From positions 1-36,213 of IMG/VR virus record IMGVR_UViG_3300020459_000035: a DNA stretch of 36,213 nt; one strand, given 5' to 3'. Source of the DNA: a virus. This document shows, one piece after another, positions 1 through 36,213 of the stretch. Within the stretch, counting starts at the first letter, position 1. Every line of letters starts with the position of its first letter. The notes beneath the pieces are model-generated. The model worked only from the letters and a program-made list of their open reading frames with translations. It made no database searches and was not told where the DNA came from. The position numbers were made by a program, and so were the translations under genes.

Positions 1-54
1 GTAAGACTAGAGGATATACAAGAAGAGATTAATAAACACAATGAACAATTTTGA
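1..54 (+). CDS. C-terminal tail of a gene cut by the left edge
   Basis: Frame 1 is open from base 1 and ends at TGA 52-54, giving 17 hydrophilic residues (…EDIQEEINKHNEQF). The next ORF begins inside it at 41, the kind of short overlap seen throughout this phage. Too short to assign a function. It could be a chance open frame; only the sequence to the left would tell. Confidence 0.35.
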   Translation, partial: VRLEDIQEEINKHNEQF

Positions 55-190
55 GCCAACAATATTAGGAGTATTAGTATTTGCTATGTCAGTAGCAGAG
101 ATAAATGATGTACTTCAAGTTGTGCTTTTAGTTATGACAATAGTTTATACAGGATATAAAATTTTAGAACTAATAGATAAAAGAAAATAG
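41..190 (+). CDS. Small single-membrane-segment protein, lysis module
   Basis: The 49-aa ORF starts ATG 41 and ends TAG 188-190. Residues about 5-42 are strongly hydrophobic (ILGVLVFAMSV, then VVLLVMTIVYTGYKIL) and the C-terminus is charged (ELIDKRK). It lies just upstream of a cationic peptide, a holin-like protein and an endolysin, so an accessory lysis role (small holin or holin regulator) is plausible, but this rests on position and membrane character only. No family was recognised. Confidence 0.55.
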   Translation: MNNFEPTILGVLVFAMSVAEINDVLQVVLLVMTIVYTGYKILELIDKRK

Positions 191-192
191 TT

Positions 193-294
193 ATGGTAAG
201 AATGTTTAAATGGTTAGCAGGTAAATTTAGTCAATTCAACAGTTGGTTTATTTCAAAGTGGAATAAGCTAATGGGAAAACTAAAAATTAAGTAA
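193..294 (+). CDS. 33-aa cationic amphipathic peptide
   Basis: ATG 193 to TAA 292-294, two bases after the preceding stop. The peptide is rich in Lys, Trp and Phe (MFKWLAGKF…SWFISKWNKL) with a periodicity that would give an amphipathic helix. It is followed directly by a rho-independent terminator, so it is the last gene of its transcript. Its place between a membrane peptide and the holin/endolysin genes suggests a membrane-active lysis peptide, but that is inference. No family is recognised and the ORF is short enough that chance remains possible. Confidence 0.45.
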   Translation: MVRMFKWLAGKFSQFNSWFISKWNKLMGKLKIK

Positions 295-297
295 TTA

Positions 298-312
298 TTA
301 AACACAGTACCT
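298..312 (+). repeat. Variant copy of the TTAAACGCAGTAGG repeat
   Basis: ATTAAACACAGTACC lies between the stop of the 33-aa peptide and the terminator. It matches the dispersed repeat (see 9568 and 12340) at 12 of 14 positions and, like the copy at 30103, is followed immediately by a second TTCTTAAACAT segment. Confidence 0.45.
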
Positions 313-336
313 TCTTAAACATAGAAGGTTTTTTTT
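309..336 (+). terminator. Rho-independent terminator
   Basis: Stem CCTTCT (310-315) / AGAAGG (323-328), extended by A309-T329, with loop TAAACAT and an eight-T tract from 329. It separates the tiny upstream genes from the holin-endolysin group. Confidence 0.8.
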
Positions 337-339
337 AAT

Positions 340-429
340 ATGAAAACTATAAGAAAGATATTAAAAATAATTGAAGATTCTCTGTATGAGAGGTACCCAC
401 ATTTAATAAAACACACAAAAAAGAAGTGA
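340..429 (+). CDS. 29-aa basic peptide, coupled to the holin-like gene
   Basis: ATG 340 begins directly after the terminator T-tract and the ORF ends TGA 427-429, overlapping the GTG start of the next gene at 426 (GTGA). Sequence begins MKTIRKILKIIEDSLYE and ends HTKKK. The overlap suggests translational coupling, and it may function mainly as a leader for the downstream gene. No family recognised. Confidence 0.4.
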   Translation: MKTIRKILKIIEDSLYERYPHLIKHTKKK

Positions 430-836
430 GTAAAAATAAAAAGAAATTTAGGGAAACAAAAGTAGGTCAGTTCTTGTCAAAAAGTGGAATTGTAGATAAC
501 TTACTTGATGTTGTCCCAGATAAGGGCATTTTAGGCGTTGTTAAGAACATTTTAGTAAAAGATAATACCCTACCTCCAGTTGACAAAGAACAGGCGTTAA
601 AACTGCTTGAAATGGATATTGCAGAAATGGAAGCAGTAACAAGAAGATGGGAGGCAGATGCTAAAAGTGGTAGTTGGTTAAGTTCTAATGTGCGTCCACT
701 TACTTTAATTTTTATCACACTTGTTTATACGGCAGGATTTTTTCTTGAGTATGAGCTTGACAATATAAATCAGATTTTGCTTTTAATAATAGGAGCATAT
801 TTTGGTGGAAGAAGTTTTGAGAAGACAAGAGCATAG
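426..836 (+). CDS. Putative holin, 3TM (GTA_holin-like) family
   Basis: A 136-aa protein read from a GTG start at 426. The N-terminal 80 residues are charged and partly helical; then W84-L-S-S-N-V-R-P precedes two membrane segments at about 92-107 and 115-128, ending in GGRSFEKTRA. This layout (soluble N-terminus, W…RPLTL motif, C-terminal hydrophobic hairpin) is that of the three-TM holin family found in phages and gene transfer agents. Such proteins make membrane lesions that release or activate the endolysin. The endolysin gene lies about 670 bp downstream on the same strand. The stop overlaps the next GTG by one base. Confidence 0.6.
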   Translation: MSKNKKKFRETKVGQFLSKSGIVDNLLDVVPDKGILGVVKNILVKDNTLPPVDKEQALKLLEMDIAEMEAVTRRWEADAKSGSWLSSNVRPLTLIFITLVYTAGFFLEYELDNINQILLLIIGAYFGGRSFEKTRA

Positions 837-976
837 TGGCTAGAGTAAAAAGACCTAAGGTATTTATTTACATACCACCACCTCGAAAGAAAAGACCAGG
901 AGTTCATTCTAAAAACGCTAGTAAAGGACAAACTGGATATAAAAAGAAGTATAGAGGTCAGGGAAAAAAAAGATGA
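836..976 (+). CDS. 46-aa very basic protein (RPGVHSKN…YRGQG type)
   Basis: GTG 836 overlaps the preceding stop by one base; the ORF ends TGA 974-976. It is extremely Lys/Arg rich with a VKRPKVFIYIPPPRKKRPG start and a KKKYRGQGKKR end. Small proteins with the RPGxHxKN…YRGQG signature recur in Bacteroidetes phages, but I know of no established function. The charge suggests nucleic-acid binding or a virion-internal role. The GTG start is chosen from the tight junction. Confidence 0.6.
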   Translation: MARVKRPKVFIYIPPPRKKRPGVHSKNASKGQTGYKKKYRGQGKKR

Positions 977-983
977 TTAGTCT

Positions 984-1349
984 ATGGACATAAATCACAG
1001 AGGTTGTATTGCAGAATATAACTTTGCAAATGAGTGTATGAAAAGAGGAATTGAAGTTTCTTTTCCTTTATTACATTCCTCAATTTATGATTGTATCATT
1101 GATTTTAAAGGTAGGCTTTTAAAGATACAGGTAAAATCAACTGGTAAGGATATAGCGAAAAATCGAAGTACGGTACAAGTGTCATTTCACGGTAATTACC
1201 CAAAAGATAAAGTTGATTATTTTGCTATATATGTTGACCTTTATGATGGATTTTTTATATTTCCTAATAATGGAACTCAACAGAGTATTAGACTTAGTAG
1301 AGATAATATTAACTCTAAGTATTATAATAATTTTTTATTTGATAAATAA
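984..1349 (+). CDS. PD-(D/E)XK endonuclease, group I intron-type (PDDEXK_5-like)
   Basis: The 121-aa protein carries the family pattern: G7-x-x-A-E11 in the first helix, D36 in IYDCIIDFKG, and the catalytic half-motif Q49-V-K51 in LLKIQVKST. This arrangement (GxxAE…D…QxK) matches the nuclease fold first described in the intron-encoded enzyme I-Ssp6803I and used by many phage nucleases. Length is normal for a single domain. It sits between a small basic protein and the endolysin and has no visible intron, so it is either a free-standing homing-type nuclease or a DNA-processing enzyme. A purine-rich tract follows the stop. Confidence 0.75.
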   Translation: MDINHRGCIAEYNFANECMKRGIEVSFPLLHSSIYDCIIDFKGRLLKIQVKSTGKDIAKNRSTVQVSFHGNYPKDKVDYFAIYVDLYDGFFIFPNNGTQQSIRLSRDNINSKYYNNFLFDK

Positions 1350-1501
1350 AGAAAAGAAAGAAAAAGTAACCAAAAAGAAAGAAAAGAAAAAGCCCCTATG
1401 AAAAACAAAATTTCAATTAGCTGTTCCAACAACATCTCTGCTGAAGTTTAGTAATTTTTTTCGTAGATTTACGGCTACGCAAAAGCAAATATAATAAAAA
1501 A

Positions 1502-1861
1502 ATGGAATTAAAATATTTTACATTCGAGGAATTTGATTCTCCTGACTCTCCAGGAAGTGGTGAGAAGTATATGTGTAGAGAATTTATGGGTTGTATTGAT
1601 GAAGCAAGAGACATTGCAGGAATACAATTTAAGATAAATTCAGGCTACAGAACTCCAGCTCACAATAAAAAGGTTGGAGGTGTATCTACCAGTTCTCACA
1701 CAATCGGAAGAGCAGCAGATATTCATTGTACTGATACAAAAAAAAGATTAAAGATTATTGAAGCATTATCAATGGTTGGTTTTCAAAGGTTCGGCATAGC
1801 AAATACGTTTATTCACGTTGATAATGACGACCAAAAACCACCAGCTATTTGGTTATATTGA
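1502..1861 (+). CDS. Endolysin, peptidase M15 family (D,D/L,D-carboxypeptidase-like)
   Basis: A 119-aa single-domain protein. The signature SGYRTPAHNKKVGG (47-60) leads into SSHTIGRAAD with zinc ligands H66 and D73, and the third ligand H105 lies in FIHVD. This is the Peptidase_M15_3 arrangement used by phage endolysins that cleave peptidoglycan cross-links. No signal peptide is present, consistent with release through the holin encoded at 426. The upstream 150-bp gap holds a purine-rich tract and a weak hairpin (CGTAG 1462-1466 / CTACG 1475-1479) but no clear promoter. Confidence 0.9.
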   Translation: MELKYFTFEEFDSPDSPGSGEKYMCREFMGCIDEARDIAGIQFKINSGYRTPAHNKKVGGVSTSSHTIGRAADIHCTDTKKRLKIIEALSMVGFQRFGIANTFIHVDNDDQKPPAIWLY

Positions 1862-1869
1862 TTTAGTTA

Positions 1870-1900
1870 TTTGGTAATATTAAAAATTTTAGTATCTTTA
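1870..1900 (+). promoter_or_regulatory. Putative promoter for the ERF/replication operon
   Basis: TTTG at 1870-1873 and TATCTTTA at 1893-1900 are 19 nt apart, close to the Bacteroidetes consensus (TTTG, 17-23 nt, TAnnTTTG), with A in place of the last G. The ATG is 15 nt downstream. The same TATCTTTACT string stands upstream of the late operon at 15292. Confidence 0.45.
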
Positions 1901-1914
1901 CTGAAACTTTAATT

Positions 1915-2469
1915 ATGAATATTACTGATAAATTACTTAAAATTACAACCGAACTTAAAGCACCAAAGAATCAACTAAATAAATTTGGTGGCTATAAGTA
2001 TAGAAGTGCTGAAGATATTTTAGAAGCACTTAAACCACATCTAAAGAAATACAAATGTGTTTTAAAGATGCACGATGAATTAAAAATCGTAGGCGACTTT
2101 CCTTATGTTGAGGCAACTGCAAAGTTGATAGATTGTGAGGAAGTAAATATGCAGATAGAATCATCTGCTCAAGCAATAATTGACTTTAATGCAAAAGGTA
2201 TGCAGCATCCTCAAAGAACAGGAGCAGCATCTTCTTATGCAAAAAAGTACGCTATTGGTAATTTGTTTTTATTAGATGACACAAAAGATTCTGATGCAAC
2301 AAATACCCACGATAAAAACGTAAGTAGCGAGAAACCTATCTTAAAAGCTGAAAGTGTTGCTTTTATTAAAGCAGCTAAGTTTGTAAAAGATGGCGGTAAA
2401 ATAGAAGATATTATGAAAAAATACAGAATATCTAAAGAAGTCGAACAGGCATTAACAGCCACAAATTAA
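1915..2469 (+). CDS. erf: ERF-family single-strand annealing protein
   Basis: A 184-aa protein of normal length for the ERF superfamily. The N-terminal half has the KFGGYKYRSAEDILEALKP core, and the hallmark G-A-x-S-S-Y-A-K-K-Y-A-I-G-x-L-F block followed by D-D-x-x-D-x-D is at about residues 101-127. ERF anneals homologous ssDNA during phage recombination and genome circularisation. It leads an operon with an SSB-like protein, and a RecE-type exonuclease and a RusA resolvase lie downstream, giving a complete recombination set. The C-terminal 50 residues (after 130) are a variable tail likely used for partner contacts. Confidence 0.9.
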   Translation: MNITDKLLKITTELKAPKNQLNKFGGYKYRSAEDILEALKPHLKKYKCVLKMHDELKIVGDFPYVEATAKLIDCEEVNMQIESSAQAIIDFNAKGMQHPQRTGAASSYAKKYAIGNLFLLDDTKDSDATNTHDKNVSSEKPILKAESVAFIKAAKFVKDGGKIEDIMKKYRISKEVEQALTATN

Positions 2470-2476
2470 ACTATAT

Positions 2477-2749
2477 ATGAGTGCATTAGGTACAATAAGT
2501 ATAAAAACTAAAGATGGTGTGTGGAAAAATTATACACTATCTATTAATGACGATACTAATGAGTATGGTCAGAATATTAAAATGTATGATGAGCAGACAA
2601 AAGAGCAAAGAGAAGCTAAAGCTCCGAAAAATTATATCGGAAATGGCAGAATCTTTTGGACTGACGGAAAGATTACCAAAGCTGAAAAAGTAGAAAAAGA
2701 AACAGCTACTTCTAGCGGCTCTGAAGGTGAAGATGTATTACCATTCTAG
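2477..2749 (+). CDS. Single-stranded DNA-binding protein-like
   Basis: The 90-aa protein has a short beta-rich core (GTISIKTKDGVWKNYTLSI) and a low-complexity acidic tail ending EGEDVLPF. A disordered linker plus an acidic tip of the DDxPF/DxLPF type is the partner-docking signature of bacterial and phage SSBs. Placement 7 bp after ERF supports a role in coating ssDNA for annealing and replication. The core is shorter than a classic OB fold of about 110 residues, so it may be a reduced phage SSB. A strong terminator follows. Confidence 0.65.
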   Translation: MSALGTISIKTKDGVWKNYTLSINDDTNEYGQNIKMYDEQTKEQREAKAPKNYIGNGRIFWTDGKITKAEKVEKETATSSGSEGEDVLPF

Positions 2750-2769
2750 TCCTTTTATTGATTGTTATA

Positions 2770-2791
2770 GGGAGCTTCGGCTCCCTTTTTT
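2770..2791 (+). terminator. Rho-independent terminator after the ERF/SSB pair
   Basis: Perfect stem GGGAGC (2770-2775) / GCTCCC (2780-2785) with a TTCG tetraloop and a six-T tract. It would set ERF and SSB transcript levels apart from the downstream genes. Confidence 0.9.
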
Positions 2792-2794
2792 GAT

Positions 2795-3109
2795 ATGAAT
2801 AAGGAAACTATTTTACTGGAAAGAATGTGTGCTTGGTTTGTTCATCACGTCTTTGAACAAAATGAAGACAATTTGGATAATTTAAGTTCTTTATTTGTAG
2901 AGTGGCAGATGTTAAGAAAGATTGACAGCATACTAGATACTGATGCTAAATTTTATTATGAAAGGCTTGATGTGAATGTTTTTGCTCACGATGTTGTGAA
3001 TAAAAATAAAATGAGAAAGCCAGGAGATATTGCTAAAAGTATGCAATCCTTAATTAGAGAACTTATAAAACATAAACTGGATAATGAAACAGACGAAAAT
3101 AGATTATGA
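2795..3109 (+). CDS. Unknown 104-aa helical protein upstream of the ATPase
   Basis: ATG 2795 immediately follows the terminator; the 3' end overlaps the ATPase start at 3084 by 26 nt, so the two are probably co-translated. It is predicted all-helical, with CAWFVHHVFEQNEDNLDNL at the N-terminus and a KSMQSLIRELIKHKL helix at the C-terminus. No family recognised. As the partner gene of a RecA/RepA-like ATPase it might be a helicase-loader or replication accessory factor, which is inference from linkage only. Confidence 0.7.
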   Translation: MNKETILLERMCAWFVHHVFEQNEDNLDNLSSLFVEWQMLRKIDSILDTDAKFYYERLDVNVFAHDVVNKNKMRKPGDIAKSMQSLIRELIKHKLDNETDENRL

Positions 3110-3914
3110 CACAAAATTCAAAAAAATATTACAGCAAAGTTACGTTGACCCACAAAAAAAGGTTGAATATCCTCCAATCGCTATCTCAAAAGGTAACACA
3201 GGTGGAAACAATCCTATCCCTTTACCGATAGGAACATATGGCAATTTTAGTTTTATATCTGCCGCACCAAAAAGCAAAAAGACATTCTTAGTTTCTCTAC
3301 TCGCTGCATCATATTTATCTTGTGATAAGAAATATACTGGTGATATTATAGGTATGCGTAAAAAGAAAAAGCTAATACATTACGATACCGAACAGGGAAG
3401 ATTTCACGCACAAAGAACATTCAATAGAGTTATAAGAATGTGTGATAACACGGATGATTATTTTACTTATGCTTTAAGAGAATACTCTGCTTACGAAAGA
3501 CTTGAGTTTATTAATTGGCACCTTTATAGTATAGACAATCCAGGACTTGTAATTATAGATGGTATTGCAGACTTAATACTAGATAGTAACGATTTAGTTC
3601 AATCTAATAAGTTAATACAATATCTTATGAAGTGGACTCAAGAACTAAACATCCATATCATTACTGTTATACATTCTAATTTTAATAGTGATAAGGCTAC
3701 AGGTCATTTAGGCTCTTTTATGGAAAAGAAAACGGAAACACAAATAAGCTTACAGATAGCACCTGATGATATAGATTTGGCTGTTGTTAAATGTAGAAGG
3801 TCTAGGGGTTATCCTTTTGACAGTTTTGCATTTAAAATTATGCAAGATGGTTTGCCTTATGTTCAAGATTCAATACCAGCGAGTATCAATAGAGAACCTT
3901 TTTTAAATATATGA
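3084..3914 (+). CDS. RecA/RepA-like (AAA_25-type) ATPase, replication
   Basis: A 276-aa ATPase. The P-loop region reads S59-A-A-P-K-S-K-K-T67, a variant of the GxPKSGKT loop of RepA-like hexameric helicases, with K replacing the usual second glycine. Walker B is P153-G-L-V-I-I-D-G160. A strand-end motif IITVIHSN (sensor-like) and a C-terminal CRRSRGYPFDSFAFKI strand pair follow, as in RepA/AAA_25 proteins. It likely works as a replicative helicase or helicase-like translocase; no DnaB, primase or polymerase is visible here. The stop overlaps the RusA start by 4 nt. Confidence 0.75.
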   Translation: MKQTKIDYDTKFKKILQQSYVDPQKKVEYPPIAISKGNTGGNNPIPLPIGTYGNFSFISAAPKSKKTFLVSLLAASYLSCDKKYTGDIIGMRKKKKLIHYDTEQGRFHAQRTFNRVIRMCDNTDDYFTYALREYSAYERLEFINWHLYSIDNPGLVIIDGIADLILDSNDLVQSNKLIQYLMKWTQELNIHIITVIHSNFNSDKATGHLGSFMEKKTETQISLQIAPDDIDLAVVKCRRSRGYPFDSFAFKIMQDGLPYVQDSIPASINREPFLNI

Positions 3915-4321
3915 TATTAACTTTAGAATATAACATAAGACCTTTAGCACACCAATCTTTTAGAGTTGGTAGAAATGGTATAAAATATAAACCTAAAAAA
4001 GTAAAAAACTATCAAGCTCTTTTAGAAATATTAACACTAGAGCAATTACCTAAAGGATTCAACATAGTGGGTGCAGGAACACCTATTACAGTAAACTATA
4101 TAGAGTATGTTTATGCTTACCCTAAGAGCTTACCAAAAAAAAGGAGACTATCAAAAGTTCCTAAAGTAACTAAACCTGATTTACAGGACAATTTAAACAA
4201 AGCTTTTTTTGATGCTTTAGAGGGTCTTATATATGAACAAGACCAAAACATAGTAGAGATTAAAAATATGGTTAAGTATTTTGGACCAGAAGACAAGATA
4301 AAAGTAGAATTCAAATATTAA
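3911..4321 (+). CDS. rusA: RusA-family Holliday junction resolvase
   Basis: A 136-aa protein with the RusA signature K88-P-D-L-Q-D93-N-L-N-K…D101-A-L-E-G…E109-Q-D111-Q-N-I-V. Acidic residues at 90, 93, 101 and 111 correspond to the metal-binding set and K97 to the conserved lysine. RusA cuts four-way junctions and resolves recombination intermediates or branched DNA before packaging. The motif has one extra residue compared with the E. coli KPDxDN core. Its ATG overlaps the ATPase stop (ATGA), consistent with one operon. Confidence 0.88.
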   Translation: MILTLEYNIRPLAHQSFRVGRNGIKYKPKKVKNYQALLEILTLEQLPKGFNIVGAGTPITVNYIEYVYAYPKSLPKKRRLSKVPKVTKPDLQDNLNKAFFDALEGLIYEQDQNIVEIKNMVKYFGPEDKIKVEFKY

Positions 4322-4322
4322 T

Positions 4323-4475
4323 ATGAACATACAAATAGAATTTATAAAAGGTTTTGTTGTTGGGATTGATTACGTTGATGATATAGAAATTCCAGAATAT
4401 AATAAAACTGTAGAACTTATTAGAATTAGTTTAGGTATAGTCTGGATTAATTTTTTTATATTTAATAATGCTTGA
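4323..4475 (+). CDS. Small 50-aa protein between rusA and the sigma-like gene
   Basis: ATG 4323 lies one base after the RusA stop and TGA 4473-4475 overlaps the next ATG at 4468. The sequence has an N-terminal FIKGFVVGIDYVDD segment, a central EIPEYNKTVELIRISLGI and an aromatic end (VWINFFIF). The tight joins argue for a real gene. No function is known. Confidence 0.6.
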   Translation: MNIQIEFIKGFVVGIDYVDDIEIPEYNKTVELIRISLGIVWINFFIFNNA

Positions 4476-5028
4476 GTTATTATCTAAAAACCATAATACT
4501 TGGATTGCGATGGGATTGTCTATTGGTATCCCAAAACACTTAGTCGAAGACTTCGTACACGAGATGTATCTTAGATTAAACAAGTATGTTGGAGACCCTA
4601 AAAAAATAATGTATAATGAAAAAGAGGTGAATAAGTTTTATGTTTATGTTACACTAAAAAACTTGTGGGGAGATTATTCTAAAGCTAAGGGTAAATATAA
4701 GATAATAAGAATAGATGATTTTGAAGTTAGTTATGAGGTGGTTGATGGTGAAGCAGAGAATTATAACTATTCTAAACACAATGCTGAAGACAGATTAATT
4801 AGTAAGATAAAATCTGAAGTAGAAGATTGGGAACATTGGTACGATAGAAAATTATTTAAAATATATTATGAAACCGATATTAGTATGCGTAAATTAGCAA
4901 AAGAGACTAACATAAGTGTTACTTCTATATTTAATAGTTGTAAAAACTATAAAGACATAATCAAGTCAAAGTTCGGTGAAGACTTTGAGGATTATTTAAA
5001 CGGAGAGTTTGATTTAATTAAAAAGTAA
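4468..5028 (+). CDS. RNA polymerase sigma-factor-like protein
   Basis: The 186-aa protein resembles small sigma-70/ECF-type factors. V26-E-D-F-V-H-E-M-Y-L-R-L37 matches the region 2 helix (EDLVQEVFLRL type), F57-Y-V-Y-V-T-L-K-N-L follows like region 2.4, and the C-terminus has a region 4-like helix-turn-helix at about 139-160 (SMRKLAKETNISVTSIFNSC). Phages of Bacteroidetes often carry such a protein, plausibly directing host polymerase to late promoters. The late operon at 15331 lacks a good host -33 box, in line with that idea. An alternative is a sigma-derived antitermination or regulatory protein. Confidence 0.65.
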   Translation: MLELLSKNHNTWIAMGLSIGIPKHLVEDFVHEMYLRLNKYVGDPKKIMYNEKEVNKFYVYVTLKNLWGDYSKAKGKYKIIRIDDFEVSYEVVDGEAENYNYSKHNAEDRLISKIKSEVEDWEHWYDRKLFKIYYETDISMRKLAKETNISVTSIFNSCKNYKDIIKSKFGEDFEDYLNGEFDLIKK

Positions 5029-5032
5029 AACA

Positions 5033-5461
5033 ATGGATAAAATACCACAAAAACCAAAAGACAAACGAACCAGGCGTTATAAGGATTGGGTTGCTAAATA
5101 TGAAACTGAATCTAGTGGCGTTGGTGATACTGTAGGAAAAATAACTAAAGCCACAGGAATTAAAGCTGCAGTTGATGGAGTGTTTGATGCACTTGGAAAA
5201 GACTGCGGTTGTGATGAACGAAAGGAAACTTTAAACAAGATGTTTCCATACAATAAACCTAATTGCCTAACTCAAGAAGAACATTCTTATTTGACTGAAT
5301 TCTATTCTGCAGAAAAAACAACGATAACCTCTTTAGAGCAATCAGAACTTCTTGCTATTTATAACAGGGTTTTTAATGTTAATGATGCTCCTACAAGTTG
5401 TGGAAGTTGTTTTGCAGGTAAGATACAAAAGTTAAAATCTTTATTCGACAGGTATGAGTAA
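5033..5461 (+). CDS. Unknown 142-aa Cys-containing protein (CGCDERK…MFPY type)
   Basis: A basic N-terminus (PQKPKDKRTRRYKDWVAKY) and a small-residue-rich central helix (VGDTVGKITKATGIKAAVDG) precede CGCDERKETLNKMFPY. A second pair, CGSC, lies near the C-terminus (about 122-125). The four cysteines could bind one zinc. The CGC-x-x-RKExLN…FPY motif recurs in Bacteroidetes phages without assigned function. Overlaps the next start by 8 nt. Confidence 0.7.
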   Translation: MDKIPQKPKDKRTRRYKDWVAKYETESSGVGDTVGKITKATGIKAAVDGVFDALGKDCGCDERKETLNKMFPYNKPNCLTQEEHSYLTEFYSAEKTTITSLEQSELLAIYNRVFNVNDAPTSCGSCFAGKIQKLKSLFDRYE

Positions 5462-5888
5462 AATGGATGGTATTATAAATAATAGTTTAATTAAAAATAG
5501 AGATAGAGTGAGACAAGTTTTAGATTTTACTGGAGTGCAAAATGGAAATATGCACCCATCAGACATAGACGCAGTTTTGGAATTTGACGGAAAATATTTA
5601 ATTTTAATAGAAGTTAAGTTTAAAGGAACTGAAATGCCAACAGGACAAAAATTATTACTTGAAAGGATTGCAGAATCTTGGTCAGTAATAAGAGCAAAGG
5701 AAGCTGTTGTTTTAAAAGTAGAACACGACTTTAAAGATGAGAGTAAAAACATTCCTCTTGATAAATGTATCGTAACTGAAATTTGGGCGAAGACTAAAAA
5801 ATGGGAAAAACTAAAAACTCCTCTAGGATTTATAGAGGTTGTAAATAAACTAGGAGAATTTTGGGAGTGTAAAAAATGTAAATTCTAA
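5454..5888 (+). CDS. PD-(D/E)XK nuclease-like protein
   Basis: A 144-aa protein with HPSDIDAVLEFDGKYLILIEVKFKG: D37/D39, E53 and K55 form a PD-(D/E)XK core, and the following G-Q-K-L-L-L-E-R-I helix matches the QxxxL-type motif of Cas4/RecB-like and VRR-NUC-like nucleases. The C-terminus ends with C-x-x-C (WECKKCKF), a possible metal knuckle. It is likely a DNA end-processing nuclease acting with the recombination genes nearby. ATG 5454 overlaps the preceding gene by 8 nt and the stop abuts the next ATG. Confidence 0.65.
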   Translation: MSKMDGIINNSLIKNRDRVRQVLDFTGVQNGNMHPSDIDAVLEFDGKYLILIEVKFKGTEMPTGQKLLLERIAESWSVIRAKEAVVLKVEHDFKDESKNIPLDKCIVTEIWAKTKKWEKLKTPLGFIEVVNKLGEFWECKKCKF

Positions 5889-6178
5889 TGAGAAAAACAA
5901 AACATCAAGAAAGAAAAGAAATGCCTGTTTATTCAGGGGTATTAAAATATTTTCCTTTAGCTATAAAGTATGTAGCTAAGGTGAGTTATTTAGGAAATGA
6001 ACAGCACCATCCAGGAAAGCCGTTACATTGGGACAGAAGTAAATCAACAGATGAGCTTGATGCTCTTGCTAGACATCTAACAGAGTGTGGCACTTTAGAT
6101 GATGATGGAGTGTACCACGATGCAAAGGTTGCTTGGAGAGCTTTAGCTAACTTAGAAAAACTATTAGAAAAATTATAA
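5888..6178 (+). CDS. dATP/dGTP diphosphohydrolase-like protein (DUF5664 type)
   Basis: A 96-aa protein with the pattern of the phage family annotated dATP/dGTP diphosphohydrolase: Y-x-G-V-L-x-Y-F-P-L-A-I near the start, W48-D-R-S-K-S-T-D-E-L-D-A-L-A-R-H in the middle, and Y76-H-D-A-K-V-A-W-R-A-L-A-N-L at the end, with His/Asp/Glu residues placed for metal binding. Members adjust purine nucleotide pools and are relatives of enzymes used in 2-aminoadenine genomes, but no PurZ homologue is visible here, so base modification is not implied. Confidence 0.6.
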   Translation: MRKTKHQERKEMPVYSGVLKYFPLAIKYVAKVSYLGNEQHHPGKPLHWDRSKSTDELDALARHLTECGTLDDDGVYHDAKVAWRALANLEKLLEKL

Positions 6179-6180
6179 AT

Positions 6181-6960
6181 ATGATAACATTATTAGACGG
6201 TACTTCTTGGAAGAAGGAAGAGTTACTATCAAGGATGTATGATGATAAATTCTATTATGGCTATTTAGGCACAGCAGCATTATCTTCATCATCAGCAAAG
6301 AAACTTTTATATTCTCCAAAACAATATGAGAGGTCATTAACAGACACAGAAACAAATAACATTGCTGCATTAAGGGATGGTAGGTTGTTTCATATGATGG
6401 CTCTTGAGCCACACAAAATAGAGGATAGTTATTTGTTTATTGATTCTTCAACAAGAAACACAAACAAATATAAAGAGTATGCAACAGCGAACCCTCATAA
6501 AGAGGTTATGCTAACAAAAGAATATACAGCTTTAAGTGAGCTTATGATTTCTTTAAACAAAAGTCTTGAAGCTAGTGAGCTTTTAAGAGGAGGTTCTTCA
6601 GAGGTTCCTATGATTGGTGAAATATTTGGTTATCCATTTCGAGGTAAAGCTGACTATTTAAAAGACAATCATATTATTGATTTAAAGACAACAAGTAATT
6701 TAGATAATTGGTTATATACCGCTAGAAATGTTTGGCATTATGACCTTCAATGTTATATATATAAAATTCTTTATAATGTACAAAAGTTTACTTTTTTGGT
6801 TATAGAGAAGGGAAGTGGTGAGATTGGCATATTCGATTGTAGTGAAGAAGCAATGGAAAAAGCTGGTCACAAACTTAAAAAGGTTTGTAATACTTATGAA
6901 GAGTATTTCATCAGAAAAATTAAAGACCCTAATGAATACGTTAGAAGAGGTACTTTATGA
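6181..6960 (+). CDS. RecE-like exodeoxyribonuclease (PDDEXK / DUF3799)
   Basis: A 259-aa protein of the exonuclease VIII-like family. G67-R-L-F-H71-M-M-A-L-E-P supplies the first conserved His, F153-R-G-K-A-D158-Y and I165-I-D167-L-K169-T give the D…DxK catalytic core, and Y187-D-L-Q190-x-x-x-Y carries the QxxxY motif. These enzymes resect dsDNA 5' to 3', producing ssDNA for the annealing protein; the ERF protein encoded at 1915 is the expected partner. Length is typical for the phage version. A small gene starts within its 3' end. Confidence 0.85.
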   Translation: MITLLDGTSWKKEELLSRMYDDKFYYGYLGTAALSSSSAKKLLYSPKQYERSLTDTETNNIAALRDGRLFHMMALEPHKIEDSYLFIDSSTRNTNKYKEYATANPHKEVMLTKEYTALSELMISLNKSLEASELLRGGSSEVPMIGEIFGYPFRGKADYLKDNHIIDLKTTSNLDNWLYTARNVWHYDLQCYIYKILYNVQKFTFLVIEKGSGEIGIFDCSEEAMEKAGHKLKKVCNTYEEYFIRKIKDPNEYVRRGTL

Positions 6961-7180
6961 TACTTATAAATATAGAATAGAATATGCCTATTATTTAACA
7001 TTAGTAGATATTTTAATGGGCATCTCTTTGGAGGAAATTTTAGCGGAAGTTTATGAATATGAGATTAGTGAAAATTATGAATATTGTGCTGGTATTCAAA
7101 AAGCTATAACATTTAGCAGAAACAAAAACTACAGCGAAATACAAAAAGAAATAATTAAATTAAAAGAAAGATATGAATAA
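6932..7180 (+). CDS. Unknown 82-aa acidic protein
   Basis: I chose ATG 6932, within the 3' end of the exonuclease gene, because upstream codons of this frame lie wholly inside that gene and read like a shadow. The protein begins MNTLEEVLYDTYKYRIEYA, is acidic and Tyr-rich in the middle (EEILAEVYEYEISENYEY) and ends in a helix (SEIQKEIIKLKERYE). The stop overlaps the DnaA-like gene by 8 nt. The pairing suggests co-expression with that DNA-binding protein. No family recognised. Confidence 0.65.
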   Translation: MNTLEEVLYDTYKYRIEYAYYLTLVDILMGISLEEILAEVYEYEISENYEYCAGIQKAITFSRNKNYSEIQKEIIKLKERYE

Positions 7181-7577
7181 AATTACATTAAACGGAATAA
7201 AGGTTATGGTCTCTAAAAAGCTACACATAAGTATTGGTAGGACAATAAGAAAAAGAGATTATGTTTATGGTAGAGCAATATATTATAAGTTATCAAAAGA
7301 GTTTACAGGTCAATCATTATCAAACATTGGAGCAAATGTTGGAAGAGACCACGCTTCTGTAATACACGGACTTAAAGTCTTTGAAATGATAAAGCTATAT
7401 AATGACAGCTATATGGATGTTTATTTGGAGTGTAGGAGAATTCTTACAGATATTAAAAACGATAAAAATAATTCAGAACATTCAGATTATTGGAGAGACA
7501 GGTATGATAACCTAAAAGAGCTTTATGTTCTTGCTGTAGAAAAGTTGGCTAAGTATGAGAAGGAGAAGGTCGCCTAA
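7173..7577 (+). CDS. Stand-alone DnaA domain IV-like DNA-binding protein
   Basis: The 134-aa protein contains the C-terminal DnaA helix-turn-helix region: G33-R-A-I-Y-Y-K-L-S-K-E-F-T-G-Q-S-L-S-N-I-G, then G57-R-D-H-A-S-V-I-H65, the DnaA signature that reads bases of the DnaA box. The AAA+ domain of DnaA is absent. A coiled, charged C-terminus follows. It may bind DnaA boxes to mark the phage origin, compete with host DnaA, or regulate promoters. A consensus DnaA box is found on the minus strand at 9612-9620, just beyond terL. Confidence 0.8.
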   Translation: MNKITLNGIKVMVSKKLHISIGRTIRKRDYVYGRAIYYKLSKEFTGQSLSNIGANVGRDHASVIHGLKVFEMIKLYNDSYMDVYLECRRILTDIKNDKNNSEHSDYWRDRYDNLKELYVLAVEKLAKYEKEKVA

Positions 7578-7857
7578 AGAAATTGATGATTATAAAAGAA
7601 AATGGAAACTTGGAGAATATAATAACATACCCAATCACGACCATTCTAGGTGGTGTATTGAAAACGGTTATAGGATTTATAGGGAGCCTTATGGTCTTTG
7701 CTCTCCTGTTTGTACTCAATTTAAAATCGTTGTTGAGAAGGATGGTATTAAAAAGATGGGAACCAAAGTCTATAATAAAAAAGAAATAGGTGATGCAGTT
7801 TGGTCTGCAATCAGTTATATATATAATAAGTATGGGAAGAAAACCAAAACAATATAA
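7555..7857 (+). CDS. Unknown 100-aa basic protein
   Basis: ATG 7555 overlaps the DnaA-like gene by 23 nt. Sequence features are MRRRRSPKEIDDYKRKWKL at the start, CIENGYRIYREPYGLCSPVC with three cysteines in the middle, and KKEIGDAVWSAISYIYNKYGKK at the end. The charge and position between the DnaA-like and terminase genes suggest a DNA-binding or packaging accessory role, but no family is recognised. An overlapping frame (7583-7789) looks like a shadow. Confidence 0.65.
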   Translation: MRRRRSPKEIDDYKRKWKLGEYNNIPNHDHSRWCIENGYRIYREPYGLCSPVCTQFKIVVEKDGIKKMGTKVYNKKEIGDAVWSAISYIYNKYGKKTKTI

Positions 7858-8215
7858 ATATGTTAAAGAAAATGATGGAAGAAGAAACAATGGACGAAAA
7901 CAAGGCGTTAGAAACGTGCCTGTTGTACGACCCACATCTTCTGCTGCTATTAACAATGCCAAGCGAAACAGAGTCGGAATCTACGCACTCAACGCAATGT
8001 CAAAAGTATTTGGAAGCGAAGAAGAAGCTTGGGAATCATTAGCAGAACAAGCTAAGAGTTCTTTTCCTCATCTTAAATTACTCTTTGAATATAAATATGG
8101 TAAACCTCTTGATAAACCTGAAGAGAAACAACAGAAGGTTAACATTAATATTAAAAACCTTTTTACTGGTAGTCAAGAAGAAGATAAAACTATAGATTTA
8201 GATACTGATAAATGA
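7832..8215 (+). CDS. terS: Putative terminase small subunit
   Basis: The frame is open from 7790, but ATG 7832 (MGRKPKQYKYVKEND) is the better start: it removes a hydrophobic shadow region and leaves a normal short overlap with the previous gene. The 127-aa product has a basic N-terminus (GRRNNGRKQGVRN), a helical core (ALNAMSKVFGSEEEAWESLA) and the segment F-P-H-L-K-L-L-F-E-Y-K-Y-G-K-P seen in phage small-terminase-like proteins. TerL is the next large gene, one small gene away. TerS recognises the packaging site and recruits TerL. Confidence 0.6.
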   Translation: MGRKPKQYKYVKENDGRRNNGRKQGVRNVPVVRPTSSAAINNAKRNRVGIYALNAMSKVFGSEEEAWESLAEQAKSSFPHLKLLFEYKYGKPLDKPEEKQQKVNINIKNLFTGSQEEDKTIDLDTDK

Positions 8216-8364
8216 TGAAATGTTCAGCCTGTTCAGATGATTTATTATGGGGTGGAGACCACGATTACGAAGACTATGGAGAAGAGGGGGATGGTATTGT
8301 TGGAAACTATAGTTGTGTAAATAAAAAATGCAATGTAGATATGGTTTTAATTTACACTAAATGA
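8212..8364 (+). CDS. 50-aa zinc-ribbon-like protein
   Basis: ATG 8212 overlaps the preceding TGA and the ORF ends TGA 8362-8364, overlapping the TerL ATG. Cysteines at 4, 7, 35 and 40 (C-x2-C … C-x4-C) could form a small zinc ribbon around an acidic centre (DYEDYGEEGDG). Its place between the two terminase genes suggests a packaging accessory or just a small overlapping gene. Tight overlaps on both sides support it. Confidence 0.65.
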   Translation: MMKCSACSDDLLWGGDHDYEDYGEEGDGIVGNYSCVNKKCNVDMVLIYTK

Positions 8365-9566
8365 ATAAACCAGTTCTTAATAATAAATATAATGCTCTTG
8401 GTAATGACACTAGATACTTTGTTATAACAGGAGGAAGGGGAAGTGGTAAGTCATTCGCTATAACCACCTTTTTAGCCTTTCTAACGTTTGAACAGGGTCA
8501 CAAGATACTATTCACTAGGTACACTATGATAAGTGCCGCTAACTCAATTATTCCAGAGTTCTTAGAGAAGCTTCAGCTTTATAATATACTAGAACATTTT
8601 CGTATAACTAAAGATGAAATCTTAAACATAAGTACTGGAAGCTCAATACTGTTTAAAGGTATTCGTACATCAGCAGGTAATCAAACTGCTGCATTAAAGT
8701 CTATTAGTGGAATTACTACTTGGGTACTTGATGAAGCTGAAGAGTTAATTAAGGAGGAAGACTTTGACAAGATAGACCAATCGGTTCGTTCTAAAGCTAA
8801 ACCTAATAGGGTTATTATGGTATTAAACCCAGCTACTAAAGAGCATTGGTTATATCAAAGATTCTTTGCAGGTAAGGCGGTAAACGCAGGATATAATGGA
8901 ATGAAAGATATTGTTACATATATCCACACCACATTTAAAGACAATGTAGAGAATTTATCAGAGTCATTCTTATTACAATTAGAAGACATAAGAAGAAGAA
9001 GACCAGATAGATACAATCATCAGATAATGGGTGGATGGTTAGATAAAGCAGAAGGTGTTGTGTTTAGTAATTGGAAGGTTGGACCTTTTAATACAGGTGC
9101 TGATTATATATTTGGTCAGGATTTTGGTTTTTCTGTTGACCCTACCACATTAATTAAAGTAGCAATAGATAAAGATAGAAGAACCATATGGATTAAAACA
9201 ATGTACGCAAAGCCTGGACTATCTACAAAAGAAATAGGAGAACTCAATAGGAGATATGCAGGAGAAGATTTAATTATATGTGATTCAGCAGAACCTAGAC
9301 TTATATCTGAATTGCAAGAGTATTGCAATATAAAACCTACCATTAAACGCAAAGGGTCTATTCTTTCAGGGATTGCTTTGGTTCAGGACTTTGATTTAGT
9401 AATTGACTCCGATAGTTTAGAGCTGATAAAAGAGCTAAATAATTATGTTTGGCACGAGAGGAACGAAAAACCTGTTGACAGATGGAACCATCAGCTAGAC
9501 GCACTTCGATACTCCGCACAATATTTCCTCGCCAACGCAAATAAAGGCGTTTATGTGATAAGGTAG
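8361..9566 (+). CDS. terL: Terminase large subunit (ATPase/nuclease)
   Basis: A 401-aa protein with both TerL domains. The ATPase has Walker A G24-G-R-G-S-G-K-S31 and Walker B W121-V-L-D-E-A-E-E128. The RNase H-like nuclease has acidic residues D253 (GQDFGFSVDP), D307 (ICDSAEP) and D379 (HQLDALRY). It pumps and cuts phage DNA at the portal vertex. Length is a little short of the usual 420-500 residues but all motifs are present. It is the last + strand gene before the 370-nt control region; the portal gene is 21 kb away, an unusual separation. Confidence 0.95.
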   Translation: MNKPVLNNKYNALGNDTRYFVITGGRGSGKSFAITTFLAFLTFEQGHKILFTRYTMISAANSIIPEFLEKLQLYNILEHFRITKDEILNISTGSSILFKGIRTSAGNQTAALKSISGITTWVLDEAEELIKEEDFDKIDQSVRSKAKPNRVIMVLNPATKEHWLYQRFFAGKAVNAGYNGMKDIVTYIHTTFKDNVENLSESFLLQLEDIRRRRPDRYNHQIMGGWLDKAEGVVFSNWKVGPFNTGADYIFGQDFGFSVDPTTLIKVAIDKDRRTIWIKTMYAKPGLSTKEIGELNRRYAGEDLIICDSAEPRLISELQEYCNIKPTIKRKGSILSGIALVQDFDLVIDSDSLELIKELNNYVWHERNEKPVDRWNHQLDALRYSAQYFLANANKGVYVIR

Positions 9567-9814
9567 TCATTAAACGCAGTAGGGTTTATTATTTTCTTAA
9601 ACGCAGTAGGTTGTGGATAATAATATTCAATATAAAAATGTGTAGTCGCATAGATTGTTAGGAAAATAATAATTGTAAAAATCAAAGCAGATAGTATAAT
9701 TAATAAAGATTCTCTAACCTTCTTATTCTTTCTTAAACGCAGTAGGTTTTTCCTTGTCTTGATTCTTAAACGCAGTAGGGAAAATTGGTTTATGTGTATT
9801 CCTGTAAAATTCAT
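9551..9814 (-). CDS. Possible 87-aa membrane protein, the only minus-strand candidate
   Basis: The ORF fills the gap after terL in convergent orientation and ends 16 nt inside it. It contains a convincing membrane segment (ESLLIILSALIFTIIIFLTIYA) and a basic N-terminus. A TACATTTG box (9820-9827, minus strand) lies 5 nt upstream of its ATG, which would give a nearly leaderless mRNA. The dispersed repeat is translated in two frames within it, as LLRLR twice and PTAF twice, so part of its sequence is repeat-derived. It may instead be a chance ORF in a control region. Confidence 0.35.
   Translation of the reverse strand: MNFTGIHINQFSLLRLRIKTRKNLLRLRKNKKVRESLLIILSALIFTIIIFLTIYATTHFYIEYYYPQPTAFKKIINPTAFNDYLIT
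9568..9611 (+). repeat. Dispersed repeat TTCTTAAACGCAGTAGG, copies 1-2
   Basis: CATTAAACGCAGTAGGG begins at 9568, two bases after the terL stop; TTCTTAAACGCAGTAGG is at 9594-9610. TTAAAC cores start at 9570 and 9597. The second copy abuts the DnaA box at 9612. Only these intergenic regions and a few operon ends carry the unit. Confidence 0.85.
9612..9620 (-). promoter_or_regulatory. Consensus DnaA box (TTATCCACA on the minus strand)
   Basis: TGTGGATAA on the + strand is a perfect complement of the TTATCCACA DnaA box, in a 370-nt AT-rich intergenic region with repeats on both sides. The phage encodes a DnaA domain IV-like protein at 7173. One box alone could occur by chance in 36 kb, but its location makes an origin or DnaA-controlled site plausible. 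Confidence 0.6.
9730..9780 (+). repeat. Dispersed repeat, copies 3-4
   Basis: Two copies of TTCTTAAACGCAGTAGG at 9730-9746 and 9763-9780, TTAAAC cores 33 bp apart (9733, 9766). Identical in the 17-bp core to copies at 9594, 12340 and 12404. Confidence 0.85.
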
Positions 9815-9819
9815 AATTG

Positions 9820-9827
9820 CAAATGTA
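9820..9827 (-). promoter_or_regulatory. Putative minus-strand promoter -7 box
   Basis: TACATTTG on the minus strand fits TAnnTTTG exactly. There is no TTTG at -33; instead the first TGTTAA of the phased box (9847-9852) ends 19 nt upstream, the geometry of an activator-dependent promoter. Confidence 0.4.
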
Positions 9828-9846
9828 AGAAAAAATTATGAAACCT

Positions 9847-9874
9847 TTAACATAATATTAACAAAACTTTAACA
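9847..9874. promoter_or_regulatory. Three TTAACA units at exact 11-bp spacing (Pho-box-like)
   Basis: TTAACA occurs at 9847-9852, 9858-9863 and 9869-9874. Direct hexamers repeated every 11 bp are typical of sites for OmpR/PhoB-type response regulators; Bacillus PhoP boxes are TT(A/T)ACA units of this kind. It lies between divergent promoter motifs. The same unit in inverse orientation recurs in four clusters at 12466-12854. Identity of the binding protein is inference. Confidence 0.55.
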
Positions 9875-9881
9875 TAATTTG

Positions 9882-9913
9882 TTTGGTGGTTTGGTTTGTA
9901 AAATATAGTTTTG
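9882..9913 (+). promoter_or_regulatory. Bacteroidetes-type promoter for the early block
   Basis: TTTG at 9882-9885 and TAGTTTTG at 9906-9913, 20 nt apart, match the consensus (TTTG, 17-23 nt, TAnnTTTG) exactly. The predicted start is about 20 nt before ATG 9939. This is the best host-type promoter in the window. Confidence 0.75.
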
Positions 9914-9938
9914 CTCTTGAATTTTAAATACAAATAAT

Positions 9939-11366
9939 ATGACATATAAAAATAAATTGAAACAATTAGATAGTGAAATATCTAAGATTAATTCAGCTAT
10001 CAAAGAACTTGATAATGCTGATTTAAAAGTAAGAGAAGATAACTTAAAAAAGTTATTTGATGCTCATTACAAAATGGCTAATAATATGTATAAGTTGGGC
10101 TATTTTATTTATGACACAGAGATTCAAAAATTTTATACCACTCCTGATGTTTTTAGCATACCAGAGGTTAGTAATTTTGTTGGAACTTTAGTTAACAACG
10201 ATGAGGATAAAAAGATTGTAACTGCAATAGGTCATAAGCTAACAGATAATGTTACCTTTAATGACTTTAAAGACGCTTTTTTAAAAGGTGGTCCTTATTC
10301 ATTAGAAAGAATACTTCAAGTTTACAGGTGGGACACAGAGGTTTTTATGAAAAGGTTTGAGTCAAATTATTCAGGTATGAAGCAAACTTGTGGATTATTA
10401 GAAGCGTTAGAACAAGACATACTAGAGGATATTAAAAGGTCTTGTATTAATATTGAGATTCATTTTGGCTATGCTCAACACAAAGAAAGCTCAAACGATG
10501 TAGATTCAGAGCCAATTAGTGCTGATAAGATTTATATTAAACATATAGAGTTATCTAGGGACGCTAACAAATTAGTCTATCTTGCTTCACGCAATTATGA
10601 AAATGATAAAATTCCGTTTGACAATATGTCAAATAAGTTATCAGCAATCCAAGATATTTATAATAATTGTGTTATAAATATTTGTTCAGACGAGTCAGAT
10701 TTAATGATTGCTTTAAATACTTTTAGTATTGCTAAAGACGATTCAGCTAAAACTGATTTACAGATTAAGTTAGATACTTTACGTACTCAAAGAAGAGTGG
10801 CTTATAGGCAACACATATATAATGATATAGAAGAGATTGAATTAAAGCCAATAGACGCAACTAAAGAGACTAGAGAGTGGAACTCAGAGACTGAAAAAGA
10901 TGAGGATTGTGTAAGTTATAATCATTATCGTATGAAGTCTTTACGTAAATTTTGGACGACCAGTAACATTGAGGTTGAAAATGTTCAAAAGGTAGTGGTC
11001 CTGAAAAGGAATGAGTCTAAAGTTAAGTTAAGAATTTTCGTTACTAGAAAATTTTGGGCAGATAGTGAAGGAAATTTATTATCGTCTCCTTATGGAAGAG
11101 AAGATGTTAAAAAGGTTTTTCTACCTATGTATATAGACAAACTTGTTGACCCAAGACTTTATATTGACTTTGTTGTCAGGTATAAAGAAGCTACGCTTAA
11201 AGGTTTATTAGACACTAGCGATACTGAATATTTAGACAAAATTAATTATATTGAAAATAAGATATATAATAATCAGTCTCGTTCAGTTTCAAATTGGAAG
11301 TGGTTATTTCCTGAAGAGGTATATTCTAGCTACAATGTTTCGGAATTAAACTTAATAGAGTGGTAA
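9939..11366 (+). CDS. 475-aa early protein of unknown function
   Basis: First gene after the best promoter in the window, with a 25-nt A/T-rich leader. Residues 1-50 are predicted coiled coil (KLKQLDSEISKINSAIKEL). The rest is mixed helix/strand with no motif I recognise: no P-loop, nuclease triad or zinc set. A C-terminal part (about 340-420) is strand-rich and basic (VVVLKRNESKVKLRIFVTRKFW). No signal or membrane segment is seen. As the largest early gene, under a possible origin/regulatory region, it could be a host take-over factor, replication initiator or virion protein, and the sequence does not decide between them. A small gene overlaps its stop by one base. Confidence 0.8.
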   Translation: MTYKNKLKQLDSEISKINSAIKELDNADLKVREDNLKKLFDAHYKMANNMYKLGYFIYDTEIQKFYTTPDVFSIPEVSNFVGTLVNNDEDKKIVTAIGHKLTDNVTFNDFKDAFLKGGPYSLERILQVYRWDTEVFMKRFESNYSGMKQTCGLLEALEQDILEDIKRSCINIEIHFGYAQHKESSNDVDSEPISADKIYIKHIELSRDANKLVYLASRNYENDKIPFDNMSNKLSAIQDIYNNCVINICSDESDLMIALNTFSIAKDDSAKTDLQIKLDTLRTQRRVAYRQHIYNDIEEIELKPIDATKETREWNSETEKDEDCVSYNHYRMKSLRKFWTTSNIEVENVQKVVVLKRNESKVKLRIFVTRKFWADSEGNLLSSPYGREDVKKVFLPMYIDKLVDPRLYIDFVVRYKEATLKGLLDTSDTEYLDKINYIENKIYNNQSRSVSNWKWLFPEEVYSSYNVSELNLIEW

Positions 11367-11578
11367 TGGATAGAGAGGAAATAATTTCAGATTATGCTAA
11401 CGACCTGTATGATTCTATTGATTTTTTAGAATATGTTATGTATAAGATAGATTATTCTAAGAAGGAAAGAAAAATACTTTTTGACTTAGCAAGAGATAGG
11501 CGTATAATAGAAGACGAATATCTTGAAATAGCTAAAGAGGTTGCTGACGAATTTAAAGATGTAGTCAGACACTCTTAA
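11366..11578 (+). CDS. Unknown 70-aa acidic helical protein
   Basis: ATG 11366 overlaps the preceding stop (TAATG); an in-frame GTG two codons earlier is less likely. It is acidic and helical throughout (MDREEIISDYANDLYDSIDF … KERKILFDLARDRRIIEDEY). Probably translationally coupled to the 475-aa protein. No family recognised. Confidence 0.7.
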   Translation: MDREEIISDYANDLYDSIDFLEYVMYKIDYSKKERKILFDLARDRRIIEDEYLEIAKEVADEFKDVVRHS

Positions 11579-11582
11579 AGCT

Positions 11583-11651
11583 ATGTGGACTATACTGCTC
11601 TGCTCCTTTATTCTGTACTCATTTAGTAAAGGAGTGGGGTTGTATAATTAA
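11583..11651 (+). CDS. 22-aa hydrophobic peptide
   Basis: ATG 11583 to TAA 11649-11651, four bases after the preceding stop. The product is one short membrane-like segment (MWTILLCSFILYSFSKG). The same bases contain an 8-bp inverted repeat, CTCCTTTA (11603-11610) / TAAAGGAG (11627-11634), so this may be a structural element rather than a gene. Confidence 0.3.
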   Translation: MWTILLCSFILYSFSKGVGLYN

Positions 11652-11680
11652 AAAATAATATGTATAATTAAAAAATAATA
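11641..11680 (+). repeat. Perfect 2 x 20-bp tandem repeat
   Basis: The 20-mer TGTATAATTAAAAAATAATA occurs at 11641-11660 and again at 11661-11680, ending 4 nt before ATG 11685. It duplicates the leader of the next gene, so it could affect its translation or simply be recent slippage. Confidence 0.95.
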
Positions 11681-11684
11681 TAAT

Positions 11685-11810
11685 ATGAAAAAGAAGAAAA
11701 CATTTAAAGAGATTATGATTGAAAAACTTTTAGACGAAGGAATAAGTAAAAGTTTTATAGACTCTAATATGGAGTTTATTGATTCAGACAATAAGAAACA
11801 AAACAACTAA
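11685..11810 (+). CDS. Unknown 41-aa protein
   Basis: ATG 11685 to TAA 11808-11810. Charged helical peptide (MKKKKTFKEIMIEKLLDEGI). It follows the 20-bp tandem repeat and its stop lies inside the conserved leader of the next gene. No family recognised. Confidence 0.55.
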   Translation: MKKKKTFKEIMIEKLLDEGISKSFIDSNMEFIDSDNKKQNN

Positions 11811-11814
11811 AACT

Positions 11815-11994
11815 ATGGAACAAAAAGTATATGTAATAGACACAACCGAATACACAGGAGGCATACAAAATACATTAGACAGATTTATGGATATAGCAGA
11901 AGAACAAGGAAGTGTATATTCTATAAATGGATTTACTAAAGCATTTAATAGAGGGGAGATAAATTCCAACACTGATATAATAAGGATAATTTAA
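11815..11994 (+). CDS. Unknown 59-aa early protein
   Basis: I place the start at ATG 11815, not the in-frame ATG at 11779, because 11815 is preceded by the conserved leader AACAACTAAAACT found before other small genes here. Sequence: MEQKVYVIDTTEYTGG … FMDIAEEQGSVYSINGF. The opening YVIDTTEYTG strand-turn is protein-like, but no family is recognised. Confidence 0.65.
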   Translation: MEQKVYVIDTTEYTGGIQNTLDRFMDIAEEQGSVYSINGFTKAFNRGEINSNTDIIRII

Positions 11995-12006
11995 ACAACT
12001 AAAACT

Positions 12007-12165
12007 ATGGAAGAAAAACACGCAATTAGGATATTAGATGAGGCATATAGTAGTCTTATGTCTTTGGTCAGAAGTGATGATGACCACGAAACTATTAATC
12101 TAATACAACCAATCTTAGATAAGATTGATGAGATTCAAAACGATATAGAAAACCTAAACAACTAA
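12007..12165 (+). CDS. Unknown 52-aa acidic helical protein
   Basis: ATG 12007 follows the conserved leader. Acidic and amphipathic (MEEKHAIRILDEAYSSLMSL … PILDKIDEIQNDIENLNN), possibly a helical hairpin. Its last codons and stop form the leader of the next gene. Confidence 0.6.
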   Translation: MEEKHAIRILDEAYSSLMSLVRSDDDHETINLIQPILDKIDEIQNDIENLNN

Positions 12166-12169
12166 AACT

Positions 12170-12346
12170 ATGAATTATAAAAATACAACACTAGCAACTT
12201 TAGATTATATTGCAGTAATTAAATATGGTATGTCAGAGGAAAAAGGTTTCTTTGGCTCTACCGAGACTGTTCAAGAATTAATCTTAAAGGATTATAACGA
12301 GGATAAGTACGCTTGGAGAAACGAGGTACTATCCAGAAATTCTTAA
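12170..12346 (+). CDS. Unknown 58-aa early protein
   Basis: ATG 12170 has the conserved leader. Sequence: MNYKNTTLATLDYIAVIKYG … KDYNEDKYAWRNEVLSRNS. Its stop TAA lies inside the first unit of the 21-bp repeat array (AATTCTTAAACGC), exactly as the tail tube gene ends at 30109. No family recognised. Confidence 0.6.
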   Translation: MNYKNTTLATLDYIAVIKYGMSEEKGFFGSTETVQELILKDYNEDKYAWRNEVLSRNS

Positions 12347-12420
12347 ACGCAGTAGGGTAATCATTAAACGCAGTAGGGTAATCATTAAACGCAGTACCCA
12401 GATTCTTAAACGCAGTAGGT
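12340..12420 (+). repeat. Array of four repeat units with an exact 21-bp period
   Basis: TTAAAC cores start at 12343, 12364, 12385 and 12406, giving a constant 21-bp period (two helical turns). Units read TTAAACGCAGTAGGG, TTAAACGCAGTAGGG, TTAAACGCAGTACCC and TTAAACGCAGTAGGT, alternating between TTC and TCA lead-ins. The third unit carries CCC where the others have GGG, so units 2 and 3 can pair (GGGTA/TACCC). The phasing is iteron-like and suggests cooperative protein binding. Confidence 0.9.
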
Positions 12421-12424
12421 TTCG

Positions 12425-12447
12425 TTATTTAGAATCATTCTAAATAA
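12425..12447. promoter_or_regulatory. Perfect 23-bp palindrome, probable operator
   Basis: Arms TTATTTAGAAT and ATTCTAAATAA flank a single C at 12436. The core TTAGAAT-C-ATTCTAA has the 7-1-7 shape of Fur/PerR-family boxes. It would overlap the -33 region of the promoter whose -7 box is at 12453, an arrangement expected for a repressor site. No T-run follows, so it is not a terminator. Confidence 0.65.
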
Positions 12448-12452
12448 GGGAG

Positions 12453-12460
12453 TAATTTTG
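12453..12460 (+). promoter_or_regulatory. Promoter -7 box after the palindrome
   Basis: TAATTTTG matches TAnnTTTG exactly. With a 20-nt spacer the -33 element falls on TTTAG at 12428-12432, inside the palindrome. No ORF starts within 450 nt downstream, so a transcript from here would begin as a long untranslated RNA. Confidence 0.5.
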
Positions 12461-12900
12461 CTAAATGTTAAAGTTTTGTTAAAGTGCATAAATTATTTTG
12501 TTGTTATAAATTATTTTTGTATAGCTTTTCAATATGTTAAAGTTTTGTTAAAGTGCGTTAAAAATTTGGTTATTATATAAAAATTATTATGGGTTGTTTA
12601 GGGTTGAAAAGTTGCGAAATTATATAGAAGGTTTGACAATTCCTAGTAAACAATGTTAAGTAATTGTTAAGTTTTTGTTTATATCTCCAGAGGCATTTTA
12701 AAGCGATTTAACGGCACTTTGTTTGTTTCTAGTACCTTACCACTAAAAACTCGAGAAAGTAAAAAATCCTTTAAACATAAGGCTTGCGAGAGGGTTTTTG
12801 CTGTAAGTTACTGATGCTTAATATATTATCCTTCAAATGTTAATTATTTGTTAAAATTATATTTTGATGATGTTACTTTTAAAATATAATCGTAGTATTG
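12461..12900 (+). ncRNA. Possible untranslated RNA / structured control region
   Basis: This gap of about 590 nt between the genes ending 12346 and starting 12941 has no ORF of note. Besides the boxes described, 12750-12799 folds: CTCG 12750-12753 with CGAG 12787-12790, AAG with CTT inside, and CCTT 12768-12771 with AAGG 12779-12782 around the loop TAAACAT. An alternative pairing is AAAAATCC 12762-12769 with GGGTTTTT 12792-12799. Transcription could start from the box at 12453. RNA identity is speculative. Confidence 0.3.
12466..12854 (+). promoter_or_regulatory. Four clusters of 11-bp-phased TGTTAA boxes
   Basis: TGTTAA starts at 12466 and 12477; 12535 and 12546; 12654 and 12665 (plus TGTTTA at 12676); 12838 and 12849. 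Every within-cluster spacing is exactly 11 bp. The first two clusters share an identical 23-bp segment (12465-12487, 12534-12556). The last cluster ends 19 nt before TACTTTTA (12874-12881), a near -7 box leading to the gene at 12941. This is the same unit as at 9847, in opposite orientation. Confidence 0.6.
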
Positions 12901-12940
12901 TCTTATCAAATTAAAATAATATAAACTAAAACAACTAAAA

Positions 12941-13147
12941 ATGAAACATACTAAATATAATGAATATAAAGAAGACGTATTACAAGAGATGAAAGAACTA
13001 GCAAAGCTAGGATACGATATGAAAGACGCAATTAAATTTGTGGAATCAGGTAAAGCAAATGGATTCATTCAAGAATCTTTTTTCAGTGGGACTGAAATCA
13101 AAGTAGTATCTGACCATATATGGCAATGGAACGCACTTGCAGATTAA
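12941..13147 (+). CDS. Unknown 68-aa protein
   Basis: ATG 12941 follows the leader variant AACAACTAAAA. Sequence: MKHTKYNEYKEDVLQEMKEL … GYDMKDAIKFVESGKANGF. Mostly helical, with a middle that resembles small host- or phage-derived regulators, but no family is recognised. It is the first gene after the TGTTAA-box region and likely led by the promoter near 12874. Confidence 0.65.
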   Translation: MKHTKYNEYKEDVLQEMKELAKLGYDMKDAIKFVESGKANGFIQESFFSGTEIKVVSDHIWQWNALAD

Positions 13148-13167
13148 TAATAACTAAATAAAACAAT

Positions 13168-13317
13168 ATGAAAATTAAATATATACTAAAAGACAAGAAG
13201 CTACAAAAGAAGCTAAACTTACAAGCGACTATGACAGATAAGCAAATAACATTTTACAAGCTCTCGCAAAGGTCAAGATATAAATTAAGATATAACGAAA
13301 ATAGATTATACGCATAA
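13168..13317 (+). CDS. Unknown 49-aa basic protein
   Basis: ATG 13168 to TAA 13315-13317. Very Lys/Arg/Tyr rich (MKIKYILKDKKLQKKLNLQA … SQRSRYKLRYNENRLYA). The stop overlaps the start of a tiny membrane peptide. No family recognised. Confidence 0.5.
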   Translation: MKIKYILKDKKLQKKLNLQATMTDKQITFYKLSQRSRYKLRYNENRLYA

Positions 13318-13382
13318 TGACAGCAATTAAAATAATAACTATAATACTTTACATAATTGGCTTTATGTTTTGTATTATCTAA
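13317..13382 (+). CDS. 21-aa single-TM peptide
   Basis: ATG 13317 shares its first base with the previous stop; the ORF ends TAA 13380-13382. The product is one membrane helix (AIKIITIILYIIGFMFCII). The following conserved leader for the next gene supports this boundary. Function unknown. Confidence 0.4.
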   Translation: MTAIKIITIILYIIGFMFCII

Positions 13383-13394
13383 ACAACTAAAACT

Positions 13395-13625
13395 ATGGAA
13401 AACTATTTATATACTGCATACACTCTTTACAAATGGGAATGCGAAACAAATGATGAATTTTGTGAAAAACATAATGATTGTCAAACAATGGTAATTTTTT
13501 ACACCGATAAAGTCGTTTTAATTTTAACTGATGAAACAAAAACTAAAACTATGACTTACGAAGAATTTGAAAAGAATCTATCACATTGTAATTTTTATGA
13601 CATTGAAATAGATTATATATACTAA
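13395..13625 (+). CDS. Unknown 76-aa acidic protein
   Basis: ATG 13395 is preceded by the exact conserved leader AACAACTAAAACT. The product has a strand-rich core (TMVIFYTDKVVLILTDE) followed by TMTYEEFEKNLSHCNFYDIE, and three further cysteines near the N-terminus. No family recognised. A C-terminal shadow on the other strand is ignored. Confidence 0.65.
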   Translation: MENYLYTAYTLYKWECETNDEFCEKHNDCQTMVIFYTDKVVLILTDETKTKTMTYEEFEKNLSHCNFYDIEIDYIY

Positions 13626-13629
13626 AACT

Positions 13630-13713
13630 ATGGAAGCACTAATATTTTTATCACCAGCATTAGCATTTATTCTAATAATAATAATTTTCTACATAGTAGA
13701 AACAAAACTATAA
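13630..13713 (+). CDS. 27-aa single-TM peptide
   Basis: ATG 13630 follows ACTAAAACT, the tail of the conserved leader. The product (MEALIFLSPALAFILIIIIF …) is one membrane helix with a short charged end. It is one of several such peptides in this block; function unknown. Confidence 0.45.
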   Translation: MEALIFLSPALAFILIIIIFYIVETKL

Positions 13714-13715
13714 AT

Positions 13716-13877
13716 ATGAAAAACGACAAAAATAAAATGTTATACAATAATATTAAACTGGCACACTCTGAATTTATTAATGAGATGCTAGAGAAATTGA
13801 AAGACAAAGATGCTTTAAGCATCAAGACATTAGAGAAGCAAGTTAAGGACAATATAAAAACACTTAAGAAACTATGA
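13716..13877 (+). CDS. Unknown 53-aa coiled protein
   Basis: ATG 13716 to TGA 13875-13877, overlapping the next ATG at 13874. Highly charged helix (FINEMLEKLKDKDALSIKTL … KQVKDNIKTLKKL), likely coiled coil or a small DNA-binding helix bundle. No family recognised. Confidence 0.55.
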   Translation: MKNDKNKMLYNNIKLAHSEFINEMLEKLKDKDALSIKTLEKQVKDNIKTLKKL

Positions 13878-14146
13878 AACAATACCCGATATATAATGTA
13901 ATCAATTCTTGTGCTTATGCTGGAGGAAATAAAAGCTACGGAATAAGAGAACACGGAGAGCTTAATTGTTACGTTGGAACAAGCAGACAAAGAAGTTATA
14001 ATTTCTTTAACACAAGAACAACTCATAGAGAAATAAAACCTAATTTGCACGAGTACAGATTTTATTTAGATGGTAAGCTAATTAAAAAAGCTATCTATGA
14101 TTATAAATTAGATGCAATAGAAATTGAAACGATATCAGATGAATAG
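13874..14146 (+). CDS. Unknown 90-aa basic protein
   Basis: Starts on the 4-nt overlap ATGA with the preceding gene. Beta-rich composition with many Tyr/Asn/Arg (CAYAGGNKSYGIREHGELNC, then RQRSYNFFNTRTTHREIKP). Two cysteines at 13 and 32. No family recognised. Its 3' end overlaps the next ORF by 8 nt. Confidence 0.65.
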   Translation: MKQYPIYNVINSCAYAGGNKSYGIREHGELNCYVGTSRQRSYNFFNTRTTHREIKPNLHEYRFYLDGKLIKKAIYDYKLDAIEIETISDE

Positions 14147-14261
14147 AAGATACGACAGATTAAAAAGGGACTGGCAATTAGCTAGGCGACAAATTGCTGA
14201 GAGGTCAAACGACAAAGACAGATATAAAAGAATAGATAAGATAAACAACAAACTATATTAA
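14139..14261 (+). CDS. Unknown 40-aa Arg-rich peptide
   Basis: ATG 14139 overlaps the previous gene; stop TAA 14259-14261. Strongly basic and helical (MNRRYDRLKRDWQLARRQIA …), possibly nucleic-acid binding. The coupled overlap supports translation; function unknown. Confidence 0.45.
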   Translation: MNRRYDRLKRDWQLARRQIAERSNDKDRYKRIDKINNKLY

Positions 14262-14276
14262 TTAAAAACTAAAACT

Positions 14277-14441
14277 ATGGAACTAAAACAAACTGATAAA
14301 GAACAATTCGTTGAGAATAGTATTTTCAATATTCACTATTTAATACGAGATGTATTAACATACAAACAGCTCTTAGGTATAAGAGATTTTTTAACTGAAA
14401 TTATTGACGAAAAAGTCAGTGGCGGATATACTGAAAACTAA
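14277..14441 (+). CDS. Unknown 54-aa protein
   Basis: ATG 14277 follows AAAAACTAAAACT, a near-exact conserved leader. Sequence: MELKQTDKEQFVENSIFNIH … LLGIRDFLTEIIDEKVSGG. Helical and acidic; no family recognised. Confidence 0.6.
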   Translation: MELKQTDKEQFVENSIFNIHYLIRDVLTYKQLLGIRDFLTEIIDEKVSGGYTEN

Positions 14442-14453
14442 ATAAAAAACACT

Positions 14454-14660
14454 ATGACAATAAAACAATTTAATCAATTACACAAAAATATGTTAATCCT
14501 TTCGAGCTGGATAATATTAATATTCTCAAACGTTTTTCTATTCTTATTCTTTAAGGATATAATAATGGGAGGAAATAGCTATCATTTACATATGGCGATT
14601 TACTGCCTGATGTTAACAGCCTGCAATATGTTAAGAAGTAAACTATATAATCCTTACTAA
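14454..14660 (+). CDS. 68-aa protein with two membrane segments
   Basis: ATG 14454 is preceded by AAAAAACACT. Two hydrophobic stretches at about 13-34 (MLILSSWIILIFSNVFLFLF) and 45-60 (HMAIYCLMLTACNML) suggest a hairpin membrane protein. It could be a superinfection-exclusion or inner-membrane protein, but that is speculation from topology. Confidence 0.6.
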   Translation: MTIKQFNQLHKNMLILSSWIILIFSNVFLFLFFKDIIMGGNSYHLHMAIYCLMLTACNMLRSKLYNPY

Positions 14661-14661
14661 T

Positions 14662-14778
14662 ATGGAAGTAACTAAGATAGTCGCTGTTGATGTTTTAAGC
14701 ATCATAGACGACTTAAAAAAAGATTATGATATAAAAGATATAAATGATATTAATATGCTCTTAAATGAGCCGTATTAG
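14662..14778 (+). CDS. Unknown 38-aa acidic peptide
   Basis: ATG 14662 to TAG 14776-14778, one base after the previous stop. Sequence: MEVTKIVAVDVLSIIDDLKK … DIKDINDINMLLNEPY. Last gene of the early block before the folded region. No family recognised. Confidence 0.5.
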   Translation: MEVTKIVAVDVLSIIDDLKKDYDIKDINDINMLLNEPY

Positions 14779-14802
14779 ATTATTAGTTTAGTTTATATTT
14801 AG

Positions 14803-14926
14803 GCAGTCAATTATAAAATTAAATTATAATGTAATTGGCTGTAAATCAATTTAAGTGAGCTTTAAGAGATAAAGAAAGGATTTAAATTCTACGCATTGTA
14901 GGAACTCTTTTAAGTCTCTTAGAGCT
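14803..14926 (+). ncRNA. Strong structured-RNA candidate
   Basis: Two adjacent folds. First: CAGTCAATTA (14804-14813) with TAATTGGCTG (14832-14841), 10 bp with one G-U. Second: AGCTTTAAGAGA (14858-14869) with TCTCTTAGAGCT (14915-14926), 12 bp with one G-U, enclosing AAAG/CTTT (14871-14874 / 14907-14910) and an apical hairpin TTCTAC/GTAGGA (14887-14892 / 14898-14903) with loop GCATT. No ORF explains this. Not a tRNA: no T-arm and no U33. It could be a regulatory RNA or a packaging/processing element. Confidence 0.55.
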
Positions 14927-14979
14927 TCTTAAAATGAATATAGAAGGACATTTAGAAATATTAACGTAAAATGAAACAT

Positions 14980-15000
14980 AGTGGGTAGTAGTTCTCCACT
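14980..15000 (+). other. Hairpin AGTGG/CCACT
   Basis: AGTGG (14980-14984) pairs with CCACT (14996-15000) plus a G-U closing pair. It lies 3' of the main fold; no T-run follows. Confidence 0.4.
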
Positions 15001-15021
15001 TAAGTAAATTCAAACAGATAT

Positions 15022-15056
15022 AAAAAAAGACCCTAAGAAATGAATCAAAGGGTCTT
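15022..15056 (-). terminator. Minus-strand rho-independent terminator
   Basis: AAGACCCT (15027-15034) and AGGGTCTT (15049-15056) form a perfect 8-bp stem. Read on the minus strand it is followed by a seven-T tract (15028 down to 15022). No minus-strand gene or clear promoter is visible between here and 15330, so either a minus-strand RNA exists or it blocks antisense transcription into the early block. On the + strand it is simply a hairpin with no T-run. Confidence 0.6.
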
Positions 15057-15087
15057 AACATAAACTTTATAATATGAAAATAAAAGC

Positions 15088-15159
15088 TATTCAGTTTAGA
15101 AATTAAATCAGAAAACTAACTTGTAATATATAAAAAAAATACTATATCAAAACTGAATA
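15088..15159. other. 10-bp inverted repeat with a 52-nt loop
   Basis: TATTCAGTTT (15088-15097) and AAACTGAATA (15150-15159) are perfect complements. Further downstream, ATTATC/GATAAT and GAAGATT/AATCTTC pairs can form near 15186-15259. The stretch 15057-15330 has no ORF; it is AT-rich with these inverted repeats only. Confidence 0.5.
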
Positions 15160-15291
15160 TTACTTAAAGATACAAAAAAAGATAGAATTATCCTAAGTCT
15201 AACTATATATTTCTGTAGAAGATTTAAACATAGTTTCTAAGTCTTAATCTTCGATAATATAACTAATAATATGAAAAGTGTTTTATTTTTA

Positions 15292-15299
15292 TATCTTTA
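15292..15299 (+). promoter_or_regulatory. Putative late promoter -7 element
   Basis: TATCTTTA, in the longer string TATCTTTACT that also precedes the ERF operon (1893). There is no TTTG about 20 nt upstream. The start codon is 32 nt downstream. The missing -33 box would fit use of the phage sigma-like factor (4468). Confidence 0.4.
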
Positions 15300-15330
15300 C
15301 TACATAATAATAATATAAAGTTATAATAGT

Positions 15331-16050
15331 ATGAGTAAAAAGTTTACACTAAACATCCCTACAAGTCTGCAAGACATAAAGTTAGGTCAATATCAGAAAT
15401 ATATTAAAGACGTACAGTCTATAGCAGACAAAGAAGAACCTACACAAGAAGAGGTTCAGTTCTCTAATTTAAAGTTACTGGAGTGCTTTTGTGGAATAAC
15501 AATGAAACAGGCATACCAATTACCTATGACTGAATTTACATCAGTAATAAATCACATCAACGAGTTGTTTAGTGTGGACCATAAGCTGCACAATAAATTT
15601 GATATGACAGACCCAGAAGGTAATACTGTTACTTTTGGATTTATTCCGAAATTAGAAGATATTAGTTTAGGTGAGTTTATAGATTTAGAGAAGTATCTTG
15701 GAGACTGGCAACAGATGCACAAAGCTATGGCAGTCCTATACAGACCAACTAAACATCAAAAGAATGAATTTTATCTGATAGAAGATTATCAAGGTACTGA
15801 AAAGTATGCTCAAATAATGAAAGACTCTCCTATACAAGCAGCATTAGGAGCAACGGTTTTTTTTTACCATTTAGGCAGCGAATTGTCGAAACATTTGATA
15901 CTCTCTTTACAGAATCAACTGAAGGAGGACTCGGACTTTCAGAGTCATTTGGAGCAAAATGGGGTTGGTATCAATCAATTTATGCAATCGCTAAAGGAGA
16001 TGTCACAAAATTTGAAGAAATTACAAAACTCCCAATTTCACAATGCTTAA
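15331..16050 (+). CDS. Tail assembly chaperone, zero-frame (gpG-like) product
   Basis: The 239-aa protein opens the late operon (MSKKFTLNIPTSLQDIKLGQ). It is acidic and helical with a conserved-looking core (FIPKLEDISLGEFIDLEKYL, KAMAVLYRP). At codon 177 it crosses nine T residues (15857-15865) and then continues for 61 residues in frame 0. The -1 frame beyond the T-run encodes an alternative C-terminus (see 15331-16118). This short/long pairing is that of lambda gpG/gpGT-type chaperones, which coat the tape measure during tail assembly. The gene lies 9 kb from the tape measure gene. Confidence 0.7.
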   Translation: MSKKFTLNIPTSLQDIKLGQYQKYIKDVQSIADKEEPTQEEVQFSNLKLLECFCGITMKQAYQLPMTEFTSVINHINELFSVDHKLHNKFDMTDPEGNTVTFGFIPKLEDISLGEFIDLEKYLGDWQQMHKAMAVLYRPTKHQKNEFYLIEDYQGTEKYAQIMKDSPIQAALGATVFFYHLGSELSKHLILSLQNQLKEDSDFQSHLEQNGVGINQFMQSLKEMSQNLKKLQNSQFHNA

Positions 16051-16118
16051 CTTGGTTGGAGTTTGAAAAAGAGAAAAACGAATTAGAAACTAAAATGATA
16101 AAACAAAGAACAAGATGA
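15331..16118 (+). CDS. Tail assembly chaperone, -1 frameshift (gpGT-like) product
   Basis: After T_TTT_TTT (15858-15864, zero-frame codons GTT TTT TTT), a -1 slip gives an open frame to TGA 16116-16118. The extension, about 84 aa, is convincingly protein-like (SFGAKWGWYQSIYAIAKGD, VTKFEEITKLPISQC, TWLEFEKEKNELETK) and its stop overlaps the next ATG at 16115. There is no ATG, GTG or TTG start near the beginning of this frame, so independent initiation is unlikely. Total about 262 aa. The homopolymer slip site is the standard T-run type. Sequencing error is the main alternative, but the zero-frame reading is also sensible. Confidence 0.65.
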
Positions 16119-16576
16119 GACAAGTTTATACAGTATTAGATAAAATAAAAGATATACTAAGAGCAAACGGAATTACAAAAACCGTCACCTTCGGTGACTT
16201 AACAGAAGTTGATTTAAATAAAACAACTATATTCCCTTTAGCTCACATTATGTTTGGTAATGTTACTTTTAGTGAACATATACTTTCTGCTTCAGTCAGA
16301 ATATTATGTTTAGATATAGTAGATGTAACAAAAGAAAAACAAACTGAAGATATGATGTTTGGTAATGACAATCTGCAAGATATATTAAATACTCAATTAC
16401 AAGTTGTAAATGATATACAACAAGAAATGAGAAGAGGTGATGCTTTCTCTAATAACTTTCAAATAACATCAAGTGTAACTGCAGAACCATTTCAAGATAA
16501 CTTTGAGAATCAATTAGCTGGATGGGGAGTTACTATAAACATAGAAGTACCTACTAACGAATTATCTCTTTGTTAA
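16115..16576 (+). CDS. Putative tail terminator/completion protein
   Basis: A 153-aa protein (MRQVYTVLDKIKDILRANGI … PLAHIMFGNVTFSEH … SVRILCLDIVD) with an alpha-beta pattern of neck/tail terminator proteins; the C-terminal FENQLAGWGVTINIEVPTNE strand is typical. Gene position, just before an HK97 gp10-like protein, supports this. It would cap the tail at its head end. The assignment is by fold pattern and context. Confidence 0.5.
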   Translation: MRQVYTVLDKIKDILRANGITKTVTFGDLTEVDLNKTTIFPLAHIMFGNVTFSEHILSASVRILCLDIVDVTKEKQTEDMMFGNDNLQDILNTQLQVVNDIQQEMRRGDAFSNNFQITSSVTAEPFQDNFENQLAGWGVTINIEVPTNELSLC

Positions 16577-17022
16577 TGTCAGAAAGATTAGCTGAAATAT
16601 TAGAAAAGTATAAAAACACAATAGTATCTCAATTAAAAAGCAGAATTACCTCTGATGGTAAAATTGCTACTGGAGACCTTCACAACAGTATTAGTGGTAT
16701 AGTAGAAGGAAAATCAATAAGTATATTTGCAAGTGAATATTGGTATGTGGTGAACTATGGTAGAAAACCAGGAAGTAAAAGACCTCCTATAAGACCAATA
16801 CTTGACTGGATGAAAGTTAAGGGTATAAAGGATGAAGGAGGTGAAAGGAAAACTAAATCATTAGCTTGGGTAATAGCAAAGAAAATAGGTGATGAAGGTA
16901 TTCAGGGAACAAACTTCTTTTGGGAAACAATTAATTCTATAGTTCCATTAATAACAAAAGACATTGAACAGAGTTATTTAAAAGATATAAACGACCAGAT
17001 AAATGGCAACACAAAAACTTAA
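16576..17022 (+). CDS. HK97 gp10-like neck/tail completion protein
   Basis: I choose ATG 16576, which overlaps the preceding stop (TAATG); an in-frame TTG two codons upstream is possible. The 148-aa product shows the gp10-like pattern: a long N-terminal helix (LAEILEKYKNTIVSQLKSRI), SISIFASEYWYVVNYGRKPGS, RPILDWMKVKG and WVIAKKIGDEG…FFWETI. Such proteins join head and tail. The 3' end overlaps the large tail gene by 20 nt. Confidence 0.65.
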   Translation: MSERLAEILEKYKNTIVSQLKSRITSDGKIATGDLHNSISGIVEGKSISIFASEYWYVVNYGRKPGSKRPPIRPILDWMKVKGIKDEGGERKTKSLAWVIAKKIGDEGIQGTNFFWETINSIVPLITKDIEQSYLKDINDQINGNTKT

Positions 17023-20000
17023 TAGCAGAAGTCCTTATTTTGTTACATCAACAGGAGCTGAAGGAACTCCTGAACAAGACCTATCAATAAACATAGTACA
17101 GGTTAATGCAGACGGTACAGAAAGAAACAGTCCAGGAGTTGGTACTTTTGGAGCAAACATTACCCTTAGAGCTAAACCAGTCAATTTTGTTCCAACTGGT
17201 ACATATACTTGGGCAGGAGGCAGCTCTACAGGAACAAGCCAAGATATTACATTTACTGAAACTCAAGGAGGAGGTGCAGCACAACAAGAATTATCATATA
17301 CCGTAAGTGCTACAGCACCTGACGGAACTACAAAAACATCTGCCGCTTTTAAAGTAAACTTTGCTACAGCAACTCAATATACTGCAGAATTAACAATTAC
17401 CAACAATATACTTCCATCCTTCTCTTCTGCTGGTTATACTGGGATTGTAACAAGAAATGCAACCAATATGAGTGCGTCAGCAGACGCCTTAGTAAAAGAA
17501 GAAGAAAGTAAATATAGCGTTACAGGTGTAAATGGAGACTCATATAGTTTTACTATTGCTTTAACAGTAGCAGATGGTTATACAGCAAGTCCAGCTCTTG
17601 CAGCATCAACAGCAAGTTTTAGCGGAACTTTTGGCTCTGCAGACGTAACTTTAGCTTCAACGCTATCAGGAACATTATCATTAGACTCTACATACACATT
17701 AACTCCAAGTGTTACATCAGCAACAGAAGGTAGTCCATTTACGATAGAACTTACAACAACAAATGTTACTGACAACTCAACAGTACCTTTTGCAATTACA
17801 GGTGTATCTGCAGATGATTTAAAAAGAGGTAGTTTAACTGGTGCTTTTCAGATATTCAACAATACAGCGTCTATAGAATTTGAAGCAATTAAGGACACAA
17901 CTAGCGAACAACCATACGAAACATTTACGCTAACATTAAGCGATATAAGTCCAACAGTATCTACATCTGTAAAAATATATGATGAGGTTGCTCAAATAAC
18001 ACCAAGTACGGTTTTAGTTTCTACAACAGGAAGAAGTAGTGATAAAATAGCTTGTGCAGATACTGCAGGAGAAACTGCTTATTTTGTTTTGCTTGATGGA
18101 CAATCTGCTATTGGTGAGGGTGTAACTTTGTTTAGCGACCAATCATTAGAGACGCCTTATGCAAGTGATGGTAAATATTATAAAATAGGCTCTAGTCATA
18201 ATGGGATAATTGGGGAAGTAGCTGATGGAAGAATTAGTGCTTATGTTGAGTGTGGTTCAGGTACTACGACTGGTGTAGTAGAAGAATCAGTAACAATACC
18301 CAACTCTGGTGTAATTTCATCAGAATCCGTTTCTGTTCCAGGACCTGGAGGAAATACAGCTTGTGATTTAGTTGCAGACACAGAGATATATTACAATGGC
18401 TCTATAACAGAAGGAAGTGCACTATATACACAAAAAGATTCAGATAACAATTTATCAAGTTTATTTGGTGGTGTAGATAAGTGGCATAAACTCATATTAT
18501 TTGATTCTAATGATAATCCACAAAATCATTATACATTAATAACAAGTTATCCTCCTGGTTACGTATCAAGAGTGTTTGTTTGTGGAACTGATTCTTCACC
18601 AGATACAACTATTACAACTGCACCTAAGGTAACTATTAATATGGAAACAGAAGATGGTAATAATCAAGGCTTTGCTTTTGTGTCTCAAGAAACCACATTA
18701 ACAGCAGTACCTCAAAACATAACAAACCCAACTTATCAATGGGAAAAAGGTAGTTCATCAGGAGCATCTAATCTCTCAAATATATCTGGAGAAACATCAT
18801 CAAAACTTGAAATAAACAAATCTGGTGGAAGTGAAACACAAACAACTACAGGTGATGTTTATTATAATTGTAAAGTAAGTGGGACTGGGGTGACAAACCA
18901 AAGAGCTGATACTGATAAAAAAATTACTTGGCAAGCAAGACCTAGTTTCTCATTAAAATTTGCAGCAGACCCATCTGATACAGGTGTTGCAAATAATGCA
19001 GCTTGTACTGGTTCAAGTATAACTATTCACGGAGATAGAAATGCAGTAACAAATTTTTGTGTTGGTACTAAATTTTTTGCTAATGCGGATGGAAGTGGTA
19101 CTTTAACTCGTGGTACTTACTCTAATAGTACAAGTGGAACAAATAATAATTATAGATACATTGCAGCAACTGGTATAGCTGGACCTTGTATAAATCACGG
19201 ATGTGCTGGACCTCCAGTTAGCCAACCAACAACCAGCATACAAAAAATAAAAGTAAGAAGATGTAATAATCAAACATACGAAGGAAGGGTAGAATATTTG
19301 ATTCTTGATAATTTTGAGTTTCTTTTAAACCAGATTATAAGTTTAAGTGATTTCGGTCAAACAGGAGGTGCTGGTTGTTATAAAATAATTGAAGTATATG
19401 CAGACAGTTATAATTTACCAACAGGTTTCTTTACGATAGAAACATCAGATTTAGAAAATGCACAACCATACGGTAAATGTGAAACTTGTGTCGGAGATAT
19501 AGAGGTGTCAGAAGAAGAAGAAGTAGTGGTTGATGTTAATAAATATTATGGTGCATATAGATTTTGTGGTAGTACAGGCGGAACTTTAACATATATTGTA
19601 TCCGACTCACCATTACCAAATGTGTTAAGAGTTGGAGCAGATACTACAAAGTGTAGGCACACAGTTTTTGCTTTACATAATAACGAGGGTGATGTTAGAG
19701 CATATAGTGCTGACGCTTTAGTGTTTGAAGATTTATATTGGACACCTTTTAACGATTGTGAAACTTGTATTGGCGGCTCTTCTGCTCCAACAGTAACTGG
19801 CTTAACCTATAAAAGAACATATAAACAATGTGATGATGCTTCAAAAACTATTGTTTTTGGTCATACAGATAATTTAGCAGCTACAGCTTGGGCTGAACTA
19901 TATCCTACCGTTGTTTATAATGGTATTTGTTATGAGGATTCTACAACTGCTACCGCAACAACAGTAATTAATATTGACGACTTAATAAGGTTTCGTGATT

Positions 20001-20347
20001 GTTCAACTTGTGATGCTTATGTAAACCCACCTCCACCAGCAGCAGACCCTGAACCTTCAGCTATACAAGCAATTAGAATATCAGCTACAACAGATACTAG
20101 CTCTATAGATGCTTGTACTGAAATAGACACTTATCCGAATACTGTTTATTATACAGGAACTTTTCAGGATGGGGTATATTTATATGCTGACACTAGGTTG
20201 TCAAGTAAATATTATACTGCAAGTTCAAATCAATTTCATAAAACGGAAACAAATATTGTGTTTAAGATAGGACGTGCTGCTAGTTATTCAGACCCTGTTC
20301 CAGAAGGTCAAGTTTATGATGTTGAGTTTTGTGAAGCACAGCTATAA
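17003..20347 (+). CDS. Large modular tail protein, Ig-like and Cys-rich modules
   Basis: 1114 aa, with Thr/Ser/Gly-rich beta content throughout. Residues about 20-330 read as Ig-like or cadherin-like strands. From about 350 modules of roughly 90 aa recur with a start of the form C-x-D/E…Y-Y-x-G…G and an end of the form V-x-C-G (starts near 350, 453 and 1037). A second Cys-rich repeat ends in C-E-T-C, C-E-T-C and C-S-T-C between about 750 and 1010. This fits an extended, disulfide- or metal-stabilised tail spike or adhesin exposed to the host. No enzymatic motif is seen. Confidence 0.65.
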   Translation: MATQKLNSRSPYFVTSTGAEGTPEQDLSINIVQVNADGTERNSPGVGTFGANITLRAKPVNFVPTGTYTWAGGSSTGTSQDITFTETQGGGAAQQELSYTVSATAPDGTTKTSAAFKVNFATATQYTAELTITNNILPSFSSAGYTGIVTRNATNMSASADALVKEEESKYSVTGVNGDSYSFTIALTVADGYTASPALAASTASFSGTFGSADVTLASTLSGTLSLDSTYTLTPSVTSATEGSPFTIELTTTNVTDNSTVPFAITGVSADDLKRGSLTGAFQIFNNTASIEFEAIKDTTSEQPYETFTLTLSDISPTVSTSVKIYDEVAQITPSTVLVSTTGRSSDKIACADTAGETAYFVLLDGQSAIGEGVTLFSDQSLETPYASDGKYYKIGSSHNGIIGEVADGRISAYVECGSGTTTGVVEESVTIPNSGVISSESVSVPGPGGNTACDLVADTEIYYNGSITEGSALYTQKDSDNNLSSLFGGVDKWHKLILFDSNDNPQNHYTLITSYPPGYVSRVFVCGTDSSPDTTITTAPKVTINMETEDGNNQGFAFVSQETTLTAVPQNITNPTYQWEKGSSSGASNLSNISGETSSKLEINKSGGSETQTTTGDVYYNCKVSGTGVTNQRADTDKKITWQARPSFSLKFAADPSDTGVANNAACTGSSITIHGDRNAVTNFCVGTKFFANADGSGTLTRGTYSNSTSGTNNNYRYIAATGIAGPCINHGCAGPPVSQPTTSIQKIKVRRCNNQTYEGRVEYLILDNFEFLLNQIISLSDFGQTGGAGCYKIIEVYADSYNLPTGFFTIETSDLENAQPYGKCETCVGDIEVSEEEEVVVDVNKYYGAYRFCGSTGGTLTYIVSDSPLPNVLRVGADTTKCRHTVFALHNNEGDVRAYSADALVFEDLYWTPFNDCETCIGGSSAPTVTGLTYKRTYKQCDDASKTIVFGHTDNLAATAWAELYPTVVYNGICYEDSTTATATTVINIDDLIRFRDCSTCDAYVNPPPPAADPEPSAIQAIRISATTDTSSIDACTEIDTYPNTVYYTGTFQDGVYLYADTRLSSKYYTASSNQFHKTETNIVFKIGRAASYSDPVPEGQVYDVEFCEAQL

Positions 20348-20348
20348 T

Positions 20349-20368
20349 ACTAAAAAATATATTTTAGT
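20349..20368 (+). other. AT-rich hairpin after the large tail gene
   Basis: ACTAAAA (20349-20355) pairs with TTTTAGT (20362-20368) around a 6-nt loop. No T-tract follows, so it is probably not a terminator; it may serve processing or translation. Confidence 0.35.
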
Positions 20369-20388
20369 TATATAAGAAAGAATAAATA

Positions 20389-21459
20389 ATGGCAACACTA
20401 ACAAGCTCTACACTAAATCTATATTGCTGGACTGGAAGTTTTGATTCACAACCAACATCAGCACAATATACAATAACTAAAAAAAACCCTGACTCAAACA
20501 ACGTAATACGCTTTGAAATAGGAGAGCTTGTTCAAGATTATATAGATGTAGAGTTTGATAATAATTATAGCAGTATAAAAACTACTTGTTGGTGGTATTA
20601 TACAAAAACAAGTGAATACAGCGACCTTTTAACACCAATAACTTCAACAGCATACGGTTTAGCAACTAAAGGATATTCCTATTTTGAAGATGGTTTAAAC
20701 TCAACTCTTTCAACATCTAAAATGTTTAGCAATAGTTATTTGTATATACCAGAAAATATACAATATTATATTCCAGTTTACAAGGGACCTAACGGAGTTA
20801 CCAATGTAATATTTTACACTAAAGATAGCGGAGGAACTGAATCAGTAGCAGACAGTAAATCCGTTGCTCCAATATCAGGACTTCCTGGAACTGAAAATTC
20901 AAACGACTATATTTCTTATGTATCAAGCACAGTTCAAGCAAGTAAAATAGAAATAATATCTACAAACACTTCTGCATCGACATATAGTTCAGAAAAAGGA
21001 ACTGCAACAGAAACGGTATATCCTGTTTTTCTTGATTGCTCTAAATATACAAATTATAAAATATCATTTATAAATAAATTTGGTGCGGTGCAAGATTTAT
21101 ACTTTAACAGAAAAAGAACAGATTTATTTAATACAAAAAGAGATAGTTATGGAACTAGCATAATAAAATCATCAACAACAGGAGTGTCTTATAATAAGTA
21201 CAACCCAACAAACATAGTTCAAGATGTAGGCACAAAAAAATCAATTACCTTAAATACAGGGTTTTTAAAAGATGAATATAATGAAGTTATAAGAGAACTA
21301 TTTCAATCAGAAGATGTTTGGATTAGAGAAAATAGTAGAACTGTTCCTGTAAACATAAAAGATACTAACTTTACATATAAAACACACCTAAACGACAAGC
21401 TTGTAAATTATACTGTTAAATTTGAATACGCATTTGATGGAATTAATAATATTAGGTAA
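20389..21459 (+). CDS. Distal tail component (Bacteroidetes-phage type)
   Basis: A 356-aa beta-rich protein. N-terminal RFEIGELVQDYIDVEFDNN and C-terminal NKFGAVQDLYFNRKRTD, then TGFLKDEYNEVIRELFQSED, are features common to tail proteins preceding the hub in Bacteroidetes phages. Overlap of one base with the next large tail gene suggests co-translation. It is likely a distal tail or baseplate subunit; no enzyme motif is visible. Confidence 0.6.
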   Translation: MATLTSSTLNLYCWTGSFDSQPTSAQYTITKKNPDSNNVIRFEIGELVQDYIDVEFDNNYSSIKTTCWWYYTKTSEYSDLLTPITSTAYGLATKGYSYFEDGLNSTLSTSKMFSNSYLYIPENIQYYIPVYKGPNGVTNVIFYTKDSGGTESVADSKSVAPISGLPGTENSNDYISYVSSTVQASKIEIISTNTSASTYSSEKGTATETVYPVFLDCSKYTNYKISFINKFGAVQDLYFNRKRTDLFNTKRDSYGTSIIKSSTTGVSYNKYNPTNIVQDVGTKKSITLNTGFLKDEYNEVIRELFQSEDVWIRENSRTVPVNIKDTNFTYKTHLNDKLVNYTVKFEYAFDGINNIR

Positions 21460-24425
21460 TGAATCAAAAAATACAGCTTTATATAGAAAATGAACAGGTT
21501 GATGTTTTTCAAGATGGTACAATAAACCTAGTAAGTTCTATAAAGGATTTTCGTAGTCCAGATAAACTATTTACAGATTTTAGTAGAAATTTTTCTTTAC
21601 CTGCTTCAGCTAACAACAATAAAGTATTTAAACATTTTTACGATTATGATATTATTGAAGGTGGTTTTGATGCAAGGTCTGCAAAAAACGCAAGAATAGA
21701 AATAAACGACAGACCCTTCAGAGAAGGATATGTTACTCTTGATAAGGTAGATTTAAAGAACAATAAACCCAGTACGTATAAAGTCACATTCTATGGAAAC
21801 CTAAGAACACTAAAAGAATTATTTAATAACCTTAAATTAAGAGACTTAGATTCTTTAGATACCTTTGAAATAACAGACAGAGCTTATGATGCAGCAGATT
21901 CTAATACTTTTTATAATTATATAACAGAAAGTAAAGATATAACAGATACTACTGCTATAACAATAGGAACTGCTAATGGTGTAAAAAAAACATTTCAACT
22001 TCTAAATTATAACCCTTACCCACAGAATAAAACAGATTTTAAAGTTTATTTAGGAGGTGTTGAGCAAAGCTCAAGTAATTATTCATATAGTAGTGTTTCT
22101 GGAACTATAACATTTACATCAGCTCCTTCTTCTGGAACATTAACAACAAAATTATTCTATACTCAACCTGTTGTTGTTCCTTTAATATCTACTACAGAAA
22201 GATTGTATTATACAAGTAGCACGAATTTTTATGGCGTTCTTTCTGATGGTAATTTATACTATAACGCATCTAACTATCCTTTGAATTCAAAACCTAATGG
22301 ACTTAAATTTGAATATTTAAAACCAGCAATAAGAATACACGAGATTATAAAAGCTATTGAAAGGCACGTTAATAAATCATCATCAACAACCAACATAGAG
22401 TTTTCTAATGATTTTTTTAATACTGCAAATTTAGATTATTATAAATTATATATGTGGTTAAATTCTGATGTAGAAGAAAGTAGTTTGTTTAGTTCTGTCT
22501 CAAAAAGAACAAAAGTAAATACTCTTTCTGTTGGAAATTATTATCCTTATGCGACTTATGGGAACATTTCTACATCTATATTTAGCGTGACAGTTACAAA
22601 CTCTTCTGGTTCTACATCTGGTTCTGTTGGTGATAAAGTTATAATATCTGGTGTTGATAATGATTATACAGAAAACATTGAACTTGAGTTTAAGACAGTT
22701 ACCTCAAATACAACCTCTTCGTATTCTGTTGATGTATTGAGAAATGGTGTAGTTTATGAGCAGTTTGGAGGAGGAACAGGCAACAGAACTTTAAGCTTTA
22801 ATGTGGAGCAAGGAGGAGAATATGAGTTTATAATTATTACAGATGATAGTGTTGCTGTAAATTTTGATAGTGGTTTTCAGGCAAAAATCATAAGCAGACC
22901 AAAAAACGATAGGTATGATATTTCTGATGTTGTTATTGGAGGTGGTACATTAAACATAGTAGCTGGAACAGGTAAGTTTTCAATGAGAAAAAATATGCCT
23001 GATATGAGTATTGTTGATTTCTTGTCAGGATTGTTTAAAATGTTTAACCTTGTCTGCTATGTAGAAGGAGACACAAATAGCGGATATACAACTGGTCAAA
23101 CAAATACTAAAAGAATTAGAGTTATGACTTTTGATGCTTATTATTCTTCGTCAAATTCAGAGTTAGATATTACAAGTAAAATAGACATATCTTCTTCATC
23201 AGTAGCTAGAGTTTTACCTTATAGCCAAATAGAGTTTAAATATGAAGACACAGAAGCAATACTTGCAAATCAACACAAAAACTCATTTGGATTAGATTGG
23301 GGTGGTGAAAGATGGGATGCTCCAGATTCAAGAGGTGAAAAAAAATATGAAGTAAAAGTTCCTTTTGCACATCTTAAATTTGAAAGACTAAAAAACGCAT
23401 CTGATGGCTCCTTAACAGGCATACAGGTTGGTTATAGTATAACAAAGGGTAGTAGTGATAAAAATGTAGCTTCCGCATCATCTTTTTATGAACAAAAATA
23501 CAACCCACATATAGGGAAGCCTGTTTTGTTTTATCCTTATAGGATAACAAGCGGAACAACAATTCCATATACAGCAAGAAACACAGCAGGTAATACTGTG
23601 GCTCAATCTGTTACTTTATCAAATTATTTTATACCATTAAATTCAGTAGATATAAATACATCTCAATCTAATCACTTTGGTTTAGAGATAGATGAGTATA
23701 GAGTTTATACATCAGGAGAACAGAGTAACGTAAACAATTTATTTAATTTATATTACAAAAACTATATATCTCATTTATTTGACATAAAGTCAAGAGTCAT
23801 AAATCTTAAAGCTAACCTAACAAACGCCTTTTTATCTAAATTTTCACTAGCTGATAAAATTAGAGTATCAGGAAAAACATATAGTATAAACAAAATAGAT
23901 GTTAATTTGGTAAACGGTAAAGCGAACTTAGAACTACAAAGATATTATTCTATAAAATCTTTTTCCTGTTTATCAGGTGAATTTTCTGTAAGTATAGAAA
24001 CTACATCAGCAGGAAATGTTTATTATTTTGATAATAAGTATGGTACTTATCAAATGGGTCAAGGAACTTATGTTTTAGAAGATGTACCTTCAGCTCATCC
24101 TATAGCTTTTCATAATTTTGGTAAAGAGGATAGAATTAGTTATACAGGTACTACAAGCGGTGGTACAAAAGCAGGTCTTGACGGTAAAACATATACCTTT
24201 TATTCTGGAACAATAACAGTAACGGTTGATGGTGATTTTGGGACTATTAGTTATGAATGTTATAATCACGGATATATGGGAGGTCAAGACAACTTGATAT
24301 ATAACGCAGATTGTGTTGCTGAATCATCACCAATAGCTCCTCCAGTTACAGGGACATTAACAGTAGATGATACAGATATTACTGTAGATGATGCAATTAT
24401 AACAGCAGACCAAACAGACGAATAA
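21459..24425 (+). CDS. Tail tip/hub-like protein with cupredoxin-like C-terminus
   Basis: 988 aa. The N-terminal 150 residues (SIKDFRSPDKLFTDFSRNFS, LPASANNNKVFKHF) match the tail/baseplate protein family of Bacteroidetes phages. A central part has beta-rich repeats. The C-terminal domain (about 850-950) holds H880/H885, then C934-Y-N-H937-G-Y-M940, a C-x2-H-x2-M pattern like the blue copper ligand set of amicyanin-type cupredoxins. Similar domains ending in HGYMGG are frequent in marine phage structural proteins. Copper binding is untested. Confidence 0.65.
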   Translation: MNQKIQLYIENEQVDVFQDGTINLVSSIKDFRSPDKLFTDFSRNFSLPASANNNKVFKHFYDYDIIEGGFDARSAKNARIEINDRPFREGYVTLDKVDLKNNKPSTYKVTFYGNLRTLKELFNNLKLRDLDSLDTFEITDRAYDAADSNTFYNYITESKDITDTTAITIGTANGVKKTFQLLNYNPYPQNKTDFKVYLGGVEQSSSNYSYSSVSGTITFTSAPSSGTLTTKLFYTQPVVVPLISTTERLYYTSSTNFYGVLSDGNLYYNASNYPLNSKPNGLKFEYLKPAIRIHEIIKAIERHVNKSSSTTNIEFSNDFFNTANLDYYKLYMWLNSDVEESSLFSSVSKRTKVNTLSVGNYYPYATYGNISTSIFSVTVTNSSGSTSGSVGDKVIISGVDNDYTENIELEFKTVTSNTTSSYSVDVLRNGVVYEQFGGGTGNRTLSFNVEQGGEYEFIIITDDSVAVNFDSGFQAKIISRPKNDRYDISDVVIGGGTLNIVAGTGKFSMRKNMPDMSIVDFLSGLFKMFNLVCYVEGDTNSGYTTGQTNTKRIRVMTFDAYYSSSNSELDITSKIDISSSSVARVLPYSQIEFKYEDTEAILANQHKNSFGLDWGGERWDAPDSRGEKKYEVKVPFAHLKFERLKNASDGSLTGIQVGYSITKGSSDKNVASASSFYEQKYNPHIGKPVLFYPYRITSGTTIPYTARNTAGNTVAQSVTLSNYFIPLNSVDINTSQSNHFGLEIDEYRVYTSGEQSNVNNLFNLYYKNYISHLFDIKSRVINLKANLTNAFLSKFSLADKIRVSGKTYSINKIDVNLVNGKANLELQRYYSIKSFSCLSGEFSVSIETTSAGNVYYFDNKYGTYQMGQGTYVLEDVPSAHPIAFHNFGKEDRISYTGTTSGGTKAGLDGKTYTFYSGTITVTVDGDFGTISYECYNHGYMGGQDNLIYNADCVAESSPIAPPVTGTLTVDDTDITVDDAIITADQTDE

Positions 24426-24583
24426 TGATAAAAGTATTAATAGAAGCACTAAAGACAGATAACTTTTACGGAGTTAGTTATTATATAGATGTAGCAAAAG
24501 GAAGATACAAGTCTCCTACTACATTAAAAGAAATGAAAGAAAGCATTAAACGCAATAGGTATGGCTACAACGCAGGAAAATAG
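24425..24583 (+). CDS. Small 52-aa protein overlapping the tape measure start
   Basis: ATG 24425 overlaps the preceding stop by one base, and the stop TAG 24581-24583 lies inside the tape measure gene. Sequence: MIKVLIEALKTDNFYGVSYY … TLKEMKESIKRNRYGYNAGK. The IKRNR stretch is encoded by a variant of the dispersed repeat (24544-24559). Overlaps at both ends support translation; it could be a tail assembly helper. No family recognised. Confidence 0.5.
   Translation: MIKVLIEALKTDNFYGVSYYIDVAKGRYKSPTTLKEMKESIKRNRYGYNAGK
24544..24559 (+). repeat. Coding variant of the dispersed repeat
   Basis: CATTAAACGCAATAGG differs from the consensus by one base (A for G) and ends one base before the tape measure ATG (24561). 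It encodes IKRNR in the upstream small gene, so coincidence is possible. Confidence 0.4.
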
Positions 24584-26654
24584 AATAATATTCTCGATAG
24601 AGTTTACAGAGAAAGGTGCTATTCGTAAAATAGATGGCGTTAAAACATCTGTCCAAAAGTTTGAAACACAACTTAAAAAAGCAACATTAGCTAACAAACA
24701 GTTTAATCAAACATTAAGTGGTAGGGAGAGTATGACTACTAATGCTGGTCTTGCTGGAGCTACACTTACAGAACTTGGTCGTACTATTTCAGATATGCCT
24801 TATGGTATTCGTGGTGTAGCAAACAACCTATCTCAATTATCTACTTTATTTGTTACAATGGTAGCAAAAGTAGATGATAACGTAAAAGGATTTGCTAGGG
24901 TAGGTAGAGCAATGAAAATGCTTAGAGCTCAATTAATGGGACCTTTAGGAATCGTTCTTGCTTTTCAAATGGCTTTAGCTGCGTTAGATTATTTTGCTGG
25001 TGGCACAAAAAAAGCAAAAGATGAAGTTGATGAACTTACAAAAGCTTTAAATAAACAAAAAGGTTTAAATAACGCTATAAGTATCTATATTGATGTTTTG
25101 AATAACGCTGCTTCTACTGAAGAGCAAAGAATAATAGCACTTGCAAAATTACAAAAAGAAGGATATAACCCAGCGATAGGAAGTTTAGAACAATTTATAG
25201 CAGCGTTAAAACAAAAACAAAAAATGGATTTACTAGATGTAAAAAATTCTAGTAAAATTGCAGATGCAGAAGAAAAAATAGCAGAGTCAAAAGAAAAAAT
25301 AGCTAACGCACAAGATAAAATAAATACTTCTTTTGATGTTAGTCAATCTTATTTAAGAGGAACTTTAGCAGAAGAACAAAGACAAGCTCAATTAGACCTA
25401 ATTGAATTAGAACAAAAAAAGATTGAAGCTGTAAAAACTGATTTAAAGTCATTTATACAAGAAATAGGAGCTGACCCAGACATTGTTAACAATCCTTTTT
25501 TAGCTACAATATTTGGTTTAAAGGCACCTTCTACATCAGACGCAAAAGAAAGCGAAGTTGCTAAAATTGTAAAAAGGCTAAATAAAGAAGTTCAAAAAAT
25601 GTCTGCTGAAAATGCAAGAGAATTATTAGATATAGAAAAACAGTTAGCTTTAGATGAAATAAATTTAGCAGAAGGTTCAAGAAAAGAAAAGAATGAAGCT
25701 ATAAGATTAATTAATGAAAAATTTGCATTAGAGCTAAAAGAGTTTAGAGAAGAAGAATTAGATGAATTTAAAGATTTTGCCGAATCAGAAGTAAACGAGT
25801 CTATAAAATATATTAATGATTTATATAAAGATTATCAAAACAAAAACAAAGAATTAGCAAAAGAAACAGCAGCAGTTGAAAAGGCTGAACAGGACAAGAT
25901 AAGGGAACTATTAAGACAAACAAGAATAGATGCTCAATTAACAAATCAAGCCTTTACATCTACTTTAAACGTCTTGTCTTCTTTAAATGATATTAGACAA
26001 GAGTTTCATCAAGCTGAAATTGACAGGTTAAATAGAGAAAAAGACGTTGTTCTTCATAATGATTCTTTAACACAAGCTGAAAAAGAAAAAAGATTAAAAG
26101 CTATTGAAGTTAAAGAAATGGCAGCTCAAAAAAGAAAAATAAAGTCAGAGAGGGATATGTTTACTTTAGAACAAACTTTAGCAATAGCTCAAAATTTAAT
26201 GAAAGCGAAGTTCTTTGTGATGGAACAGGTAAGAAATGCACAGCTTATAGCTATGCAGGGTAAACAAGCTATGTCTTCTATTATGTTAACTGCAACAGAA
26301 GAAATAAATGAAGGTACAATGTCAATAGGTACTTTTATGAAAGTATTGGGTCCAGCTGGTATTATTGCTTATGGAGCTTCTCTTGGAGTTGCTATAGCTT
26401 CAATTATTAAAGCAAGAAAAGCAGCACAAAATCAAATAAGAAACATAGTCCCTGAAGCAGGGGGAGGTGGTGGAGGTTCTGCACCAGCAGTACAAGCTCC
26501 TGCATTTAATGTAGTTGGTGCTACACAAGAAAGTCAGTTAGCTCAAGTGATAGCTGGTGCTGAAGATAAACCTATAAAAGCTTTTGTTGTAGCATCTGAT
26601 GTATCAACAGCACAAGAACTTGAACGCAGTACAATAGAAGGAGCTTCAATATAA
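24561..26654 (+). CDS. Tape measure protein
   Basis: 697 aa, the longest helical gene of the tail block. Features are extended Lys/Glu/Gln coiled coils (about 200-330 and 400-560), hydrophobic segments near 131-155 (LMGPLGIVLAFQMALAALDY) and 605-640 (VLGPAGIIAYGASLGVAIAS), and a Gly-rich stretch (GGGGGSAPAV) near 645. The protein spans the tail lumen and sets its length. With the usual 0.15 nm per residue, a tail of roughly 100 nm is expected. The repeat variant just before its start and ACTTGAACGCAGTAC near its 3' end are noted. Confidence 0.8.
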   Translation: MATTQENRIIFSIEFTEKGAIRKIDGVKTSVQKFETQLKKATLANKQFNQTLSGRESMTTNAGLAGATLTELGRTISDMPYGIRGVANNLSQLSTLFVTMVAKVDDNVKGFARVGRAMKMLRAQLMGPLGIVLAFQMALAALDYFAGGTKKAKDEVDELTKALNKQKGLNNAISIYIDVLNNAASTEEQRIIALAKLQKEGYNPAIGSLEQFIAALKQKQKMDLLDVKNSSKIADAEEKIAESKEKIANAQDKINTSFDVSQSYLRGTLAEEQRQAQLDLIELEQKKIEAVKTDLKSFIQEIGADPDIVNNPFLATIFGLKAPSTSDAKESEVAKIVKRLNKEVQKMSAENARELLDIEKQLALDEINLAEGSRKEKNEAIRLINEKFALELKEFREEELDEFKDFAESEVNESIKYINDLYKDYQNKNKELAKETAAVEKAEQDKIRELLRQTRIDAQLTNQAFTSTLNVLSSLNDIRQEFHQAEIDRLNREKDVVLHNDSLTQAEKEKRLKAIEVKEMAAQKRKIKSERDMFTLEQTLAIAQNLMKAKFFVMEQVRNAQLIAMQGKQAMSSIMLTATEEINEGTMSIGTFMKVLGPAGIIAYGASLGVAIASIIKARKAAQNQIRNIVPEAGGGGGGSAPAVQAPAFNVVGATQESQLAQVIAGAEDKPIKAFVVASDVSTAQELERSTIEGASI

Positions 26655-26689
26655 TAAAAACAAAATAGACCGAGTAGGGTTATTTAGTT

Positions 26690-27373
26690 ATGGAAAAGAC
26701 AGAAGATTATATAAGCATAATAGAACTCATTATAGATGATGAGAACGAAATAGGTGGAATTGAAGCTATATCAATAGTTGAGAACCCAGCTATAGAAGAA
26801 GAATTTATTGCATTAAAAGAGCATAAAGAAATCAAACTTGCAGAAGTAGATGCAGAAAAAAGAATTCTTATGGGACCAGCTCTAATTCCTAATAAAAAGA
26901 TATTTAGAAAAGGTGTCGATGAAAATGATGATTATTATATATACTTTTCAGAAGAAACTGTTAGAAAGGCATCTGAATTATTCTTTATTAAAAGCAAACA
27001 TCAAAATTCCACATTTGAACACGCATTTGAATTAAACGATATGTCTGTTGTTGAATCTTGGCTTATAGAAGACTCTAAAAAAGATAAATCTTCAGCTTAT
27101 GGCTATGACCTTCCAAAAGGTACTTGGATGGTATCTATGAAAGTATTAAATGATGAAGTTTGGAAAGCAGTAAAAGATGGAGAAGTAAAAGGCTTTTCAA
27201 TAGAGGGTTATTTTGCAGATAATATGGAAAGACCAAAAGAAAGCATAGAAGAAGAAGCAACTTTTAGCTGGGATAAGTGTGAAAAGTGTGAAAATAAAGA
27301 TGGCTGTGAAGAATGTAAAGAGGAATTAAAAGCACAAAAGAAATTAGAAGAAATAATAAATAAATTAACATAA
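26690..27373 (+). CDS. XkdF-like prohead protease
   Basis: 227 aa with the Peptidase_U35_2/XkdF pattern: ILMGPALIPNKKIFRKG, YYIYFSEETVRKASE, H111 in FEHAFELND, V121-E-S-W-L-I, Y139-D-L-P-K-G-T-W, and G168-F-S-I-E-G-Y-F. H111 with S170 may form the serine protease centre. It would process scaffold and capsid proteins during head maturation. C-terminal C197-x2-C200 and C206-x2-C209 form an extra zinc-ribbon-like tail not common in the family. Sits just upstream of the scaffold and capsid genes. Confidence 0.8.
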   Translation: MEKTEDYISIIELIIDDENEIGGIEAISIVENPAIEEEFIALKEHKEIKLAEVDAEKRILMGPALIPNKKIFRKGVDENDDYYIYFSEETVRKASELFFIKSKHQNSTFEHAFELNDMSVVESWLIEDSKKDKSSAYGYDLPKGTWMVSMKVLNDEVWKAVKDGEVKGFSIEGYFADNMERPKESIEEEATFSWDKCEKCENKDGCEECKEELKAQKKLEEIINKLT

Positions 27374-27561
27374 TGCCAGGATATTACCCACAAAAAGAAA
27401 AAAATACCAAATCTAGTAAACAAACTAGAAGAAAAAATGCTACCGTAAGCAAATCAAGTCCTAAATCATCATCAAGAGGTTGTTTATGCCCTGATGGAAA
27501 GACATACTCTAAAGATTGTTGTGATGGAACTCTTGAAGCACAGGGAGTTGGTAAAGTTTAA
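27373..27561 (+). CDS. 62-aa Cys-rich phage protein
   Basis: ATG 27373 overlaps the protease stop by one base. A Lys/Ser-rich N-terminus leads to G-C-L-C-P-D-G-K-T-Y-S-K-D-C-C-D-G-T-L and an EAQGVGKV end. The motif CLCPDG…CC is recurrent in Bacteroidetes phage head regions; function unknown. The four cysteines could bind metal or make disulfides. Confidence 0.65.
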   Translation: MPGYYPQKEKNTKSSKQTRRKNATVSKSSPKSSSRGCLCPDGKTYSKDCCDGTLEAQGVGKV

Positions 27562-27581
27562 AAATACAACAAAACAAAATT

Positions 27582-27614
27582 AATAAGTAATAGATATAAA
27601 TAATCTATCTTATT
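27582..27614 (+). other. Hairpin abutting the scaffold start codon
   Basis: AATAAG (27582-27587) plus ATAGAT (27590-27595) pair with ATCTAT (27603-27608) and CTTATT (27609-27614), with a TA bulge and a 7-nt loop. The ATG is the next base, so the stem could limit or tune translation of the scaffold. Confidence 0.55.
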
Positions 27615-28094
27615 ATGAAAGCAAGTGAAATTGTAAACAAACTAAAAGACGTTCTTTTGTCTTCAACCGAAAAGGAAGAAATAACTACTCCAGAGGTTGA
27701 GCTAAAAGAAGAAACTCCTAAAGCTGAAGAAGCTAACAAAGAGGAGCTACAAACAGAATCTTCTAAAGATAATCAAGAAAATTATTCTACTGAAGAAGAA
27801 CTACAAGATAAAGCTGAAACTATGCCTGAAGAGGAAGCTCCTGTAATGGAGTATGCTACAAAGGAAGATGTTTTAGAGCTTAAATCTATGGTAGAGAAAC
27901 TAAGAGGTATGATTGAAGCAAAAGAAGAGGTTAAAGAAGAAATTCCACAAGAATTATCTTCTGAAGAACCTGCTGAAGCTATCTCTCATTCGCCTGAAAA
28001 TGAGGTGAGTGAAAAGCTAGGTGTTAGACACGCAGTTAATGCAAATCAAAACACAACATACTCAAGAGTATTAAATGCAATATCTAATAATTAA
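27615..28094 (+). CDS. Putative scaffolding protein
   Basis: 159 aa, Glu/Lys-rich and low in aromatics, with a long coiled region (EYATKEDVLELKSMVEKLRG) and acidic low-complexity spacers. A C-terminal segment (VRHAVNANQNTTYSRVLNAI) differs and may contact the capsid. This composition and its place between protease and capsid genes fit an HK97-type scaffold (delta domain equivalent). The family is not recognised by motif. Confidence 0.65.
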   Translation: MKASEIVNKLKDVLLSSTEKEEITTPEVELKEETPKAEEANKEELQTESSKDNQENYSTEEELQDKAETMPEEEAPVMEYATKEDVLELKSMVEKLRGMIEAKEEVKEEIPQELSSEEPAEAISHSPENEVSEKLGVRHAVNANQNTTYSRVLNAISNN

Positions 28095-28111
28095 TAAAAA
28101 AAAATAGTAAA

Positions 28112-28531
28112 ATGAGTCAAACAATAACAACTTCAAATAGCGTATTAAGAGCAAGGTCAAAGCAAGAAACTTTAACTACAACTCAAAGCGTTTATGCTAA
28201 TCAAGCTGGTACAGAATTTAATATTGCAACTGATGCAAAAGTTATAACTTTACCTGCTATTGACGCAAACAATATCGGAATGGAATTCACATTTCGTAAC
28301 ACAGGAGCTGATGGGAACAACACTATCACATTATCACCTGCTGCTGCTGATGGTATTAATGGTACTATCGCAAACGCTGCTGCTGATTCAGTAGCAAGTG
28401 GAACAGCTAACAAAGATTTAGTAAACACAAAAGCAACTGCTAACAAGGGAGATTGGTGTACAATCAAAGCTGTAGCTGCAGGAGCTTGGTACATTACAGG
28501 TGGTGTAGGAATTTGGGCATCTGAAGCGTAA
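28112..28531 (+). CDS. Putative capsid decoration/head fibre protein
   Basis: 139 aa, Ala/Thr/Asn/Gly-rich and strand-like throughout (FNIATDAKVITLPAIDANNI, EFTFRNTGADGNNTITLSPA). It is directly upstream of the major capsid protein. The composition and compact beta pattern are those of head decoration or head-fibre proteins of marine phages. No catalytic motif. A tail or trimer-cap role cannot be excluded. Confidence 0.55.
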   Translation: MSQTITTSNSVLRARSKQETLTTTQSVYANQAGTEFNIATDAKVITLPAIDANNIGMEFTFRNTGADGNNTITLSPAAADGINGTIANAAADSVASGTANKDLVNTKATANKGDWCTIKAVAAGAWYITGGVGIWASEA

Positions 28532-28560
28532 TTAATAATTAATAATTTAAATAATTTAAA

Positions 28561-29484
28561 ATGGCAACAACTAATAATTTAACAACAACTTACGCTGGTG
28601 AATTCGCAGGGAAATATGTTTCTGCAGCTCTTTTATCAGGTAAAACTTTAGCTGAAGGAAACATAACTGTTAAACCTAACGTTAAATACAAAGAAGTAAT
28701 GAAAAAAGTAGCAACTGATGACATCGTAAAAGATGCAACTTGTGATTTTGATGCAACTTCAACACTAACTCTTACAGAGAGAATTTTAACTCCAGAGGAG
28801 TTTCAAGTTAACTTACAATTATGTAAGAAAGACTTTAGAGCAGACTGGGAAGCAGTACAGATGGGATATTCTGCATATGATAACCTTCCTCCTTCTTTTT
28901 CTGACTTCTTAATTGCTCACGTAGCAGATAAGGTAGCTCAAAAGATGGAGCAAAACATTTGGAATGGTACTAACGCAACTGCTGGTGAGTTTGATGGATT
29001 CAAAACAACTTTACTAGCCGATGGTGATGTAAATGATGTAGCTGCTGGTGCGGTTACTTCAACAAACGTAGTAGCAGAAATTGGTAAAATTGTAGATGCA
29101 ATTCCTTCTGCTGTTTATGGTTCTGAAGACTTATTCATCTATGTATCAAACAATATCTACAGAGCTTATGTAAGAGCTTTAGGTGGATTTGCGACTAACG
29201 TAGGTGCAGCAGGTACAGATAATAAAGGTACTCAATGGTTTAACGGAGGAGCTTTAACATATGACGGTATCAACGTTGTACTAGCATCAGGACTAGCTGA
29301 CAACACAGCTGTAGCTGCTGAAAAATCAAACTTATTCTTTGGAACAGGTCTAATGTCTGACCAAAACGAAGTAAAAGTAATTGATATGGCAGATATTGAC
29401 GGAAGTCAAAACGTAAGAGTTATAATGAGATTTACTGCAGGTATCCAACACGCTATCGGTGGTGACATTGTACTTTACTCTTAA
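28561..29484 (+). CDS. Major capsid protein (HK97 fold)
   Basis: 307 aa with the head-protein pattern: an N-terminal extension (AGEFAGKYVSAALLSGKTL), the E-loop-like region around residue 50-80, a long helix (VADKVAQKMEQNIWNGTNA), P-domain strands (EDLFIYVSNNIYRAYVRALG), and a C-terminal beta end (VRVIMRFTAGIQHAIGGDIV). Length fits a T=7-type capsid subunit. It follows scaffold and decoration genes and ends before a strong terminator, as expected for a highly expressed gene. Confidence 0.85.
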   Translation: MATTNNLTTTYAGEFAGKYVSAALLSGKTLAEGNITVKPNVKYKEVMKKVATDDIVKDATCDFDATSTLTLTERILTPEEFQVNLQLCKKDFRADWEAVQMGYSAYDNLPPSFSDFLIAHVADKVAQKMEQNIWNGTNATAGEFDGFKTTLLADGDVNDVAAGAVTSTNVVAEIGKIVDAIPSAVYGSEDLFIYVSNNIYRAYVRALGGFATNVGAAGTDNKGTQWFNGGALTYDGINVVLASGLADNTAVAAEKSNLFFGTGLMSDQNEVKVIDMADIDGSQNVRVIMRFTAGIQHAIGGDIVLYS

Positions 29485-29509
29485 TAAATAAATTGTATAA
29501 CTTAAAAAT

Positions 29510-29546
29510 GGGTGCGTAAGCCGAAGTGCCTACCACCCTTTTTTTT
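29510..29546 (+). terminator. Terminator after the major capsid gene
   Basis: GGGTG (29510-29514) pairs with CACCC (29534-29538) around a 19-nt loop, followed by an eight-T tract from 29539. It lowers read-through from the capsid gene into the tail tube gene. Confidence 0.7.
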
Positions 29547-29560
29547 AAAACATTAAAGAT

Positions 29561-30109
29561 ATGGCTTGTGATTTAACAAAAGGAAGAAAAGAACCTTGTA
29601 AGGATGTAGTTGGTGGTATAAAATCCATCTATTTTGCAGACTTTGGGGATATAACTATTGCCTATGATTCAACTGACACGGATGTAGTTGAAGATTTAGG
29701 AACAGTAACAGTTTTTGAGTACGAAGTAAAAGGGAACTCATCTTTTGAACAAACAATTAATAGTTCAAGAGAAAATGGTACAACATTTTTTGAGCAAACT
29801 CTAAACTTAACGTTACACAAACTAACTGTACAAGACCACAAAGAATTAAAACTTTTGGCTTATGGAAGACCTCACGTAATTGTGCGAGATTATAATGATA
29901 ACGCATTTTTAATGGGTGCTAATAACGGTGCAGATGTAAGTGGGGGAACTATAGTAACAGGAGCAGCAATGGGAGACCTTTCAGGTTATACATTAACGCT
30001 AACTGGTATGGAAACTAAACCAGCTAACTTCTTAGAAGGTGCTACAGCAGCAGACCCATTCGCAGGGATGACTGGAACAGTAACTGTAACACAAGGTACT
30101 AATTCTTAA
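29561..30109 (+). CDS. Putative major tail (tube) protein
   Basis: 182 aa, rich in beta strands. The MACDLTKGRKEPCKDVVGGI start followed by KSIYFADFGDITIA is common to a protein family of flavobacterial phages. FEQTINSSRENGTTFFEQTL and LNLTLHKLTVQDHKELKLL suggest a tail tube fold. Placed as its own terminator-flanked transcript unit, as expected for a highly expressed structural protein. The stop TAA overlaps a variant repeat copy. Confidence 0.6.
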   Translation: MACDLTKGRKEPCKDVVGGIKSIYFADFGDITIAYDSTDTDVVEDLGTVTVFEYEVKGNSSFEQTINSSRENGTTFFEQTLNLTLHKLTVQDHKELKLLAYGRPHVIVRDYNDNAFLMGANNGADVSGGTIVTGAAMGDLSGYTLTLTGMETKPANFLEGATAADPFAGMTGTVTVTQGTNS

Positions 30110-30129
30110 ACAGAGTAGGTTCTTAAACA
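30103..30129 (+). repeat. Variant copy of the dispersed repeat with a second segment
   Basis: TTCTTAAACAGAGTAGG (30103-30119) includes the stop of the tail tube gene; TTCTTAAACATAAAAGG follows at 30120. The pair has the same order as at 298-328, where it is followed by a terminator as here. Confidence 0.55.
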
Positions 30130-30130
30130 T

Positions 30131-30160
30131 AAAAGGGGGTCATTTGATTCCCTTTTTTTT
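30131..30160 (+). terminator. Rho-independent terminator after the tail tube gene
   Basis: AAAAGGGGGTC pairs with GATTCCCTTTT (two G-U pairs) around a 4-nt loop ATTT, followed by further T residues to 30160. Confidence 0.75.
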
Positions 30161-30193
30161 TGAACATAATTAAGCTTTATAGGTTATATAAGT

Positions 30194-30559
30194 ATGATAA
30201 GATTATCACCTACCACAAATGCTCAATCAGTAAGCATAATACCTAGAGCATATACTGTTGCTGCTAACTTATCTATGGTTATCGTTCAAGATGGAACAAG
30301 AGAGACTCAAACAATAAACAATATAACGTCTTCTTTGTCAACTAATGGAAATTTCTTGCAGATGTCTATAGCTTTTAGTATTTTAACAGCTGAAACCAGT
30401 TATTCGTTTGAATTAAAACAAGGAGCAACATTATTATACAGAGGGAAGGCATATTGCACATCTCAAACTGATAATACAACAGACCATACTTTAAACAGTA
30501 ATAAATATAACCAATATGTTGGAACTGACACGGATGACCAAAAATATATAATATTATGA
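30194..30559 (+). CDS. Unknown 121-aa structural-type protein
   Basis: Starts 34 nt after the terminator. Beta-rich (AQSVSIIPRAYTVAANLSMV … LQMSIAFSILTAETSYSFEL … ATLLYRGKAYCTSQ) with a C-terminal NKYNQYVGTDTDDQKYIIL. The C-terminal YNQY…DDQKYIIL end is found in small head-tail proteins of Bacteroidetes phages. The stop overlaps the portal ATG by 4 nt. Role unknown; a head-tail joining or decoration protein is likely. Confidence 0.55.
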   Translation: MIRLSPTTNAQSVSIIPRAYTVAANLSMVIVQDGTRETQTINNITSSLSTNGNFLQMSIAFSILTAETSYSFELKQGATLLYRGKAYCTSQTDNTTDHTLNSNKYNQYVGTDTDDQKYIIL

Positions 30560-32289
30560 ACAACTTAAAAGTAATAAATTTATCAGGGTACGAAGTACCA
30601 ACAGTAAAAGAGTCAACCAGATATAAATGGGTTGAATATGGTGACAATAACAACTATTTTGGAGAACTAATTGAAAGATACTTAGGAAGTCCTACTAATT
30701 CAAGGTGTGTTAATGGTATTACTGATTTAATTTATGGTAGAGGTTTAGATGCTACTGATTCAGTTGAAAATGCCGTTCAATTTGGTCAAATGGAAGCAAT
30801 GCTTAGAAATGAAGATGTTAGAAAGATTGTTAGTGACTTAAAACTGTTAGGACAAGCTTCAATACAGGTTGTTTATAACAAAACTAAGACAAAAATAATG
30901 CAATTAAAGCATTTTCCTTCAGAAACCCTTAGAGCTGAAAAAGCTAAGGGTGGAAAAATTGAAGCGTATTATTATCATCCAAATTGGGGAAAAATAAAGC
31001 CAAATGACAAACCTAAAAGAATACCTGCTTTTAAATGTGGTAAAAAGAGTGAAAAAGTAGAAATATATTGTGTTAAACCTTACAGAGCTGGATTTTATTA
31101 TTATTCTCCAGTTGATTATCAAGGATGTTTACAATATTGTTCACTTGAAGAGGAAGTTTCTAACTACCATATAAGCAACATTCAAAACGGACTTCAACCA
31201 TCCTTATTGTTGAACTTTAATAACGGTATTCCAGGTGATGAAGCACAAGACTTAATAGAAAGGAAGATATATGAGAAGTTTAGCGGTTCTTCTAATGCTG
31301 GTAAGTTTATTTTATGTTTTAATGAAGATAGTGAAGCACAATCAACGGTAGAACCTATACATTTACCTGATGCACACGCACAGTATGAATTTTTAGCAAA
31401 GGAGTCAAGAGAAAAAATAATGATTGGTCACGGTGTTGTATCTCCAATACTACTTGGTATAAAAGATAACACAGGTTTTGGAAATAATGCAGAAGAATTG
31501 CGTACAGCGAGTGTTTTAATGGATAATATTGTTATTAGACCATTTCAAACAATATTAATTAATGCTTTTAAAGAGTTATTATCATTTAACGGTATAAATC
31601 TTAACCTTTACTTTGTTACTCTTCAACCAATAGAGTTTACAGAGCTTGATAATATAGCTACAAAGATTAAAAGAGAAGAAGAAACAGGAGAGAAGTTGTC
31701 TAGTGAAGAAAAAAGTGATTTTAATGATGAGGAGGGGGATGATTTAATGTCTCAACTTGAAGGCTTGGGTGAGAAAATAGATGAAAATGACTGGGAGCTT
31801 ATTCATACAGAAAAAGTCGAAGATACAGAGTCGGAGTTTGATTTCACTAAACTTGCAGAGGTATCAAAATCAGATGCTAAACCTAATAGGGCATCATCAC
31901 AAGATAATTCAACATATAAGGTTAGATATTCTTATGGTCCTGTTAGAAATTCAGCAAATAGCAGAAAGTTTTGTAGAAAAATGGAAGCATTAACAACGCA
32001 AAACTTGGTATTTAGAAAAGAAGATATAAATATGATGTCTTTTAGAGGGGTAAACAGGGAATTAGGTCATAAAGGAGAAAATTATAGTTTGCTAAAGTTT
32101 AAAGGAGGTGTTAACTGTCATCACTATTGGGAGTTAAAGGTTTATAAGAAAAAGGTTAGTGAGAAAAACCTTATAGATGAGTCAGAAGCGATTGCAGATG
32201 GTTTAAAAGAGCCTAATAACCCACCTGAAATGTCTATTGAACCTAGAAATATGCCAAATAGCGGACATCATCCAAATTATAAAAAATGA
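30556..32289 (+). CDS. Portal protein with a C-terminal extension
   Basis: 577 aa. The portal core (about 1-370) shows CVNGITDLIYGRGLDAT, KLLGQASIQVVYNKTKTK, YRAGFYYYSPVDYQGCLQYC, LPDAHAQYEFLAKESREKIM and GHGVVSPILLGIKDNTGFGN, the usual portal helix/strand order. After an acidic linker (EEKSDFNDEEGDDLMSQLEG) a second domain of about 100 residues (YKVRYSYGPVRNSANSRKFC … RKMEALTTQNLVFRKEDINM … NCHHYWELKVY) follows. That extra domain recurs in Bacteroidetes phages; function is unknown. Overlaps its neighbours by 4 nt at both ends. Confidence 0.8.
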   Translation: MNNLKVINLSGYEVPTVKESTRYKWVEYGDNNNYFGELIERYLGSPTNSRCVNGITDLIYGRGLDATDSVENAVQFGQMEAMLRNEDVRKIVSDLKLLGQASIQVVYNKTKTKIMQLKHFPSETLRAEKAKGGKIEAYYYHPNWGKIKPNDKPKRIPAFKCGKKSEKVEIYCVKPYRAGFYYYSPVDYQGCLQYCSLEEEVSNYHISNIQNGLQPSLLLNFNNGIPGDEAQDLIERKIYEKFSGSSNAGKFILCFNEDSEAQSTVEPIHLPDAHAQYEFLAKESREKIMIGHGVVSPILLGIKDNTGFGNNAEELRTASVLMDNIVIRPFQTILINAFKELLSFNGINLNLYFVTLQPIEFTELDNIATKIKREEETGEKLSSEEKSDFNDEEGDDLMSQLEGLGEKIDENDWELIHTEKVEDTESEFDFTKLAEVSKSDAKPNRASSQDNSTYKVRYSYGPVRNSANSRKFCRKMEALTTQNLVFRKEDINMMSFRGVNRELGHKGENYSLLKFKGGVNCHHYWELKVYKKKVSEKNLIDESEAIADGLKEPNNPPEMSIEPRNMPNSGHHPNYKK

Positions 32290-32783
32290 AAGCATTATTT
32301 ATTACATTAGAAGAATTAAAAAGGAAATCCATCATAGATGGTAATGTTGATACTGATAAACTTATACAGTTTGTTGAAGTAGCACAAGATACGGTTATAC
32401 AAAATTATCTTGGAACAAAATTATATGACACTTTACAGGATGGAGTAATAAACAACAATTTATCAACCAATAATGCAACTTTAATTAATTCATATATAAA
32501 ACCAATGCTTATTTGGTATAGCCAAGCAACATATTTACCTTATGCGGCATATCAAATATCTAATGGTGGTATATATAAACATAATAGCGAAAATGCAACA
32601 TCAGTTACAGAGTCAGAGATAACAAAATTAACTAGACACGCTACTGAAACAGCAGATTTTTATGCTAAAAGATTTTTAGATTATATGGATGACAAAAGTA
32701 ATCTCTATCCAGATTACACAGGAAGTCAGGATGTAGGAATGTACCCTTTCAGGGATGTTAATTTTACAGGATGGGTGTTATAA
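32286..32783 (+). CDS. Head-tail connector, DUF6712-like
   Basis: 165 aa, all helical: FITLEELKRKSIIDGNVDTD, KLIQFVEVAQDTVIQNYLGT, KPMLIWYSQATYLPYAAYQI, and ITKLTRHATETADFYAKRFL. This matches the connector family annotated DUF6712 in Bacteroidetes phages and the position directly after the portal is that of gp6-like adaptors. The C-terminus (DVGMYPFRDVNFTGW) is typical. It joins portal to tail completion proteins. Confidence 0.75.
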   Translation: MKALFITLEELKRKSIIDGNVDTDKLIQFVEVAQDTVIQNYLGTKLYDTLQDGVINNNLSTNNATLINSYIKPMLIWYSQATYLPYAAYQISNGGIYKHNSENATSVTESEITKLTRHATETADFYAKRFLDYMDDKSNLYPDYTGSQDVGMYPFRDVNFTGWVL

Positions 32784-32890
32784 AAGATAACAAGCTGACA
32801 TATAAGCCTAAAAAAGAAAACGAAATTAAATTAAGTAGTTATTTAAAAAAGATAAAAGATGTCATTCGGTTCAATATACGAGGTAAGTGA
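32771..32890 (+). CDS. Unknown 39-aa basic peptide
   Basis: ATG 32771 overlaps the connector gene by 13 nt; stop TGA 32888-32890 overlaps the next small gene. Lys-rich (MGVIKDNKLTYKPKKENEIK … YLKKIKDVIRFNIRGK). Tight overlaps argue for translation. Function unknown. Confidence 0.5.
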   Translation: MGVIKDNKLTYKPKKENEIKLSSYLKKIKDVIRFNIRGK

Positions 32891-33026
32891 GTTTGGAGAT
32901 GTTAATGCAACAAATGGATGGGGAAATATTTACCCTTTTGATGCAGATGGTTCGTATTTAAGATGTGATACAACAAAAGAAACTGTTGATGACACAAGTA
33001 TAACGGCAGATAAAACAGAATATTAA
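32859..33026 (+). CDS. 55-aa phage protein (MSFGSIY type)
   Basis: ATG 32859 to TAA 33024-33026. Acidic and Gly/Asn-rich (MSFGSIYEVSEFGDVNATNG … WGNIYPFDADGSYLRCDT). Short proteins with this start recur beside fibre genes of marine phages; function unknown. Possibly a tail fibre or baseplate component. Confidence 0.6.
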   Translation: MSFGSIYEVSEFGDVNATNGWGNIYPFDADGSYLRCDTTKETVDDTSITADKTEY

Positions 33027-33037
33027 AATTATTAATT

Positions 33038-33688
33038 ATGGCAAAAACAGCAATAGACGTAGGTAGTTCAGCAAATGATGGGACAGGAGACCCATTAAGA
33101 ACCGCTATGCAATCGACAAACTCAAACTTTAACGAGCTATACACCCTACTTGGAAATGGAAGTGCATTATCTATTAGTGGAGATGTTACAATGTCAGCAG
33201 GAGCAGTAACAATCGCAAATGATGCTGTTGAAACTGCTATGATAAATGCTGATGCAGTAGATGGAACAAAGATAGCAGATGATAGTATTAATTCAGAACA
33301 TTATGTTGATGGTTCTATTGATACTGCTCATATTGCAGATGACCAAGTTACAGCAGGTAAACTTGCAGATGAATTTACAGCAGCACAAGCAGTAACAAGT
33401 GGTGCAGCTATTACTTTAGATGGTGGTGCTTATGATGTATTTACTTGGACTTCAGGTCATTCAACAACATTAGCATTTACAAATATTACTCTTGGAATGA
33501 CAAAAAGTATAATCATAACAGGAAGTGGTGGTAGTAATACTGTTGCTTTTGGTAATATTAATGGTAGTAGTGGAACATTTAATCTAATATCAGGAACTTA
33601 TAGTGATGCAGCAGTAAAGAATTTAATCCAACTGAAATTTATATCAACTTCTGAATGTTGGTACACAATTTCTCAAATATCAAGTTAA
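33038..33688 (+). CDS. Tail fibre-like protein
   Basis: 216 aa with the widespread marine-phage fibre start MAKTAIDVGSSANDGTGDPL followed by RTAMQSTNSNFNELY. A repeated D-D/A-V-x…I-A-D-D-x-I-N/T region (about 55-115: ANDAVETAMINADAVDGTKI, then ADDSINSEHYVDGSIDTAHI) resembles fibre repeat stalks. The C-terminal half is strand-rich (TLAFTNITLGMTKSIIITGS) as a tip domain. It likely attaches to the tail or baseplate and contributes to host recognition. Confidence 0.7.
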   Translation: MAKTAIDVGSSANDGTGDPLRTAMQSTNSNFNELYTLLGNGSALSISGDVTMSAGAVTIANDAVETAMINADAVDGTKIADDSINSEHYVDGSIDTAHIADDQVTAGKLADEFTAAQAVTSGAAITLDGGAYDVFTWTSGHSTTLAFTNITLGMTKSIIITGSGGSNTVAFGNINGSSGTFNLISGTYSDAAVKNLIQLKFISTSECWYTISQISS

Positions 33689-33689
33689 T

Positions 33690-34175
33690 ATGAAAGCAGT
33701 AAATATAAATGGAATAATAACAGTTTATCAGGGAGGTGTCCCAAATGTACTTCAAACTTCAACAGGTAGTTATTTAAATGCTCCTGCTATGTCAGATGAA
33801 GCATTAAAAGAGGCAGGTTGTTTTGACCTTATCATAGATGAAAATTATGATGAGAGAATACATAATTTAGGTGAGGTATATTGGGACGAGGTAAATACAG
33901 TATTTAGAAAAGATGCAGAGGATAAAACTTGGTCAGAAACTGTTAGCGAATTAAAAACAAGAAGAATTAATCATTTCAAATCAATAGTTAATAGCGAATT
34001 ACAAAAAACAGATTGGTATATAATTAGAAGTGTCGATAATGGTGATGATGTTCCAAGCATTATTACAGATGAGAGAGCTGAATTAAGAAGCCAAGCTGAT
34101 ACAGTTGAATCAGAAATCAATGCACTTACAACTAAAAAGAAAGTAATGCAATATGATTTCCCAAATGTTAGCTAA
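33690..34175 (+). CDS. Putative tail fibre assembly/accessory protein
   Basis: 161 aa. The N-terminal part (GIITVYQGGVPNVLQTST) is strand-like. The C-terminal part (ELKTRRINHFKSIVNSELQK, then TDWYIIRSVDNGDDVPSIIT and DERAELRSQADTVES) resembles the DUF4376/tail fibre assembly pattern, in which a helix pair ends a small protein next to a fibre gene. The stop overlaps the next start (TAATG). Confidence 0.55.
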   Translation: MKAVNINGIITVYQGGVPNVLQTSTGSYLNAPAMSDEALKEAGCFDLIIDENYDERIHNLGEVYWDEVNTVFRKDAEDKTWSETVSELKTRRINHFKSIVNSELQKTDWYIIRSVDNGDDVPSIITDERAELRSQADTVESEINALTTKKKVMQYDFPNVS

Positions 34176-36213
34176 TGAGTATAGGCGATAAATTATTAAA
34201 ATCTGCAGCAGGTGCAGGTGGATTAACTCCAAGCGAGAACTTTAAAGTAGTTACTTATACAGGTAATGGCGGAACTCAAGCTATTACAGGTGTTGGCTTT
34301 AAACCTGATGTAGTTTGGGCTAAAAAAAGAAGTGGCTCTGATGACAATGTTTGGTTTGATACTACAAGAGGAGTTCAAAAAGAATTAATAAGTAATTCAA
34401 CTGCAGCTGAAGCTACAAAGACCGCTGCAATAAGTTCGTTTGATTCAGATGGATTTACTACAGGAAACAATGGGGCTCTTAATTCAAATGGAGATACCTA
34501 TGTCGCTTGGTGTTGGAAAGCTAACGGAGGAACTACAAGTAGTAGTGGAGTGGGGAGTATTACAAGTACAGTACAAGCAAACACAGATGCAGGATTTTCA
34601 ATAGTAAAATATGTTGGAAATGTTACAGCAGGTGCTACTGTTGCACACGGTCTTGGTGCAGTGCCAAAACTAATCATTTTAAAAAATATGGATAGAGCAG
34701 GTTATGGGTGGCTTGTTTATCACGGTGCATTAGGTGCAACAAGAGCAGCAGCTATGAATAATGCAGATGCTTTTTATACTGGCACAAATTATTTTAACGA
34801 TACTAACCCTACTTCTACTGTATTTTCTTTAGGGAGTGATACTTTTGGTAATTATAATGGAGATGATTACATAGCATATTGTTTTGCAGAAATATCAGGA
34901 TTTTCAAAATTTGGTTCATACACGGGGGATAGAACAAATAATGTTATAGTAGAAACAGGTTTTGAGGTTGGTTGGGTAATGATTAAAGCAGCTGATGCAA
35001 CTGATGATTGGTTTATTATAAGTCAAGAAACAGGAAACACACAACTGTATGCAAATAAAACTGATGCAGAGGCATCTTTTACAGGTGTATCATTTTTAAG
35101 TAATGGCTTTATGTTAAATGGTTCGGCAAATAGTGGTGGTACAAACAATGCAGGAACTACATTTATATATATGGCTTTTGCAACAGACCCTGACACAGAA
35201 GCACCAACACTTGCAAGTAGTTTTAATATCAAAACTTATACAGGTAATGGTACATCTAATAGGTCAATAACAGGACTTGGATTTGAACCAAGTTTACTTT
35301 GGTTTAAAAGAAGGTCGCCATCAAGAGACCATTATTTATTTGATAGTGTAAGAGGGGTAGGAAGTGGTGTTTATCCAAATTTAGATTTAGCTGAATTTAC
35401 TGCAACCTCAAATGATATTAATAGTTTCGATTCTGATGGGTTTACAATAGGTCAAGATAATAATACAAATAGTGATGGTAACCCAATGGTTGCTTGGGCT
35501 TGGAAAGCGAATGATGATGTGCCGACAATATTTGGAGGACCTGCTAAAACTTTATATAAGTTTGAAGATAATGTTACAGATACTGCAGGAAATAATAATG
35601 GTACTGCTCACAATTTAAGTTATACAGCTTCTGGAAAATTTAATAAAGCAGGTGATTTTAATGGCACAAGTAGTTATGTAGATACTGGAAGTGCTTTTAC
35701 ACCAAACAGTATGTCTTTTAGTTGTTGGATTTATTTAACAGGTGGAAGTGGTTATAGAACAGTTTTTAGTAATAGACAAACTGCACCAAATTACTATGGA
35801 ATTGATTTTGGTGTTACAGGAGATGGTAATTTATATACGAGATTTGTTGGTAGTAGTTCTGATAATTCCAATAGTAATACAATCTCAATTTCAACAGATA
35901 CTTGGACACAAATTGGTTTTACAACAGATAATAATGTAGCAACAGTTTATGTTAATGGAGAAAGAAAATATACTGCTGCTTTTGGAGGTACACAAATGGC
36001 TACAAGTAATAATTTTTATATTGGAAGATATTTTGCATTATCAAATTCATATTTTCCTGGATATATAGACCAAGTAAGGATATATAATGGTGCTTGTGGT
36101 GATGAGGGTATGAGTGAATTGTATAATGAAACTACATCACAAAATGATGATTTATCTTTAGGAGGACCACCAAAATCAATAGTTAGTGCAAATGCTAATG
36201 CAGGGTTTAGTAT
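34175..36213 (+). CDS. Receptor-binding tail protein, DUF7483-type repeats and LamG domain, cut by right edge
   Basis: Starts MSIGDKLLKSAAGAGGLTPS and is open to the window end (about 680 residues so far). Four copies of a beta module begin with Y-T-G-N/Y-V-G-N/Y-T-G-D at about residues 30, 145, 248 and 350, each having a later W-x-K or I-x-L-K and an F-D-S-D-G-F or similar. A LamG/concanavalin A-like domain spans about 455-645 (KTLYKFEDNVTDTAGNNNGT … YIGRYFALSNSYFPGYIDQV). A fifth module seems to begin at the edge (ANANAGFS). Likely binds host surface polysaccharide. Confidence 0.75.
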   Translation, partial: MSIGDKLLKSAAGAGGLTPSENFKVVTYTGNGGTQAITGVGFKPDVVWAKKRSGSDDNVWFDTTRGVQKELISNSTAAEATKTAAISSFDSDGFTTGNNGALNSNGDTYVAWCWKANGGTTSSSGVGSITSTVQANTDAGFSIVKYVGNVTAGATVAHGLGAVPKLIILKNMDRAGYGWLVYHGALGATRAAAMNNADAFYTGTNYFNDTNPTSTVFSLGSDTFGNYNGDDYIAYCFAEISGFSKFGSYTGDRTNNVIVETGFEVGWVMIKAADATDDWFIISQETGNTQLYANKTDAEASFTGVSFLSNGFMLNGSANSGGTNNAGTTFIYMAFATDPDTEAPTLASSFNIKTYTGNGTSNRSITGLGFEPSLLWFKRRSPSRDHYLFDSVRGVGSGVYPNLDLAEFTATSNDINSFDSDGFTIGQDNNTNSDGNPMVAWAWKANDDVPTIFGGPAKTLYKFEDNVTDTAGNNNGTAHNLSYTASGKFNKAGDFNGTSSYVDTGSAFTPNSMSFSCWIYLTGGSGYRTVFSNRQTAPNYYGIDFGVTGDGNLYTRFVGSSSDNSNSNTISISTDTWTQIGFTTDNNVATVYVNGERKYTAAFGGTQMATSNNFYIGRYFALSNSYFPGYIDQVRIYNGACGDEGMSELYNETTSQNDDLSLGGPPKSIVSANANAGFS

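Follow-up and report, generated by a model that had tools for sequence, protein, structure and literature searches.

Repeat arrays of the viral record

The window (the whole 36,213-nt virus record analyzed) carries a 14-bp motif grouped in four arrays, A to D (Table 1). Seven copies are identical to TTAAACGCAGTAGG, four of them in array A and three in array B, and every strong copy of the motif lies on the plus strand. Copies with up to two mismatches were absent from ten sequences generated from the dinucleotide frequencies of the window, the chance expectation being none. An earlier note on this DNA had placed TTAAAC cores exactly 21 bp apart in array B, with coordinates that are right; the four copies that it listed within 9568-9780 are exact, and its degenerate copies at 298 and 30103 are in fact pairs (298/315 and 30106/30123, respectively).

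Table 1. Motif arrays, single copies and associated features of the window.
Feature	Position	Strand	Description
Array D	295-328	+	two degenerate copies (298, 315), 17 bp apart
Candidate reader 2	4468-5028	+	186 aa, ECF-type sigma factor-like
Candidate reader 1	7173-7577	+	134 aa, stand-alone DnaA domain IV-like helix-turn-helix
Terminase large subunit (TerL) gene	8361-9566	+	array A lies at the end of this gene in all relatives
TerL in-gene copy	9343-9356	+	TTAAACGCAAAGGG; about 221 nt before gene end
Array A	9567-9779	+	exact copies at 9570, 9597, 9733 and 9766; starts 4 nt past the TerL stop codon
Array B	12340-12419	+	four 14-bp units, 21-bp spacing: exact copies at 12343, 12364 and 12406; unit at 12385 ends in ACC instead of AGG; starts on a TAA stop triplet
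Hairpin TTATTTAGAATCATTCTAAATAA	12424-12447	+	directly 3' of array B; weak, without a long T run
In-gene copy TTAAACGCAATAGG	24546-24559	+	one mismatch; within the 3' end of ORF 24425-24583, which is small and conserved
Array C	30103-30136	+	two degenerate copies (30106, 30123), 17 bp apart
Intrinsic terminator AAAAGGGGGTCATTTGATTCCCTTTT and T run	30131-30156	+	immediately 3' of array C

Two of the three strongest plus-strand terminators of the window (309-329, 30131-30156 and 2769-2786) adjoin or consist of array units, 2769-2786 being the third. The array D pair itself forms the terminator ACCTTC-TTAAACATA-GAAGGT, followed by eight T residues (309-329). In array C the stop codon of ORF 29561-30109 is the TAA of TTAAAC, and terminators at this position were also found in G002, G003, G007 and G015. 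The weak hairpin next to array B recurs 3' of arrays in several relatives. Further downstream of array B, positions 12457-12577 contain two imperfect 52-nt repeats (TGTTAAAGTTTTGTTAAAGTGC); relatives have TTAACATT repeats in 10-11 bp steps, ending in TATGTTTG. A promoter of the host type, equipped with operator repeats, is the probable identity.

Motif sequence, orientation and spacing

The motif, TTAAAC[GC/AT/AC]A[G/A]T[A/G]GG, is asymmetric and can be extended to YYV-TTAAAC-(GC, AT, rarely AC)-A-R-T-R-GG, often with T as the next base. The variable dinucleotide (motif positions 7-8) is strongly coupled (GC 269, AT 118, AC 6 and GT 1), and the GC and AT types may coexist in one genome or even in one array. 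The 14-mer was not found in the literature searched. Genomes commonly contain 7-17 copies (at up to two mismatches).

In a set of 92 loci and genomes, picked for carrying the motif and then turned to its majority strand, all 504 copies were on the same strand; given this selection and turning, the meaningful fact about strands is that no contig mixes them. Since every large gene is on the same strand, orientation with transcription is inseparable from orientation with the genome. A T-rich stretch follows the motif in this set, in which no conserved second element was found downstream.

Across the array-bearing contigs the copies are 17 to 49 bp apart, nearly always by an odd number. A spacing of 17 is the commonest (91 cases), followed by 21 (59), and 19, 23, 25, 27, 29, 31 and 33 also occur. 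Odd values account for 118 of 133 unique spacers (p 5e-21) and, after similar ones were merged, for 33 of 47 (33 odd, 14 even; p 0.008), and this weakening of parity upon clustering indicates that part of the excess is explained by shared descent. We found no explanation for the odd-number spacing: hairpins within the spacers were considered and rejected, as there was no excess of mirror complementarity. The 21-bp period proposed in the earlier note is thus exact in array B and only one of several spacings elsewhere. Its proposal of helical phasing had to be abandoned, as spacings of 17-33 fall on all faces of the helix, those of 17, 19, 23, 25, 27 and 29 being out of phase with 21.

Position of arrays relative to stop codons, terminators and promoters

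Four syntenic array places recur across the relatives, in agreement with the earlier suggestion that the copies sit at noncoding operon edges: (i) directly after the TerL gene (A), (ii) 1-3.4 kb further on (B), (iii) at the stop codon of the orthologue of ORF 29561-30109 (C), and (iv) near where the early operon begins (D). The overlap with stop codons, also noticed earlier, is a general property: 57% of 112 distinct arrays have their first base between -6 and +15 nt relative to a stop codon, compared with 9% of random intergenic positions. Almost all of these stop-linked starts lie exactly at -4 or +3; the TAA of TTAAAC serves as the stop codon in 32 of the 112 arrays, and in 21 the stop is exactly 3 nt 5' of the motif.

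On the downstream side, a terminator-like hairpin is present within 75 nt 3' of 17% of the arrays and of 2.7-2.9% of controls (about six-fold enrichment). In some relatives the terminator is composed of the last motif copy and its complement, for example AACGCAGTG-GGGTTT-CACTGCGTT-TTTTTT in G006 and G009. Host-type TAnnTTTG boxes occur 80-149 nt after the last copy in 37 cases, with about seven expected. The resulting order is stop codon, array, often a terminator, promoter and next gene.

This association with promoter boxes would suit an upstream activator or promoter element of the next operon, used for example by a phage sigma factor, as has been suggested for the repeats of T1-type phages. 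The start codon following array C, 57-88 nt away (57 nt if counted from the end of the last copy), would fit such a role as well, since T1 repeats mostly precede starts by 53-66 nt. However, over the 112 arrays the interval between the last copy and the next start varies (median 211 nt), in contrast to the exact distance to the upstream stop codon; moreover, terminators intervene between motif and gene, and the activator model lacks a conserved second downstream element. We therefore regard a role in activation as unlikely.

Motif copies within genes

Single copies are also found inside coding sequences. In 30 conserved orthologue groups, 36 in-gene copies (at most one mismatch) are located on the coding strand, compared with 2.4±1.5 after synonymous codon shuffling, and none on the non-coding strand; the enrichment over synonymous shuffles is thus 15-fold and restricted to the coding strand. 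As related genomes are not independent, the number of orthologue groups is the fairer figure: 13 of the 30 carry the motif, where 1.65 are expected (maximum 4 in 60 shuffles). The in-gene copies are under selection beyond the protein sequence and are not noise. The copy within the TerL gene (Table 1) reads TTAAACGCAGTGGG in seven relatives, where it precedes the gene end by about 224 nt, and the one at 24546 lies 15 nt 5' of the ATG of ORF 24561-26654. A further recurrent in-gene sequence, TTCAACRTAGTAGG, in the relatives of the latter ORF was discarded, a conserved peptide being its probable cause.

Such selection argues against passive linkers for recombination between gene modules, as proposed in the earlier note, being the main role of the motif. 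The same operon boundaries do carry copies in diverged relatives, as linkers would, but the motif shows defined transitions, the in-gene copies are conserved beyond protein constraint and the strict orientation holds inside genes too, which makes linkers extremely improbable.

Phage family, host and chromosomal copies

The TerL protein shares 53% and the portal protein 33% identity with those of Nonlabens phage P12024S, which itself lacks the motif. The same gene order is found in ten relatives, contigs about 32-36 kb long. From the similarity of TerL and portal, together with the -7 type box TAnnTTTG downstream of the arrays, a Bacteroidota host was inferred; this uncultured phage family probably infects marine Bacteroidota. 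Paired copies of the motif were detected in at least 118 stretches, on more than 100 viral contigs.

Among 84,980 species genomes, chromosomal motif pairs occur in four, all of Bacteroidota. In one (L295:4115-8380) the pair is placed between a tRNA-Val gene and an integrase-like gene, in an apparent small insertion, and in another (L294:9544-11963) it adjoins a tyrosine recombinase gene. These copies may be remnants, satellites or small integrative elements with a phage cis site. No relatives of the integrases beside them were found in the viral contigs, so a link to satellites could not be shown. A host-wide element was rejected, since the pair is present in 1 of 299 family members and the four positive host genomes have only two exact copies each.

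The chromosomal pairs bear on the possibility that the arrays are pac/cos-like packaging repeats for the small terminase subunit, which satellites may copy. In two Bacteroidota genomes the pair adjoins a tRNA or a tyrosine recombinase gene, which would fit satellites that borrow a cis site of their helper, and array A comes immediately after TerL throughout the relatives. Packaging, however, needs one site, as in pac/cos systems with a single site per genome, and here each genome has three to four array loci as well as in-gene copies; chromosomal copies are, furthermore, very rare. We consider this role very unlikely.

The window proteins scanned against PHROGs, Pfam and NCBIfam, which cover part of the ORFs, included neither an integrase nor a match to the L5-family repressor (helix-turn-helix and stoperator domain), and the motif-bearing phages may be strictly lytic.

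Candidate motif-binding proteins

Two window proteins, whose helix-turn-helix folds are assigned by structure prediction, are candidate readers of the motif (Table 1). The structural model of the 134-aa protein fits 1j1v, DnaA domain IV with a DnaA box, at 1.6 angstrom (target TM 0.84). Every array-bearing contig that is long enough encodes a homologue, and the predicted recognition helix varies between phages having the same motif; a relation between this helix and the GC/AT variants was sought and not found. The 186-aa protein matches the ECF sigma profile with E 7e-5, under the curated cut-off, and its model (mean pLDDT 73) has a fold match to 6dv9_F (E 2.5e-4). Its predicted C-terminal helix-turn-helix is nearly invariant. 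The 475-aa ORF located between arrays A and B was dismissed as a general partner, because it belongs to no known family and has a single relative in the viral contigs.

The presence of a DnaA domain IV-like protein in all sufficiently long array-bearing contigs could point to replication origin iterons, one of the readings of array B in the earlier note. The left half of the motif, TTAAAC[GC/AT/AC]A, fits six to seven of the eight specified bases of TTATNCACA, and this gene, in a different phage group, neighbors a repeat-rich region before a large primase-like ORF. The short direct repeats of iterons (P1, RK2 and R6K type; about 17-22 bp) also resemble the arrays. These systems nevertheless have one cluster with phased spacing beside an initiator gene, whereas the motif described here forms arrays at three to four loci in each genome and also occurs within genes, in a single orientation and with variable, unphased spacing, and no Rep or initiator gene is linked to any one array. 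As the GC skew shows no switch and the recognition helix varies without tracking the motif variants, an origin function is highly improbable.

In the other phage group (L209:6200-6480, also L172-L195), the DnaA domain IV-like gene is followed by a region rich in GTTTACAGT and GTGTAAAC repeats, which precedes a 743-aa ORF with a primase-like start; this region is a possible replication origin.

Proposed role and comparison with known systems

The stoperators of L5-type phages are asymmetric 13-mers located in short intergenic spaces and oriented along transcription, which are inactive when reversed (PMC9283540; see also PMC6550527). The motif described here shares with the stoperators of cluster A mycobacteriophages (L5, and the TipsytheTRex repressor) an asymmetric repeated site of 13-14 bp, a single orientation (for which genome polarity is a possible reason), a position in short intergenic spaces at gene boundaries and many copies per genome. 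It differs in its unrelated sequence, its tandem arrays with odd spacings and paired terminators, and the number of sites, commonly 7-17 as against more than 20; stoperators are, in addition, accompanied by repressor and lysogeny genes, of which none was found among the scanned part of the window ORFs.

On the basis of the orientation, placement and conservation of the sites, the selection for in-gene copies, the association with terminators and promoter boxes and the parallels with L5-type and T1 sites, we propose, with a probability of roughly 0.4, that the motif is an asymmetric, directional, stoperator-like site that blocks or gates transcription at operon ends. We infer that a phage DNA-binding protein would occupy the sites in one orientation and halt, pause or gate RNA polymerase arriving from the upstream operon. 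The arrays would begin at the stop codon because in the untranslated stretch ribosomes do not push the block aside. Intrinsic terminators would often back up the arrays, which would form the boundary between the upstream operon and the next operon's promoter, and isolated copies within early genes would attenuate early transcription running the same way. The cooperative repressor sites considered in the earlier note are retained in this form, oriented protein-binding sites being the best reading, without the rotational phasing. Several observations do not favor the stoperator-like model: (i) tandem arrays dominate here, whereas stoperators are mostly single sites, (ii) the odd-number spacing does not follow from it, (iii) the motif is constant among phages whose DnaA-like proteins have differing recognition helices, (iv) the scanned part of the ORFs yielded no L5-family repressor or integrase, and (v) the orientation may equally follow genome polarity.

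The lambda nut, HK022 put and ops elements are oriented cis signals that act on elongation. By analogy with these elements, or with a sigma-dependent pause signal, the motif could be read as part of the nascent transcript or of the non-template strand by a phage factor on RNA polymerase, causing or suppressing termination at the next terminator. The strict orientation, the in-gene copies on the coding strand, the position immediately 5' of terminators, the T-rich stretch after the motif and the nearly invariant helix-turn-helix of the ECF sigma-like protein are all compatible with such a signal. In contrast to nut and put, no conserved RNA hairpin or other structure was found, array B folding no more stably than shuffled sequences (z -0.66), and there was no Rfam match; the sites lie at operon ends, whereas antitermination sites are usually near promoters. 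The variable positions are not wobble-like, and wobble RNA-RNA pairing was rejected because the best-pairing variant, AC, is rare. We judge a signal of this kind rather unlikely.

Oriented intergenic repeats of 21-22 bp, whose role is unknown, have been described in T1-like phages (T1, TLS and Stevie; PMC4319613, PMC11447400). We examined those of T1 (L281). The repeats contain or adjoin the upstream stop codon, which at several sites is the TAG of ATAGCAC; minus-strand repeats serve minus-strand genes, so that orientation follows transcription on both strands. Of the repeats that are intergenic to the tabulated genes, most are 53-66 nt before the next start, and at 38953, 39976 and 41956 annotated rho-independent terminators follow after 2-6 nt. 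The asymmetric repeat with an embedded stop codon and the order stop, motif, terminator and start are as in array C of the window. The sequence is different, T1 sites are single and not in arrays, and the fixed distance to the next start is approached only by array C.

Oriented gene-end repeats are an open question in T1-like phages, their function being listed among the unanswered ones (PMC11447400). A second, unrelated phage group with a T1-like layout, a sharper motif, arrays, in-gene selection and two candidate readers makes this question directly testable. If the stoperator-like reading is true, roadblock-type control of elongation extends past temperate mycobacteriophages. A bolder version, which we find doubtful, is a widespread control element of lytic phages in which the ECF sigma-like or the DnaA domain IV-like protein would read the directional gene-end sites during elongation and the odd spacing would reflect a complex with 2-nt steps; T1-like coliphages and cluster A mycobacteriophages would have arrived at this logic independently.

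Other features of the window

Positions 836-976 encode a very basic 46-aa protein without a Pfam match, which is 54-76% identical to the counterparts detected in related genomes. A leader resembling AAACAACTAAAACTATG recurs immediately 5' of small genes (window positions 11801, 11993, 12155, 13381, 13621 and 14263) and is probably a common translation start region.
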